Assembly (NCBI RefSeq): GCF_014836935.1
Contig: NZ_JACSPW010000001.1
Location: forward strand, 372,001-436,000
DNA: 64,000 nucleotides
Origin: Solibacillus merdavium
GTDB taxonomy: Bacteria; Bacillota; Bacilli; Bacillales_A; Planococcaceae
Direction of reading: 5' to 3'
Shown here: in pieces, positions 1-64,000 of the stretch
Layout of the letters: every line of letters begins with the position of its first letter
Position numbering within the stretch: position 1 is the first letter of the stretch
Notes under the pieces: generated by a model
Told to the model about the DNA's origin: nothing
Databases searched by the model: none
The model's input: the letters and a program-made list of their open reading frames with translations, nothing else
Made by a program: the position numbers and the translations under genes

Positions 1-753
1 GAGGAGCTTATCACAGCAATTAGTGATGAGCTTTTTGAATATTACAGTCAAAATGGCAATCAAATTACGTGGGATCAAATGCAGGAGATTGCTAAAGACT
101 ATTTAAGAAAAGAATTATACGATCTTCCGATTAGTGGAATATTGTATGATAAAAAATATATAAACGTTTTAGGTCCAACAGGTGTCGGAAAAACGACAAC
201 GATTGCAAAAATAGCAGCACGCTCAGTTTTGGAAAAGAAAAAGAAGATTGGATTTATAACGACCGATACATATCGAATTGCAGCGATAGAGCAATTGAAA
301 ACTTACGCGGCTCTATTACAGGCACCTGTAGAGGTCGTTTATAATGCTGCGGATTATGCTGAGGCGATAAAAAAATTAGCCCATTTAGACTTAATTTTTA
401 TCGACACTGCCGGAAGAAACTATAAAGAAGCTAAATATGTAGAAGATTTAAAGTCTCTAATTCAATTTGATGACCAACTGGAATCTTACCTAGTGTTGTC
501 TTTAACGGCAAAGCAAAAAGACTTAGAATCAATTATTGATCAATTTAAAGACATAAATATAGAAAAATTTATCTTTACAAAGCTTGATGAAACAAATTCT
601 ATTGGCACTATGTTTAATTTAATGATTAAATATAATAAGGGACTCGCTTACTATACTAATGGTCAAGAAGTACCAGAAGATATAGAACAACCAAGTAGTG
701 ATAACTTACTAGAGCTTTTTTTCAAGGAGATTTTAGATGAAGGATCAAGCTGA
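1..753 (+). CDS. flhF: Flagellar biosynthesis GTPase FlhF (3' part, start outside window)
   Basis: SRP-family GTPase that localises and times flagellar assembly at the membrane. The reading frame is open from base 1, so the N-terminal B domain lies upstream of the window and only the C-terminal NG GTPase portion is visible. G-motifs are clear: P-loop GPTGVGKTTT, then TTDTYRIAAIEQLKTYA, DTAGRN and TKLDE, in the FlhF/Ffh order. The end overlaps flhG by 17 bases, indicating translational coupling. The position upstream of flhG and the che genes is the standard end of the Bacillus fla/che operon. Confidence 0.96.
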   Translation, partial: EELITAISDELFEYYSQNGNQITWDQMQEIAKDYLRKELYDLPISGILYDKKYINVLGPTGVGKTTTIAKIAARSVLEKKKKIGFITTDTYRIAAIEQLKTYAALLQAPVEVVYNAADYAEAIKKLAHLDLIFIDTAGRNYKEAKYVEDLKSLIQFDDQLESYLVLSLTAKQKDLESIIDQFKDINIEKFIFTKLDETNSIGTMFNLMIKYNKGLAYYTNGQEVPEDIEQPSSDNLLELFFKEILDEGSS

Positions 754-1615
754 GAAACTACGTCAAAAAATGCTTGGAAGCGAAGAACATATAGGAAGAT
801 CAATTGCAGTTGTAAGTGGAAAAGGCGGAGTAGGAAAAAGCAATTTTACAACCAACTTTGCAACACTATTAGCTAAAGCAGGTAAAAAGGTAATCATCCT
901 GGATATGGATATCGGGATGGGGAATGTCCATATTTTAGTGGGCAAGTCTGTGAAATATAGTTTGAAAGATTACTTGGATGGTCAAGTGGCACTGGATGAT
1001 GCTACGTTTAAAACAGAAGAAGGTGTCAGCTATATATCAGGCGGATCAGGTATGTCGTCATTAATGGATTGGTCCCCGGCTGTATTTGAACGTCTAATAA
1101 ATGCTTTTGAATCACTGCAAAAGGAATATGATTTTGTATTCTTTGATATGGGTGCTGGTGTCGTTGAGTGGTCGCTCGATTTATTGACATCAATCGAGGA
1201 AATCATCGTTATTTCAACAGCTGAACCAACTTCCTTAATGGATGCCTATTCGATGATGAAGTTTATTCACCTAAAAGACCCTCAGAAGGAGTTTTATTTA
1301 TTATGTAATCGTGCATTTACAGCAGATGAAGGCTTGGAAACGACTCAGCGGTTAAAAACGGTCATGGTGAAGTTTTTGGAAAAGGATGTCCACATTCTTG
1401 GGTCCCTTCCGGAGGATCCAGTTGTTCGCCAAGCAGTACGTCAGCAAACCTTGTTTACGACGTCCTATCCAGACGCTCCTATCTCAAAAACTATGGGCAA
1501 GCTCGTTCAGCAGTTTTTAACAGCAGCAACAGAAATGAAAGAAGTGCATGCTTCTAGTCAATCGAGTAAGTTTTTATCCAAATTAAAAAACATCTTTTCG
1601 AGAGGTCGTGGTTAA
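737..1615 (+). CDS. flhG: MinD-like ATPase FlhG (YlxH), flagellar number/placement regulator
   Basis: ParA/MinD-type ATPase that partners FlhF in controlling flagellar position and number. It has the deviant Walker A SGKGGVGKS near residues 27-35, a Walker A' region LDMDIGMGN, and a late Walker B FDMGAGV. Its length of 292 aa is normal for FlhG. The start lies inside flhF and the stop abuts the cheB ATG directly (TAA then ATG), so it is embedded in the fla/che operon. The lysine-rich, serine-rich tail is typical of the weakly conserved C-terminus. Confidence 0.95.
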   Translation: MKDQAEKLRQKMLGSEEHIGRSIAVVSGKGGVGKSNFTTNFATLLAKAGKKVIILDMDIGMGNVHILVGKSVKYSLKDYLDGQVALDDATFKTEEGVSYISGGSGMSSLMDWSPAVFERLINAFESLQKEYDFVFFDMGAGVVEWSLDLLTSIEEIIVISTAEPTSLMDAYSMMKFIHLKDPQKEFYLLCNRAFTADEGLETTQRLKTVMVKFLEKDVHILGSLPEDPVVRQAVRQQTLFTTSYPDAPISKTMGKLVQQFLTAATEMKEVHASSQSSKFLSKLKNIFSRGRG

Positions 1616-2754
1616 ATGAACATCCTAAAGAAAAGTAAGTTATTGGTTGTTGACGATTCTGCCTTTATGCGGAAGTTAATAAGTGATTTTTTTTTGGACC
1701 ATCCAGACATTGAAGTAATAGGAGCAGCACGCAACGGCAAAGACGCACTAAAAAAATAGAACAGCTAAAACCGGATGTAGTGACTATGGATGTTGAAATG
1801 CCCGAAATGAATGGCTTGGATGCTTTAAAGGAAATTATGCTAAAGTATCCTGTGCCTGTCGTCATGCTTTCAAGTACGACGAAACGAGGAGCAGATAATA
1901 CCTTAATGGCCATGGAGTATGGTGCTGTTGACTTTGTAGCTAAACCGAGTGGAACAATTTCGTTAGATTTACATAAAATTCAAGATGAGTTAGTTCGGAA
2001 AGTGGTTGGAGCTTCGAAAATTTCCATCTCGAAGTTGAAAAAGCCGTTACGTACATCTTTAGCCATTAATCAACCAAAACGTATGACATTTGCGAATGAA
2101 GAATCCATTAACCGTAAAAAGACAAAACCGTTGGAAACGATTAATTCTGCAATCCCCCTAAAAGTATGGGGGAAAACGTCCAGAAAAATTATATTAATCG
2201 GTACTTCTACAGGAGGTCCAAGGGCATTACAGGAAGTGATTACAAAAATACCTGCATCTGTAAACGCACCGATTTTGATCGTTCAGCATATGCCTGCAGG
2301 ATTCACAAAATCGTTGGCCACAAGACTTGATCATTTAAGTGATATTCATGTAAAAGAAGCAGAACAAGGTGATATATTACAAAATGGAACGGCTTATATT
2401 GCCCCAGGCGGATATCATCTTAAATTAAGAAAAGTCGGTTCAACGTTCGCTGTCTTACTGGACCAAAATGAGCCCCCACGATCGGGGCATCGCCCATCTG
2501 TAGATGTCATGTTTGAAGATGTAAGTCAATATTCCGAGTTTGATAAAATTGCAGTAATTATGACCGGAATGGGTTATGATGGTTCTAAAGGTCTAGTTTC
2601 ACTAAAAAAAACAGGAAATGTAATTGCTATTGCAGAGTCAGCCGAAACGTGTATCGTTTATGGGATGCCAAAAGCTGCCGTGGAAACGCAGCTTATAGAT
2701 GAAGTGGCGGATGTTGATATTATTGCACAGACAATTATGAAATATATGCCTTAA
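1616..2754 (+). pseudogene. cheB: Chemotaxis glutamate methylesterase/deamidase cheB, interrupted by a -1 frameshift
   Basis: The gene starts with an ATG at 1616 directly after flhG and reads 47 codons of a receiver domain (VVDDSAFMRKL) before a TAG at 1757-1759. The rest of CheB continues in another frame. One extra A in the A7 run at 1750-1756 would restore ...ALKKIEQLKPDVVTMDVEMP and a 379-residue protein. In that numbering the phospho-acceptor is D59 and the catalytic triad is S198 (GTSTGGPRAL), H225 (VQHMPAGF) and D322 (TGMGYDG), so the catalytic half is intact. The downstream half has no good ribosome-binding site of its own. This could be a true null allele, homopolymer slippage or a sequencing error; the sequence alone cannot decide. 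Confidence 0.85.
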
Positions 2755-2769
2755 AAAGGGGTGTCTTAA

Positions 2770-4863
2770 ATGGAATTAAATCAATATTTAGAAATGTTTA
2801 TTGAAGAAAGCAAAGAACATTTACAAGCATGCAGCGAACATTTATTAGAATTAGAAAAAAATCCGGACGATTTAACAATTGTTGGAGAAATATTCCGTTC
2901 TGCCCATACATTAAAAGGGATGGCAGCAACAATGGGCTATGAGGATTTAGCAGATTTAACACATAAAATGGAAAATATACTAGATGCCATCCGTAACGGA
3001 AAAATTAAAGTTACTGCAGAAATTTTGGACGTTGTATTTGAATCTGTCGATCATCTTGAAGAGATGGTGTTTCATATCGCTGATGGTGGAGATGGAAAAC
3101 GGAATGTCCAAGAGACTGTTGAAAAGTTAAAGCGTATTGAATCGGGAGAACCAGCTACAATGGTAGCCGAAGAAAAATTAGCACAATTGGAAAGTGCAGC
3201 TACAATGGTTGTCGAGCCAAATGAAAAAACTTTTCTTACAGCAGCTGATTTAAAATTATCTTATGATGACTTTGAAAAGACAGTTATTTTCCAGTCATCA
3301 GAACAAGATTTTAATGCCTATGAAATTACGATAGCTTTACGAGAAGATTGCTTATTAAAAGCAGCCCGTGTTTATATGGTATTTGAAATTTTGGAAAAAA
3401 ACGGTGATGTAATTAAATCATCGCCAACCGTAGATAGACTGGAAGAAGAACAGTTCGACAGTGAATTCCATGTTGCTTTTATTTCGAGGGAGTCATCTGT
3501 AGATTTACATAAAATGTTGATGAAAGTTTCCGAAATTGATAGCGTCATTGTCAATGAAATTCATCAGGATGTGTTTGTTACAAAAACAAATGCGATTGAC
3601 GTACAAGTACCTATTCAGGATGAGGTGGCACCGTCAGCCAATGATGTTTCTGTTCCTGCCGAAAAACAAAAAACGGCATCAAATACTAACAGTAAATCTA
3701 GCGGCCATACTACTAGCAAAACAATTCGTGTAAATATTGAACGTCTAGATATTTTAATGAATTTATTTGAAGAGCTTGCAATTGATCGAGGTCGTTTATT
3801 GTCGATTGCTAATGAAGTCAATCACGGAGAATTAAATGAAACGGTGGAACGTATGAGTCGCACAATGGGCGATTTGCAGAATATCGTCTTGACAATGAGG
3901 ATGGTTCCGGTAGAAACAGTATTTAACCGTTTCCCTAAAATGGTACGTCAGTTATCCCGTGATTTAAATAAAAAAATTGAACTTAATATTGTTGGTGCTG
4001 AAACAGAGCTTGACCGTACAGTAATCGATGAAATAGGAGATCCACTCGTCCACTTAATTCGAAACTCTGTAGACCACGGCATTGAAAGTCCGGAAGTACG
4101 ACGTTCAAAAGGCAAGCCGGAAGAAGGAACAGTCGAACTCCGCGCCTACCATAGCGGTAATTATGTCTTTATTGAAATAGAAGATGATGGTGCAGGAATT
4201 AATCGTGATAAAGTGTTGGCAAAAGCCCTTTCTAAGGGAATCGTAACACATGAACAGTCATTGGCTATGACAGACAAGCAAATTAATGAGCTGATTTTAG
4301 CGTCAGGATTCTCGACGGCGGATGTCATTTCTGATGTTTCTGGTCGCGGTGTAGGTTTGGATGTTGTTAAAACGACAATTGAATCATTAGGTGGTAATAT
4401 TTCCATCGAATCGACACAAAATGTTGGTTCTGTATTCTCTATCCAATTACCATTAACTCTATCGATAATTTCTGTTATGTTAGTGGAAATTGAAAAGGAA
4501 ATTTATGCAATTCCATTATCGTCAATTATTGAAACATCCATTATCCGTACTTCTGATATCTTAAATGCCCATAATCAAAAAGTTATTGATTTCCGTGGGA
4601 AAGTTGTACCGCTTGTCTTCCTTGAAGAGATTTTCGAAGTACCGCGTGAAGAGAAAAATGATGATGGCTTCCATTCTGTCGTTATTGTTCGTAAAGGTGA
4701 CAAGTTAGCGGGATTAGTAGTGGATTCATTTATAGGACAGCAGGAAATAGTCCTGAAGTCATTAGGGAATTATTTGACAAATATTTTTGCGATTTCTGGT
4801 GCAACGATTTTAGGAAATGGTCAAGTGGCATTAATTGTGGATTGTAATGCATTAATGAAGTAA
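2770..4863 (+). CDS. cheA: Chemotaxis histidine kinase CheA
   Basis: Central chemotaxis kinase that phosphorylates CheY and CheB. The domains are in normal order: Hpt with phospho-His H46 (FRSAHTLKGM), a P2-like region near 150-275, a low-complexity linker, a dimerisation helix from about residue 315, and an HATPase domain with N-box LVHLIRNSVDHGIE, EDDGAGIN and GRGVGLDV. A CheW-like regulatory domain fills the last 130 residues. At 697 aa it is slightly longer than B. subtilis CheA. It sits between cheB and cheW with short gaps. Confidence 0.97.
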   Translation: MELNQYLEMFIEESKEHLQACSEHLLELEKNPDDLTIVGEIFRSAHTLKGMAATMGYEDLADLTHKMENILDAIRNGKIKVTAEILDVVFESVDHLEEMVFHIADGGDGKRNVQETVEKLKRIESGEPATMVAEEKLAQLESAATMVVEPNEKTFLTAADLKLSYDDFEKTVIFQSSEQDFNAYEITIALREDCLLKAARVYMVFEILEKNGDVIKSSPTVDRLEEEQFDSEFHVAFISRESSVDLHKMLMKVSEIDSVIVNEIHQDVFVTKTNAIDVQVPIQDEVAPSANDVSVPAEKQKTASNTNSKSSGHTTSKTIRVNIERLDILMNLFEELAIDRGRLLSIANEVNHGELNETVERMSRTMGDLQNIVLTMRMVPVETVFNRFPKMVRQLSRDLNKKIELNIVGAETELDRTVIDEIGDPLVHLIRNSVDHGIESPEVRRSKGKPEEGTVELRAYHSGNYVFIEIEDDGAGINRDKVLAKALSKGIVTHEQSLAMTDKQINELILASGFSTADVISDVSGRGVGLDVVKTTIESLGGNISIESTQNVGSVFSIQLPLTLSIISVMLVEIEKEIYAIPLSSIIETSIIRTSDILNAHNQKVIDFRGKVVPLVFLEEIFEVPREEKNDDGFHSVVIVRKGDKLAGLVVDSFIGQQEIVLKSLGNYLTNIFAISGATILGNGQVALIVDCNALMK

Positions 4864-4884
4864 AAAGGATAAGAGGTGTGAAAG

Positions 4885-5334
4885 ATGACGAATGCAATAG
4901 AGCAAAAAAACTTAAAAGTAATTGTATTTCAATTAGCTGATAAAGAATATGCAATTCCTGTTTCTCACGTTAAGGGAATTGAAAAATTAATGCACATTTC
5001 CCGTGTACCAAAAACAGAGCGTTATGTTAAAGGCGTGATTAATCTTCGAGGCGTCGTAACACCAGTTATCGATTTACGTGAACGTTTTGACTTGCCGATA
5101 TCGGGAAATGAAGATACAACACGAATTATTATAATAGCATTGGAAACAATGGAAGTTGGTTTTATAGTTGATTCTGCAAATGATGTGTTAGACATTGATG
5201 CGACATCTATTGAACAGCAACCAGAAGTAGTTGGCTCCCTTGACGAGGATTTTATCGCAGGGGTTGCCAAATTAGAAAACCGTTTATTGATTTTACTTCA
5301 TTTGGATAAAGTGTTAAATACAATTGAGAAATAA
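4885..5334 (+). CDS. cheW: Chemotaxis coupling protein CheW
   Basis: Adaptor linking chemoreceptors to CheA. It is a single CheW-like domain (SH3-like double barrel) of 149 aa, with the typical opening KVIVFQLADKEYAIPV and the conserved segment GVINLRGVVTPVIDLR. The start ATG is preceded by AAGAGGTGTGAAAG. It follows cheA by 21 bases and precedes cheC, as in B. subtilis. Confidence 0.96.
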   Translation: MTNAIEQKNLKVIVFQLADKEYAIPVSHVKGIEKLMHISRVPKTERYVKGVINLRGVVTPVIDLRERFDLPISGNEDTTRIIIIALETMEVGFIVDSANDVLDIDATSIEQQPEVVGSLDEDFIAGVAKLENRLLILLHLDKVLNTIEK

Positions 5335-5386
5335 TAAATTTTCCAATATTATCTTATGTGGATTCTATTTAAAGTAGGGATTATAA

Positions 5387-6025
5387 ATGAACTTCAATGA
5401 AAATATTACTTCGATCCATTTAGATGTATTGAAGGAAATTGGAAATATCGGTGCTGCACATGCTGCTACGGCATTATCAAATTTATTGCAGAAGAAAATA
5501 GATATGCGCGTACCAGATGTAAAAATGGTTTCATTTAATGAAATGATGGAACTGGCGGGTGGGGCGGAAAATGTCGTTGTTGGAATTTATCTTCGTATTG
5601 AAGGTGATGCTAATGGGAGTATGTTTTTTATCCTACCGCTTGAGCAGGCCAATCGATTTATTCGTAGCTTAATACGTGATGATTCTTTTGATTTTAATAC
5701 GCCTCCTTATTCTGACTTAGGTTTATCTGCAATGCAGGAAATGGGCAATATTTTATCGGGCTCTTATTTATCTGCTTTATCTGATTTTACTGGACTTAAA
5801 ATCTATCCGACTGTACCGGGATTAAGTATTGATATGTTCGGGGCTATTATTAGTATTGGGCTTATTGAACTATCGCAAATAAGCGACACTGTAATTGTTA
5901 TAAATACATCTATTTATGAGGAAGCGATTTCCGATGATAAGGCGGTGAAGGGGCATTTCTTTTTAATGCCGGAACCGGATTCATTTGCAACAATTTTTAA
6001 AGCATTAGGAGTACCTACTACATGA
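5387..6025 (+). CDS. cheC: CheY-P phosphatase CheC
   Basis: Phosphatase of the CheC/CheX/FliY family that dephosphorylates CheY-P and binds CheD in the Bacillus adaptation system. Both phosphatase signatures are present: KEIGNIGAAHAATAL near residues 16-30 and QEMGNILSGSYLSAL in the second half, each with the expected Glu and Asn. At 212 aa it is of normal length. The stop overlaps the cheD start by four bases, indicating translational coupling of the two partner proteins. Confidence 0.96.
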   Translation: MNFNENITSIHLDVLKEIGNIGAAHAATALSNLLQKKIDMRVPDVKMVSFNEMMELAGGAENVVVGIYLRIEGDANGSMFFILPLEQANRFIRSLIRDDSFDFNTPPYSDLGLSAMQEMGNILSGSYLSALSDFTGLKIYPTVPGLSIDMFGAIISIGLIELSQISDTVIVINTSIYEEAISDDKAVKGHFFLMPEPDSFATIFKALGVPTT

Positions 6026-6525
6026 TTGTTACTAATTTAAATGATGTGATTAAAGTAGGGATTGCACAAATGGATATCGTTAAAGCTCCTAATACGATTC
6101 GTACTTCAGGTCTAGGTTCCTGTGTTGGAGTTGTTATTTATGACGAATCTAAAAAAATAGGTGGAATGGTTCATGTAATGTTACCTGATTCAAGCCTGAA
6201 TCGTACCAACACTATTAATGAAGCCAAATTTGCTGATACGGGTATTCTTGCTTTAGTAGACAGTTTAAAGCGAGAAGGGGCACAAAGCTATAAAATGAAA
6301 GCTAAAATTGCCGGTGGGGCACAAATGTTCCAATTTACATCAGATAAAGATTCGATGCGTATCGGTCCAAGAAATGTCGATGCCGTAAAAACCCAATTGA
6401 AAAAGCTGAACATACCCATTATTTCAGAAGACACTGGTGGAAATAGTGGTCGCACAATCGAGTTTAGTCCAGTAACAAACATGCTCAATGTCCGAACAGT
6501 TAATAAAGGAGTGAGTGAAATATGA
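6022..6525 (+). CDS. cheD: Chemoreceptor glutamine deamidase CheD
   Basis: Deamidates receptor glutamines and modulates CheC. The catalytic Cys34 lies in GLGSCVGVVIYD and His51 in GGMVHVML, as expected for the CheD thiol-hydrolase fold; the length of 167 aa is typical. It overlaps cheC by four bases upstream, and its TGA overlaps the start of the next small membrane protein gene downstream. If cheB is truly disrupted, CheD and CheC would remain as the intact receptor-adaptation functions visible here. Confidence 0.96.
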   Translation: MIVTNLNDVIKVGIAQMDIVKAPNTIRTSGLGSCVGVVIYDESKKIGGMVHVMLPDSSLNRTNTINEAKFADTGILALVDSLKREGAQSYKMKAKIAGGAQMFQFTSDKDSMRIGPRNVDAVKTQLKKLNIPIISEDTGGNSGRTIEFSPVTNMLNVRTVNKGVSEI

Positions 6526-6896
6526 TGTTTGGTTCAATATTTTATAACTTATGGGCAGCATTACTATCGTTCGCTGTTTATTTTATTTGGGCAATTCAAA
6601 ATCCATATGCTTTGCCATTCCAAATAATAAGTACATCTTTTTTAGTCGCGTTCATTGCATTTTGTGGTACGTATTTCCTTCGTTATTTCCTAGGCTATGT
6701 TTTCTATACACCGGAAACTCCTGTCTTTGTAGAAACCGAAGATGAGATTATAAGTAAAACAACGATAGACGAGAGTAATCAGCAATTCACAACTCGTAGT
6801 AATCAGTCCACAATGGAATTTGATGAAGAAAATACGGAGGATATTGCTCAAGTTGTTCGAACGATGTTGCATGGCGATGAGGCACTTTCACGATAA
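6522..6896 (+). CDS. Small membrane protein of unknown function between cheD and sigD
   Basis: Not recognised. A 124-residue protein with two hydrophobic segments at roughly residues 5-25 and 32-58, then an acidic polar tail rich in Glu, Thr and Asn (DEIISKTTIDESNQQ). The start overlaps the cheD stop (ATGATG at 6522, either ATG usable), with AAAGGAGTGAG as the ribosome-binding site, so it is co-translated with the che genes. It ends at a strong terminator. B. subtilis has no gene at this position, so a role linked to chemotaxis or motility is only a guess from position. Confidence 0.85.
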   Translation: MMFGSIFYNLWAALLSFAVYFIWAIQNPYALPFQIISTSFLVAFIAFCGTYFLRYFLGYVFYTPETPVFVETEDEIISKTTIDESNQQFTTRSNQSTMEFDEENTEDIAQVVRTMLHGDEALSR

Positions 6897-6923
6897 AAGA
6901 GTCGTACTTTCGGCTCTTTTTTT
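6896..6923 (+). terminator. Rho-independent terminator of the che genes
   Basis: Nine-base stem AAAGAGTCG / CGGCTCTTT with one G-T pair, 6-base loop and a run of seven T. It separates sigD from the upstream fla/che transcript. Confidence 0.85.
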
Positions 6924-6987
6924 GTATTCAGGAAAATGTGTAGATGTTGTGTCTCACAGTTCCTTACATGTTTATTTTTGGGCTTTT

Positions 6988-6996
6988 TGGTATAAT
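6988..6996 (+). promoter_or_regulatory. Extended -10 promoter upstream of sigD
   Basis: TGGTATAAT (extended -10 plus perfect TATAAT) lies about 45 bases before the sigD start and just after the terminator at 6896-6923. No good -35 is seen at 16-18 bases, consistent with an extended -10 promoter. It suggests that sigD can be transcribed independently of the fla/che operon. Confidence 0.55.
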
Positions 6997-7040
6997 GAAT
7001 AGTAATTATACTCACTTTAAAATAAAAGGGGGAGGTACGT

Positions 7041-7811
7041 TTGACTGAGCAAGGACATGGAGACGAACAAGCATTATGGATTCGTTGGACAAAAAACCGA
7101 GATCCCGAAGCAGGAGACATTTTAATCAAAAAATATAAGCCACTTGTAACGTATCATGTTCAGCGTATAGCTACTGGACTTCCTAAAAATGTTTCGAGAA
7201 ATGATTTAATGAGTCTCGGAATGATGGGACTCTTTGACGCATTAAATAAATTTGATATAAATCGAGATTTAAAATTTGATACGTATGCTTCCTTTCGCGT
7301 ACGTGGTGCAATAATCGATGGACTGCGAAAAGAAGACTGGCTTCCACGTTCAGCACGTGAAAAGGCTAAAAAGTTGGAAGCTCAAATTGAAACACTTGAG
7401 CAAAAACTCATGCGCCATGCAACACCTGAAGAAGTTGCTGCACAGATGAATTTACCTGTGGAAGAAGTTTATCAAACCTATCAGGAGCACTTCTTTTCGA
7501 ATGTGCTCTCAATAAATGAACAGCTTGATCAAGAAGACAGTGAAGGCAAATCTTTCGTCATTCGCGATGACCAAACAAAGACACCCGAACAGCAAACAAT
7601 ACATTTAGAGCTTTTAGGAGATTTGGCGGAAAATATAAAAAAGCTAAACGAAAAAGAACAGCTTGTCATTAGCTTATTCTACACAGAAGAAATGACATTG
7701 ACTGAAATTGGGGAAGTATTGGAGTTATCTACGTCACGCATTTCTCAAATACACTCTAAAGCACTGTTTAAATTACGTAAATTATTATCTTCAGAAATGA
7801 TTAATACGTAA
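7041..7811 (+). CDS. sigD: Flagellar/motility sigma factor SigD (sigma-28, FliA family)
   Basis: Alternative sigma factor for late flagellar, chemotaxis and autolysin genes. A 256-residue FliA-type sigma-70 protein: region 2 contains MSLGMMGLFDALNKFD and FDTYASFRVRGAIIDGLR, region 3 follows, and region 4 ends with the helix-turn-helix LTEIGEVLELSTSRISQIH. The start is TTG at 7041 preceded by GGGGGAGG. Here it has a terminator and a probable promoter in front, unlike the uninterrupted B. subtilis operon. Confidence 0.97.
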   Translation: MTEQGHGDEQALWIRWTKNRDPEAGDILIKKYKPLVTYHVQRIATGLPKNVSRNDLMSLGMMGLFDALNKFDINRDLKFDTYASFRVRGAIIDGLRKEDWLPRSAREKAKKLEAQIETLEQKLMRHATPEEVAAQMNLPVEEVYQTYQEHFFSNVLSINEQLDQEDSEGKSFVIRDDQTKTPEQQTIHLELLGDLAENIKKLNEKEQLVISLFYTEEMTLTEIGEVLELSTSRISQIHSKALFKLRKLLSSEMINT

Positions 7812-7823
7812 GGAGGCGTCTGT

Positions 7824-8129
7824 ATGAGTCTAAAAGGGCTGGAGCTGCAAATTGCTATACCAAAAACATTTGATGCTGGCAAAATGGCGGATCAGCGTCA
7901 ACAAAACAATATTCTTCAGCAAATGCATGCTAATGAAACACTTAAAAAGGAAATAGAACGCAAGCAACTATCGGTAAACGAATCGGATAAAATGGATGCT
8001 CTAAAAGATGATGACGAACAATCTGAACACAATCAGTCACAAACGCAGCAAAATAAGAAAAATAAAGACCAATTGGAACAAAAAGCACAACATCCTTTTA
8101 AGGGAAATCTTTTTGATTTTAGTGGTTAG
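7824..8129 (+). CDS. Small hydrophilic protein of unknown function after sigD
   Basis: Not recognised. A 101-residue, highly charged, Gln/Lys/Glu-rich protein without membrane segments, probably alpha-helical or disordered; the tail HPFKGNLFDFSG is the only hydrophobic end. A strong ribosome-binding site (AAGGAGGCG) lies 12 bases after the sigD stop, and it is followed 8 bases later by the swrB-like gene, so it is most likely translated in the sigD transcript. Residues 1-20 (GLELQIAIPKTFDAGKMADQ) resemble a short docking segment, but no function is assigned. Confidence 0.85.
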   Translation: MSLKGLELQIAIPKTFDAGKMADQRQQNNILQQMHANETLKKEIERKQLSVNESDKMDALKDDDEQSEHNQSQTQQNKKNKDQLEQKAQHPFKGNLFDFSG

Positions 8130-8137
8130 GAGAAGTT

Positions 8138-8734
8138 ATGACGACAGTACTAATAGTTACGCTCTTTCTTGTTCAATTAATAACAATTTTTGCCATTGTC
8201 ATCTTGAACAGCAAACTTTCCAAATTTCATGATTTGGAAAAGCGTCAAAATGAATTGGTGAATGAGATGGATAACGCCATTAGTGTGTATTTAATGGAAA
8301 TGAGAGAAGAAAATGACCGACTAATTAATGAACTGAAAAAGCAGCCTGTTCTTCAAAGATCAGTGCATTTAAATACAGATAAACAGAGTAGTACACAGTA
8401 TTCGGCAGATGAACAGATGGTAAAGAGCCAAAATCAAGCTGCCACTGTAACAAACAAAATAAATCAGGTTTCAGAACCAGAACCGCGTAAATTTATTCCT
8501 GTCAAGCAAGCTGCACATGCCTACAAGAAGCAAAAAAATCAGCAGTTTGATGAGGTTGAAGAGTCCGTGGAAACAGAATTATTCAAAGATGCCGAACATG
8601 TACCGTCAAAACCGTTAACAACTGAACAGCAAGCAGTCGAGCTTTACCGAAACGGAAAGTCAATAGAAGAAATTGCTAAAATTATGCAACGAGGCAAAAC
8701 TGAAATTGAACTTCTAGTAAAGTTCCATGCGTAA
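8138..8734 (+). CDS. swrB: SwrB-like membrane-anchored protein (DUF6115-type)
   Basis: A 198-residue protein with one N-terminal membrane helix (about residues 3-24), a predicted coiled coil to about residue 70, a variable polar middle, and a C-terminal helix-turn-helix-like motif SIEEIAKIMQRGKTEIELLV. This layout and the place after sigD match B. subtilis SwrB (YlxL), which activates the flagellar type III export apparatus and thereby SigD-dependent motility. Identity rests on architecture, position and the conserved C-terminus. Confidence 0.75.
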   Translation: MTTVLIVTLFLVQLITIFAIVILNSKLSKFHDLEKRQNELVNEMDNAISVYLMEMREENDRLINELKKQPVLQRSVHLNTDKQSSTQYSADEQMVKSQNQAATVTNKINQVSEPEPRKFIPVKQAAHAYKKQKNQQFDEVEESVETELFKDAEHVPSKPLTTEQQAVELYRNGKSIEEIAKIMQRGKTEIELLVKFHA

Positions 8735-8739
8735 AGGAG

Positions 8740-8768
8740 TTGCACTTGAAAGACGAGTATGATATAGT
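8740..8768 (+). promoter_or_regulatory. SigA promoter of rpsB
   Basis: TTGCAC, a 17-base spacer and TATAGT start 6 bases after the swrB-like stop codon. About 115 bases of untranslated leader then precede rpsB, room for autoregulation of S2 synthesis, although no known leader motif is recognised in it. Confidence 0.75.
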
Positions 8769-8893
8769 TACAAGCGGTGTTAACAATACACACGTATTTT
8801 GATGTAGTAAGTGGTGCTCGTAAGTCTACGGGTAGCTTGTTGCAGATGAAAAATGCGGAGGAAAAAAACCAAACATATTAGGAGGAAACACTC

Positions 8894-9616
8894 ATGTCAG
8901 TAATTTCAATGAAACAATTACTAGAAGCTGGTGTACATTTCGGTCACCAAACTCGCCGTTGGAACCCAAAAATGAAGAAATATATCTTCGTAGAGCGTAA
9001 CGGTATTTACATTATCGATTTACAAAAAACGGTTAAAAAATTAGAAGAAGCATACGATTTCATGCGTCAAGTTGGTCAAGACGGTGGTAAAGTTTTATTC
9101 GTAGGTACGAAAAAACAAGCACAAGAAGCGATCAAAGAAGAAGCTGAACGTTCAGGTAACTACTACATCAACCAACGTTGGTTAGGTGGTACTTTAACAA
9201 ACTTCGGTACAATTCAAAAACGTGTAAAACGTATGAAAGATATCGAAAAAATGGAAGAAGACGGTACTTTTGCTGTACTTCCTAAAAAAGAAGTAATCCA
9301 ACTTAAAAAAGAACACGAACGCTTAGTTAAATTCTTAGGCGGTATCCGTGATATGAAAGCTGTTCCAGACGTAATGTTCGTAGTAGACCCTCGTAAAGAG
9401 CGTATCGCAGTTGCAGAAGCAATCAAATTAAACATCCCTCTAGTTGGTATCGTAGACACTAACTGTGATCCAGATGAAATTGATTACGTAATCCCTGCAA
9501 ACGACGATGCTATCCGCGCGGTTAAATTATTAACTGCTAAAATGGCTGACGCTTTATTAGAAGCAAAACAAGGTGAAGAAGAAGCTCCAGAAGTAGAAGA
9601 AGCTACAGCTGAGTAA
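8894..9616 (+). CDS. rpsB: 30S ribosomal protein S2
   Basis: Small-subunit ribosomal protein of 240 aa. The N-terminus [19 protein letters not shown] and following [12 protein letters not shown] are the S2 signature; [14 protein letters not shown] and VDTNCDPD are also diagnostic. The acidic tail is normal for Bacillota S2. It has a strong ribosome-binding site (TTAGGAGGAAA) and the biased codon use of a highly expressed gene. It is followed by a terminator and then tsf. Confidence 0.98.
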
Positions 9617-9625
9617 TTCACTGTT

Positions 9626-9667
9626 AAAAAAGGTGATAAGTGGATGAACCCCTTATCACCTTTTTTT
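9626..9667 (+). terminator. Rho-independent terminator between rpsB and tsf
   Basis: Perfect inverted repeat AAAAAAGGTGATAAG / CTTATCACCTTTTTT around an 11-base loop, with a T run. It probably sets the S2 to EF-Ts ratio by partial readthrough. Confidence 0.88.
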
Positions 9668-9774
9668 GAGAAATGAATGTAAAAATGTGTGAATCGTTGA
9701 AACTTCGCGATTTATCGCTTAAAGTATGAAATAGTGTGAATAAATTTTTCAATATATCTAGGAGGAAACTCAAC

Positions 9775-10662
9775 ATGGCAAACGTTACTGCACAATTAGT
9801 AAAAGAATTACGCGAAAAAACAGGCGCAGGTATGATGGACTGTAAAAAAGCTTTAGTATCTACAGAAGGTGACATCGATGCTGCAATCGATTTCCTACGT
9901 GAAAAAGGTTTAGCTGCTGCTGGCAAAAAAGCTGACCGTATCGCTGCTGAAGGTACAACTTACATTTTAGAAAACGGTAATGAAGCAATTCTTTTAGAAG
10001 TAAATGCTGAAACAGATTTCGTTGCGAAAAACGACAAATTCCAATTCTTAGTTTCTTCATTAGCAGAGCAATTATTAACTGCTAAACCAGAATCAGTAGA
10101 AGCTGCTATGGAATTAGAAAAAGACGGCGTGAAAATCGTTGATCAAATTTCTACTGCTACTGCAACTATCGGTGAGAAAATTTCATTACGCCGTTTCGAA
10201 ATTAAAACTAAATCAGATGCAGATGCTTTCGGTTCATACTTACACATGGGCGGCCGTATTGGTGTATTAGTAGTTCTTGAAGGTTCTACTGACGCTGCCG
10301 CTGCAAAAGATATCGCAATGCATATCGCTGCAATCAACCCAACTTATATTTCTCGTGATGAAGTTTCTGCTGACGAAGTTGAACGTGAGCGCAAAGTATT
10401 AACTGAGCAAGCGTTAAACGAAGGTAAACCAGAAAACATCGTAGCGAAAATGGTAGAAGGTCGTCTTGGTAAATATTTCGAAGACGTATGTTTATTAGAC
10501 CAAGCTTTCGTTAAAAACTCAGATCAAAAAGTACGTGACTTCGTGAAATCTTTAGATGCTACTGTAACAAGCTTCACTCGTTATGCTGTTGGTGAAGGTA
10601 TCGAAAAACGTGAAGATAACTTTGCTGAAGAAGTAATGAGCCAAGTTAAAGGTAACAACTAA
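9775..10662 (+). CDS. tsf: Translation elongation factor Ts
   Basis: Guanine-nucleotide exchange factor for EF-Tu. A 295-residue protein beginning [20 protein letters not shown], with the EF-Ts signature GMMDCKKAL and the core [10 protein letters not shown]. The start chosen is the ATG at 9775, preceded at a good distance by TAGGAGGAA; an upstream in-frame start at 9736 lacks support. It follows rpsB after a terminator and ends in its own terminator. Confidence 0.97.
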
Positions 10663-10702
10663 TTAAATTACAACTTAAATTTACCATAATTTAAGCAAAC
10701 AG

Positions 10703-10734
10703 TAGGGAGCACCATTTGCGTGTTCCCTATTTTT
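10703..10734 (+). terminator. Rho-independent terminator after tsf
   Basis: Ten-pair stem TAGGGAGCAC / GTGTTCCCTA (one G-T pair), 7-base loop, then five T. Confidence 0.8.
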
Positions 10735-10824
10735 AAAGAAATCTATTTTTGATTTAAGTGAAGTACGATACATAGAAAATACAATCGTATTTCCTTATAA
10801 ATAAATGAGTAACGGAGGTCTACT

Positions 10825-11550
10825 ATGAGTGTGTCACAATACAAACGAGTAGTAATTAAACTAAGCGGGGAAGCATTAGCTGGGGAATTGGGCTTCGGTT
10901 TCTCACCAGATGTAATTAAATCAATCGCTGCAGAAATTAAAGATGTTATCGACTTAGGCGTAGAGGTCGCATTAGTTGTCGGCGGCGGCAACATTTGGCG
11001 CGGGAAAATCGGTGCTGAAATGGGTATGGAGCGTGCCAATGCAGATTATATGGGAATGTTAGGAACAGTGATGAATGCACTTGCCCTACAAGACTCTCTA
11101 GAAAATCTAGGTGTTCCAACACGTGTTCAATCATCAATCGTTATGACACAAGTGGCAGAGCCATATATTCGACGTAAAGCAGTTCGTCATCTGGAAAAGT
11201 CACGTGTCGTAATTTTCGCTGCAGGAACAGGTAACCCTTATTTCTCGACTGATACAACAGCAGCATTGCGTGCCGCAGAAATTAATGCAGATGCAATTTT
11301 AATGGCGAAAAACAACGTGGACGGCGTTTATTCGGCAGATCCAAAATTAGATTCTGAAGCAGTTAAGTATGACACACTTACGTATTTAGACGTTATTCAA
11401 CAAGGTTTACAAGTAATGGATTCAACAGCTTCAACATTATGTATGGATAATGATATTAAGCTTGTCGTTTTCAACTTGTCAGAACGTGGTAATATTAAAC
11501 GTGCCGCAATGGGCGAAAAAATTGGAACAGTTGTTAGGAGAGATGCATAA
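10825..11550 (+). CDS. pyrH: UMP kinase
   Basis: Amino-acid-kinase-fold enzyme phosphorylating UMP to UDP for pyrimidine nucleotide synthesis. It is 241 aa, with the N-terminal [12 protein letters not shown], the glycine-rich [10 protein letters not shown], and [20 protein letters not shown] typical of PyrH. The ribosome-binding site is ACGGAGGTC. The stop overlaps the frr ATG at base 11550, so pyrH and frr are translationally coupled. Confidence 0.97.
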
Positions 11551-12107
11551 TGACTAAACAAGTATTGAATCAAGCACAGGAAAAAATGACAAAATCAATT
11601 GGTGCCTTCTCACGTGAATTAGCTTCAATTCGCGCTGGTGTAGCGAATGCTGCATTATTGGATCGAATTTCAGTGGATTACTATGGCTCACCGACACCTA
11701 TTAACCAAATGGCTGGTATTTCTGTACCAGAAGCGCGTCTTTTAGTTATCCAACCATATGATAAATCTATTTTAGGTGAAATTGAGAAAGCAATTATGCG
11801 TTCTGATATTGGTATTACACCGACAAACGATGGTAATGTTATTCGTTTGGCAGTACCTGCTTTAACAGAAGAGCGTCGTAAAGAGCTAGTAAAACAGGTG
11901 AAAAAAGAAGCAGAAGAAGCAAAAGTGGCTGTACGTAACGTACGTCGTGATGCAAATGATGACTTGAAAAAGTTAGAGAAAAACGGAGAAATTACAGAAG
12001 ACGAATTACGCGGCTTCGGTGAAGATATCCAAAAACTAACAGATAACTCAATTACAAAAATCGACGAGTTAGTAAAAGAGAAAGAAAAAGAAATTTTAAC
12101 AGTTTAA
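11550..12107 (+). CDS. frr: Ribosome recycling factor
   Basis: Releases ribosomal subunits after termination together with EF-G. A 185-residue, largely helical protein: domain I helix at the N-terminus, the conserved [18 protein letters not shown], and the C-terminal helices with [17 protein letters not shown]. The ATG shares its A with the last base of the pyrH stop. Two terminators follow. Confidence 0.97.
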
Positions 12108-12174
12108 TCCTAAAACTTCACTAAAAGATTGTTATTGAATCCGTATTGGAATTTACTTTCCTCGGTGAAGACAC

Positions 12175-12213
12175 TTTCGCGCTATTGGACCACTTTAGCG
12201 CGAAATCTTTTTT
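12175..12213 (+). terminator. Rho-independent terminator after frr (first)
   Basis: Perfect stem TTTCGCGCTA / TAGCGCGAAA with an 11-base loop, followed by TCTTTTTT. Confidence 0.8.
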
Positions 12214-12241
12214 CTACCGTTAAAAGAACTTTAAATGGATT

Positions 12242-12271
12242 AAAACGTCCTGTTAGTAAGGACGTTTTTTT
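12242..12271 (+). terminator. Rho-independent terminator after frr (second, tandem)
   Basis: Stem AAAACGTCC / GGACGTTTT around a 9-base loop, with seven T. It is the second of two hairpins in the 364-base frr-uppS gap; the remainder of the gap holds the uppS promoter. Confidence 0.82.
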
Positions 12272-12399
12272 AATAATGGAGATAGATGATCTATGTTAAC
12301 TTTTATCTGAAGTTAAAGTATAAATTGTGAATATGATACATATGCAAGTTAATAAAAGGACAATTTTGATTATTTCAAAGAAGAGTTAGTGATGTGATA

Positions 12400-12428
12400 A
12401 GGACATGCTATCCCTTTTTTGATATGAT
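12400..12428 (+). promoter_or_regulatory. Probable SigA promoter of uppS
   Basis: AGGACA, a 17-base spacer and TATGAT, 43 bases before the uppS ATG, following the tandem terminators. The -35 matches four of six consensus bases. Confidence 0.55.
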
Positions 12429-12471
12429 GGAGAAGTAGGTAGTCCGATTTGTGCAGTTGGGGGAATTAACT

Positions 12472-13266
12472 ATGTTTAAAAAACTTTTTGGGAAAAATAC
12501 AAGTAAAGAGCAACCATTCAGTGATGGAAGTATGGACTTAGTTAAGGGAGAGGATATCCCTACCCATATTGCAATTATTATGGACGGAAATGGACGTTGG
12601 GCGAAAAAACGTTCGATGCCAAGAGTTGCAGGACATCATGAAGGAATGAAAAATGTCCGGAAAATAACACGTTGTGCTTGTGATTTAGGAGTAAAAGTAT
12701 TAACGCTGTATGCATTTTCGACGGAAAATTGGAAGCGGCCTAAATCAGAAGTTGAATTTTTAATGCGTTTACCAGAGCAATTTTTAACATCCTTTTTACC
12801 GGAGCTTATGGAGCGTAATATTAAAGTCGAAATGATTGGTGTAATGGATTCCTTGCCGGAGTATACTCAATCAGCTCTTAAAAAAGCGATGAATGAAACG
12901 AAAGATAATACAGGATTAGTTTTAAATTTTGCGATGAATTATGGTGGTCGCGCGGAAATTGTTATGGCGATGCAGCAACTGATGAATGACGTTGAAGCTG
13001 GAAGACTGACAATCGACGAATTAAATGAACAACATATTTCAAAATATGTAATGACAGCTCATTTACCAGAACCCGATCTATTGATTCGGACAAGTGGAGA
13101 AGTTCGCATAAGTAACTTTATGCTATGGCAGCTTGCTTATACGGAGTTTTGGTTTACTGATACGCATTGGCCGGATTTTAACGAAGCATGTTTAAAAGAG
13201 GCGATTTCTGTGTATCAAAACCGTAACCGTCGTTATGGAGGGCTGAAAGGAGAAGAAACAAATTGA
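12472..13266 (+). CDS. uppS: Undecaprenyl diphosphate synthase (isoprenyl transferase)
   Basis: Makes the C55 lipid carrier for peptidoglycan and wall polymers. Cis-prenyltransferase motifs: HIAIIMDGNGRWAKKR (catalytic Asp), TLYAFSTENWKRP, and RTSGEVRISNFMLWQLAYTE. The start taken is the ATG at 12472 with GGGGGA upstream, giving 264 aa; an in-frame GTG at 12451 lacks a ribosome-binding site. It is followed by cdsA with a 4-base overlap, so two lipid-precursor enzymes are coupled. Confidence 0.95.
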   Translation: MFKKLFGKNTSKEQPFSDGSMDLVKGEDIPTHIAIIMDGNGRWAKKRSMPRVAGHHEGMKNVRKITRCACDLGVKVLTLYAFSTENWKRPKSEVEFLMRLPEQFLTSFLPELMERNIKVEMIGVMDSLPEYTQSALKKAMNETKDNTGLVLNFAMNYGGRAEIVMAMQQLMNDVEAGRLTIDELNEQHISKYVMTAHLPEPDLLIRTSGEVRISNFMLWQLAYTEFWFTDTHWPDFNEACLKEAISVYQNRNRRYGGLKGEETN

Positions 13267-14060
13267 AACAGCGCATCATTACTGGAGTAATTGCTGCAGC
13301 ACTATTTATTCCATTCGTAATTTATGGAGGCGGACCGTTTGCGGTTTTAATGAGTATCATCGCAGTTGTTGGCTTTTATGAATTATTGAAAATGAAAGGA
13401 ATTTCAATTGCATCCGTTCCGGGAATGTTAGGGACACTTGCATTGTTACTATTAGTAGTACCGAGTGATTGGTCCAAAAACGTAGTTGAATTTCTACAAT
13501 ATGAATCAACTTTAATGATTGTATACGGTATAATTGCCTTATTATTAATTTATACAGTCCTTGTAAAAAATAAAATGACTTTTGATGAAATCGGTTTTAT
13601 ATTAATTGGCGCCTTTTATGTCGGACTTGGTTTCCATTATTTTATCGAAACCCGGTTTATCGGATTAGAATATGTCGTATTTGTATTGTTAATTGTTTGG
13701 ACAACAGATTCTGGCGCATATTTTGTTGGGCGTAAGCTAGGGAAAAATAAATTATGGCCGGAAATATCCCCAAAAAAGACTGTTGAAGGTTTTGTCGGTG
13801 GCATCGTCATCGCGGTATGTTTTGCTATCGCATTGCAACTTATGTACCCGATCACTTCAAGTTGGATTCAATTAATTATTGTAACGATTGTAGCATCGAT
13901 TGTCGGGCAAATGGGTGACCTTGTTGAATCTGCAATTAAGCGACACTACGGTGTGAAGGATTCAGGCAATATTTTACCAGGGCATGGGGGCATTTTAGAT
14001 CGTTTTGACAGCCTCTTATTTGTAGTGCCTTTACTTCATTTCTTGCACTTTTTTGCTTAA
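13263..14060 (+). CDS. cdsA: Phosphatidate cytidylyltransferase (CDP-diglyceride synthase)
   Basis: Integral membrane enzyme converting phosphatidate plus CTP to CDP-diacylglycerol for phospholipid synthesis. It is 265 aa with about eight hydrophobic segments and the CDS signature SAIKRHYGVKDSGNILPGHG near the C-terminus. The start is a TTG overlapping the uppS stop (TTGA) with AGGAGAAG upstream. It supplies the substrate used by PgsA, encoded further along in this window. Confidence 0.95.
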   Translation: MKQRIITGVIAAALFIPFVIYGGGPFAVLMSIIAVVGFYELLKMKGISIASVPGMLGTLALLLLVVPSDWSKNVVEFLQYESTLMIVYGIIALLLIYTVLVKNKMTFDEIGFILIGAFYVGLGFHYFIETRFIGLEYVVFVLLIVWTTDSGAYFVGRKLGKNKLWPEISPKKTVEGFVGGIVIAVCFAIALQLMYPITSSWIQLIIVTIVASIVGQMGDLVESAIKRHYGVKDSGNILPGHGGILDRFDSLLFVVPLLHFLHFFA

Positions 14061-14113
14061 TTTCTTTCAGTAAGTATGTAGATACACGCAAAAAAACAGG
14101 CTGTATCAAACGA

Positions 14114-14133
14114 AATTGCGTTGTAACGCAATT
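14114..14133. repeat. 20-bp perfect palindrome upstream of dxr
   Basis: AATTGCGTT, GT, AACGCAATT, ending 24 bases before the dxr start. With only a 2-base centre it is a poor hairpin, so it may be a protein-binding palindrome or chance. Confidence 0.4.
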
Positions 14134-14157
14134 GATTTGTTAGGAGGAAGTATCATT

Positions 14158-15303
14158 GTGAAAAAAATCAGTTTATTAGGTGCAACGGGCTCCATTGGAT
14201 GGCAAACGTTTGATGTTTTACTTGCACATCCAAATGCTTTTCGGCTTGTTGCTTTTTCTGCCGGAAAAAATATTGAAAAATCCCGTGAAATTATTCAAAA
14301 GTTACAACCGGAGCTAGTTTCAATGCAGACAGAGGAAGCGGCGAAAACTTTACAGAAGGAATTTCCGCACGTTTCCTTTACATATGGTGAAAAAGGATTA
14401 GTGGAAGTTGCGACACATTCCGATTCAACGGTACTTGTCAATGCAGTTTTAGGCAGTGTCGGGTTGGAATCTACACTTGCAGCAATACGTATGGGAAAAA
14501 CGATTGCCATTGCGAATAAAGAAACACTTGTAACAGCAGGACACCTTGTGATGTCAGAAGCACAAAAGTACAATGCACCGATATTGCCTGTAGATAGTGA
14601 GCATTCTGCTGTTTTTCAATCAATGAACGGCGAAAATAAAAAACGTATTGAACGGATCATTTTAACAGCTTCAGGTGGTTCATTCCGCGATAAGGCACGT
14701 GATGAATTAGTCGGTGTAACGGTAAAAGACGCTCTGAATCATCCGAACTGGTCGATGGGGGCTAAGATTACGATCGACTCTGCAACGATGATGAATAAAG
14801 GACTTGAAGTTATTGAGGCACATGTATTATTCAATATGCCGTATGACAATATCGATGTATTACTGCACCGTGAAAGTATTATTCACTCTATGGTGGAGTA
14901 TGTAGATACTAGCGTTATAGCGCAGCTTGGAACACCGGACATGCGTGTGCCGATACAGTATGCGCTTAGCTATCCGGATCGCTTGCCCCTTTCAAATGGT
15001 CAACGTTTAAACTTAGCCCAAATTGGACAACTTCACTTTAAGGAAGTTGATTTTGATCGATTCCGTGCCCTAAAACTTGCCTATGACGCCGGTCGAATGG
15101 GCGGTACAATTTTAACGGCAATGAATGCGGCAAATGAAGCGGCTGTCGAATTATTTTTACAAGAAAAAATAACATTTTTAGAAATTGAAGAATGTATTGA
15201 GCGTATTATGAATAGTCATAACAATATCGCATTACCAGATTTAGAAACAATTTTACATGTAGATAGTGAGACAAGAAAAACAGTAGCAAGCATGGTAAAA
15301 TAG
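14158..15303 (+). CDS. dxr: 1-deoxy-D-xylulose 5-phosphate reductoisomerase
   Basis: Second step of the MEP isoprenoid pathway (DXP to MEP, NADPH-dependent). The N-terminal nucleotide-binding motif is [16 protein letters not shown]. Catalytic residues are visible in PVDSEHSA and TASGGSFR, then the His-containing [21 protein letters not shown]. The start chosen is GTG 14158, behind TTAGGAGGAAG, giving 381 aa. It lies between cdsA and rseP as in B. subtilis, and supplies isoprenoid units that UppS polymerises. Confidence 0.96.
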
Positions 15304-15352
15304 TGAAGTGCGAGAAAAAAGAGTGTCAGTCAACTATAAGTTGGACATTCAT

Positions 15353-15374
15353 ATGCGCATAGAGCGTATTTTTT
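15353..15374 (+). terminator. Weak terminator-like hairpin after dxr
   Basis: Six-pair stem ATGCGC / GCGTAT (one G-T pair), 5-base loop, then five T. It is short; it may attenuate readthrough into rseP. Confidence 0.45.
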
Positions 15375-15440
15375 AATCAGTTAACGCTAGAAAAAAAGAG
15401 AACTAACTTTATGACTCAGTTCCAATGAAGGTGGGAGATT

Positions 15441-16697
15441 ATGCAAACAGTTATAGCCTTTATTTTAATTTTTGGCTCACTCGTTTTTTTCCATGAGCTA
15501 GGTCACTTCTTACTTGCAAAGCGCGCGGGCATAATGGTACGCGAATTTGCGATAGGTATGGGACCGAAAATTTTCGGTATGACGAAAGGTGAAACCATTT
15601 ATACGCTGCGTCTTTTGCCAATTGGCGGCTACGTGAGGATGGCTGGTGAGGATACTGATACCGTAGAATTACAACCGGGTTATCGGGTAGCTTTAATAAC
15701 GAACGAAGACAATATTGTAGAAAAAATTATACTAAATCAAAAAACACATTATCAAAATGTTATATTTTTGGAAGTGGAACGAGCAGATTTAGAACGTGAA
15801 CTTTGGATTGAAGGCTATGATGAGGATGACCAATTCGTACGCTACAATGTATCGCGTACAGCAATGGTTGTTGAGAACGGAATGGAGCAAATGATTGCAC
15901 CTCTAGACCGCCAATTTAATTCAAAATCTGTCGGTGCTCGTGCAATGGCGATTTTCGCAGGTCCATTATTCAATTTTATTTTAGCGTTTTTCATCTTCCT
16001 TGTTATCGGACTTATTCAGGGAATCCCTTCCGAAGAGCCAATCATTGCAGAAGTAATCGATAATAACGTTGCGAGCAATGCAGGTATAATGGAAGGCGAT
16101 AAAGTCGTGAAGGTAAATGGTCAAGCTATTTCTACCTGGGAGCAATTATCAACACAAATATACGATAATCCGAATAAAACACTAACATTTGAAGTTGAAC
16201 GTGAAACAGGAAATGAAATAATTGAACTGACACCAAAACAAGTTGAGCAGGAAGACGGCGCAACTTATGGACAAATTGGTGTTATGCGTACGATGGAAAA
16301 AAATCCACTCAAGGCAGTTGTCTATGGTGTGGAGGAAACTTACAATATGATTGTTCTCATTGGTACTCTTGTTGGTAAATTGGTTACAGGCCAATTCTCG
16401 ATTGATGCTTTGTCCGGTCCGGTAGGGATATATAAAACAACTGAAACTGTTGTAACTTTCGGTCTTTATAATATTCTATACTTCGCCGCAATGCTAAGCG
16501 TAAACTTGGGAATCATGAACTTGCTTCCTTTACCGGCACTTGACGGAGGCCGCCTATTATTCTTCGCAGTAGAAGCGGTAAGAGGTAAACCAATTGATCG
16601 TCAAAAAGAAGGCATGGTTCACTTCGTCGGAATTCTGCTCTTGATGATATTAATGGTCGTAGTGACCTGGAACGATATCCAGCGATTCTTCTTCTAA
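15441..16697 (+). CDS. rseP: Site-2 intramembrane zinc metalloprotease RseP/RasP
   Basis: Membrane-embedded protease that cleaves anti-sigma factors and remnant signal peptides. The N-terminal membrane helix carries the zinc motif FFHELGHFLLAKR, a PDZ domain lies near residues 195-270, and the C-terminal motif LLPLPALDGGRL supplies the third ligand. Length 418 aa matches B. subtilis RasP. The ribosome-binding site is AAGGTGGGAG. A structured intergenic repeat follows. Confidence 0.95.
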   Translation: MQTVIAFILIFGSLVFFHELGHFLLAKRAGIMVREFAIGMGPKIFGMTKGETIYTLRLLPIGGYVRMAGEDTDTVELQPGYRVALITNEDNIVEKIILNQKTHYQNVIFLEVERADLERELWIEGYDEDDQFVRYNVSRTAMVVENGMEQMIAPLDRQFNSKSVGARAMAIFAGPLFNFILAFFIFLVIGLIQGIPSEEPIIAEVIDNNVASNAGIMEGDKVVKVNGQAISTWEQLSTQIYDNPNKTLTFEVERETGNEIIELTPKQVEQEDGATYGQIGVMRTMEKNPLKAVVYGVEETYNMIVLIGTLVGKLVTGQFSIDALSGPVGIYKTTETVVTFGLYNILYFAAMLSVNLGIMNLLPLPALDGGRLLFFAVEAVRGKPIDRQKEGMVHFVGILLLMILMVVVTWNDIQRFFF

Positions 16698-16733
16698 AAT
16701 TAATTAAGATGATTTAGCTAAGTGACCAGCAAG

Positions 16734-16840
16734 TAGATTGGAATGAAGGGGAGGCGACTCCTGGGGGAATAGCGTGACGCCTGAGACTACAGGCTCAGGC
16801 CACGCCCCCCGGAAAGCGTCCGACCCGTAATGGAAATCTA
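16734..16840. repeat. GC-rich structured intergenic repeat (type 1)
   Basis: About 107 bases bounded by complementary ends TAGATT / AATCTA. The inside folds into a strong hairpin: GCGTG/CACGC plus GCCTGAG/CTCAGGC (16772-16805) flanked by GGGGG/CCCCC. It contains GACTCCTGGGGGAATAGC and GGAAAGCGTC, words shared with GC-rich intergenic repeats seen in many Bacillaceae genomes. A related copy is at 52.8 kb and a probable remnant at 29.34 kb. The rest of the 358-base rseP-proS gap holds one further hairpin (16892-16930). Confidence 0.7.
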
Positions 16841-16891
16841 CCCCATGTCGATGTAGAATCTCTTTTAAACAAAATAGGTTTAAAAATGACG

Positions 16892-16930
16892 GCTTTGAGC
16901 GTTTGTATGAATAATACTAGCGTTCAAAGC
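16892..16930 (+). promoter_or_regulatory. Hairpin in the proS upstream region
   Basis: Ten-pair stem GCTTTGAGCG / CGTTCAAAGC (one G-T pair) with a 19-base loop. No T run follows, so it is not a standard terminator. It lies about 125 bases before proS; its function is unknown. Confidence 0.4.
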
Positions 16931-17022
16931 TAAATTTGATTAGTATTATAGAAGTAGCATTTAATTTAGTTAATGTGTATTCAACAATCATTGGCTATAG
17001 CGCAGATAATAATGAAATATAG

Positions 17023-18762
<1,740 letters not shown>

Positions 18763-18787
18763 TAATTTGTTAAGATAGAGAGAATGG

Positions 18788-18820
18788 GAAAGTACAATTT
18801 ACATGTACTTTCTTTTCTTT
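18788..18820 (+). terminator. Rho-independent terminator after proS
   Basis: Perfect stem GAAAGTACA / TGTACTTTC around a 7-base loop, followed by TTTTCTTT. Confidence 0.8.
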
Positions 18821-18866
18821 TTCATGTGAAGGGTCTGTTGTTGATGGGGGAATGAAGTTATCACTG

Positions 18867-19056
18867 AATAAGGGTGAAATTTCCGCTTATTTGATAAATT
18901 AATTGAAATTCAGCCAAAATAGAGGTAAAAATTCCTCTTATCTATGCTGAATAACATGAAAGACACTGATTTTTCAATGGATAACCGGAAAAACTACCCT
19001 TATTTACCTCTAAATGATGCTTATTTTGCAAATAACGGTAAAAACTCCGCTTATTT
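18867..19056 (+). repeat. Four-palindrome 190-bp element, copy A
   Basis: Four imperfect palindromes of about 26 bp at 18867-18892, 18917-18943, 18979-19005 and 19030-19056. Each has the form AATA(A/G)NGG(T)A-centre-CCNCTTATT, with a centre such as GAAATTTC. Centre-to-centre spacing is about 50, 62 and 51 bases. Copies at 29386-29575 and, inverted, at 38196-38385 have the same length and spacing and also share spacer words (for example GATTTTTC before the third unit). It fills most of the 372-base proS-polC gap. Confidence 0.8.
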
Positions 19057-19134
19057 TAAACGAAGGGGATTGCTTTTTCGTGCCCTGCCGGAATTCCTCC
19101 ACCTCATATTGAAAAAAGCATTAAAAAGAAAGGG

Positions 19135-22100
19135 TTGAAACAATTGTCAAAACAGGAAGGAAGACAAAAATTCCTACTATTAATCCAACAACTTGAATTA
19201 ACTGATGATGTCTACATGTCCTTTTTTGAAAATGGCACACTCGAACGAGTAACCGTCCATAAAAAGAAAAGAATTTGGCATTTTAAAATTAAAATAGAAA
19301 ATATTTTGCCATTCCAAGTGTATCAATTACTTCGTATGCGTCTAGCAGAGAAGTTTTCTCATATAGCCAATGTCCTATTAACAGTAGAATCCCACAATCC
19401 TGTAGTGAATGAGCAGCATATTCTTGACTATTGGCAAGTGGCAATTGAACAAATGGGTGACATGTCGCCATTATTGCGCGAAAACCTCATGAAACAAACA
19501 CCACGATGGACAGGTCATAAGCTTGTAGTGACATCGATGCTGGAAGTGGAATATTTATCATTAAAATCAAAGTATACGGAGAAAATTGCAGAATCCTATA
19601 AAACATTTGGTTTTCCACATATTCCGTTAGAATTCCAACTTATCGAAGAGTCGGATGAGTTCATCGCACAGCAGGAAGCTTTTTACGAGCAGCGTAAAGA
19701 AGAGGAAGAACGTTTGTCAAAACAGGCAATGGCCGATTTTGCAGCACGTGAAAAAGAGAAGGCGAATAATCCGGGTGCTGCGATGCAAGGAGATGCTCCA
19801 TTCCAAATTGGTGCACTTATAAAAAATCCAGAGCCAGTTGAAATCCGTACAGTGTTGGAAGAAGAGCGTTCAATTGTATTGGAAGGCTTTATTTTTGCTT
19901 GTGAAGTGAAGGAACTGAGAAGTGGCCGTTCATTATTGGAGCTTAAAATTTCCGACTACACCGATTCTCTACTCATAAAAATGTTCTCAAACGGTGACGA
20001 AGATGTTGTGAAAATGAAGCAAATAAGTAAAGGAATGTGGGTTCGTGTACGCGGCTCAATCCAACTTGATACATTTGCCCGTGATTTAGTTATGATGGTG
20101 AAGGATATTAATGAAATCAAGCATGAACCTCGTAAAGATCATGCTCCAGAAGGTGAAAAACGAGTTGAGCTTCATTTGCATACGCCGATGAGCCAGATGG
20201 ATGCTATGACGTCCGTTGATAAATTAGTTGCCCAAGCAGCAAAATGGGGGCATCCCGCAATTGCGATAACCGATCATGCAGTCGTGCAGGCATTCCCTGA
20301 TGCATATGCTGCAGGGAAGAAAAATGGCATAAAGGTTATTTATGGTGTGGAAGCAAACTTAGTGGATGACGGGAAGCCAATTGTGTATGATCCGATTGAT
20401 ATTGATTTGGAGGAAGCTACGTACGTCGTATTTGACGTAGAGACAACAGGTTTTTCAAATGTATATGATACGATTATCGAGCTAGCGGCTGTAAAAATAA
20501 AAAATGGCCAAGTTATAGATACGTTTGAACGTTTTTCAAATCCCCATCGCAAACTAACAGCAAAAATCATTGAACTTACACATATTACAGATGATATGCT
20601 CGTCAATGCACCAGAGCTTAATGATGTAATCCGTGAATTCCATGACTTTATTGGCGACGGGGTTGTCGTTGCCCACAATGCAGCGTTCGATTTAGGTTTC
20701 TTATATGTTGCCTACAAAAACGCAGGCATTGAAGTAAGGCATCCAGGTATTGATACGGTCGAGCTTTCCCGACTTGTAAATCCCGGACAAAAATCGCATA
20801 GCTTAAAAACATTAACGAAAAAATATAATATTGAATTAACACAGCATCACCGGGCAATTTACGATACGGAAGCTACCGGTGAACTATTCCTGCATTTACT
20901 CAAACAGTCCGCCGATTTAGGTATAAAAAACCTGATTGAAATGAATGACCATGTCGGCGGCGAAGAAGGATATAAGCAGGCACGCCCAAGTCACTGTACA
21001 GTATTGGCAGTGGATGATGCTGGCTTGAAAAATCTTTTCAAATTAATTTCGATATCGCACACGGAAACATTTTATCGAGTACCACGTATTCGCCGTTCGG
21101 ATCTGCAGCGGTTACGCCAAGGTTTAATTGTCGGTTCAGGCTGTTCGAATGGTGAGTTGTTTGAAACAATGATGAATAAAACACAGGAAGAAGCCGAACG
21201 CATTGCAAAGTTTTATGATTATTTGGAAGTCATGCCAAAACCTGTTTACTCTCAATTGGTTGATGGGGGTACGGTACATGATGAATGGGCTTTGGAGGAT
21301 ATTATTCGCCGTATCGTAAAACTTGGTAAAAAGTTGAACCTGCCTGTTGTTGCAACAGGAAATGTCCATTACCTGCATGAAACAGATGCAAAGTTCCGCC
21401 AAATTCTAGTCGGTTCGATGGGTGGTGCAAATCCACTGAATCGTAACCCTTTGCCAAAAGTCCACTTCCGTACGACAAATGAAATGTTGAAGGAATTCGA
21501 CTTTTTAGGACCAGATTTAGCGAAAGAAGTTGTTGTAACGAATACACAGCTAGTTGCAAATATGATTGGTGATGTAAAACCGATTAAAGATGACTTGTAT
21601 ACACCGAAAATTGAAGGTTCTGATGACGAAGTAACGAATTTAACATACGAAATGGCACATCTGATTTACGGGGAAAATTTACCGGAAATTGTACAAGCTC
21701 GAATCGATAAAGAGCTAAAATCCATTTTAGGACATGGATTTGGCGTTATTTATTTAATCTCGGCAAAGCTTGTAAAAAAATCATTGGCAGATGGATACTT
21801 AGTAGGTTCACGTGGTTCGGTCGGATCATCACTCGTTGCCACATTTATGGAAATTACTGAAGTGAATCCGTTGCCTCCGCATTATGTCTGCCCTAATTGT
21901 AAACATTCGGAGTTTATCGCAGATGGATCGGTTGCATCCGGTTATGACTTACCGAACAAAGAATGTCCAGAGTGTGGGGCACAGTATAAAAAAGACGGTC
22001 AGGATATCCCGTTCGAAACCTTCCTTGGATTTAAGGGAGATAAAGTACCCGACATCGATTTGAACTTCTCGGGAGAATATCAGCCGCAAGCCCATAATTA

Positions 22101-23469
22101 CACGAAGGTGCTTTTCGGTGAAGAATATGTATTCCGTGCTGGAACAATAGGGACAGTTGCGGAAAAGACAGCATATGGCTATGTAAAAGGTTATGGAAGC
22201 GATAATGGTATAACGTACCGCAATGCCGAAGTAGATCGCTTAGTTCAAGGATGTACAGGCGTAAAACGTACAACAGGGCAACACCCAGGCGGAATCATTG
22301 TTGTACCGGATTATATGGATATATATGATTTCTCTCCAGTACAGTTCCCTGCAGATGCGCAAGACTCTGAATGGAAAACAACTCACTTTGACTTCCATTC
22401 GATTCATGATAATATTTTAAAACTCGATATACTTGGTCACGATGATCCAACTGTAATTCGTATGTTACAGGATTTATCAGGAATTGATCCAAAGACAATT
22501 CCAACAGATGACCCAATTGTCATGAAAATTTTTAGTTCGACAGAGACACTTGGTGTGACAGATAAACAAATAGGTGCAAAAACAGGTACGCTTGGCATTC
22601 CTGAGTTTGGTACAAAGTTTGTTCGTCAAATGCTGGAAGAAACAAAACCAACGACATTTAGTGAACTTGTACAAATTTCCGGACTTTCTCATGGAACGGA
22701 CGTTTGGTTAGGAAATGCAGCCGAGCTTATTAAAGACGGTACTTGTGTATTAAAAGAAGTAATTGGCTGTCGTGACGATATTATGGTGTATTTAATCTAT
22801 CAGGATTTAGAGCCATCATTTGCCTTTAAAATTATGGAATCTGTACGTAAAGGAAAAGGCTTAACAGAAGAAATGGAAGCTGAAATGCGCGCGAAAAAAG
22901 TACCGGAATGGTATATCGATTCATGTAAAAAGATAAAATACATGTTCCCGAAAGCCCATGCCGCAGCCTATGTTTTAATGGCGGTACGTATCGCATGGTT
23001 TAAAGTCCACCATCCAATACTTTATTATGCAGCCTACTTTACAGTGCGTGCATCTGATTTTGATTTAATTGCGATGACACAGGGTTCTGTCATGATTCGT
23101 AAAAAAATTGATGAAATTAATATGAAGGGGCTCGATGCAGCTCCGAAAGAAAAAAGTTTGTTAACGGTTATGGAAATTGCGCTTGAAATGTGTGAACGAG
23201 GCATGAGCTTCAAGAAAGTGGATTTATACCGTTCACATGCGAGTGAGTTTATAATTGAAGGGAATTCGTTGATTCCACCGTTTGATGCGATACCTGGACT
23301 TGGTACAAACGTAGCAAAACAAATCGTAGAAGCGCGAAAAAACGGTGAATTCCTATCAAAAGAGGATTTACAGCAACGTGGTCGTGTATCGAAAACTTTA
23401 ATTGAGTACATGGATGAATTAGGCTGCCTTGAAGGTATGCCGGATGCCAATCAGCTTTCACTATTTTAA
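19135..23469 (+). CDS. polC: DNA polymerase III alpha subunit, Gram-positive PolC type
   Basis: Replicative polymerase of Bacillota, 1444 aa. An OB-fold region precedes a PHP domain starting near residue 343 ([14 protein letters not shown]). The DEDDh proofreading exonuclease, inserted in the PHP domain, begins FDVETTGF at residue 433. A four-cysteine zinc site (CPNC ... CPEC) lies near 919, and the polymerase palm follows with [12 protein letters not shown] and an [11 protein letters not shown] stretch. The start is uncertain: TTG 19135 aligns with the B. subtilis N-terminus (M-x-QLS), but TTG 19144 is better spaced from GAAAGGG. Confidence 0.97.
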
Positions 23470-23553
23470 GACGAAATTATATTGTAGCATACAGCAAAAG
23501 GCAATATTTGCATTCAATAAGCCTTTATGCTATGCTAAAATCAATAATTTGTT

Positions 23554-23676
23554 GATAGTTCGCCAGCAAAAGAGTGGGTTTTCCCGCTCTTTTCTGTTGT
23601 TTACACAACTATTTATCTTCATTCAGCAAGCGTTTTAAAACGCTTGCTGAATGAAGATAAACCACTGGCGAATATC
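23554..23676. repeat. Large palindromic element E1 after polC
   Basis: A perfect 50-bp palindrome at 23612-23661 with arms beginning TTTATCTTCATTCAGC and a central TTTTAAAA. Outer arms GATAGTTCGCCAG (23554-23566) and CTGGCGAATATC (23665-23676) are also complementary, and the polC terminator hairpin sits between the left outer and inner arms. Related elements are at 31967-32051 and 44112-44170. It occupies much of the 302-base polC-rimP gap. Confidence 0.8.
23568..23593 (+). terminator. Rho-independent terminator after polC
   Basis: Eleven-pair stem AAAAGAGTGGG / CCCGCTCTTTT (one G-T pair), TTTT loop. It lies inside the larger palindromic element. Confidence 0.82.
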
Positions 23677-23771
23677 ACAAATTTCAATTGAAACAATTCA
23701 ATGAATACTCGTCTTTTGTTTAACAAATAACATCATGATTTTTAAGAGACAAAGACGCTAGGGAGGATACG

Positions 23772-24257
23772 ATGAGCAAAGTTACGTCGATCATTGAAGA
23801 GCTAGTGACACCGATCGTGGAAGAGCTTGAATTAGAATTAGTTGATATCGAGTTCCTAAAAGAAGGACGCGACTGGTTCCTTCGTATTTACGTTGATACA
23901 CCTGAGGGCGGCATTGATATTTTACAATGCGCACAAGTGAGTGAACGTTTAAGCGAGAAACTGGATGAAAACGATCCAATCGAGCAAAACTATTATTTAG
24001 AAGTTTCTTCACCAGGAGCCGAACGTCCATTAAAAAAACAACAGGACTTTGAAAAAGCAATCGGCAAATACATTTTTGTAAAAACTTATGAGCCAATTAA
24101 GGATTTAAAAGAATTCTATGGTTATTTACGCGCATATACAGATGAATATTTAGAGATCGAATTCCGTATTAAAACACGTAAAGTTACAGTACAAATTGAA
24201 AAAGAAAAAATTGCGCAGGCACGTCTTGCCATCGATTTTTCAGATAAGCAAATTTAG
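23772..24257 (+). CDS. rimP: Ribosome maturation factor RimP
   Basis: Assists 30S subunit maturation. It has 161 residues with the N-terminal alpha/beta domain (ELVDIEFLKEGRDWFLRIYVD), the conserved ISERLS-like segment QVSERLSEKLDE and LEVSSPGAERPL, then an Sm-like C-terminal domain. It is the first gene of the nusA-infB operon, the normal place. The ribosome-binding site is AGGGAGGATACG, and nusA follows after 13 bases. Confidence 0.96.
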   Translation: MSKVTSIIEELVTPIVEELELELVDIEFLKEGRDWFLRIYVDTPEGGIDILQCAQVSERLSEKLDENDPIEQNYYLEVSSPGAERPLKKQQDFEKAIGKYIFVKTYEPIKDLKEFYGYLRAYTDEYLEIEFRIKTRKVTVQIEKEKIAQARLAIDFSDKQI

Positions 24258-24270
24258 GAGTGAAAACAAA

Positions 24271-25398
24271 ATGAGTAGTGAATTACTAGATGCCCTAACT
24301 GCCCTTGAAGAGCAGAAAGGTATTTCAAGAGATGTATTGATTGAAGCGATTGAAGCGGCTTTAGTAACTGCGTATAAACGTAACTTCAACCAAGCACAAA
24401 ACGTTCGTGTCGACCTTAACCTTGAAACAGGTTCAATGGTCGTTTATTCGCGTAAAGACGTAGTGGAAGAAGTAGAAGACGATCGCTTAGAAATCGCATT
24501 GGAAGATGCGAAGTTTATTAATGCAGCTTATGAAATTGGTGACATCGTAGAAGAAGAAGTAACACCACGTAACTTCGGGCGCATCGCAGCACAGACTGCA
24601 AAACAAGTTGTAACACAACGTGTACGTGAAGCAGAACGCGGTTTGATTTATGAAGAATATGTAGACCGTGAAGATGATATCGTTACTGGATTAATTGAGC
24701 GTCAAGATGCACGTAATATTTACGTATCCATCGGTAAAGTAGAAGCAGCATTACCAGTGAACGAACAAATTCAAGGTGAAGTGTATAAGCCAACTTCACG
24801 CATCCGTGTTTACATTACTAAAGTTGAGCGCACAACACGTGGTCCACAAGTAATCGTATCTCGTACTCATCCTGGATTACTGCGTCGTCTATTTGAAATG
24901 GAAGTTCCGGAAATTTATGATGGCACAGTTGAAATTAAATCAATTGCACGTGAAGCGGGAGACCGTTCAAAAATCTCTGTATATGCACATAATGAAGAAG
25001 TAGATCCTGTAGGCTCATGTGTTGGTGCAAAAGGTGCACGTGTGCAAACAATTGTAAACGAACTAAACGGCGAGAAAATCGATATCGTTGAATGGTCTGA
25101 GGATCCAGTCGTATTCGTTGCAAATGCATTAAGTCCTTCAAAAGTTTTAGACGTTCAAGTAAATGAAGAAGAAAAGTCAACAACGGTTGTTGTACCGGAT
25201 TATCAACTATCTTTAGCAATCGGTAAACGCGGTCAAAATGCACGTTTAGCCGCAAAATTAACTGGTTGGAAAATCGACATTAAGAGTGAAACTGATGCAC
25301 GTGAATTAGGAATCTATCCTTCTGAAACGAGCACATTCATACCACATGAAGATAATGAAGATGTACAATTTGATTTATATGGTGACGATGAAGAATAA
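24271..25398 (+). CDS. nusA: Transcription termination/antitermination factor NusA
   Basis: RNA polymerase-associated elongation factor affecting pausing, termination and antitermination. From ATG 24271 (behind TTAGGAGTG) it encodes 375 aa. It has an N-terminal RNAP-binding domain (SSELLDALTALEEQKGIS), an S1 domain near 135-200, and two KH domains containing GAKGARVQTI and IGKRGQNARLA. It lacks the long acidic repeats of E. coli NusA, as usual in Bacillota. Confidence 0.97.
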   Translation: MSSELLDALTALEEQKGISRDVLIEAIEAALVTAYKRNFNQAQNVRVDLNLETGSMVVYSRKDVVEEVEDDRLEIALEDAKFINAAYEIGDIVEEEVTPRNFGRIAAQTAKQVVTQRVREAERGLIYEEYVDREDDIVTGLIERQDARNIYVSIGKVEAALPVNEQIQGEVYKPTSRIRVYITKVERTTRGPQVIVSRTHPGLLRRLFEMEVPEIYDGTVEIKSIAREAGDRSKISVYAHNEEVDPVGSCVGAKGARVQTIVNELNGEKIDIVEWSEDPVVFVANALSPSKVLDVQVNEEEKSTTVVVPDYQLSLAIGKRGQNARLAAKLTGWKIDIKSETDARELGIYPSETSTFIPHEDNEDVQFDLYGDDEE

Positions 25399-25436
25399 TC
25401 ATCTGTTGGAATGATTTTGCAAGGAGGGTGAGCAAA

Positions 25437-25715
25437 ATGGTCGTTAATAGAAAAATTCCTTTACGTAAATGTGTCGCAACAGGTGAGATGCTTCCAAAAA
25501 AGTCAATGATTCGAGTCGTTCGTTCTAAAGAAGGCGAAGTAACAGTTGACATTACAGGAAAAAAATCCGGTCGTGGAGCATATGTTTCTAAAACGGAACA
25601 AGCGGTGGAAATCGCACGTAAAAAGAATATTTTAGATCGCCAGCTTGATGCAAAAGTGCCGGATGAAGTGTATGAGGAATTGCTGACACTAATCCGCAGG
25701 GAGTCGATTTTATGA
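25437..25715 (+). CDS. rnpM: RNase P modulator RnpM (YlxR)
   Basis: A 92-residue YlxR/RnpM protein with the signature RKCVATGEMLPKKSMIRVV and GRGAYVS. YlxR has been described as an RNase P-binding modulator in B. subtilis. The start is taken as ATG 25437 with AAGGAGGG upstream (an in-frame GTG overlaps the ribosome-binding site). Its stop overlaps the next gene by four bases. Confidence 0.92.
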   Translation: MVVNRKIPLRKCVATGEMLPKKSMIRVVRSKEGEVTVDITGKKSGRGAYVSKTEQAVEIARKKNILDRQLDAKVPDEVYEELLTLIRRESIL

Positions 25716-26020
25716 CAAACCCTGCATTGCTACAGCTATTAGGCTTAGCGGCACGTGCTCGAAAAACAATCTCTGGAGAAGAGCTTGTCATAAGGGAAAT
25801 TCGTAATGGCAAAGCTAAACTAGTATTTTTAGCATCGGATGCTTCAGCGAATACAAGTAAAAAAATTCAAGATAAATGTACGTTTTATAACGTTGAGTAT
25901 TATGTTTTCGGAGATCGATATGATCTTGGACATGCTACCGGGAAGGAAGCCCGTGTAGCGATTGCTATTACAGATAGCGGATTTGCTAAAAAAATGTCTA
26001 GTCTACTCAACGAAAATTAA
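25712..26020 (+). CDS. ylxQ: L7Ae-family RNA-binding protein YlxQ
   Basis: A 102-residue L7Ae/L30e-fold protein, a kink-turn RNA binder usually encoded between ylxR and infB. The family motifs are [18 protein letters not shown] and [18 protein letters not shown]. It overlaps ylxR by four bases and is followed 14 bases later by infB. The physiological RNA target is not known from the sequence. Confidence 0.92.
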
Positions 26021-26034
26021 TCGGGGGTGAGCAG

Positions 26035-28542
26035 ATGAGCAAAGTAAGAGTTCATGAATATGCGAAAAAGGTAAATAAAACAAGTAAGGAAGTTATTGAG
26101 AAGCTTGCAAGTTTCAATCTGCCAGTGAAAAATCACATGGCGGTAATTGATGAACAGGCGGTATCAAAACTAAATTCTGTCTTTAAGCAAGCAGCAGAAC
26201 CAACGAAAGATTCTCCTGCAAAACCATCTGTCAAAGCTGTAAATGCATCGCCAAAACCTGGTGAGCAAGGGCAGAGAAACGCACAACAGAATCTAAAGCA
26301 GGATCGTCCACAATCTGCTTCAACTAACCAACAACCGAACAAACCAAGAAACGCCCAAGGGCAAACAAGATCGCAACAACCGAATAAACCGGCAAACGCC
26401 CAAGGGCAAACAAGATCGCAACAACCGAATAAACCGGCAAATGCCCAAGGGCAAACAAGATCACAACAACCGAACAAACCAGCAAATGCCCAAGGGCAAA
26501 CAAGACCGCAACAACCGAACAAATCAACAAATGCCCAAGGGCAAACAATATCGCAACAAGGCGAAAAACAAAGAAATGAAAAAGGTAACCAAAATCGAAA
26601 TATGACTCAAAATACTAATAACAACCGCAAAGGCGGAACGAACCAAAATAATAGTAATAATAAAGGCGGTAACACGCAGAATAAGGGTGGCTACCAACAA
26701 CGTAGAAAGCCAGGAATTAATGGCGGTAAACGTCGTACGCATCGCCCAGCACCGCAGCCAATGGTACAAAAAGAATTACCGGAAAAAATCACGTTCTACG
26801 AAAGCTTGTCAGTTGCAGAACTTGCAAAAAAATTACACCGTGAGCCATCGGAAATTATTAAAAAATTATTCATGCTTGGTGTAATGGCAACAATTAACCA
26901 AGAGTTAGACAAAGATGCGATTGAGCTTATTTGTGCTGACTACGGTGTAGAAGTGGAAGAAGAAATTCGTATCGACAAAACAGATTTAGATACGTACTTC
27001 GATGATTCAATCGTAGAAGTGGATGAAAATGCTTTAGAAGAGCGTCCACCAGTTGTAACAATCATGGGTCACGTTGACCACGGTAAAACAACTTTACTTG
27101 ACTCAATTCGTAACACAAAAGTAACTGCTGGCGAAGCAGGTGGTATCACTCAACATATCGGTGCTTACCAAGTTACTGAAAATGGCAAGAAAATTACGTT
27201 CTTAGATACACCAGGACACGCAGCATTCACTACAATGCGTGCGCGCGGAGCATCTATAACAGACATCGCGATTATCGTTGTAGCAGCTGATGACGGTGTA
27301 ATGCCTCAAACAGTAGAAGCAATCAACCATGCGAAAGCAGCCGAAGTACCAATTATCGTAGCTGTAAACAAAATGGATAAACCTTCAGCAAACCCTGACC
27401 GCGTTCAGCAAGAATTAACAGAGCATGGCTTAGTTCCTGAAGCATGGGGTGGAGAGACAGTCTTTGTTCCAATTTCAGCACTAAAAGGTGAAGGAATCGA
27501 TGAATTATTAGAAATGATTCTTTTAACTGCAGAAGTTGGGGAACTAAAAGCGAATCCGACTCGTGCTGCTATCGGTTCAGTAATCGAAGCACAATTAGAC
27601 AAAGGTCGCGGTGCTGTTGCAACATTATTAGTTCAAGATGGTTCATTACGTGTTGGTGACCCAATCGTAGTTGGTCACGCATATGGTCGTGTACGTGCTA
27701 TGGTAAACGATTTAGGTCGTCGTATTAAAACTGCTGGCCCATCAACTCCAGTAGAAATTACTGGTCTAAATGAAGTACCACAAGCGGGTGACCGTTTCGT
27801 TGTATTCCAAGACGAAAAAACAGCTCGTCAAGTTGGTGAGTCACGTTCAATGACTGCGATTCAAGCACAGCGTTCTGAAAAGCAACGTGTAACACTTGAT
27901 AACTTATTTGAACAAATGAGCCAAGGCGAGATGAAAGAATTAAACTTAATCGTAAAAGCAGACGTACAAGGTACAGTGGAAGCAATGGCTTCTTCATTAA
28001 TGAAAATTGATGTTGAAGGTGTTAACGTAAAAATCATCCACACAGGTGCGGGTGCTATTACAGAATCAGATATTTCACTTGCTGCTGCATCAAACGCTAT
28101 TGTTATCGGATTTAACGTACGTCCTGATACGAACGCTAAGCGTGCTGCGGATGAAGAAGGTGTAGATATTCGTCAACACCGTATCATCTATAAAGTAATC
28201 GAAGAAATCGAACAAGCGATGAAAGGGATGCTTGATCCAGAATACGAAGAAAAAATCGTTGGTCAAGCGGAAGTTCGTCAAACAATCAAAGTCTCTAAAG
28301 TCGGTACAATTGCAGGTTCATACGTTATTGAAGGTAAAATGGTACGCGATGCGGGTGTACGTGTAATCCGTGAAAACGTTGTTGTTTTTGAAGGCGAATT
28401 AGATTCATTAAAACGCTTTAAAGATGACGCAAAAGAAGTAGCAAAAGGCTATGAGTGTGGTATCACAGTTAAAAACTACAATGACATTAAAGAAGGCGAC
28501 ATTATCGAAGCCTTCGTAATGGAAGAGATTGTTCGTAAGTAA
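26035..28542 (+). CDS. infB: Translation initiation factor IF-2
   Basis: GTPase that brings initiator tRNA to the 30S subunit. It has 835 residues: an N-terminal IF2N domain ([17 protein letters not shown]), a long Gln/Asn/Lys-rich linker including a 15-residue tandem repeat at residues 102-175, a second IF2N domain (from about 250), then the G domain with [11 protein letters not shown] near 345, DTPGHAAF and NKMDKP. IF2 C-terminal domains follow. The stop overlaps the next gene start. The linker repeat is the only unusual part. Confidence 0.97.
26338..26559 (+). repeat. 45-bp tandem repeats inside infB
   Basis: About five 45-base units encoding [15 protein letters not shown] in the IF-2 linker. 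The middle units are nearly identical at the DNA level, indicating recent unit duplication. The change in protein length is in frame (15 residues per unit). Confidence 0.9.
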
Positions 28543-28820
28543 TGATTGTGTATGCAGAGATTGAATTCATCATTCAGACTGCCCACTCATTAAAAGAAAA
28601 GCGTGCTGTTCTACAACGAATGGTAATGCGGACGAAACAAAAGTTCAATGTTTCCGTTGCTGAAATTGACCATCAAGATGTATGGCAGCGTACAAGATTA
28701 GCACTTGTGTCAGTTGCTTCTTCCAAAGAAGCTGCTGAACGCGAGCTAATGCGTGCAGTACACTTTTTACAGTCAAATCCACAATGGGAACAGTTGGATT
28801 TTTATCGTGAATATTTGTAA
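28542..28820 (+). CDS. ylxP: YlxP family protein (DUF503)
   Basis: A 92-residue protein of the DUF503/YlxP family, with YAEIEFIIQTAHSLKEKRAV and the conserved NVSVAEIDHQD. It lies between infB and rbfA, its usual place, with its ATG overlapping the infB TAA by one base. It is associated with translation/ribosome operons; a biochemical activity is not established. Confidence 0.92.
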   Translation: MIVYAEIEFIIQTAHSLKEKRAVLQRMVMRTKQKFNVSVAEIDHQDVWQRTRLALVSVASSKEAAERELMRAVHFLQSNPQWEQLDFYREYL

Positions 28821-28878
28821 AGTCCACATATAGTGGAAATTAAAACATCAATTACGCAAGTTAAATGAGGTGACATTT

Positions 28879-29223
28879 ATGTCTCTACGTTCTAATCGAG
28901 TTGGCGAGCAAATGAAAAAGGAAATTACTGAAATCATTGCACGCAAAATCAAAGACCCACGCGTAGGTTTCGTTACAGTTACAGATGTAGCCGTAACAGG
29001 AGACTTACAGCAAGCAACTGTTTATATTACATCGTTAGGTAATGACCGAGAACGTTCGGAAACATTGCAAGCTTTAGAAAAAGCATCTGGTTTTATCCGT
29101 TCTGAAGTTGGTTCACGTATTCGCTTACGCCGTACGCCTGAACTAGCATTCGAATTCGATACAGCAATCGAATACGGTAATAAAATTGATGCATTACTAC
29201 GTGGATTACACGAAGATAAATAA
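28879..29223 (+). CDS. rbfA: 30S ribosome-binding factor RbfA
   Basis: KH-like cold-shock ribosome maturation factor acting on 16S rRNA processing. From ATG 28879 it is 114 aa, with [29 protein letters not shown] and [19 protein letters not shown], all family-typical. A GTG at 28870 is in frame but lies in the TGAGGTGA ribosome-binding site. A strong terminator follows, ending the rimP-rbfA operon. Confidence 0.96.
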
Positions 29224-29230
29224 AACTAAG

Positions 29231-29267
29231 AAGTCTGCACTGCATAACTATGCAGGCAGACTTTTTT
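29231..29267 (+). terminator. Rho-independent terminator after rbfA
   Basis: Stem AAGTCTGC / GCAGACTT extended by an inner TGCAT/ATGCA stem, then a T run. Confidence 0.85.
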
Positions 29268-29342
29268 GTTTTAGAAGTTACTTTAAAATCAGAGGTTTTG
29301 TGAAGGAAATAAATTTTATGCTAAGGTAGAGTCACAATACAG

Positions 29343-29371
29343 CTGGAGCCACAACCTCAGGAAAGCGGGCA
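29343..29371. repeat. Probable remnant of the GC-rich structured repeat
   Basis: Words CTGGAGCCACAACCTCAGG and AAAGCGGG resemble the 3' half of the elements at 16.7 and 52.8 kb. Too short and diverged to be certain. Confidence 0.35.
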
Positions 29372-29385
29372 CTTCACTTTGATTA

Positions 29386-29575
29386 AATTTAAGGAGAAAT
29401 TCCGCTTATTTGGAAAATCGAGTGAAAAAAGGTCAAAATAGCGGTAGGAATTTCCTCTATTCACCTAAAAACCATTTAAAAATATGATTTTTCGATGAAT
29501 AAGGGAAATATCTACCCTTATTTCTCTCAAAATAAGACCTTATCTACAAATAACAGTAAAACTTACCGTTATTTT
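29386..29575 (+). repeat. Four-palindrome 190-bp element, copy B
   Basis: Palindromic units at 29386-29411, 29436-29461, 29498-29523 and 29548-29575; the third, with halves AATAAGGGAAA and TACCCTTATTT, is one of the most regular. Unit spacing equals that of copy A, and both copies are on the same strand. With the rbfA terminator and the small remnant upstream it accounts for most of the 407-base rbfA-truB gap; no separate promoter was recognised. Confidence 0.8.
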
Positions 29576-29630
29576 AATTTCGACTAACCTGGGATTCGCA
29601 CACATGGAGTACAAATAAAGGAGCAAGCAT

Positions 29631-30542
29631 ATGAACGGTATTTTGCCATTATGGAAAGAGCGCGGCATGACAAGTCATGACTGCGTGTTTAAATTACGAA
29701 AAATATTAAAGACAAAAAAGGTAGGACATACAGGGACACTGGATCCAGGTGTTGAAGGTGTTTTACCAATTTGCATAGGCCAGGCTACAAGAATTGCAGA
29801 ATATTTAACTGATGCAGGCAAAACGTATGAAGCGGTCGTTTCAATCGGACGTACGACTACAACAGAAGATGCAGAAGGGGAAACTGTCGAACAAAACAGC
29901 GATGTTAAATCCTTCTCGCGTGCTGATATTTTACAGGCACTTACAACGTTAACGGGAGAAATCGAACAGACGCCTCCAATGTTCTCGGCTGTAAAAGTAA
30001 ACGGGAAAAAGCTTTATGAATATGCGCGGGCAGGTCAGACGGTAGAGCGCCCAACACGTAAAATTAAAATATATGAGCTGGAATTATTAGATGATGCCGA
30101 AAAATTTGAGGGAGAAGAAGTGACATTCCAGGTCCGCATTAAATGTTCAAAAGGCACTTACATTCGAACATTAGCCGTTCAAATTGGGGAAGCATTAGGC
30201 TACCCGGCACATATGCATGAACTTGTTCGTACTGCTTCAGGTACATTTACAAAGGACAATTGTTTCACTTTAGCACAAATCGCTGAAATGATGGAATCCG
30301 GAGAACAGGGGAAATTTTTACTGCCTGTTGAATATGCCTTGTCGGATTATCCCTTTATTGAAATTACGGCTGATATTGAAAAACAAATTTTCAATGGACA
30401 AGTTCTCCCAATGCATGCATTATTAAAAGAACATGATAAAATTGTGTATGGTGTAGAGGGACGAGCATTTGCGGTTTATATCGCCCATCCGACTAAACAA
30501 GGGCAAATGAAGCCAGATAAAATGTTCCCCGAAATTAATTAG
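29631..30542 (+). CDS. truB: tRNA pseudouridine(55) synthase TruB
   Basis: Converts U55 of tRNAs to pseudouridine. It has 303 residues, with HDCVFKLRKILKTKKVGH and the catalytic Asp in GTLDPGVEGVLPI, followed by GKTYEA and the conserved KCSKGTYIRTL. A C-terminal PUA-like extension is present. The start ATG has AAAGGAGCAAG upstream. ribF follows after 10 bases, as in B. subtilis. Confidence 0.96.
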   Translation: MNGILPLWKERGMTSHDCVFKLRKILKTKKVGHTGTLDPGVEGVLPICIGQATRIAEYLTDAGKTYEAVVSIGRTTTTEDAEGETVEQNSDVKSFSRADILQALTTLTGEIEQTPPMFSAVKVNGKKLYEYARAGQTVERPTRKIKIYELELLDDAEKFEGEEVTFQVRIKCSKGTYIRTLAVQIGEALGYPAHMHELVRTASGTFTKDNCFTLAQIAEMMESGEQGKFLLPVEYALSDYPFIEITADIEKQIFNGQVLPMHALLKEHDKIVYGVEGRAFAVYIAHPTKQGQMKPDKMFPEIN

Positions 30543-30552
30543 GAGGCACATA

Positions 30553-31500
30553 ATGAACGTTATTCATTTAAAATACCCCCATCAATTAGCTCAAAAAGGA
30601 AAACAGCCCTATTCATTGGCAATCGGTTTTTTTGATGGGGTACATAAAGGGCATCAAGCGGTTATTGAGGCTGCAAAACAAAAAGCAGAAGAACTAAATA
30701 TTAAAAGTGCTGTCATGACATTTGATCCACATCCATCAATCGTATTAGGTGGACGCAATGAAAAGGTGTTTTATATTACGCCACTTTCACAAAAGTTGGA
30801 TACGCTGGAAAAACTAAATGTCGATACTGTATTTGTTGTGAATTTCACATCAGATTTTGCGAAGCTAACACCTGAACAATTTATCGAGTATTTTATTATT
30901 GATTTAAACGTTTTGCATGTTACTGCAGGCTTTGATTTCTCATTTGGAGCATTCGGAAAAGGGAATATGGAGCTTATGGCACAATTATCAAACGGTAAAT
31001 ACGGTGTGACAGTTATTGATAAGCTTTCAGATATTGAAGAAAAAATAAGTTCTACGCGTATTCGAAAAGCGTTACAAGACGGTGAGATGGAGCAAGTTCG
31101 TAACTTATTGGGGCGTGCATTTGAAGTTCCAGGTATTGTTGTCCATGGGGATAAGCGCGGACGTACGATGGGATTCCCTACAGCAAATGTGCAGGCAATG
31201 GAAGGATGTTACATACCAGCTACTGGTGTCTATGCAGTAAAAATTTTAGTGCAAAATGAGTGGTATAAAGGTGTATGCAATGTTGGCTATAAACCGACTT
31301 TCCACAATCCGGACGAAAAGCGACTATCCATCGAAGTGCATATTTTGGATTTTGATAAAAATATTTACGGTGAAGAGGTAATCGTAGGCTGGTATAAACG
31401 TATTCGCAGTGAACGGAAATTCAACGGAATAGAAGCTTTAATTGAGCAAATCGAAATGGATAAACAACAAGCAATCGCCTATTTTGAAGAACTGCGCTAA
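30553..31500 (+). CDS. ribF: Bifunctional riboflavin kinase / FAD synthetase
   Basis: Makes FMN and FAD from riboflavin. It has 315 residues: the N-terminal nucleotidyltransferase domain has GFFDGVHKGHQAV and the ISSTRIRKAL segment, and the C-terminal kinase domain has GDKRGRTMGFPTANV and GVYAV. It is co-transcribed with truB (10-base gap, ribosome-binding site TAGGAGGCA). Called ribC in B. subtilis. Confidence 0.96.
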   Translation: MNVIHLKYPHQLAQKGKQPYSLAIGFFDGVHKGHQAVIEAAKQKAEELNIKSAVMTFDPHPSIVLGGRNEKVFYITPLSQKLDTLEKLNVDTVFVVNFTSDFAKLTPEQFIEYFIIDLNVLHVTAGFDFSFGAFGKGNMELMAQLSNGKYGVTVIDKLSDIEEKISSTRIRKALQDGEMEQVRNLLGRAFEVPGIVVHGDKRGRTMGFPTANVQAMEGCYIPATGVYAVKILVQNEWYKGVCNVGYKPTFHNPDEKRLSIEVHILDFDKNIYGEEVIVGWYKRIRSERKFNGIEALIEQIEMDKQQAIAYFEELR

Positions 31501-31504
31501 ATAG

Positions 31505-31534
31505 TTGCACACATATAAAGAACTATGGTACTAT
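31505..31534 (+). promoter_or_regulatory. Probable SigA promoter of rpsO
   Basis: TTGCAC, an 18-base spacer and TACTAT with an extended-10 TGG. About 100 bases of leader follow, with a small hairpin TACGA/TCGTA; it may be an S15 autoregulatory leader, but the known structure was not confirmed. Confidence 0.5.
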
Positions 31535-31637
31535 TCATAAGTACGAAACTCTCGTATGAACCTTAGCTCGGCTTTCACGCAACTCCAGCGATTGCTGTGC
31601 TATTGGGGATATTTTATTTATTAGGAGGTCATTTTAA

Positions 31638-31907
31638 ATGGCAATTACACAACAACGTAAAAACGAAATTATCGCTGAGTACCGCGTGCACGAAACAGAT
31701 ACTGGTTCTCCAGAAGTACAAGTAGCTGTATTAACTGCAGAAATCAACGCTTTAAACGCTCACTTAGCTACTCACAAGAAAGATTTCCACTCTCAACGTG
31801 GTCTTCTTAAAATGGTAGGTAAACGTCGTCATTTATTAAAATATTTACGTGAAAACGATGTAGCTCGTTACCGTGAATTAATTACTAAACTTGGATTACG
31901 TCGCTAA
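31638..31907 (+). CDS. rpsO: 30S ribosomal protein S15
   Basis: An 89-residue primary rRNA-binding protein of the 30S platform. The S15 signature is clear: [21 protein letters not shown], then H[18 protein letters not shown] and [17 protein letters not shown]. The ribosome-binding site is TTAGGAGGTC. It lies upstream of pnp, the conserved arrangement, with a terminator and a palindromic element between. Confidence 0.98.
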
Positions 31908-31918
31908 TCTGACAATAT

Positions 31919-31944
31919 AAAAAGCGGGATTTTTCCCGCTTTTT
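31919..31944 (+). terminator. Rho-independent terminator after rpsO
   Basis: Perfect stem AAAAAGCGGG / CCCGCTTTTT around ATTTTT. Confidence 0.88.
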
Positions 31945-31966
31945 ATTATGTTTTGAAATCAGTCAG

Positions 31967-32051
31967 CTTTCCATAACAATGGTGCGATGTTTAACTTCTT
32001 TGAGCAGGTGTATAAACGCCTGTTGAAAGAAGTTAAACCATTGCTGGAAAG
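31967..32051. repeat. Large palindromic element E2 between rpsO and pnp
   Basis: Nested arms CTTTCC/GGAAAG, CAATGG/CCATTG and GTTTAACTTCTTT/AAAGAAGTTAAAC around an inner CAGG-GT ... AC-CCTG stem. The inner arms align base by base with those of the 50-bp palindrome at 23612-23661, and several substitutions occur in both arms so that pairing is kept. Confidence 0.78.
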
Positions 32052-32113
32052 TTTAAAATAATGATTAAATTTATATAAATTTAATCAAAAAATTTAGCAT
32101 AGAAAACGCTTTT

Positions 32114-32141
32114 TTGATACACTTACTATGGTACATAAAAT
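32114..32141 (+). promoter_or_regulatory. Probable SigA promoter of pnp
   Basis: TTGATA, a 16-base spacer and TAAAAT, 38 bases before the pnp ATG. Confidence 0.55.
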
Positions 32142-32179
32142 GATACGTAGAGTGTTTCAATAAGAAAGGGGTTCAATTA

Positions 32180-34294
32180 ATGAACGAAAAAAAAGTCTTT
32201 TCGTATGAATGGGCAGGTCGTCCACTCGTAGTAGAAGTAGGTCAGTTAGCAAAACAAGCAAATGGTGCGGCAATGGTACGCTATGGCGAAACAGCAGTGT
32301 TAGCTACAGCAACAATGTCTAAACAACCAAAGCCATTAGATTTCTTCCCGTTAACAGTTAACTTTGAAGAACGTCTATACGCAGCAGGAAAAATCCCAGG
32401 CGGTTTCATTAAACGTGAAGGACGTCCATCAGAAGCGGCAGTATTAACTTCTCGCTTAATCGACCGTCCAATCCGTCCAATGTTCCCGGATGGTTTCCGT
32501 AATGAAGTACAATCAATTTTAATGGTTATGTCAAATGATTCAGATTGCCCAGCAGATGTAGCGGCAATGTTTGGTTCTTCATTATCATTAGCTATTTCGG
32601 ATATTCCATTCGATGGACCAATCGCTGGTGTTCATGTAGGCTATATCGACGGTAAATTCGTTGTGAATCCTACAGTGGAACAAGCAGCAAAATCGACTGT
32701 TCACTTAACAGTAGCAGGTAATAAAGATGCGGTTAACATGGTAGAAGCAGGTGCTTTAGAAGTAACTGAAGACATCATGCTTGAAGCAATTATGTTTGGC
32801 CATGAAGAAATCAAAAAGTTAATTGCCTTCCAAGAGCAAATTATTGCTGAAGTAGGTAAAGAAAAATTAGAAGTAACATTATATGAACTAGATGCAGACT
32901 TAACAGTAGCGATTAAAGCTGAATGTGAAGCTGATATGAATACAGCGATCCAAACAGTGGACAAGCAATTACGTGAAGAAAATATTACAGCTGTAAAAAC
33001 ACGTATTATCGAAGGATATGAAGCTCAAGAAGCTGATGATGCGACGATGAAGCAAGTTAAGGCTATTTTAGATAAAATGGTAAAAGATGAAGTGCGTCGT
33101 TTAATTACAGAAGACAAAGTTCGTCCGGATGGTCGTAAGCAAGATGAAATCCGTCCACTTTCTTCTGAAGTTGATTTATTGCCACGTGCCCACGGTTCAG
33201 CTTTATTCACACGTGGACAAACGCAGGCATTATCAATTTGTACATTAGGTGCTTTAGGTGATGTACAAATTATTGACGGCATAGGTATTGAAGATTCAAA
33301 ACGTTGGATGCACCATTACAACTTCCCACAATTCTCAGTTGGGGAAACAGGTCGATACGGTAGCCCAGGTCGTCGTGAAATCGGTCACGGTGCATTAGGT
33401 GAGCGTGCGATTTTAGCAGTAATGCCATCAGAAGAAGAATTCCCGTATGCAATTCGTTGTGTATCGGAAGTATTAGAATCAAACGGTTCTACTTCTCAAG
33501 CATCGATTTGTGCTTCTACAATGGCACTTATGGCTGCCGGCGTTCCAATTAAAGCACCAGTTGCAGGTATTGCAATGGGTCTTGTTAAAAAAGGCGAGCA
33601 CTATACAGTATTATCAGATATCCAAGGTATGGAAGACCACCTTGGTGACATGGACTTTAAAGTGGCAGGTACAGCTAAAGGTGTAACAGCACTTCAAATG
33701 GACATTAAAATCGATGGTCTATCTCGTAATATTTTAGAAGAAGCATTAACTCAAGCGAAAATCGGTCGTTTGCACATTTTAGATCATATGATGTCAACGA
33801 TTTCTGATTCTCGTACTTCATTATCACAATATGCACCAAAAATCGTTTCAATCAAAATTAACCCTGACAAAATCCGTGACGTAATCGGACCGGGTGGTAA
33901 AGTAATCAATAAAATTATTGATGAAACAGGCGTTAAAATTGATACAGAACAAGACGGCACAATCTACATCGCTTCAGCAGATGAAGCAATGATTAACCGT
34001 GCAAAAGAAATGATCGAATCAATCGTACGTGAAGCTAAAGTAGGCGAGTACTACTTATCAACAGTAAAACGTATTGAAAAATTTGGTGCATTCTGTGAAA
34101 TCTTCCCAGGTAAAGACGGCTTACTACACATTTCGGAAATTCAGGAAGAACGTACGAAAGAAGTAGAAGACGTATTAAAACTAGGCGATGAATTACTTGT
34201 GAAGTGTATTGAAATTGACAAGCAAGGTCGCGTAAACTTATCACGCAAAGTAGTTATTAAAGAAGAAAAAGAGCGCGCAGAACAAGGGAAATAA
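32180..34294 (+). CDS. pnp: Polynucleotide phosphorylase
   Basis: 3'-5' phosphorolytic exoribonuclease, the main 3' RNA decay enzyme. It has 704 residues: two RNase PH domains (the first with [20 protein letters not shown], the second with [23 protein letters not shown] sequence), a KH domain near 565 ([14 protein letters not shown]) and an S1 domain at the C-terminus ([11 protein letters not shown]). The normal position is after rpsO. A terminator follows. Confidence 0.97.
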
Positions 34295-34321
34295 TTAATT
34301 CCAAGCGCTTTTAACAAGATG

Positions 34322-34359
34322 AAAAGGGAGGTTGTACACTATTGTACAGCCTCTTTTTT
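34322..34359 (+). terminator. Rho-independent terminator after pnp
   Basis: Long imperfect stem AAAAGGGAGGTTGTACA pairing with TGTACAGCCTCTTTTTT across a CTAT loop. It lies upstream of the true mlpA start. Confidence 0.82.
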
Positions 34360-34402
34360 AAATAAGATGATTAATAAGAGCCGAATTAAAGGAGAAAATT
34401 TT

Positions 34403-35629
34403 ATGGTACAAGTAATTACAGCAAAAAATGGTGTGCGCATTGTGACAGAGCAGATGCCTCATGTCAGATCTTTATCGGTCGGAATATGGGTCAATGCAGG
34501 CTCACGCTATGAAATGAAAGAAGAAAATGGGATTACCCATTTTATCGAGCATATGCTATTTAAGGGAACAAAAAACCGGACAGCCCGTCAAATTGCCGAA
34601 GAATTTGACCGTATTGGTGGGGAGATTAATGCCTTCACGTCAAAAGAGCATACGTGCTATTATGCAAAAGTGCTGGACCATCATGGGGAGCTGGCAGTTG
34701 ATATTTTAGCCGATATGTTTTTTAATTCCTTATTTACGCAGGAAGACATCGAGCGGGAACGACAAGTTGTGCTAGAAGAAATTTATATGAGTGAAGACGA
34801 TCCAGCTGATGATGTACATGAAAAATTATGGGGAGTAATGTTCCCTGAAGATGCGTTAGGGCGACCAATTTTAGGAACACCCGAAACGTTGGCAACATTT
34901 GACGAAAAGATGATTCGCGGATATATGGCGAAACATTACGGTCCTCAAAATGTTGTCATTTCGATTGCTGGTAATATTGAAAAAGATTTATTGGAAAAAG
35001 TAGAAGCTTTATTTGGAAACTATGAAGCAAGCTCGGAATCGATTGTTTCCAAGCCTTCTTATCCTACATTTATACCAGGTGAAATTGAAAAAGTAAGAGA
35101 TACAGAACAGGCACATATCGCCATTTCATTTCCCGCGATTTCTGTAAAAGATCCAAAAATGTACAGCTTTATTGCACTGAACAATATTATTGGCGGTAAT
35201 ATGAGCTCTCGTCTATTCCAGGAAGTACGGGAAGAGCGCGGACTGGCGTATTCCGTATTCAGCTATCAGTCAAGTTTTGAGGATGTTGGAACATTTACAA
35301 TTTATGCTTCAGCTTCCAAACAAAACTTGGATGCGTTAAAGCAGCAAATAGATCAAACTTTATTTGATCTCGTAACAGGCGGGATAACGGAAGTTGAACT
35401 TGATAATGCAAAGGAACAACTAAAAGGCGGCTTCGTATTAGGCCTTGAAGGAACCGAAGACTTTATGAACCGTAACGGGGTTAATGAGCTTATTCATCAA
35501 AACCATCGTACTGTTGATGAAGTATTGGAAAAAATTGATGCAATCTCAATGGAAACCATCGATGAGCTCATTACACAAATTTTATTAACCGAGCCCGCGA
35601 TTGCCATTATCGGACCGGAAAACGAATAA
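34403..35629 (+). CDS. mlpA: M16 family zinc metallopeptidase (MlpA/YmxG type)
   Basis: A 408-residue processing-peptidase-like protein with the inverted zinc motif HFIEH at residues 46-50 and a downstream glutamate in VVLEEIYMSEDDP, so it should be catalytically active. The start is ATG 34403 behind AAAGGAGAAA; the frame extends upstream through the pnp terminator but that part is not coding. The position after pnp matches B. subtilis ymxG/mlpA. Its cellular substrate is not evident here. Confidence 0.93.
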   Translation: MVQVITAKNGVRIVTEQMPHVRSLSVGIWVNAGSRYEMKEENGITHFIEHMLFKGTKNRTARQIAEEFDRIGGEINAFTSKEHTCYYAKVLDHHGELAVDILADMFFNSLFTQEDIERERQVVLEEIYMSEDDPADDVHEKLWGVMFPEDALGRPILGTPETLATFDEKMIRGYMAKHYGPQNVVISIAGNIEKDLLEKVEALFGNYEASSESIVSKPSYPTFIPGEIEKVRDTEQAHIAISFPAISVKDPKMYSFIALNNIIGGNMSSRLFQEVREERGLAYSVFSYQSSFEDVGTFTIYASASKQNLDALKQQIDQTLFDLVTGGITEVELDNAKEQLKGGFVLGLEGTEDFMNRNGVNELIHQNHRTVDEVLEKIDAISMETIDELITQILLTEPAIAIIGPENE

Positions 35630-35632
35630 AAG

Positions 35633-35673
35633 AAAGGACAGCGCAGCTAACATTTAGCAAGCGCTGTCCTTTT
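35633..35673. terminator. Bidirectional terminator between converging genes
   Basis: Stem AAAGGACAGCGC / GCGCTGTCCTTT with a 16-base loop between the ends of mlpA (plus) and the minus-strand permease gene, with T-rich ends in both directions. Confidence 0.82.
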
Positions 35674-36292
35674 AAAATTCAGCTGTCTTAAATTTTGTTA
35701 CGGCTGTTTTATAGTATTGATAGTAAACAATTAACCCAATAATCGGCAAGAAGATTGCCCCCATTAGTTTGATGTCCATAATACTAAATATAAGCATGAT
35801 GAAGAAATGCACAATAGTAAAGATGAACAAATAACCGATAATGGACCAAATTGAAATACTTTTCGTACCCTGTGAAGGATTGCTTAAATAGTTTTTCAGC
35901 ATCGAACCAATAGAAGCAATTCCTGCAGTAAAGAAGATGACGATAAATGATAATTCAAAGGCCTCTATTTGATTATCCGAATATATAATCGTTTGATAAA
36001 TTCCAATAGGAAGCAGAATGATAAGTATCTGTAGTAAACTGAAAATAAATAAACTTTTCACAAAGTCTTTAGGCGCAATCGGCATTACCCGAAACTTTCT
36101 TATGAAGTGGTTTTCGAGTAAATAACTAATACTTAATACGGGCGTTAAGCTTATAAAATATATTGTCACAAAACCTAAATTAATTTCTCTAAGGATAACC
36201 CACTGAATTGCTATGAGCCCTATAATGAATAAAAATGCGGTAAAGAGTAGCTTTCGTGATAAATAAAAATGTATTTTTAACAGTGAAATCAT
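35672..36292 (-). CDS. ABC transporter permease-like membrane protein (second of pair)
   Basis: Family not recognised. A 206-residue hydrophobic protein with about six predicted membrane segments and a short positively charged tail, without catalytic motifs. It overlaps the preceding membrane gene by four bases and is the last gene of a minus-strand operon with an ABC ATPase and a GntR regulator, so it is most likely one half of the transporter's membrane domain (ABC-2-like). Substrate unknown. Confidence 0.75.
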   Translation of the reverse strand: MISLLKIHFYLSRKLLFTAFLFIIGLIAIQWVILREINLGFVTIYFISLTPVLSISYLLENHFIRKFRVMPIAPKDFVKSLFIFSLLQILIILLPIGIYQTIIYSDNQIEAFELSFIVIFFTAGIASIGSMLKNYLSNPSQGTKSISIWSIIGYLFIFTIVHFFIMLIFSIMDIKLMGAIFLPIIGLIVYYQYYKTAVTKFKTAEF

Positions 36293-36885
36293 GTGACGTC
36301 CCTCCTGTTTTCACGAAAATAAGTGATGCTTGCTGCGATGATAATAAGTACTAGTGAACTAAAGAATAATAGTATGCTGTGAAATGTTGAAAGCCTAATA
36401 ATCAAGGATATTAATTGTGTAAAAGCTAACGGGATAAAAAACATGGAAAGGTTAACGTAATACCCATATTTGATACGGCGTAACAGCAGGAAAATACTAA
36501 TTATTAAAAAGCTGATAACAATGCTTAACAAAATTTGTTTGGCAGAAGGAAGTACAAGCTGCTGCTCTAGTAAAGTTTGAATAACCGAAGTTACTACGAT
36601 TGTATAAAGTATATAGTACAAGGCGTACCGACCGATAAAAGAAATATCCACAATGAAAAACGTCTTTTTTGAAATAGGAAATAAACTTGTCATGACGAGC
36701 TGGCTTTCGCGTAAATCCAAATAAGTTGCACACAGCACCGTTATGCTGATAGAAAGAATAAAATAGGCAGCGAATTCGCCACCTTCAAATAATAGAGGGA
36801 GCGCGAAAAATGATGCCACAAGTGGTGTAAACAAAATCCATGCAGACAACTCTTGTTCATAATAACGGAAAAGCATCTGTTTCAT
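36289..36885 (-). CDS. ABC transporter permease-like membrane protein (first of pair)
   Basis: A 198-residue protein with about six hydrophobic segments, overlapping its neighbours on both sides by four bases (ATGA-type junctions). It is encoded directly after the ABC ATPase. The pair of small membrane proteins plus ATPase plus GntR regulator resembles ytr/yhc-type exporter operons that respond to envelope stress, but the sequences are divergent and the substrate cannot be stated. Confidence 0.75.
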   Translation of the reverse strand: MKQMLFRYYEQELSAWILFTPLVASFFALPLLFEGGEFAAYFILSISITVLCATYLDLRESQLVMTSLFPISKKTFFIVDISFIGRYALYYILYTIVVTSVIQTLLEQQLVLPSAKQILLSIVISFLIISIFLLLRRIKYGYYVNLSMFFIPLAFTQLISLIIRLSTFHSILLFFSSLVLIIIAASITYFRENRRDVT

Positions 36886-37733
36886 CGTTGTCGCCCCTTT
36901 ACGAAAAACAGCATCAGATCATCAATCGTCGGTTTTTGCAGTTCAATAACAGGGTTCACAAATTCACGCATAACTAAGTACTCGACTCCAAATAAATAAT
37001 CCCGTTTACCGACAATCGAATGATTCGGAATTACTTTCGCTTCTTCAAGTGATCCTTTCCAAATCCCATAGCCGTACAGCAAATCGTCTTTGTTTTCACT
37101 AAACAGAATTTCGCCTTCATGAATAAATGTAATCGTATCCGCAATTTTCTCTAAATCAGTTGTATTATGAGAAGAAAACAGTATCGCATGGTCTTCCTGT
37201 TCCATAAAGTTTTGTAGCATACCCAGCACTTCATCGCGTACAATCGGATCAAGTCCGGCCGTTGGTTCATCCAACAGTAAAAGTTTCGGTCGATGTGCCA
37301 ATGCCAATGATAGAGCTAGCTTCATTTTAGTTCCTTTGGACATCGTTTTGATTTTGTCGTATTTTTGTACATCTAGCTGTTCTAGTAAATCATTAAAATA
37401 AGGACGATCCCAGGTAGGGTACACATTGCCGTAAAGTACATCTAATTCTTTAGTAGTAAAGTTTTCAGGTACGTGCAGTTCATCAAACACTACCCCGATT
37501 TGAGCCTTTAACTCCACTTCGTGCGCAATATGGTCCTTTCCGAACAGGAGAATATCGCCCTCTATTTTTTTGAGTAAATTTAATATGACTTTTATTGTCG
37601 TAGATTTCCCCGCACCATTTTGCCCGATAAAACCTGCAATCGTTCCGCTTTCAACAGTAAAGGATATATTATTTAACCGGAAATTCTTGAATTGTTTCGA
37701 TACATTTTTTACTTCAATTGCATTCATCGTCAT
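36882..37733 (-). CDS. ABC transporter ATP-binding protein (YtrB-like)
   Basis: A 283-residue ABC ATPase. Walker A is GQNGAGKSTT, the signature is MSKGTKMKLALSLAL (divergent from LSGGQ, as in the YtrB/CcmA type), Walker B is LLLLDEPTAGLDP, and the switch His is in LFSSHNTTDLE. A C-terminal extension of about 70 residues follows the ATPase core. The start overlaps the end of the GntR gene. It probably energises the two downstream membrane proteins. Confidence 0.9.
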   Translation of the reverse strand: MTMNAIEVKNVSKQFKNFRLNNISFTVESGTIAGFIGQNGAGKSTTIKVILNLLKKIEGDILLFGKDHIAHEVELKAQIGVVFDELHVPENFTTKELDVLYGNVYPTWDRPYFNDLLEQLDVQKYDKIKTMSKGTKMKLALSLALAHRPKLLLLDEPTAGLDPIVRDEVLGMLQNFMEQEDHAILFSSHNTTDLEKIADTITFIHEGEILFSENKDDLLYGYGIWKGSLEEAKVIPNHSIVGKRDYLFGVEYLVMREFVNPVIELQKPTIDDLMLFFVKGRQR

Positions 37734-38101
37734 TCCTCCAATAGTAAATCGAGTAAGTCATGCAGTTCCTGTTTTTGCACATTTGCCGTTCTTGCAATGG
37801 ATACTGCTTTAGTAAAATGAATTTCAATCTGACGAATTAGCTCTTCGCGCAAAAAATCCTGATTGCGCTCGGATACATAGCTACCTTTGCCGGCAATGGT
37901 TTCAATAAATCCATCCCGTTCTAAATCTGCATACGCCCGCTTTGTCGTCATTACACTAATTTTCAGTTCTTTCGCCAATGCTCTTATAGAAGGAAGGGAA
38001 TCCCCTGTTACAAGAACACCAGTCAATATAGCCTGTTTTAACTGGTCGGTAATTTGCTCATAAATCGGCTTGTCGCTATTATTACTTAATTTGATTATCA
38101 C
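37730..38101 (-). CDS. GntR family regulator, YtrA subfamily
   Basis: A winged-helix regulator of about 120 residues with DKPIYEQITDQLKQAI and the recognition region LPSIRALAKELKISVMTTKRAY, followed by a short C-terminal dimerisation tail and no ligand domain, as in YtrA/YhcF. The start is uncertain: GTG 38101 has AGGTGG 8 bases upstream; GTG codons at 38113 and 38110 are in frame but overlap that site. It is first in the ABC operon; a 27-bp palindrome over the promoter is its likely operator. Confidence 0.88.
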   Translation of the reverse strand: MIIKLSNNSDKPIYEQITDQLKQAILTGVLVTGDSLPSIRALAKELKISVMTTKRAYADLERDGFIETIAGKGSYVSERNQDFLREELIRQIEIHFTKAVSIARTANVQKQELHDLLDLLLEE

Positions 38102-38122
38102 TGTTTTCACCACCTAATGTAA

Positions 38123-38149
38123 AACTGTATATGTACAGTATATACAGTT
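38123..38149. promoter_or_regulatory. Probable GntR operator
   Basis: Perfect 10-bp inverted repeat AACTGTATAT / ATATACAGTT separated by 7 bases (GTACAGT), with ACTGTA/TACAGT sub-palindromes inside. It covers the -10 of the minus-strand promoter, the expected place for autorepression by the YtrA-type regulator. Confidence 0.72.
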
Positions 38150-38165
38150 ATTCGATGTGTGTCTA
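38137..38165 (-). promoter_or_regulatory. SigA promoter of the GntR/ABC operon
   Basis: On the minus strand: TAGACA (38165-38160), a 17-base spacer, and TATACT (38142-38137). The -10 lies within the palindromic operator. Confidence 0.68.
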
Positions 38166-38195
38166 CTGAAAAGTTAGAAAAATTTGGATGTACTG

Positions 38196-38385
38196 AAATA
38201 AGTGGAAATTTTACCCTTATTTTAAAAATTACTTATTTTTATAGGAAGATAAGGGAATAGATTTCCGTTATCCTTCGAAAAATTAATTTTTTTCATTGAT
38301 ATTTACTCAATAAGGGAAATTTCTACCGCTATTTCAGCTGTTTTTAATGAGATTTATCAAATAAGGGAAATTCTTACCTCTATTT
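38196..38385 (-). repeat. Four-palindrome 190-bp element, copy C (inverted)
   Basis: Units at 38196-38222, 38248-38273, 38309-38334 and 38359-38385. The spacer sequences match copies A and B only when C is reverse-complemented (for example TTATTTGATAAAT after the first unit and AATTTTTCG before the third). It lies between the divergent GntR operon and ymxH and fills most of this 400-base gap. Confidence 0.8.
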
Positions 38386-38508
38386 TTACAAAGCAAATAC
38401 CTAGTAAATCTGGAGTCACCGCCGTTTAAACTTAATATGAGAACCATTTCACTTCTAACTGACTTGATGCATATAGTAATGGTAGGCTCTTACAAGAGGA
38501 GGGATACA

Positions 38509-38781
38509 ATGCTTTTATCAGAGCTCGCTGAGAAAGAATTGATCGAAATGGAGAACGGGGTTCGTTATGGCTTTTTAGCAGAGACCGAATGTATTTTCGA
38601 TGCAAAAACAGGGAAAATTACAGGCTTTGAAATGCCGCCACAAATGGTGAAAATGCCATTTCAAAAGAAAAAGCCGGGTATGGTGAAGTATATTCCTTGG
38701 GAAGAAATTATTTTGATTGGCGAAGATCGGGTATTATTTCAAAAAACAACATCAACTTTAAAGCATGCAAATGATGAATGA
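38509..38781 (+). CDS. ymxH: YlmC/YmxH family PRC-barrel sporulation protein
   Basis: A 90-residue PRC-barrel-like protein: MLLSELAEKELIEMENGVRY, GFLAETECIFDAKTGKITGF, then VKYIPWEEIILIGEDRVLF. This is the YlmC/YmxH family found next to dipicolinate synthase genes in spore formers. The start is ATG 38509 behind AGAGGAGGGA; the in-frame extension upstream has no support. It overlaps dpaA by 17 bases. The molecular role is unknown. Confidence 0.9.
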   Translation: MLLSELAEKELIEMENGVRYGFLAETECIFDAKTGKITGFEMPPQMVKMPFQKKKPGMVKYIPWEEIILIGEDRVLFQKTTSTLKHANDE

Positions 38782-39550
38782 ACGCTGGCTTATAATTGGA
38801 ACAGATGAACGAATGCGTTTTTTAGCAAAGCATTTATCTACGAATGAACGAACGGTTTATTACAAGAACACTGCTGTATGGGATGAAGCGTTAAACAAAG
38901 TAGCATTAGAGTTACACCCAACAGAAATTGTTCTGCCAATCCATCCTTTAACGATTCAAGTGGATGAACTATTAGGTATACGCCAAGCGCAGTTTTTTTC
39001 AGGAAAACTTAACGACCAATGGCAACAACTTCTACAGGGGAAACGCATTCATTATTATTTAACAGATGAAACATTTATCTGGAAAAATGCGGCGCTTACT
39101 GCAGAAAGCTTTTTAGCTCATTTATATCAGGCAAAAGTAAATGTGCAGTATAAAACATTCATCATCACAGGATTTGGACGCGTAGCAAAAATGCTTGCTT
39201 TGTTTTTAACACGTTTAAATGCAAAAGTCATTATCGCAGTAAGGTCCGAACATCAGAAGGCTGAAGCGCTTGCATATGGTTACAAAGGCGTAGAATTAAA
39301 GGGAGAAAACAGTGTGGATGCTGATTTCCTTATAAATACGATTCCAACTAATTGGCTAACAAAAGACTACGCATCATGGACTACTCGCCCTATTTACGAC
39401 CTTGCTTCAAGTCCAGGGTGTCTAGATGATTTAAAATTATCTCAGTATGAGTTGCTGCCTGGATTACCTGGTATATACTTTCCGCAGGCTGCAGCCAAGT
39501 TATTAACAGAAACAATAGTAGAATTGCGAAAGGAGGAAACAAGTGCTTGA
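38765..39550 (+). CDS. dpaA: Dipicolinate synthase subunit A
   Basis: With DpaB, converts dihydrodipicolinate to the spore metabolite dipicolinic acid in the mother cell. It has 261 residues, with a C-terminal Rossmann region (FIITGFGRVAKMLALFLTRL) and the conserved end DLASSPG...LLPGLPGIYFPQAAAK. It is shorter than B. subtilis SpoVFA (about 297 aa) because of a compact N-terminal half. The start could be any of ATG 38765, 38771, 38774 or 38778. It overlaps ymxH and dpaB, so the three are coupled. Confidence 0.92.
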   Translation: MQMMNERWLIIGTDERMRFLAKHLSTNERTVYYKNTAVWDEALNKVALELHPTEIVLPIHPLTIQVDELLGIRQAQFFSGKLNDQWQQLLQGKRIHYYLTDETFIWKNAALTAESFLAHLYQAKVNVQYKTFIITGFGRVAKMLALFLTRLNAKVIIAVRSEHQKAEALAYGYKGVELKGENSVDADFLINTIPTNWLTKDYASWTTRPIYDLASSPGCLDDLKLSQYELLPGLPGIYFPQAAAKLLTETIVELRKEETSA

Positions 39551-40133
39551 AGGAAAACGCATTGGTTTAGGGATAACTGCATCACATTGTACCTATGAAG
39601 ATGTTGTACCGAAAATTTCACAATTTCGGGAAGCCGGTGCAACGGTAGTACCGATCATTACTCCTTCTGTATTACATGCTGCAACACGATTCGGAACAGG
39701 TGAAGAGTGGATTGCAAAAATAGAAGAGCAGGCGGGGGAAAAGGTGGTCAGTTCAATAGCGGAGGCAGAGCCGTTTGGACCCAAAAATCCATTGGATTGT
39801 ATGGTGATTGCACCAATGACAGGCAATTCAATCAGTAAATTTGCCAATGCTGCTACAGACAGTGCAGTATTGATGGCTGCAAAGGCGACATTGCGTAATG
39901 GCTCACCTGTTGTACTTGGTATATCAACGAATGATGCACTTGGTTTAAATGGGATGAATTTAATGAAACTTATGAATGCCAAAAATATATTTTTCATTCC
40001 ATTCGGTCAGGATGATCCAATTAATAAACCTACATCGCTAATAGCAGATTTCACAAAAATGCTCGATACTGTAGCATATACGCTCGCTCATAAAAAACAG
40101 ATTCAACCTATATTTATACAATATTTTAAATAA
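39543..40133 (+). CDS. dpaB: Dipicolinate synthase subunit B (flavoprotein)
   Basis: A 196-residue flavoprotein-fold subunit of dipicolinate synthase (SpoVFB). It starts with GTG at 39543 behind AAAGGAGG, overlapping dpaA by eight bases. It has LEGKRIGLGITASHC, the flavoprotein-type MVIAPMTGNSISKFANAATDS, and a tail of the dihydrodipicolinate-binding kind. Its presence with dpaA is direct evidence for endospore formation. Confidence 0.94.
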   Translation: MLEGKRIGLGITASHCTYEDVVPKISQFREAGATVVPIITPSVLHAATRFGTGEEWIAKIEEQAGEKVVSSIAEAEPFGPKNPLDCMVIAPMTGNSISKFANAATDSAVLMAAKATLRNGSPVVLGISTNDALGLNGMNLMKLMNAKNIFFIPFGQDDPINKPTSLIADFTKMLDTVAYTLAHKKQIQPIFIQYFK

Positions 40134-40217
40134 TCAAAAAATCTAACACAATTCAAATAATATATGATACAATATCCAACATTATATACATACCGATATT
40201 TTTAGGAGAGATGAGAC

Positions 40218-41258
40218 ATGTTGAAAAAGTTAAATGTTGCGGTAGTAGGAGCAACTGGGGCAGTTGGTACAAAAATGATGGAGAAATTAGTGGAGCGTAA
40301 ATTTCCGATTGCATCTATTAAATTTTTAGCCTCTGCTCGTTCGGCAGGTAATAAAATAGAATTCAACGGTGAAACATATACAATAGAAGAAGCAAAACCG
40401 GAAAGCTTTGAAGGTATTGATATTGCTTTATTTTCTGCAGGTGGCGCTGTTTCGGAGGCTTTGGCACCCGAAGCAGCAAAACGCGGCGCAATTGTAATTG
40501 ATAATACGAGCCACTTCCGTATGGATCCGGAAGTACCGCTTGTAGTACCTGAAGTAAATCGCCATGCATTAAAGACAATTCCTAAAGGGATTATAGCAAA
40601 CCCAAACTGTTCGACAATTCAAATGGTCGCAGCATTACAGCCAATCCGTGAAAAGTTCGGCTTAACAAAAATTGTCGTATCGACATATCAGGCTGTATCA
40701 GGTTCAGGTATAGCAGCGATTGAAGAATTGCGCGATCAAAGTACACAATGGGATGCAGGAAAAAACGTAGAAGCAAATGTTCTTCCTGTGAAATCCGATA
40801 AAAAGCATTATCCAATCGCTCGTAATGTCATTCCGCAAATTGATAAGTTTACGGATAATGGCTTTACATATGAAGAAATGAAAATGATTAACGAAACAAA
40901 AAAAATTATGGAAGCACCTGAATTAAAAGTTGCTGCTACTTGTGTCCGTGTTCCTGTCGTATCTGGCCACTCGGAATCAGTGTATATTGAGCTTGAGGAA
41001 GAAGCGACAGTACAGCAGATTTTCGACGTATTAAAAGATGCTCCAGGAATCGTTTTACAGGATGATACAGCACAGCAAGTTTATCCTATGCCAATATTTG
41101 CAGAAAACGAAGAACCGACATTCGTTGGACGTATTCGCCAAGATTTGGACAATAAAAAAGGATTCCACTTATGGATTGTGTCAGATAACTTACTAAAAGG
41201 TGCTGCACTTAATTCAATTCAAATTGCAGAAGCTATGCTAGAGGATAACTTACTATAA
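40218..41258 (+). CDS. asd: Aspartate-semialdehyde dehydrogenase
   Basis: NADPH-dependent step shared by lysine, threonine, methionine and dipicolinate synthesis. It has 346 residues: the N-terminal VVGATGAVGTKMMEKL, the catalytic Cys in NPNCSTIQM, and the His in VVSGHSESV. AGGAGAGATG precedes the start. It lies between dpaB and dapA; in B. subtilis the aspartokinase dapG sits between asd and dapA but is absent here. Confidence 0.96.
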   Translation: MLKKLNVAVVGATGAVGTKMMEKLVERKFPIASIKFLASARSAGNKIEFNGETYTIEEAKPESFEGIDIALFSAGGAVSEALAPEAAKRGAIVIDNTSHFRMDPEVPLVVPEVNRHALKTIPKGIIANPNCSTIQMVAALQPIREKFGLTKIVVSTYQAVSGSGIAAIEELRDQSTQWDAGKNVEANVLPVKSDKKHYPIARNVIPQIDKFTDNGFTYEEMKMINETKKIMEAPELKVAATCVRVPVVSGHSESVYIELEEEATVQQIFDVLKDAPGIVLQDDTAQQVYPMPIFAENEEPTFVGRIRQDLDNKKGFHLWIVSDNLLKGAALNSIQIAEAMLEDNLL

Positions 41259-41273
41259 GGGGAGGATTTAGTA

Positions 41274-42185
41274 ATGGATTTTGGACGAATTGGTACAGCG
41301 ATGATTACACCGTTTAAAAAGGACGGCACGATTAATTATCCTGAATTAGAGCGAATTATTAACCATTTGATTGACAATGGCACAGATTCAATTATCGCTT
41401 GTGGAACAACTTCAGAAAACCCAACGATGTCAACAGAGGAAAAAATTGAGGTCGTTCGTTTTACTGTGGAAAAAGTGGCAGGTCGTGTGCCTGTTATTGC
41501 AGGTACAGGAGATAATGAAACTGCCTATTCAATTATGATGACACATAAAGCTGAAGAAAATGGCGCAAATGGCATTATGCTCGTTACACCATATTATAAC
41601 AAGCCAAACCAGCGCGGTATGTATGCTCACTTTGAAACTATTGCCAAGGAAACAACACTACCTATAATGCTATATAATGTACCTGGTCGAACGGGTGCAA
41701 ATATTTTAGCGGAAACAACTATTGCATTAAGCAAGGATGTACCGAATATTACATGCATTAAAGAAGCGAGCGGCAATTTAGATCAAATGGGTGATATTAT
41801 TGAAAATGTCGATTCGGATTTCTTCGTATACTCAGGAGATGACGGGTTGACGTTACCATTACTTGCAATCGGCGGTCGTGGCATCATATCAGTTGCTTCA
41901 CATGTAGTCGGAAAAGATATGCAGCAAATGATTCGTGCTTTTGAAGAAGGTCGTCATCAGGAAGCTGCCCAGATTCACCGTGCCTTACTACCACTAGTCC
42001 GTGCATTATTTGCACAGCCTAATCCATCACCAATTAAGTATGCAATGACAAAATTAGGCTTTGATACATTAGATGTTCGAATGCCAATGATGGAAATGCT
42101 ACCTGAAGAAAAAGCTGCATTTGATGAAATTTGGAATACGTATCAGGCAAAAGCAGAACAGTTCCGCGCTCTACAAACAAACTAA
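41274..42185 (+). CDS. dapA: 4-hydroxy-tetrahydrodipicolinate synthase
   Basis: Condenses aspartate semialdehyde with pyruvate toward diaminopimelate, lysine and dipicolinate. It has 303 residues with GTTSENPTMSTEEK, the Tyr-containing LVTPYYNKPNQRG and the Schiff-base Lys in CIKEASGNLDQM. It follows asd after 15 bases with AAGGGGAGG as the ribosome-binding site. A strong terminator ends the ymxH-dapA operon. Confidence 0.96.
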   Translation: MDFGRIGTAMITPFKKDGTINYPELERIINHLIDNGTDSIIACGTTSENPTMSTEEKIEVVRFTVEKVAGRVPVIAGTGDNETAYSIMMTHKAEENGANGIMLVTPYYNKPNQRGMYAHFETIAKETTLPIMLYNVPGRTGANILAETTIALSKDVPNITCIKEASGNLDQMGDIIENVDSDFFVYSGDDGLTLPLLAIGGRGIISVASHVVGKDMQQMIRAFEEGRHQEAAQIHRALLPLVRALFAQPNPSPIKYAMTKLGFDTLDVRMPMMEMLPEEKAAFDEIWNTYQAKAEQFRALQTN

Positions 42186-42190
42186 TAAGT

Positions 42191-42232
42191 AAACAACCAC
42201 TACTTTCAAAAGGAGGTAGTGGTTGTTTTTTT
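42191..42232 (+). terminator. Rho-independent terminator after dapA
   Basis: Perfect 13-pair stem AAACAACCACTAC / GTAGTGGTTGTTT with a 12-base loop and T run. Confidence 0.9.
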
Positions 42233-42428
42233 ATAAGTAATATAAATCGATTAGAACGCACAATATGTTATATTGAGAATAACAAACTCTTTAGGCACTG
42301 TAATAGTTTTAGTTTTACATATTTTTCATAAAAAAGATAAAATCACTTTTTTATTTGTACTAACGACATTCTCACCGTATAATGAAGTTTAAGTGGTTGC
42401 TGTTCGGAACAATTTAGGAGGAAATAAA

Positions 42429-44096
42429 GTGACAAAAACAAAAAATGAACTAATCCGTGTCATTCCATTAGGTGGAGTTGGCGAAATCGGAAAATCAATG
42501 TATGTAATAGAAATCGATGAAGAGCTATTCGTAGTAGACAGTGGGCTCATGTTCCCAGAGGACGAAATGCTGGGCATAGATATTGTAATTCCAGATATTA
42601 CTTATTTAGAGGAAAACAAAGATCGCGTAAAAGGCATTTTCCTTACGCACGGACATGAAGATGCAATTGGATCGATTGCGTATGTATTGAAAAAGGTAAA
42701 GGCACCTGTGTACGGGTCTAAATTAACAATTGCACTGGCAAAAGAGCATTTAAAAGAATTGCCGGCACCATATCAGGTGAAATTCTTTGAAGTAACGAGC
42801 AATAGCCGTATGAACTTTAATTCAACGTATGTGACATTCTTCCATACGACACATAGTATTCCTGATTCTTTAGGTATTGTGTTCCATACTTCCGAAGGGG
42901 CAATCGTTCATACTGGTGAATTTAAATTTGACCAATCGGCAACAGGCAAGTTTAAGCCGGATTTAGCGAAAATGGCGATGCTTGGAGAAGAAGGCGTCTT
43001 TATGCTTTTATCGGAGTCTATTGAAGCAGAACGCCCAGGCTATACAACAAGTGAAGCGGTTGTTGCAGAAGAATTGCAAAAAACGTTCCACTCGGCACCA
43101 GGCAGAATTATAGTAGCACTATATGCTTCCAATTTCATTCGTATTCAGCAGGTATTTAAACAAGCTGCTTCATCGCACCGAAAAGTTGCAGTAGTAGGGA
43201 AATCTTTGGAGAAAATTGTCGATATCGGGGTTAACTTAGGATATTTGGAAGTGGACGATGAAATCATTGTGCCAGTAAATGAAATCCATAAATATCAGGA
43301 CGATGAAATCATTGTGATGGCAACAGGCAATAAAGGCGAGCCACTTGATGCACTTGATAAAATTGTCCGTAAACATCACCGAGATATTAAAATAAAAAAT
43401 ACAGATACAGTATTAATTACATTCACACCTTCACCAAGCATGGAAGTGCAGATGTACAATACAATGAACCAGCTTGCAAAAGCGGGCGCAAACGTCATGA
43501 CTTCAAATAAGAAAGTACATGTATCGGGTCACGGTAGTGCAGAAGATTTAAAATTAATGCTTAACTTTATGAAGCCTAAATACTTTGTGCCAATTCAAGG
43601 AGAGTACCGTATGCTAATTGCGCACTCTAAGCTGGCGCAACAAGTAGGTTTACAAAAGTCACAAATTTTCATCGCGGATAAAGGCGATATTATCGAATAC
43701 AAAAACGGTAAAATGCGCATGACAGGCCGTGTACAAGCCGGAAATGTTCTGATTGACGGAATTGGAGTAGGCGATGTAGGAAATATCGTACTACGTGATC
43801 GTAAGTTACTTTCTCAAGATGGAATTTTTATTGTCGTTGTGACACTGAACCGTGCACAGAAGAAAATTGCATCAGGTCCGGAAATTTTATCACGTGGATT
43901 TGTTTATGTGCGTGAGTCAGAGCAGTTAATGGAAGAAGCGGCTGACATGGCACGTGAAGTAATTGAAAAATACGTTGGCAAAGAAACGTTTGAATGGACG
44001 AATATTAAACAGGAAATACGAGATACATTAAATCAATACTTATTCCAAAAAACAAAGCGTCGTCCGATGATCATTCCAATTATTATGGAATATTAA
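42429..44096 (+). CDS. rnjB: Ribonuclease J2-type metallo-beta-lactamase ribonuclease
   Basis: Subunit of the RNase J endo/5'-exonuclease complex. It has 555 residues from GTG 42429 (TTAGGAGGAAA upstream). The beta-lactamase motif reads LTHGHEDAIGS: the residue after DH in active J1 (HGHEDHIGG) is Ala, so one metal ligand is lost, as in B. subtilis J2. The beta-CASP part and the C-terminal domain are complete. The location after dapA also matches rnjB (ymfA). A weakly active partner of RNase J1 is the expected role. Confidence 0.93.
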   Translation: MTKTKNELIRVIPLGGVGEIGKSMYVIEIDEELFVVDSGLMFPEDEMLGIDIVIPDITYLEENKDRVKGIFLTHGHEDAIGSIAYVLKKVKAPVYGSKLTIALAKEHLKELPAPYQVKFFEVTSNSRMNFNSTYVTFFHTTHSIPDSLGIVFHTSEGAIVHTGEFKFDQSATGKFKPDLAKMAMLGEEGVFMLLSESIEAERPGYTTSEAVVAEELQKTFHSAPGRIIVALYASNFIRIQQVFKQAASSHRKVAVVGKSLEKIVDIGVNLGYLEVDDEIIVPVNEIHKYQDDEIIVMATGNKGEPLDALDKIVRKHHRDIKIKNTDTVLITFTPSPSMEVQMYNTMNQLAKAGANVMTSNKKVHVSGHGSAEDLKLMLNFMKPKYFVPIQGEYRMLIAHSKLAQQVGLQKSQIFIADKGDIIEYKNGKMRMTGRVQAGNVLIDGIGVGDVGNIVLRDRKLLSQDGIFIVVVTLNRAQKKIASGPEILSRGFVYVRESEQLMEEAADMAREVIEKYVGKETFEWTNIKQEIRDTLNQYLFQKTKRRPMIIPIIMEY

Positions 44097-44111
44097 TCAA
44101 TTCAATTACAC

Positions 44112-44170
44112 AATGGCGTAATTGCGTCAGTTTGTTTGAAGGCAGTGCAAGCTGCTGAATGAAGATAAAA
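44112..44170. repeat. Degenerate copy (E3) of the palindromic element
   Basis: It starts CAATGGCGTAAT, like the left outer arm of the element at 31977, and ends GCTGAATGAAGATAAA, identical to the right arm of the element at 23612-23661. The left inner arm has decayed; only GCAG/CTGC pairs well. Confidence 0.55.
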
Positions 44171-44207
44171 AGGGTTTTCTTACTATTTGCGTGAGAAAAC
44201 CCTTTTT
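44167..44207 (+). terminator. Rho-independent terminator after rnjB
   Basis: Seventeen-base arms AAAAAGGGTTTTCTTAC and GTGAGAAAACCCTTTTT (one G-T pair), 7-base loop. Confidence 0.88.
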
Positions 44208-44364
44208 CTAACTTAATTTTAATTCATCATTCAATTACCACCATTAATGGAAATGAAGGTTTCCAGGGTATACGATGAATTTGCTAAGGGAAAAATGATA
44301 CAGAAGCCAAATAGCATACTTTTGGCGTTTACAATTAGGAACAACTTGAAGTAGGTGACAACGA

Positions 44365-46644
44365 TTGGAAAGAAAGAAAAATAATAAATCAAAAGCAAAA
44401 GCAAAGCCATCTTTAAAAGCAAAAAGTAAACAGGAACTCCATCCACTCGCATATGAAATTATCGGTGTCCTGTTGATTGCCATTGCCATTATAGAGTTTT
44501 TTGAATTTGGTTTGGTTGGTAGATGGCTCCATTCATTAGCGTTGTTTTTCTTTGGGAATTTGCATTTCATTATTCCGTTACTGTGTTTTTTAGTGGCGGG
44601 GATGTTAATGGTAAAACGACGTGGAGTTGCTTTTACAAGCCGTGTTGTTTACGGAGTGCTTTTTGTTGGGGCAAGCTTAACAGTTTTCAGCCATAGCTTG
44701 TTATTTGAACAATTACTTGCCACAAACACGTTACTATCAAATTCGGTATTAAAGGAAACTTGGAGAATACTAATCAGCATGGATGGTATCGCTAACCGCA
44801 GTAACTCTCTTGGTGGCGGAATGATTGGTGGACTTTTGTTCAGTATGTTTCATGTACTGTTTGATGCATCAGGGGCAAAAATTGCCGCATTCGTATTATT
44901 GACAATCGGAGTTATTTTAATTACCGGTAAAGCAATCGTCCCGTTTCTACTGGAAAAAGCACCAGTTATTAAGGGCTCATTGAAAAGAAAGAAACGAAGC
45001 ACACTAAATAAAGCAAATGCCGAAAGCAAAAAGAAAGTTCGACGATCTAAAATCGAGCCACCTATGGAAGAAGACGCCGCAGATTTGGAAGAACTGATTA
45101 TTTCAACCGCACCAATCCGACAGGAGCCAATTATTTCGAATTTTGTTGAACAAGTGAAACAAGAGAAGCATAAAGACATTGATGTGGAAGAAGTGCAAAT
45201 AAGTGAGCCAATTATTAATGTGACAGCTGATTCGGATCAAACATATACGCTGCCGTCGCTTCAGCTATTAAATGCGCCGCCTGAACACGACCAAAGTGGA
45301 GAATACTCGGTAATTCAAATGAACGCTAAAAAGCTGGAACAAACTTTTTTAAGCTTCGGTGTAAAAGCAAAAGTTACGCAAGTCCATTTAGGACCGGCAG
45401 TAACAAAATATGAGGTTTTGCCAGATACAGGCGTGAAAGTAAGTAAAATAGTTGGTCTGCAGGATGATTTAGCACTCGCGCTAGCTGCAAAGGATATTCG
45501 GATTGAAGCGCCGATACCCGGAAAGTCTGCCATTGGGATAGAAGTTCCAAACAGTGAAGTTGCTATGGTCACGTTACGTGAAGTAATTGAAGCAAACGAA
45601 CAAGTAAAAGTAGGCTCAAAGTTGTTCGTTAGTTTAGGCCGGGATGTCACAGGTCAATCCATTTCCGCTGAATTGAATAAAATGCCACATTTACTCGTTG
45701 CTGGTTCTACAGGTAGTGGTAAAAGTGTATGTATTAATGGCATTATTATATCGGTGTTAATGCGTGCTAAGCCAAGCGAAGTGAAAATGATGATGATTGA
45801 TCCAAAAATGGTAGAGCTCAGTGTGTACAATGGGATTCCACATTTATTGGCCCCTGTTGTAACTGATGCAAGAAAAGCTGCCCAAGCATTGCAAAAAGTA
45901 GTTTCGGAAATGGAACGCCGCTATGATTTATTTTCGCACTCGGGTACAAGAAATATCGAAGGCTATAATGATTTCATTGAGATGAACAATGAAGGGTTAT
46001 CTGAAAAACAGCCAAAACTTCCATATATAGTCGTTATCGTGGATGAGTTGGCAGACTTAATGATGGTCGCTTCTAGTGAAGTAGAAGACGCAATTACAAG
46101 GCTTGCACAAATGGCCCGAGCTGCAGGTATCCATCTTATCATTGCTACACAACGACCGTCTGTAGATGTTATTACCGGAATAATAAAAGCCAATATTCCA
46201 TCGCGAATTGCATTTGCCGTATCTTCCGCAGTTGATTCACGGACGATTTTGGATATGGGTGGTGCTGAACGTTTACTTGGACGCGGGGATATGCTGTATC
46301 TACCAGCAGGTGCATCGAAGCCAGTACGTGTTCAAGGTGCTTTTGTAAGTGATCAGGAAGTGGAAAAAGTAATCGGAAGTGTCATCCAGCAGCAAAAAGC
46401 ACAATACGAGGAAGCAATGATTCCTACGGATGAACCGATAATAGATGCAATGGATGAAACCGATGAATTGTATGATGATGCAGTTCAACTTGTAATGGAA
46501 ATGCAAACCGCTTCTGTTTCTTTATTGCAGCGAAGATTTAGAATTGGGTATTCACGGGCAGCCAGAATTGTTGATCAAATGGAACAGCGCGGTGTCGTAG
46601 GACCACCAGAAGGAAGCAAACCACGACAAGTTTTAAAGTATTAG
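44365..46644 (+). CDS. spoIIIE: FtsK/SpoIIIE family DNA translocase
   Basis: Hexameric ATPase that pumps chromosomal DNA through the division or sporulation septum. It has 759 residues from TTG 44365: a basic N-terminus, about four membrane helices in residues 30-195, a charged linker to about 310, an alpha/beta motor with Walker A GSTGSGKS at 447-454 and [11 protein letters not shown], and a winged-helix gamma domain ([20 protein letters not shown]) that reads chromosome polarity. The location near rnjB fits SpoIIIE rather than SftA; the tepA gene that lies beside it in B. subtilis is missing. Confidence 0.93.
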
Positions 46645-46811
46645 AAAGCCCATTATAACGGACTATTCCAACATTTCTGAATATATTATTTTCTATAAGT
46701 TTTTAAATAAATTCGCTAAAATTTCACAATAACATAACACATTTAAAGAAATATGTTTTCTTTTTACGTTGAAAGTGTTATATTATTCACGAATTAGTAG
46801 GAATGTTGTAC

Positions 46812-46825
46812 ATCAGATGTCTGAT
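46812..46825. promoter_or_regulatory. Palindrome upstream of the GntR regulator gene
   Basis: ATCAGA, TG, TCTGAT, 26 bases before the regulator start. Its size suits a GntR dimer site, possibly autoregulatory; unproven. Confidence 0.4.
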
Positions 46826-46850
46826 CTCTATGTTATGGTGGTGATACTAA

Positions 46851-47579
46851 ATGACTATTAAAGCGGATCATCGTCATCTATACTTACAAGTTATTGATCG
46901 TTTAAAATCAGATATAGATAAAGGGATTTATTGTGAAAACGAAAAATTACCTTCTGAATTTGAACTTTCAAAAACACTCGGAGTAAGTCGTGCAACGCTT
47001 CGTGAAGCACTTCGACTGTTAGAAGAAGAAAATATCATAGTCCGTCGTCATGGAGTAGGAACATTTGTAAATCCAAAGCCGGTATTTTCATCAGGCATTG
47101 AGCAATTATCGAGTGTATCATCTATGATAGAAAACGCTGGGATGAAGCCTGGCGCAATTTTTATTAGTGCAAAGGAAGAAACGGCTACGGAAGATGATGT
47201 GGAACGCTTCCAAACGGACATTGATGACAATGTTATCACGATTGAACGTGTAAGGACGGCAGACAATGAGCCAGTAGTCTACTGCGTAGACAAAGTACCG
47301 GCAAGTTTACTGCCAAAAGAATTTATAAGTGATCAAAACGTTTCAATATTTTCGGCATTAGAGCAAACTGGTGCCATCCGTGTTGCATATGCGGTGACCT
47401 ATATTGATCCTGTAGGCTTCCATGATGAAGTATCACCGATATTAAAATGTGGCCCGGAAACATCTTTACTTGTATTGAAACAGCTACACTATGACGAAAG
47501 TGATCGTGTAGTGCTTTATTCAAAAAATTATTTCAGAGCTGACAAATTTAGTTTCCATGTAGTACGAAAACGGGTGTAG
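46851..47579 (+). CDS. GntR/HutC family transcriptional regulator (YmfC-like)
   Basis: A 242-residue regulator with an N-terminal winged helix ([28 protein letters not shown]) and a C-terminal UTRA-type ligand domain. The position after spoIIIE matches B. subtilis ymfC. It is followed 61 bases later by a nucleoside-type lipoprotein and transporter genes, so control of that transporter by a nucleoside-related ligand is a reasonable inference. Ribosome-binding site GGTGGTGA. Confidence 0.9.
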
Positions 47580-47640
47580 AACAATAATTTCTATTATTTA
47601 ATTCCTGCTAATATCAATTACCTTTGAGGGGGACTCATTA

Positions 47641-48744
47641 ATGAAAAAGCGTAAATTTGGTTTATTAATTTCATCTGTAGTAGCAACTGGAGCAATCTTG
47701 GCTGCATGTGGTACCGACGAAGAAAAAACGGATTCAAAAGACACTTCAAACAACAACACTGGTTCTGAAACAAACACAGGTTCTGACGATGATTTTTCTA
47801 TCGCAATGGTAACTGATGTTGGTGGCGTTGATGATAAATCATTCAACCAATCAGCTTGGGAAGGTGTTCAACAGTTCGGTGCTGACAACGGCTTAACTAA
47901 AGGTGACGGTGGTTTCGATTACTTACAATCACAATCAGATGCTGACTACAACACAAACTTAAACAACTTATTACGCCGTGACTTCGATTTAGTATTCGGT
48001 GTTGGTTATATGATGGCTGACGCAATTGGAGAAATCGCAAATGATAACCCAAATGCAATGTTAGCATTAATCGACTCTGCTGATGTTACTGCATCAAACA
48101 TTGCAAATATCCTTTTCAAAGAGCAAGAAGGAGCATTCTTGGCTGGTGTTGTTGCTGCTTCAATGTCTGAGTCTGGTAAAATCGGTTTCGTTGGTGGCGT
48201 AGATATTCCAGTAATTAACCGCTTCCACGCTGGTTTCGTAGAAGGTGCAGAAGCAGTTAACCCGGATATCGAAATTCAAGTGAACTATACAGGTGCATTT
48301 GATGATGCTTCTAAAGGTAAAATCGCTGCAAACTCTATGTTCTCTTCAGGTGTAGATATTATTTTCCACGCTGCTGGTGGTACAGGTAACGGTGTATTCT
48401 CAGAAGCAAAAGAACGTAAAGCAAAAGACAAAGATGCTAACGTATGGGTAATCGGTGTTGACGCTGACCAATACGCAGAAGGACAAGTAGATGATTCAAC
48501 AAACATCACTTTAACTTCTATGTTAAAAGGTGTTAACTCTGCTGTAATTGATATCGCAACTAAAGCGAAAAATGGTGAGTTCCCAGGTGGTACAACAACT
48601 GTTTACGGTTTAGCTGAAGATGGTGTTGGCTTAGCAGATTCTCGTGGCGCAATTCCACAAGAGGTAATGGATAAAGTAGAAGAATATAAAGAAAAAATCG
48701 CTTCAGGCGAAATTACAGTTTCTGAAGAAAAACCAAAACAATAA
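47641..48744 (+). CDS. nupN: BMP family nucleoside-type substrate-binding lipoprotein (NupN-like)
   Basis: Extracellular solute receptor of an ABC importer. It has 367 residues: a lipoprotein signal peptide with lipobox LAAC (Cys about residue 22), a Ser/Thr/Asn linker, then a BMP (PF02608-type) domain with AMVTDVGGVDDKSFNQSAW and FVGGVDIPVINRFHAGF. The codon bias is that of a highly expressed gene. A terminator follows, so it should be made in excess over the ATPase and permeases. The best match by arrangement is NupN of the guanosine importer. Confidence 0.92.
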   Translation: MKKRKFGLLISSVVATGAILAACGTDEEKTDSKDTSNNNTGSETNTGSDDDFSIAMVTDVGGVDDKSFNQSAWEGVQQFGADNGLTKGDGGFDYLQSQSDADYNTNLNNLLRRDFDLVFGVGYMMADAIGEIANDNPNAMLALIDSADVTASNIANILFKEQEGAFLAGVVAASMSESGKIGFVGGVDIPVINRFHAGFVEGAEAVNPDIEIQVNYTGAFDDASKGKIAANSMFSSGVDIIFHAAGGTGNGVFSEAKERKAKDKDANVWVIGVDADQYAEGQVDDSTNITLTSMLKGVNSAVIDIATKAKNGEFPGGTTTVYGLAEDGVGLADSRGAIPQEVMDKVEEYKEKIASGEITVSEEKPKQ

Positions 48745-48762
48745 TATAAACTTTTACGGAGT

Positions 48763-48799
48763 AATCATCATGGGGGGTTTATTCCCCCATGATGATTTT
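48763..48799 (+). terminator. Terminator/attenuator after the binding-protein gene
   Basis: Perfect 14-pair stem AATCATCATGGGGG / CCCCCATGATGATT, 7-base loop, four T. It sits inside the transporter locus. Confidence 0.82.
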
Positions 48800-48941
48800 C
48801 TACTGTATACAATAATTTATTTAAATATTCTGCAAAGTGTAATCTCTATTACCAGAAATTTCATAATTGCAGAAATTGTGAAAATGTAAGCGTTCTATTT
48901 CAATATAATATTGAAAAGGATATAATTGTTAATGCGTCGAA

Positions 48942-48950
48942 TGGTATAAT
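48942..48950 (+). promoter_or_regulatory. Possible extended -10 promoter for the transporter genes
   Basis: TGGTATAAT in the 320-base gap between the lipoprotein and ATPase genes; a second TATAAT lies at 48921. No good -35 is paired with it. Confidence 0.4.
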
Positions 48951-48981
48951 TGGAATAAAAGATTGGAATAAAAGTTAATAG

Positions 48982-49009
48982 ATGAAAGATTTTGTAAAAA
49001 ATCTTTCAT
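48982..49009 (+). promoter_or_regulatory. Strong leader hairpin before the ABC ATPase gene
   Basis: Perfect 12-pair stem ATGAAAGATTTT / AAAATCTTTCAT with loop GTAA, not followed by a T run. It could protect a processed mRNA 5' end or regulate translation. Confidence 0.5.
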
Positions 49010-49064
49010 GTGTTAATTTCAAAAAAATTTTTTAAATATAAATAAGCCTAAGGGAGTGAGTCTT

Positions 49065-50606
49065 GTGGAATACGTGATTGAAATGCTAGGAATCCGGAAA
49101 GAATTCGGGAATTTCGTAGCGAACAATAATATCACCCTCCAATTAAAAAAAGGCGAAATTCATGCACTACTCGGTGAAAATGGTGCAGGTAAGTCGACTT
49201 TAATGAATGTGCTTTTCGGTCTTTATCAACCCGAAGCAGGTGAAATAAAAGTACGTGGGGAATCGGTAAAAATTACTGATCCAAACAAAGCAAATGATTT
49301 AGGAATCGGAATGGTTCATCAACACTTTATGCTTGTTGAAAACTTTACGGTAACGGAAAATATTATTCTAGGTAGTGAGCCTACAAAACTAGGAGCTATT
49401 AATATTAAAGATGCGGCAAAAGATATTGCAGCATTATCAAAGAAATATAATTTAGATGTTGATCCATACGCAAAGATTGAGGATATTTCTGTAGGAATGC
49501 AGCAGCGTGTAGAAATTTTAAAAACTTTATACCGCGGTGCAGAAATCCTGATTTTTGATGAGCCTACAGCTTCATTAACACCACAGGAAATTACGGAATT
49601 GATAGCCATCTTAAAGCTTCTGATTAAAGAAGGTAAATCGATTATTATTATTACTCATAAATTAAAAGAAATTATGGAAGTATCTGACCGTGTAACGATT
49701 ATCCGTAAAGGTGAAGGGATTGGAACAGTTGTTACTGCTGAAACGAACCCGGATCAACTTGCTGAATTAATGGTTGGCCGTCAAGTAGAGTTCAAAACAG
49801 AAAAAGGGGAAGCTCATCCTACAGAAGAGATTCTTAATATAGAAAATCTAATCGTAGCCGATTACCGTAATATTGATAAAGTAAAAGGTCTGAACTTATC
49901 GGTGCGTCGAGGTGAAATTGTCGGTATTGCCGGTATTGACGGGAATGGTCAATCGGAATTGATCGAAGCGATTACAGGATTACGTAAAATTAAAAGTGGT
50001 AAAGTCACTTTAAACGGCAAAGATATTACCGGTTTAAAGCCGCGTGATATTACAGAAACAGGTCTAGGGCATATACCTCAAGACCGCCATAAGCACGGAC
50101 TAGTATTGGACTTTCCGATTGGGCATAATATCGCACTTCAAACGTACTACAAGTCGCCAATTTCTAAAGGCTTCATCATGGACTACCGAAAAATTAACGA
50201 AAAAGCTCGTCAAGTAATTGAAGAGTTTGATGTTCGTACAGGTCAAGGTGAAATGACTCCTGCCCGTGCACTTTCAGGTGGTAACCAACAAAAAGCAATT
50301 ATTGGTCGCGAAGTGGATCGGGATCCTGATCTTCTAATTGCTGCACTTCCTACACGAGGACTGGATGTAGGGGCTATTGAATTTATTCACTCACGCTTAA
50401 TTGAACAGCGTGATAAAGGGAAAGCCGTATTACTAATTTCCTTTGAATTGGACGAAGTAATGAACGTTTCTGACCGTATTGCGGTAATTTATGACGGAAC
50501 GATTGTCGATAATGTATATCCGAAAGAAACTTCGGAACAGGAACTTGGCTTATTAATGGCCGGTGAAAAGCGTAAGGCAAAAGCCATCAAGGAGGGGAAC
50601 GAATAA
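49065..50606 (+). CDS. nupO: Nucleoside ABC transporter, double ATPase subunit (NupO-like)
   Basis: A 513-residue ATPase with two tandem ABC domains, as in sugar and nucleoside importers. The first has GENGAGKSTLMNVLFGL and LIFDEPTASLTP; the second has degenerate Walker A GIDGNGQSELIEAI, LSGGNQQKAIIGREV and LLIAALPTRGLDVG, a normal asymmetry in this family. The start is taken as GTG 49065 with AAGGGAG upstream (GTG 49056 is too close). The stop overlaps the permease ATG. Confidence 0.93.
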   Translation: MEYVIEMLGIRKEFGNFVANNNITLQLKKGEIHALLGENGAGKSTLMNVLFGLYQPEAGEIKVRGESVKITDPNKANDLGIGMVHQHFMLVENFTVTENIILGSEPTKLGAINIKDAAKDIAALSKKYNLDVDPYAKIEDISVGMQQRVEILKTLYRGAEILIFDEPTASLTPQEITELIAILKLLIKEGKSIIIITHKLKEIMEVSDRVTIIRKGEGIGTVVTAETNPDQLAELMVGRQVEFKTEKGEAHPTEEILNIENLIVADYRNIDKVKGLNLSVRRGEIVGIAGIDGNGQSELIEAITGLRKIKSGKVTLNGKDITGLKPRDITETGLGHIPQDRHKHGLVLDFPIGHNIALQTYYKSPISKGFIMDYRKINEKARQVIEEFDVRTGQGEMTPARALSGGNQQKAIIGREVDRDPDLLIAALPTRGLDVGAIEFIHSRLIEQRDKGKAVLLISFELDEVMNVSDRIAVIYDGTIVDNVYPKETSEQELGLLMAGEKRKAKAIKEGNE

Positions 50607-51655
50607 TGTCAAATCGCGTTGTGAATATACTCGTTCCATTAATCTCAGTAGTTTTAGGTTTACTAGTTGGTGGTATTATCATGGTTGTCAGTGGATATGA
50701 CGCCATTGACGGGTATATTGCTTTATGGAATGGTATTTTTGGAGATGCCTATTCAATTGGTAATACAATTCGCCAAATTACACCATATATTTTATCAGGT
50801 CTTGCAGTAGCGTTTGCATTCCGTACAGGTCTATTTAACATCGGAGTAGAGGGCCAGTTGCTAATGGGTTGGCTTGCTGCTGCATATGTAGGTTATGCAA
50901 TCGAAGGGTTACCAAGAATTATCCACTTGCCATTGGCATTACTTGCAGCAGCGGCAGCAGGTGCTTTCTGGGCATTTATCGTAGGTTTCCTAAAAGCAAA
51001 ACTTCATGTACACGAAGTAATTGCTTCAATTATGTTAAACTACACAGCATTATACTTAACGAATGCTGCAATTAAATCATTATCGGACGGTAGCTTTAAA
51101 ACACCGACAGTTTTAGAGTCTGCTACATTACGTAATCAGTGGCTACGTGAAATTACTGATAACTCAAGTTTGCACTTAGGAATCTTTGTCGCCATTTTAA
51201 TGGTCGTAGTTATGTGGTTTATTTTAGAAAAAACAACTCGTGGTTATGAGTTGAAATCAGTTGGTTTCAATAAAAATGCTGCCGAATATGCAGGTATGAA
51301 TGTAAACCGCAATATAATTCTAGCTATGACAATTTCAGGTGTATTTGCAGGTTTAGGTGGTGCAATGGAAGCGTTGGGTACATATCAAAACGCATCGATT
51401 AAAGCTGCTGCATCAGGAATTGGATTCGACGGGATTGCCGTTGCATTACTTGGTGCAAACAATCCAATCGGGGTATTCTTCGGTGCCTCTTTATTCGGTT
51501 CCCTAAAATACGGCGCTTTAAACATGCCAAACGCAGCTGGGATTCCAGAAGAAATTGTATCAATCATTATCGCAGTTATTATTTTATTCGTAGCATCAGG
51601 CTATATTCTGCGTGTCGCATTAGAGAAATTTGGAAAGAAAAAGGAGGGCAAGTAA
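50606..51655 (+). CDS. nupP: Nucleoside ABC transporter permease (NupP-like)
   Basis: A 349-residue permease of the BPD_transp_2 type with about ten membrane segments; FNIGVEGQLLMGWLAA and GFDGIAVALLGANNPIG are family motifs. It overlaps the ATPase stop (TAATG) and is followed by the second permease after one base. It forms the membrane channel with its partner. Confidence 0.93.
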   Translation: MSNRVVNILVPLISVVLGLLVGGIIMVVSGYDAIDGYIALWNGIFGDAYSIGNTIRQITPYILSGLAVAFAFRTGLFNIGVEGQLLMGWLAAAYVGYAIEGLPRIIHLPLALLAAAAAGAFWAFIVGFLKAKLHVHEVIASIMLNYTALYLTNAAIKSLSDGSFKTPTVLESATLRNQWLREITDNSSLHLGIFVAILMVVVMWFILEKTTRGYELKSVGFNKNAAEYAGMNVNRNIILAMTISGVFAGLGGAMEALGTYQNASIKAAASGIGFDGIAVALLGANNPIGVFFGASLFGSLKYGALNMPNAAGIPEEIVSIIIAVIILFVASGYILRVALEKFGKKKEGK

Positions 51656-51656
51656 C

Positions 51657-52616
51657 ATGAGCTTTTTAGAAGTGTTATACTTTATCGTCCCTTCCGCTCT
51701 TTTATACGCAACACCGCTTATTTTAACAGGTATCGGGGCTCTATTCTCGGAGCGTGCTGGGGTAATTGGTCTTGGTGTTGAAGGGTTAATGATTGTCGGT
51801 GCATTTACTGGTATTTATATAAACTTAGAATACTATGCTGACTTTGGGAAAAATGTTATTTGGCTGGCTTTATTGGCTGCATTGTTAGCAGGAGCAGTGT
51901 TCTCGTTAATTATTGCGGTTGCTGCTGTAACGTTCCGTGCAGACCAAACTGTTACGGGTGTAGCAGTAAATATGCTTGCGGCAGCGATTACAGTATTCTT
52001 AGTAAAATTAATTTACGGTAAAGGTCAAACGGATATGGTTTCTGCACCATTACAACGTTTTGAAATACCATATTTATCAGATATACCGTTTTTAGGTCCG
52101 CTATTGTTCCAAAATGTCTATTCTACAACAATAATTGCATTGATTGTTGCTGTAGGAGCATGGTTTGTTCTTTACAAAATGCCATTTGGTTTACGTATCC
52201 GTTCAGTTGGAGAACATCCAATGGCAGCAGATACAATGGGGATTAACGTAGCAAAAATGCGTTATATCGGCGTTATGATTTCCGGAGCATTAGCAGGTGT
52301 TGGTGGTGCGTCATTAGCAATGACATCATCTGGTGATTTCTCTGGTTCTACAGTAGCAGGACAAGGGTTCATTGCCATTGCAGCAATGATCTTCGGTAAA
52401 TGGCATCCACTAGGTACATTAGGTGCAGCGCTGTTCTTCGGATTAGCACAAACGTTAAGTATCGGTGGAGGTAACATTCCTTTCGTTCAGGATATTCCAT
52501 CCGTTATTCTGCAAGTTTTACCGTATGTGTTGACGATTTTAGCGTTGGCAGGATTCATCGGTAAAGCAGTTGCTCCGAAAGCTTCAGGGGTTCCTTATAT
52601 TAAAGGGAAACGATAA
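51657..52616 (+). CDS. nupQ: Nucleoside ABC transporter permease (NupQ-like)
   Basis: The second permease, 319 residues from ATG 51657 (AAGGAGGGC upstream). It has about nine hydrophobic segments and the paired family motifs SERAGVIGLGVEGLMIVGAF and GQGFIAIAAMIFGKWHP. It is paralogous to the preceding permease, so the channel is a heterodimer. A strong terminator ends the unit. Confidence 0.93.
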   Translation: MSFLEVLYFIVPSALLYATPLILTGIGALFSERAGVIGLGVEGLMIVGAFTGIYINLEYYADFGKNVIWLALLAALLAGAVFSLIIAVAAVTFRADQTVTGVAVNMLAAAITVFLVKLIYGKGQTDMVSAPLQRFEIPYLSDIPFLGPLLFQNVYSTTIIALIVAVGAWFVLYKMPFGLRIRSVGEHPMAADTMGINVAKMRYIGVMISGALAGVGGASLAMTSSGDFSGSTVAGQGFIAIAAMIFGKWHPLGTLGAALFFGLAQTLSIGGGNIPFVQDIPSVILQVLPYVLTILALAGFIGKAVAPKASGVPYIKGKR

Positions 52617-52621
52617 ATTTT

Positions 52622-52665
52622 AAAAACTGTCTGTACAAAGTATCTTTTGTGCAGACAGTTTTTTT
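52622..52665 (+). terminator. Rho-independent terminator after nupQ
   Basis: Stem AAAAACTGTCTG...ACAAA pairing with TTTGT...CAGACAGTTTTT, T run after it. Confidence 0.85.
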
Positions 52666-52786
52666 GTGTCGATTAAGTGGATAGCGCGGATTTTATTAGC
52701 AAATTATATGAGTAATTAGATAAATCTAATCAACGAACCTTGACTCAAATTAACTAATTAGCTCAAACCTTATATCAAAACTTAGT

Positions 52787-53000
52787 TGTGCGGAGTGGAG
52801 GGGCAGACTCCTTGGGGATTAAGCATGCGCGGAAAATCCAGGTTGCTCCTGCGGTTACTAGTCGCAAAGCTTTATTCAAAGCTTTGGAGCCATGCCCTCA
52901 GGGTAAAAGGAACGAATGCTAAGAGCGTCACATCGTGTGACAACGCATTCGTGACCAACATCGTGTTGGCTTCCCGGAACGCAGTACAACGAACGTATTA
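52787..53000. repeat. GC-rich structured intergenic repeat (type 2)
   Basis: It begins GTGCGGAGTGGAGGGGCAGA and continues CTCCTTGGGGATTAAGC, related to the element at 16.7 kb. It contains perfect hairpins GTCACA-TCG-TGTGAC and CCAACA-TCG-TGTTGG and nested CGAATGC/GCATTCG arms, plus a doubled CAAAGCTTT. The 571-base nupQ-ymfF gap also holds the nupQ terminator and a TATAAT at 53097; nothing else was seen. A 71-codon open frame across it is not credible as a gene. Confidence 0.7.
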
Positions 53001-53187
53001 AGAAAAGCAGAAAGTGTAAAGAAATCAATTTTTTAAATTTAAAACAGCAAATACTTTTTGTTCATATTTGTCACGTTTTAGGGAACACTTAGTACGTATA
53101 ATAACTTTGCACAAATGAAGGTAACACATGTATAGTAGAGAAGAAGCAATTTTATCCATATTCAAGAGGTAGTCAGGAGGAGTTTTT

Positions 53188-54450
53188 TTGTTTTTAAAGA
53201 CAGAAATTGCGAAAGGTGTTTCGCTTCATATACGACAAACCGCTCAATTTAAGACGGTTAACTTTTCGATCAAGTGGAGAGCGCCATTAAATGAAGAAAC
53301 AGCGGCAGAGCGTACTGTATTATCGAATGTACTGCAGCACAGTAACGAGAAATTTCCAACAGCGGCTAGTTACCGTAGCTATTTAGATGACCTTTTTGGG
53401 ACGGTATTGTATTTTGATACGACAAAGCGCGGTCAAGAGCATACTGTACTATTAAATGTCGAAACGGTTAATGACCAGTACTTATCGCATGGCAATGTAC
53501 TAAATGAAGTAATTAGCCTTATTCAGGAAGCCATCTTTAAACCGAATTTTGAAAACGGAGTATTTAAAGAGGCCATTGTAAAACGTGAAAAAGAAATGGT
53601 CATCCAACGTATCCAATCGATTTTTGATGACAAATCGCGCTATGCACAAAAACGTTTAACAGAAATTATGCGTCCTAATAGCGCAGCGTCTATTTCTGCG
53701 AACGGAACAATTGAAACGGTAAAAGCAATTACACCACAATCACTTACAAAAACATATGAAGAGATGATCGCAAATGATGTGATTGATATTTATGTTGTAG
53801 GTGATATTAATGTTCAAGAAATGACTGAGCAGTTAAAAGCAGCATTCCCATTTGCTGACCGTAATGTACCACAATCGACAAAAGAAAATTCCACTTCGAC
53901 AAAAGTTGAGCCATATACAAAAGAAACACAGGAAATGAAGCAAGGAAAGCTGCATATCGGCTACTCGACACCTGTACGTTTTGGAGACGAAGATTTCCCG
54001 AAAATGCAAATTTTCAACGGGATTTTTGGCGGCTACGCACATTCAAAATTATTTATGAATGTGCGTGAAAAAGAAAGCTTAGCTTATTATGCTTCAAGCT
54101 CTTATGCTTCACACTACGGATTATTATTTGTCGTTTCAGGCATTGAACCGGCAAATGAAGAAAAGGCGCGCAAATTAATTGACGAACAATTAAAAGTGAT
54201 GCAGAACGGTGAAATTTCTGATTTAGAATTGGCGCAAACGAAGGCAATGCTCATTAACCAGTTAAAAGAAGCATTAGATTCGCCACGTGGGCAAATTGAA
54301 ATTTTTGACCAATATAAAACTTTAGACGAACCGTTTACATTAGATACGTGGACATTGCGCTGGCAATCTGTCACAAAAGAAGATGTGCAGAAAATGGCGC
54401 AGCAAATCGAATTGCAAGCAACGTATTTCTTATGCGGTAAGGGGGAGTAA
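53188..54450 (+). CDS. ymfF: M16-fold protein YmfF, EF-P modification-associated (no zinc motif)
   Basis: A 420-residue M16-peptidase-fold protein that lacks the HxxEH zinc motif where its neighbour has it, so it is probably a non-catalytic partner. It starts at TTG 53188 behind CAGGAGGAG. In B. subtilis, ymfF, ymfH and ymfI belong to the pathway for 5-aminopentanol modification of elongation factor P. It is followed after 3 bases by ymfH. Confidence 0.9.
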   Translation: MFLKTEIAKGVSLHIRQTAQFKTVNFSIKWRAPLNEETAAERTVLSNVLQHSNEKFPTAASYRSYLDDLFGTVLYFDTTKRGQEHTVLLNVETVNDQYLSHGNVLNEVISLIQEAIFKPNFENGVFKEAIVKREKEMVIQRIQSIFDDKSRYAQKRLTEIMRPNSAASISANGTIETVKAITPQSLTKTYEEMIANDVIDIYVVGDINVQEMTEQLKAAFPFADRNVPQSTKENSTSTKVEPYTKETQEMKQGKLHIGYSTPVRFGDEDFPKMQIFNGIFGGYAHSKLFMNVREKESLAYYASSSYASHYGLLFVVSGIEPANEEKARKLIDEQLKVMQNGEISDLELAQTKAMLINQLKEALDSPRGQIEIFDQYKTLDEPFTLDTWTLRWQSVTKEDVQKMAQQIELQATYFLCGKGE

Positions 54451-54453
54451 TCC

Positions 54454-55758
54454 ATGGAGACAATTGAATTCCAGCAACTAGATGAAACATTATATTTTAA
54501 GCGATTAAATAATGGATTAGACGTATATATTTTGCCGAAAAAAGGTTTTTCCAAAACATTTGTAACGTTTACAACTAAATATGGTTCGGTTGACCGTACT
54601 TTTGTTCCGCTTGGAGAGACTGAACCAATTACCGTTCCTGATGGTATTGCCCACTTTTTGGAGCATAAAATGTTCGAAAAGGAAGATGGGGATGTATTTC
54701 AAAAGTTCAGCGAAGTAGGGGCACAGGCAAATGCCTTTACATCGTTTACAAGAACGGCTTATTTATTCTCGGCAACAGATCATATATACAAAAGCACCGA
54801 GACATTACTGAATTTCGTTCAAGAGCCTTATTTCACTGAGGAAACGGTTAATAAGGAAAAAGGAATTATCGGTCAGGAAATTACGATGTACGATGATCAG
54901 CCTGATTGGCGTTTATATTTTGGTGCAATTGAAAATATGTATCATAATCACCCTGTGAAAATCGATATCGCCGGTACGATTGAATCAATTGATGGTATAA
55001 CGGCGGAGCATTTATACACATGCTACAACACATTTTATCATCCATCGAATATGCTGCTATTCGTTATCGGGGCAGTAGATCCTGTTGAAATGATGGCATT
55101 TATTGAAGACAATCAACGTAAAAAGACGTTCCCAGAACCGACTGATATAACAAGAATGTTTGATGAAGAGCCGACAGATGTTGCGAAAGCAGAACGCGTT
55201 CTTCACATGGATGTTCAAAAGCCGAAAGTTTATGTTGGATTAAAGGCTAAACAAGTCGATCTTAGCGGCGAAGAAATGCTCAAACATGAACTTGCTGTAC
55301 AAATTGCCGTAGAATGCTTATTCGGGCGTGCTTCTTCGTTTTATACGGATGTTTATGAAGACGGCTTGATTGATGAGTCATATGGATATGATTTTACTTT
55401 GGAAAAAGGATTTGGTTTTGCTTTAATTGGATCCGATACAGAACAGCCAGAGCAGCTTGTTAACTTGATTAAAGAGAAGTTGGCACAGGCAGAAAGTGAT
55501 AACTTATTCACGACTGAAGATGTAGAACGAATTAAACGCAAAAAAATCGGATTCTTCCTGCGAGCACTAAATTCAATTGAATTTATCGCAAATCAATTTA
55601 CACGTTATAAATTCAACGATATGAACTTATTCGATGTTGTCCCGGTTCTTGAGACAATTACTGTTGAAGATATTGAAAAAGCATTTGAAACAATTCAAGG
55701 TGAAGACCAACAAACCGTGTTTACAATCATGCCGATTAGTGAGCGCGATAAAAAATGA
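54454..55758 (+). CDS. ymfH: M16 family metallopeptidase YmfH, EF-P modification-associated
   Basis: A 434-residue M16 peptidase with an intact HFLEH zinc motif at residues 67-71 (GIAHFLEHKMFEKE) and a second-domain R/Y region (DESYGYDFTLEKGF). It is paired with the motif-less YmfF, resembling the active/inactive subunit pairs of processing peptidases. The stop overlaps the ymfI start by four bases. The substrate in EF-P modification is not known from the sequence. Confidence 0.92.
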   Translation: METIEFQQLDETLYFKRLNNGLDVYILPKKGFSKTFVTFTTKYGSVDRTFVPLGETEPITVPDGIAHFLEHKMFEKEDGDVFQKFSEVGAQANAFTSFTRTAYLFSATDHIYKSTETLLNFVQEPYFTEETVNKEKGIIGQEITMYDDQPDWRLYFGAIENMYHNHPVKIDIAGTIESIDGITAEHLYTCYNTFYHPSNMLLFVIGAVDPVEMMAFIEDNQRKKTFPEPTDITRMFDEEPTDVAKAERVLHMDVQKPKVYVGLKAKQVDLSGEEMLKHELAVQIAVECLFGRASSFYTDVYEDGLIDESYGYDFTLEKGFGFALIGSDTEQPEQLVNLIKEKLAQAESDNLFTTEDVERIKRKKIGFFLRALNSIEFIANQFTRYKFNDMNLFDVVPVLETITVEDIEKAFETIQGEDQQTVFTIMPISERDKK

Positions 55759-56483
55759 AGAAATTTGCATTAGTGTGCGGTGCTTCCGGTGCGATTGGGC
55801 AAGCTATTTGTCAGCAATTGGCACAGGATGGTTGGTCACTCTATCTGCATTACCATACTGGGCATACTGTCATTGACGGTATGCTTCAGATTTTTACCGA
55901 AAAGTACCCGAATCAGGAATTTATGCCAGTAAAAGCAGATTTCAGCAGTGACACCGGTGCGGAGCAAATTGCCGCCCAAATTTTTTCGTTGCAGGCGATC
56001 GTCTATGCGAGCGGCCATGCATTTTATGATTTATTGGAAAATACACCAGCCGAGGAAATGACGAAACTTTGGCATGTCCATGTACAAAATCCAATGCGTA
56101 CGACGGCATTGCTCGCGAACAAATTACGAGCGAATAAAGTCAGCTATGTACTTGTAATTGGTTCGATATGGGGTGATGTCGGTGCAGCCGGCGAAGTCGC
56201 ATACTCAGCTGTAAAAGGCGCCCAGCACAGCTTCGTGAAAGCATACTCGCAGGAAGCGGCGTTTAGCGGCATCCGCGTTAATGCGATTGCACCTGGTATC
56301 ATTAATACGAGCATGAACGCAAAGTTAAATGCTGAAGAGCGCGAAATGATCGAAAGTCAAATACCATTGCAATCATTTGGTGAGGCGATTGATATCGCGA
56401 ATATGGCGGCTTTTTATTTGAGTGGACGAGCTAATTATGTAACCGGACAAATAATTCGTGTTAATGGCGGATGGTACATATAA
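55755..56483 (+). CDS. ymfI: EF-P 5-aminopentanone reductase (SDR family, YmfI)
   Basis: Short-chain dehydrogenase/reductase of 242 aa that, in B. subtilis, reduces EF-P-linked 5-aminopentanone to 5-aminopentanol, needed for swarming-related translation. It has the cofactor motif VCGASGAIGQAI, the catalytic Ser in VIGSIWGDVG, YSAVKGAQ (Tyr and Lys), and NAIAPGIINT. It overlaps ymfH. The link to motility is of interest given the fla/che genes in the same window. Confidence 0.92.
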   Translation: MKKFALVCGASGAIGQAICQQLAQDGWSLYLHYHTGHTVIDGMLQIFTEKYPNQEFMPVKADFSSDTGAEQIAAQIFSLQAIVYASGHAFYDLLENTPAEEMTKLWHVHVQNPMRTTALLANKLRANKVSYVLVIGSIWGDVGAAGEVAYSAVKGAQHSFVKAYSQEAAFSGIRVNAIAPGIINTSMNAKLNAEEREMIESQIPLQSFGEAIDIANMAAFYLSGRANYVTGQIIRVNGGWYI

Positions 56484-56532
56484 TTTCCCGATATCCGCAC
56501 ATACTATTTGTGCGAGAGGAGGGATAAGCCAT

Positions 56533-56790
56533 ATGGGAATTTTACAAAACTGGGAGCAATGGACAAGCTTTTTAGGTAAACAAGTATCTGACGCAAAAGA
56601 AAGCGGCATGCCTACTAAAATGATTGAGAAGGCCGCAGTTCAGATTGGTGAGTATCTAGCGAAAAACGTTGACCCACAAAATGAGCAAGAGCGTGTATTA
56701 TCAGATTTATGGTCAGTTGCTGAGAAAGATGAAAAGCAAGCAATTGCCAGCTGTATAATGAAACTTGTTCAAAATAAGCCAACACATTAA
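56533..56790 (+). CDS. ymfJ: DUF3243 family protein (YmfJ)
   Basis: An 85-residue soluble helical protein, from ATG 56533 behind AGAGGAGGGA. WEQWTSFLGKQVSDAKESG and the short acidic/basic remainder match the YmfJ/DUF3243 family usually found here. Function unknown. A terminator follows. Confidence 0.9.
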   Translation: MGILQNWEQWTSFLGKQVSDAKESGMPTKMIEKAAVQIGEYLAKNVDPQNEQERVLSDLWSVAEKDEKQAIASCIMKLVQNKPTH

Positions 56791-56800
56791 TTGAATTTTG

Positions 56801-56840
56801 AAAAAAATGTCACTCACAAATCAGTGAGCGGCATTTTTTT
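56801..56840 (+). terminator. Rho-independent terminator after ymfJ
   Basis: Stem AAAAAAATGTCACTCAC / GTGAGCGGCATTTTTTT (one mismatch, one G-T pair), loop AAATCA. Confidence 0.85.
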
Positions 56841-56993
56841 CGGTCTTAAGATTTCTGTAAGAGGTTTTTCAAAAATAATTTCAAGAAATCTAAGAAAAAC
56901 GTGGGTTTCTAACTTTTCAATAGGTACAAAATCCGCTATGATGGAACTTATAAGAAATAAAAACGTTTCTATTACGAGGGGACAGATAAAAAA

Positions 56994-57782
56994 ATGGGCG
57001 AATGGTATTTTGAATACGAAATTCAAGTGAATCGACCAGGTTTATTAGGCGATATCGCTTCGCTACTAGGGATGCTTCGTGTTAATATTGTCTCGATTAA
57101 CGGTGTGGATGAAGGGCATCGAGGTATGTTGCTGTCTACAGAAAACGAAGAATCAATTCAACGGTTTATTTCAATCGTTTCCACAATGGAAAATATTAAT
57201 GTGACCAGATTTCGTGAACCAAAGTTGCGGGACCGGCTGGCAGTTCGCCATGGGCACTATATCCCAAGGGATGCTGATGAAAAGAACACATTCCGATTTG
57301 TCCGGGATGAATTAGGAATTTTAGTTGATTTTATGGCTGAATTATTTAAGAAGGACGGTCATAAATTAATTGGAATTCGAGGAATGCCTCGTGTAGGAAA
57401 GACAGAATCGATTGTTGCTGCAAGTGTTAGTGCCAACAAAAGATGGATTTTCATTTCTTCTACAATGATTAAACAAACAGTTCGTAATGCTTTAATGGGC
57501 GATGAGTTTAATGGGAATAATATTTTTATTTTAGATGGTGCTGTGACGCGTCGTTCTACTGATGAAAGGCATCAGCAGTTAGTTCGGGAAATCATGGGAA
57601 TGCCGACGATTAAAGTCATTGAACATCCAGATCTTTTTGTACAGCATTCATCATATAAAATAGAGGATTTCGATTATATTATTGAGTTACGCCACGATCC
57701 AGACGAAGAAATTACTTATGAAATAATTGAAAAGAACAATATGTTATCAAGTACCGATCATTTTGGAGGATTTGAATTTTAA
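56994..57782 (+). CDS. ymfK: DUF3388 family protein (YmfK): ACT-like domain plus P-loop
   Basis: A 262-residue protein. The N-terminal third resembles an ACT ligand-binding domain (VNRPGLLGDIASLLGML). Further on it carries a convincing Walker A, GMPRVGKTES, followed by FISSTMI and a hydrophobic IFILDGA strand that could be Walker B, then IKVIEHPDLF. No function is established. The start ATG has GAGGGGA upstream. It sits between ymfJ and rodZ, a conserved spot in Bacilli. Confidence 0.9.
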   Translation: MGEWYFEYEIQVNRPGLLGDIASLLGMLRVNIVSINGVDEGHRGMLLSTENEESIQRFISIVSTMENINVTRFREPKLRDRLAVRHGHYIPRDADEKNTFRFVRDELGILVDFMAELFKKDGHKLIGIRGMPRVGKTESIVAASVSANKRWIFISSTMIKQTVRNALMGDEFNGNNIFILDGAVTRRSTDERHQQLVREIMGMPTIKVIEHPDLFVQHSSYKIEDFDYIIELRHDPDEEITYEIIEKNNMLSSTDHFGGFEF

Positions 57783-57845
57783 AAATAAAGTAATTCATAT
57801 TATTATGAATTAATTAGTTTAATATATTAAAAGTAGGTGTTTTTT

Positions 57846-58733
57846 TTGACAGAACTAGGAGCTCGCTTGAAAGAAGCGAGATTAGCTAGAGGCTATAGTT
57901 TAGAAGATTTACAAAATATCACGAAGATTCAGAAGCGGTATTTAATTGGAATAGAAGAGGGCAATTATGCGATTATGCCCGGGTCATTTTATGTACGAGC
58001 TTTTATTAAGCAGTATGCAGAGGCTGTTGGATTGGATGCGGATGAAGTTTTAACAGAGTATCGTAAAGATATTCCGGAGATTCAGAAAGAAGAGGTAGCG
58101 CAATCTTTCTCACAAAGTCCAAGTCGACGTTCAATGAAGGCATCATCTAGTAATAAAATGATGGAAACAATGCCTAAAATAATAGTAGCTTTATTTGCAA
58201 TTGTTATTATCATTGTGATTACTACACTTTCTATGAAAAAAATAGGTAGTGTTCCAGATGTAGTGGAAGAAGATAATAAACCCGTTGAATATGAACAAAA
58301 TCCAAACTCAACACCGAGTAAACCTGTAGAAGATACAGTGGAAAACAACGAAGAAGATGAAGAACCAGTAGTAGAACCGATTGAAGAAGATCCTGAACCT
58401 GCACAAGTTATTAGCTCAGGTGTTGTTTCCGGTGAAGATACAACGTTTGAAGTATCCGGAACAGATACATTAAATGTCCGTGTTGAAGTGTCAGGCGATA
58501 CATGGGTTGGTATTCGTAATGAAAATCGTGATGAGAAAATCCCGGCACGTGTTTACAAAGCAGGAGAAATTGCGGAAAATGATTCAACATCAGATGGCTA
58601 TGCAAGAATTCGTTTAGGAAACTCAAAAGTGGCTAAAGTGTATATAAATGATGTAGAATTAACATACGCACAAGATCTTATGACGCAAAATATTATTTTG
58701 AAATTAGTGAATGAAGAACAACAAGGAGAGTAG
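57846..58733 (+). CDS. rodZ: RodZ-like cell-shape protein (YmfM), HTH-TM-DUF4115
   Basis: Membrane protein linking the elongation machinery to MreB. It has 295 residues from TTG 57846: a cytoplasmic Xre-type HTH (LKEARLARGYSLEDLQNITK), one membrane helix near residues 115-135 (IIVALFAIVIIIVITTLSM), a Pro/Glu-rich periplasmic-side linker, and a C-terminal DUF4115 beta domain. The TTG start was chosen because the upstream GTG 57837 lies in the ribosome-binding site AGTAGGTG. Confidence 0.92.
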   Translation: MTELGARLKEARLARGYSLEDLQNITKIQKRYLIGIEEGNYAIMPGSFYVRAFIKQYAEAVGLDADEVLTEYRKDIPEIQKEEVAQSFSQSPSRRSMKASSSNKMMETMPKIIVALFAIVIIIVITTLSMKKIGSVPDVVEEDNKPVEYEQNPNSTPSKPVEDTVENNEEDEEPVVEPIEEDPEPAQVISSGVVSGEDTTFEVSGTDTLNVRVEVSGDTWVGIRNENRDEKIPARVYKAGEIAENDSTSDGYARIRLGNSKVAKVYINDVELTYAQDLMTQNIILKLVNEEQQGE

Positions 58734-58756
58734 TCATCTATTAAGATGGCTCTTTT
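58732..58756 (+). terminator. Weak terminator-like hairpin between rodZ and pgsA
   Basis: Stem AGTCATCT / AGATGGCT (one G-T pair), ATTA loop, then CTTTTCTTT. It may only attenuate. Confidence 0.5.
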
Positions 58757-58779
58757 CTTTCGATGAAAGGTGTTAACAA

Positions 58780-59358
58780 ATGAACATTCCAAATAAGATT
58801 ACAGTCTCCCGCATTTTATTAATCCCAATATTTGTGATTATAATGATGTTTGATTTTGGTTGGGGGAATATGACGTTGTTTGGCGCAACGATGCAAGTGA
58901 ACTATTTTGTTGGTGCACTCGTTTTTATTTTAGCGTCCGCAACGGATTGGGTAGATGGCTATTATGCCCGAAAATATAATTTAGTGACGAATTTAGGGAA
59001 GTTTTTAGACCCGCTTGCAGATAAACTGCTCGTTTCAGCTGCTTTTATATTATTGGTGGAAATTGATTTAGCGCCTGCCTGGATTGTCATTATCATCATT
59101 TCACGTGAGTTTGCGGTAACAGGCTTACGACTGATTTTGGCCGGTCAAGGTGAAGTAGTGGCTGCAAATCAGCTTGGTAAAATTAAAACATGGGCCCAAA
59201 TTGTTGCGATTTCAGCATTGATTTTGCACAATACCATTTTTACTTTAGTTGGCATACCATTTGATATGATTATGCTATATGTTGCACTTTTCTTTACAGT
59301 ATGGTCTGGATGGGATTATTTCTACATTAACCGTCGTGTATTGTTGGATTCAAAATAA
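58780..59358 (+). CDS. pgsA: CDP-diacylglycerol-glycerol-3-phosphate 3-phosphatidyltransferase
   Basis: Makes phosphatidylglycerol phosphate from CDP-diacylglycerol. It has 192 residues with about five membrane segments and the CDP-alcohol phosphatidyltransferase signature: DWVDGYYARKYN followed by GKFLDPLADKLL. The position after rodZ matches B. subtilis. It consumes the product of CdsA encoded at 13.3 kb. Confidence 0.96.
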   Translation: MNIPNKITVSRILLIPIFVIIMMFDFGWGNMTLFGATMQVNYFVGALVFILASATDWVDGYYARKYNLVTNLGKFLDPLADKLLVSAAFILLVEIDLAPAWIVIIIISREFAVTGLRLILAGQGEVVAANQLGKIKTWAQIVAISALILHNTIFTLVGIPFDMIMLYVALFFTVWSGWDYFYINRRVLLDSK

Positions 59359-59518
59359 ATAAATATATTTCAAAAACTAGGTTAGATTTTCTTTATGGAT
59401 AGGAATAGTAGTATTATGAATCCATATAGGATAAAACAAATTCCCGCACTTTTACGTTTGTACGGGGGAGTGTTTTTCTAATCTAGTTTTTCTTTTATTT
59501 TATATAGGGGGTCTTTGA

Positions 59519-60778
59519 ATGAATGCAGAAATTATTGCGGTAGGATCGGAACTGTTATTGGGGCAAATCGCCAATACGAATGCAAAGTTTATTTCAAGTC
59601 AGCTATCTGAGCTTGGCATTAATGTATATTATCATACCGTTGTAGGAGACAATGAGGCGCGACTTCTAGAGGCAATCCGTATTGCAGAACAGCGTGCAGA
59701 CCTTATCATTTTCTCTGGCGGCTTAGGACCGACAAAGGATGATTTAACGAAGGAAACGATTGCAAAGCACTTAAATCGTAATTTGGTATTTGACGAGACA
59801 GCACTATATGCAATTGAAGAGTTCTTTTCGAAACAAAAACGTCCTATGACGGAAAACAACCGTAAACAGGCACTTGTATTGGAAGACTGCGATGTGCTGC
59901 TAAATCAGCATGGAATGGCACCAGGAATGTTTTTATCCGAAAATGACCGTATTTATATTTTGTTACCTGGACCACCAAAAGAGCTTGAGCCAATGTTCCA
60001 ATATGAAACAAAGCCGAAGCTAGCGGCACTTTTACATGATGGTGGCGTTATTTTATCGCATGTTCTGCGCTTTTATGGCATTGGGGAAGCTGAACTGGAA
60101 CACCGTATACAAAAAATATTGGATGAACAAACGAATCCTACCGTTGCGCCGCTTGCTTCAGATGGAGAAGTTATGCTGCGGATTACAGCGAAAGCGCAAA
60201 ATGAACAGCAAGCATTTCGTTTAATTGAATTAAAGAAACGTGAAATTTTGGATATCGTCGGAGAGTATTTTTACGGGGTTAATGATGAATCACTAGGTTT
60301 TAATCTTGTCCAAATGCTATTGGAAAATGAATTAACGATTTCTGCCGCAGAAAGTTTAACTGCCGGTCTGTTCCAATCAGAACTTGCGGAGATTCCTGGT
60401 GTCGCATCCGCTTTAATTGGCGGCGTCGTGACGTATACGAAGGAAACAAAAATAGAACAGCTCGGTATTTCTGCCGACCTTCTTGAAGAATATGGGATTG
60501 TAAGTAGTGAATGTGCTGCTGCAATGGCTACAAAAGTTCGCGAAAAATTTCATACAGATATTGGTATTGGGCTAACGGGCGCAGCAGGACCAGGCAGTCA
60601 TGACGGTCTACCTGCAGGGGCCATTTGGGTAGGAATTAGTATCTGCGACCTTGAGCCCTTCACGTATCGTTTGCAGCTAACAGGATCCAGAAACACAAAC
60701 CGGATTAGGGCGGTTAAATTTACATTCAGCTATTTAATGAGAGAGCTAGCGAAACAGGGTTATAAAAAGTTGATCTAG
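59519..60778 (+). CDS. cinA: CinA family protein (competence/damage-inducible, NMN deamidase-type)
   Basis: A 419-residue protein with an N-terminal MoCF-like domain (VGSELLLGQIANTNAKFIS, FSGGLGPTKDD) and a C-terminal PncC/CinA amidase domain (ISAAESLTAGLF, GLTGAAGPG). It is the standard gene before recA. The 160-base leader before it contains a TTCCCG/CGGGGGA hairpin (59443-59469 region), which may be a terminator of pgsA or a leader structure. Confidence 0.93.
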   Translation: MNAEIIAVGSELLLGQIANTNAKFISSQLSELGINVYYHTVVGDNEARLLEAIRIAEQRADLIIFSGGLGPTKDDLTKETIAKHLNRNLVFDETALYAIEEFFSKQKRPMTENNRKQALVLEDCDVLLNQHGMAPGMFLSENDRIYILLPGPPKELEPMFQYETKPKLAALLHDGGVILSHVLRFYGIGEAELEHRIQKILDEQTNPTVAPLASDGEVMLRITAKAQNEQQAFRLIELKKREILDIVGEYFYGVNDESLGFNLVQMLLENELTISAAESLTAGLFQSELAEIPGVASALIGGVVTYTKETKIEQLGISADLLEEYGIVSSECAAAMATKVREKFHTDIGIGLTGAAGPGSHDGLPAGAIWVGISICDLEPFTYRLQLTGSRNTNRIRAVKFTFSYLMRELAKQGYKKLI

Positions 60779-60840
60779 TTTAAGGTTTATTGGAAAACTG
60801 AGCCTTTGGAAGCGGAAAATAAGGCTTTCAGAAGATTTCT

Positions 60841-60873
60841 AAGAAAAAGCGAAAATATGTTCGCTTTTTTCTT
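60841..60873 (+). terminator. Rho-independent terminator between cinA and recA
   Basis: Stem AAGAAAAAGCGAA / TTCGCTTTTTTCTT (one bulged T) with loop AATATG. It overlaps the SOS-box candidate. Confidence 0.8.
60850..60863. promoter_or_regulatory. lexA box: Probable LexA (DinR) SOS box of recA
   Basis: CGAAAATATGTTCG differs by one base from the Gram-positive consensus CGAAC-N4-GTTCG. It ends 8 bases upstream of the recA -35, a position consistent with LexA control of recA. Confidence 0.7.
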
Positions 60874-60900
60874 GAATGTTATCTCATTAGCAAGTATAAT
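60872..60900 (+). promoter_or_regulatory. SigA promoter of recA
   Basis: TTGAAT, a 17-base spacer and a perfect TATAAT, 45 bases before the recA start. Confidence 0.82.
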
Positions 60901-60945
60901 AGAGACATAAGTTAAATAAAGCTTTTTTCTTAAGGAGGAAATAGT

Positions 60946-62010
60946 TTGAGCGATCGTAAAGCAGCGTTAGACATGGCGTTAAAACAAATAGAAAAACAAT
61001 TCGGTAAAGGTTCTGTCATGAAGTTGGGTGAAAATTCAAACCGACATATGGAGACAACTTCATCAGGCTCTATCGCAATTGATGCCGCATTAGGTATAGG
61101 CGGGTATCCACGTGGACGTATTGTGGAAGTATACGGACCAGAGTCTTCAGGTAAAACAACGGTAACTTTGCATGCCATTGCGGAAATTCAAGCAAATGGC
61201 GGAACAGCTGCATTTATCGATGCTGAACATGCATTAGACCCGGTATATGCACAAAAATTAGGTGTTAATATTGATGAGTTATTATTATCTCAACCGGATA
61301 CAGGTGAACAAGCACTTGAAATCGCAGAAGCCCTTGTACGTTCAGGCGCAATTGATATTATCGTAATCGACTCTGTTGCAGCATTAGTGCCAAAAGCAGA
61401 GATTGAAGGCGAAATGGGTGACTCACACATGGGTCTGCAAGCTCGTTTAATGTCCCAGGCATTACGTAAATTATCAGGTGTTATTAATAAATCAAATACA
61501 CTGGCAATTTTCATCAACCAAGTTCGTGAAAAAATCGGTGTAATGTTTGGTAACCCTGAAACAACAACTGGTGGACGTGCCCTTAAATTCTACTCATCTA
61601 TTCGTCTGGAAGTCCGTCGTGGTGAGGCAATTAAGCAAGGTACGGAAATTATCGGTAACAAAACAAAAATTAAAGTTGTAAAAAATAAAGTAGCACCACC
61701 ATTCCGAACAGCGGAAGTGGATATTATGTACGGCGAAGGGATTTCGAAAGAAGGAGAAATCGTCGATATCGGTGCAGACCTGGATATTATCCAAAAGAGC
61801 GGATCATGGTATTCATACAATAATGAACGAATTGGTCAAGGCCGTGAAAATGTAAAACAATTTTTAAAAGAAAATCCTGCAATTAAAGAGGACGTTACAG
61901 AAAAAATCCGTCAACATTTCGGAATCGGTGAGCTTGGCTATACAATCGGTGCCAATGACACAGCAGAAGAAGAAATCGACGAACTGGAATTATTTGAAGA
62001 AGAAAAATAA
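60946..62010 (+). CDS. recA: Recombinase RecA
   Basis: Strand-exchange and SOS co-protease ATPase. It has 354 residues from TTG 60946 behind TAAGGAGGAAA: Walker [29 protein letters not shown], loop L2 around [17 protein letters not shown], and an acidic C-terminal tail. Own promoter and an SOS-box candidate lie upstream, and a terminator lies downstream. No intein or insertion is present. Confidence 0.98.
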
Positions 62011-62019
62011 TTATTGTGT

Positions 62020-62048
62020 ACCCAAGCGAATGGCTCCGCTTGGGTTTT
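62020..62048 (+). terminator. Rho-independent terminator after recA
   Basis: Stem ACCCAAGCG / CGCTTGGGT with an 8-base loop and TTTTATTT. Confidence 0.85.
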
Positions 62049-62106
62049 ATTTGTTTGTTTAGGGCAGGCAGGTTAGCTAGTAGCAAATGGCAATTATATA
62101 AGAGCA

Positions 62107-62261
62107 GTGACGAATATGTTGCTTGAAGTGGCGAATAAATTTCAAAGTGGCGATTAAATATAAGAGAGTGACGAATAAGTTACTGGAAGTGGCGAATACG
62201 CGCTGGGATTTGACGAATAAAATACAGGGAGTGACGAATAACCGGATGAATTTGGCGAATA
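62107..62261 (+). repeat. Eight-unit 21-bp periodic array of GTGRCGAATAA
   Basis: Units start at 62107, 62128, 62147, 62168, 62189, 62210, 62231 and 62252: spacing 21, 19, then 21 throughout. Core forms are GTGACGAATAA and GTGGCGAATAA (TTGACGAATAA and TTGGCGAATAT in two late units); a lone extra unit GTGTCGAATAA is at 62347. Spacers are more variable, with a recurring ...CTTGAA / ..CTGGAA end. It occupies the middle of the 560-base recA-rny gap, whose other contents are the recA terminator and the rny promoter. Confidence 0.82.
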
Positions 62262-62425
62262 TATGTTTAGGGAAGTTCTTTAAGCGATACTTTCTTCATA
62301 AAAATGTGAGAGAAAGTTGAGGAATGTGTCTATAAAAACTATATAAGTGTCGAATAAAGTTATCTTTCCGGCAAAAAAGTCTCTCAAATCAATAAATATA
62401 AAAAAACCTTTAAACATGGCTATTC

Positions 62426-62454
62426 TTGACATACCTAATTATGAACTATACAAT
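62426..62454 (+). promoter_or_regulatory. SigA promoter of rny
   Basis: Perfect TTGACA, a 17-base spacer and TACAAT, 117 bases before the rny ATG. Confidence 0.85.
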
Positions 62455-62570
62455 TAAAATGTATAATTTCTAAATTTTGAAATGAAATAGGCAATATGTT
62501 TGAATATTTGAAAACATATATAGCCGACTAGAAGAACATCAGACATATCAGCTTAGGAGGGATTAGTATT

Positions 62571-64000
62571 ATGGAAATGATTCTCCCTGCTTTGCTAGGA
62601 TTCGCTGTCGGTGTTGCTGTTATCTATTTTTACATGAAAAACGTGAATGAATCAAAAGTCACTGGTGCAAAGCATGTAGCTGAACAAATCGTAGAAGATG
62701 CGAAACGTGAAGCAGATGCTCTGAAAAAGGAAGCACTACTTGAAGCAAAGGATGAAACTCACAAATTTCGTTCTGAAGCAGAAAACGACATTCGTGACCG
62801 TCGTGGAGAGCTTCAGAAACAAGAGAACCGTTTATTGCAAAGAGAAGAAAATCTTGACCGCAAAGATGATGCTCTGAATAAAAGAGAGACGAGCCTAGAG
62901 CGTAAGGAAGAAGCTCTGGCAAGCAGACAACAGCATATTGAACAGATGGAAAGCAAAGTAGAAGAACTTGTTGCAAGTCAAAAAACAGAGCTTGAGCGTA
63001 TTGCGGCTCTGACACGTGAAGAAGCAAAAGAGGTCATTTTGAAGGAAGTTGAAAATGAACTTTCAACTGATATTGCAGTAATGACAAAAGAAGCGGAAAC
63101 ACGTGCGAAAGAAGATTCAGACAAAAAAGCTCGCGAAATATTATCACTTGCACTACAACGCTTTGCAGCTGACCATGTTGCCGAAACAACAGTGTCCGTT
63201 GTAAATTTACCAAATGATGAGATGAAAGGTCGCATCATTGGTCGTGAAGGTCGTAACATTCGAACACTGGAGACGCTAACTGGTATTGATTTAATTATTG
63301 ATGATACACCTGAAGCAGTTATTTTATCCGGCTTTGATCCGATTCGCCGTGAGACAGCACGCCTTGCACTAGAAAAGCTAGTTCAAGATGGTCGTATTCA
63401 CCCGGCACGTATTGAAGAAATGGTTGAAAAATCCCGTCGTGAAGTGGATGAACAAATCCGCGAAACAGGTGAGCAGACAACATTTGAAGTAGGTATTCAT
63501 AACCTACATCCAGATTTAATGAAAATTCTAGGTCGTATGAAATACCGTACAAGCTATGGTCAAAATGTATTAAAGCATTCTATCGAAGTTGCGCATTTAG
63601 CAGGGTTGCTTGCTGCAGAACTAGGTGAAGATGTTACATTAGCCCGTCGTGCAGGTTTATTGCATGATATTGGGAAAGCGATTGACCATGAAGTTGAAGG
63701 TAGCCACGTAGAAATCGGTGTGGAACTGGCAACGAAGTATAAAGAACATCCAGTGGTGATTAACTCAATTGCTTCTCACCACGGTGATACAGAAGCTACT
63801 TCTGTTATAGCAGTACTTGTAGCAGCAGCCGATGCATTATCAGCAGCTCGCCCGGGTGCCCGCAGTGAAACTCTTGAAAACTATATTCGCCGATTAGAAA
63901 AGCTTGAAGAAATTTCTGAAAGCTATGATGGTGTTGAAAAATCCTTTGCGATTCAAGCAGGTCGTGAAGTCCGCATTATCGTACAGCCTGAAAAGATTGA
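62571..64000 (+). CDS. rny: Ribonuclease Y (5' part, runs off the window)
   Basis: Membrane-anchored endoribonuclease that initiates mRNA decay. The frame is open from ATG 62571 (behind TTAGGAGGGA) to the end of the window, 476 codons. It has an N-terminal membrane helix (about residues 4-21), a long Lys/Glu/Arg coiled coil to about 190, a KH domain with [15 protein letters not shown], and an HD domain with the metal motif LLHDIGKA and SHHGD. About 40 residues are missing at the C-terminus. It complements the RNase J2 and PNPase genes in this window. Confidence 0.96.

Follow-up and report, generated by a model that had tools for sequence, protein, structure and literature searches.

What is the 190-bp element of four spaced palindromes that lies between proS and polC in Solibacillus merdavium, and what acts on it? 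The window, a 64,000-nt stretch of this genome, carries the element (copy A, 18867-19056) as four imperfect palindromes of 25-27 bp, starting at 18867, 18918, 18980 and 19031. An initial annotation had recognised the four palindromes but gave their pitch as 50/62/51 bp; the measured pitch is 51/62/51. It also claimed two further copies in the window, and both were located, one on each strand. Each of the three copies has an ortholog in the sister species Solibacillus faecavium A46 (G005).

17044-18762, forward strand: proS (prolyl-tRNA synthetase), from the ORF list and identified from sequence; upstream neighbour of copy A
18867-19056, forward strand: array copy A; dyads 18867-18892, 18918-18943, 18980-19005 and 19031-19056; 31 of 32 core bases intact
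19135-23469, forward strand: polC (DNA polymerase III alpha, PolC type), from the ORF list and identified from sequence; downstream of copy A
29386-29574, forward strand: array copy B; dyad starts 29386, 29437, 29498 and 29549; pitch 51/61/51
38196-38385, reverse strand: array copy C; dyad starts 38197, 38248, 38309 and 38360; pitch 51/61/51; 32 of 32 core bases intact

Alignment of the copies uncovered a repeated half-site, AAATAASGGnA, present eight times per element. Within the 27-bp unit T4, A5, G9 and A11 are near invariant across all eight half-sites, and positions 6-8 and 10 are variable. Arrays were scored by the half-site core TAnnnGnA, which specifies eight bases per dyad (T2, A3, G7, A9 and their complements), at least 7 of which were required; a strict 9-of-11 palindrome detector misses many of the arrays that this core motif detects. 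The window contains exactly three such chains of four dyads, while 20 shuffled windows (1.28 Mb) contained none. The host genome (G000; 3.78 Mb, 56 contigs) possesses 64 unique array places, 56 of them full length. The claim of a defined element rather than chance DNA, which a lack of further genomic copies was to have overturned, is therefore upheld. The single-dyad pattern AATANNNGNANNNNNTNCNNNTATT occurs 214 times in the host genome and its reversed control not once; a tighter single-dyad pattern gave no matches there. The element ends at its outer dyads, and the flanks are unrelated except in tandem arrays and in one subfamily (ATTGAATTGCGTAATGAGAT...TAGGAGGGCACTGAAAAACT). In the host genome, one array subfamily (C33_69862, C18_8909, C52_108616 and other loci) is embedded in a longer repeat common to its members (TTCCGGGCGGCGTGGCTCCAAAGCTTTTGTAG... 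and ...AAGGCACTTTCTATCTACTAAGGCGTTTTGCCC).

The arrays are widespread in Bacilli and their spacing is quantised. About 85,000 named prokaryote genomes were scanned for pairs of dyads, with the gap between them allowed to vary over 12-42 bp. This returned at least 108 stretches, and among the matches listed all are found in Bacilli: Neobacillus, Rossellomorea, Mesobacillus, Cytobacillus, Paenibacillus, Cohnella, Fontibacillus, Sporolactobacillus, Planomicrobium, Ureibacillus, Lysinibacillus, Evansella, Solibacillus and others. In 108 loci among the matches listed, 312 pairs of full-core dyads lie 30-90 bp apart, and their distances are 50-52 bp (210 pairs), 60-62 bp (99) or 72 bp (3), with no other spacing among those matches. 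The pitch is thus conserved in relatives, as expected of an element that did not arise by coincidence. These distances correspond to 5, 6 and 7 helical turns, which places the dyads on one side of the helix. Five-dyad arrays (51/51/51/51 or 51/51/61/51) and the 72-bp step also keep to whole helical turns; such variants are found in Cohnella luojiensis (L103), Fontibacillus panacisegetis (L104, L120) and S. faecavium (L439, G005:C2). Three-dyad arrays are conserved in both Solibacillus species. A full set of four dimers is therefore not strictly required, and toxicity of partial arrays, considered as a cause of the conservation, is weakened as an explanation by these intact three-dyad arrays.

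A candidate partner was found by clustering ORFs near arrays in other species and was afterwards sought in the host genome. One protein family of about 220 residues adjoins the arrays in Neobacillus mesonae (arrays on both sides) and Bacillus sp. B1-b2. It also abuts arrays in two genomes of the class, and relatives lie near arrays in two Cohnella species. The host genome contains exactly one gene of the family, outside the window (G000:C53:66677-67333, reverse strand) and 8 bp from three tandem arrays. The same neighbourhood, gene then array, is present in the sister species, G281, G177, G055 and G167, and across genera of several families gene and array stand between a few and about 90 bp apart. 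Of 399 Bacilli genomes, 19 have arrays and 14 of these carry the gene, compared with 32 of the other 380 (P=8e-11); when arrays were counted by pattern instead, the figures were 7 of 9 against 39 of 390 (P=5e-6). Within the genus, where 16 genomes were searched, both many-array genomes possess the gene and none of the 14 others does. Four of the 19 array genomes (G127, G158, G218, G254) lack a detectable gene, and G368 retains only remnants with stops, beside an array. The arrays of G368, G254 and G218 still look intact, which would require recent loss or gaps in the assemblies.

Among Paenibacillaceae-like genomes the pattern is more scattered. These carry up to nine nuclease genes each, several of which have their own array type downstream (e.g. 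TAACTGCAC dyads, 51/62/51, L241). Of 38 genes examined by a sequence-agnostic symmetry test, 13 have an array (z of at least 4) on their downstream side and 2 on their upstream side. With only 13 of 38 detected downstream, adjacency is uneven in the divergent Paenibacillaceae paralogs. Carriage by plasmids or phages was rejected because plasmids rarely have the gene and no phage in the collection matched: one match lies on a 2.7-Mb Paenibacillus replicon and one on a viral contig. Two conserved terminator-like leaders, possibly attenuators, are found just upstream of Paenibacillaceae-type nuclease genes. One type (GTGAAGCACACGCC...GGCGTTTTT) occurs at L235-L237, L248, L250 and L253, the other (GACGAAGAACGTCC...GGGCGTTTTTT) at L238, L240, L249 and L251; neither has an Rfam match.

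The partner protein is predicted to be a nuclease of Vsr/EDxHD fold joined to a MarR-like winged helix. Residues E55, E57, D69, E82, H89 and R104 are among those invariant in 24 sequences. The AlphaFold2 model (pLDDT 84) has a catalytic domain whose best match is I-Bth0305I (3r3p_A; VIA Z 11.2, rmsd 2.3, 97 of 97 residues), and its C-terminus matches MarR-type winged helices (Z about 10). Foldseek alone returned weak E-values only, so the nuclease fold is a well-supported prediction and not a demonstration. A Pfam scan placed the protein with DUF559/MTES_1575 nuclease and winged-helix families; for DUF559 (PF04480) the score of 20.2 bits is just below the gathering cut-off of 20.6, as of a related family. 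The same scan found no Y1 transposase, and an Rfam search of nine gene loci found no group I intron.

Comparison of the two Solibacillus species shows what is conserved at each site. Of 15 copies (contig C33 and the window), 13 have a collinear ortholog in S. faecavium A46. The remaining two, both on C33, sit in replaced intergenic DNA. Their insertion boundary is consequently unreadable, and they were rejected as clean empty sites between the species. Over 23 full orthologous pairs the core diverged at 8 of 736 positions (1.1%), against 372 of 1890 (19.7%) in the spacers of the same pairs and 18.6% in the adjacent 60-bp flanks. The core is 18 times better conserved than the spacers (P ~1e-46). 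A length of 189-191 bp was kept in both copies of 22 of the 23 pairs, while the flanks are full of gaps. Both base changes and spacing are therefore constrained at each site, and each array copy is under purifying selection in place.

The core score is 31.2-31.9 of 32 in four gene-bearing genomes; in the gene-less G158 it is 28.6 of 32 and the pitch is scattered, and in G368, with its gene remnants, the core is still intact. Gene-less congeners contain 0-7 single dyads genome-wide, against 182-214. At their proS-polC site, three of them have one palindrome exactly between the array ends (degenerate in one), one has half a palindrome, and two have none. The single palindrome may be a collapsed array or an ancestral target, and the two are indistinguishable. 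Insertion into a pre-existing palindrome was therefore not adopted, the same pattern being expected if an array collapsed to one palindrome.

Taken together, the 190-bp element is probably a docking array for one chromosomally encoded nuclease-winged-helix protein, whose gene lies beside arrays. The architecture, the quantised spacing, the adjacency and co-occurrence of the gene, selection in place, and arrays that are absent or eroded in gene-less genomes are the observations that support this. The nuclease would bind the arrays through its winged helix, each palindrome being an operator that takes up one dimer. Steps of 5, 6 and 5 helical turns separate the operators, so that four bound dimers would share one DNA face and could assemble into a single closed complex. 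Such an assembly may restrain or position the nuclease on its own chromosome, or direct its action. Most likely the arrays restrain or position the nuclease on self DNA, a putative role; loss of array bases would then be harmful only while the nuclease is present. A wider claim goes further: that the class Bacilli shares a two-component genome system. Its dedicated nuclease would occupy dozens of helically phased host arrays that are maintained by selection and form a self-marking, restraint or maintenance device, not a transposon. As one joint claim this is tentative, somewhat short of an even chance.

Several other origins of the arrays were weighed. Every unit is palindromic, as it would be in a transcribed structured RNA, terminator or other hairpin element, and covariation is slightly above that of shuffles (0.099 vs 0.083). 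However, the two arms of a palindrome are no more complementary to each other than non-partner arms are, and in each dyad 19-28 of 34 copies leave the inner variable stem position unpaired, so an operator for a protein dimer fits better than a hairpin. Among 49 copies with both neighbours in view, none lies inside an ORF of at least 100 codons, and they occupy co-directional (18 on the same strand, 14 on the opposite), divergent (9) and convergent (8) gaps alike; this mix of gene orientations led to the rejection of a general terminator or promoter role. Rfam has no match at the arrays. The absence of arm covariation above background, the unpaired stems, the random orientation and the empty Rfam search make a hairpin or small RNA highly improbable, and the small RNAs suggested in the initial annotation are not borne out, since arm pairing is not maintained. 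An ordinary MITE derived from a DDE transposon, which would also be short, non-coding, multicopy and intergenic, is just as hard to credit: apart from the dyads no terminal inverted repeats were noticed, no transposase family is enriched beside the copies, and the copies are selected in place. The array ends coincide with the outer dyads, the flanks share no duplication by eye, and no target duplication was found at the array-less proS-polC sites. Another possibility is that the arrays bind a separate host nucleoid or regulatory protein and the nuclease gene is a passenger beside them. Phased dyads, intergenic placement and in-place selection do resemble chromosome-organising sites, and some array genomes have no gene. 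Nevertheless this is unlikely, given that gene and array lie within a few to about 90 bp of each other in several families, that they co-occur (P=8e-11), and that gene-less congeners are so poor in dyads (0-7 vs 182-214).

The main rival to docking is a selfish replicator of the REPIN/RAYT kind, in which the nuclease would copy or move the arrays and conservation would reflect copying, not host function. Much of the distribution agrees with it: one gene per genome beside the repeat, many dispersed intergenic copies, a patchy occurrence, and few or eroded copies where the gene is missing. Copies also cluster around the gene: of the 20 independent ones in the complete G281 genome, 5 lie within 110 kb of it (0.94 expected, P=0.002), and host contig C53 holds 9 copies (3.2 expected, P=0.0045). 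Tandem copies occur at C53:65988-66668 and C54:26850-27465. Together with the tandem copies, this enrichment suggests a degree of local copying, and array mobility is weakly supported. The word "mobile" in the initial annotation agrees with the clustering and tandem duplicates but not with the 13 of 15 copies that stand in the same place in the sister species. Neither a new insertion event nor a target duplication was seen among the copies examined. Recent transposition in G281 was rejected because nine near-identical copies there are hitchhiking inside a larger repeat, several hundred bp long. Copying from a master would also reset the spacers and cannot give conservation of the core alone, which between orthologs is 18-fold. 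A replicator therefore explains the distribution of the arrays, not the base-by-base conservation of orthologous copies, and on balance it is an unlikely account, if one with a real chance. The nine G281 units (L281-L289), each with an array inside, are possibly a separate mobile element.

As the initial annotation supposed, no described system with this layout was found in Rfam or in the open-access literature searched, which leaves subscription papers and bioRxiv preprints largely outside. The sites of Noc, SlmA and MatP are tens of palindromes across the chromosome, kept by selection, but each is a lone site bound by a core-biology protein that is not a nuclease. The arrays resemble them in being tens of chromosome-wide palindromic sites under selection, and differ in consisting of four dyads, in being patchy even within one genus and in being paired with a nuclease. 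REP/BIME/REPIN sequences with their RAYT (TnpA-REP) resemble the arrays in that a single-copy nuclease-type gene stands next to its cognate palindromic repeat, that the repeat is scattered between genes in tens to hundreds of copies, and that it persists for long. As with RAYT, described as single-copy and vertically inherited (PMC8049555), there is one gene per genome flanked by repeats, although Paenibacillaceae genomes carry several. Unlike in REP/RAYT, the enzyme is not an HUH (Y1) tyrosine transposase but combines a winged helix with a nuclease domain of predicted EDxHD/Vsr fold, the repeat is four phased dyads over 190 bp, and copies are conserved base by base in place instead of forming a cloud around a master sequence. 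No GTAG or CGTC tag is conserved at the palindrome foot in the alignment and flanks of 40-44 copies.

The closest solved structure to the predicted catalytic domain, 3r3p_A, belongs to the homing endonuclease I-Bth0305I, with which the partner shares an EDxHD/Vsr-like catalytic fold. The DNA target on which I-Bth0305I forms a dimer is almost 60 bp long (PMC3943268). The partner differs from it in having a MarR-like winged helix instead of an extended DNA-binding region, and from EDxHD homing endonucleases in general by the lack of a group I intron at nine loci, the lack of a match in the phage collection, and the linkage to scattered arrays instead of a single homing site. Among type IV restriction enzymes, winged-helix fusion endonucleases of the DpnI type likewise combine an N-terminal nuclease with a C-terminal winged helix, and they are described as reading N6-methyladenine (PMC11037411, PMC4117772). 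The present family has instead, as its conserved partner, a specific phased dyad array in the host's own chromosome. Bacterial MITEs such as bcr1 (from Bacilli), RUP and NEMIS (PMC3733652) are also short, multicopy and intergenic. The arrays differ from them in that neither terminal-repeat transposon anatomy nor, by eye, a target duplication was noticed, and in that the conserved feature is the dyad core with its helical spacing.

If the docking interpretation is correct, many Bacilli carry an unrecognised chromosome-wide nuclease docking system that can be read from sequence. It would offer a test of whether an array code can tie a nuclease to its host genome, and of how a repeat population is held under selection copy by copy. 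Cooperative assembly on DNA could be gauged against the arrays as an exact natural ruler (5, 6, 5 turns), and paralogs whose palindromes differ would provide a ready specificity series.

Other features were detected in the window. Intergenic positions 62106-62262 contain about 8 copies of (A)GTGACGAATA / GTGGCGAATA at a pitch of about 21 bp (two helical turns). These are direct repeats and not dyads, and constitute a second helically phased array. Five tandem 45-bp units at 26284-26585, 71-93% alike and in codon register, are probably a protein-gene repeat. A perfect 25-bp inverted repeat without spacer at 23612-23661, just after polC, is likely a terminator, and a Bacillaceae-1 RNA (RF01690, 74.5 bits) is found at 52903-52969.
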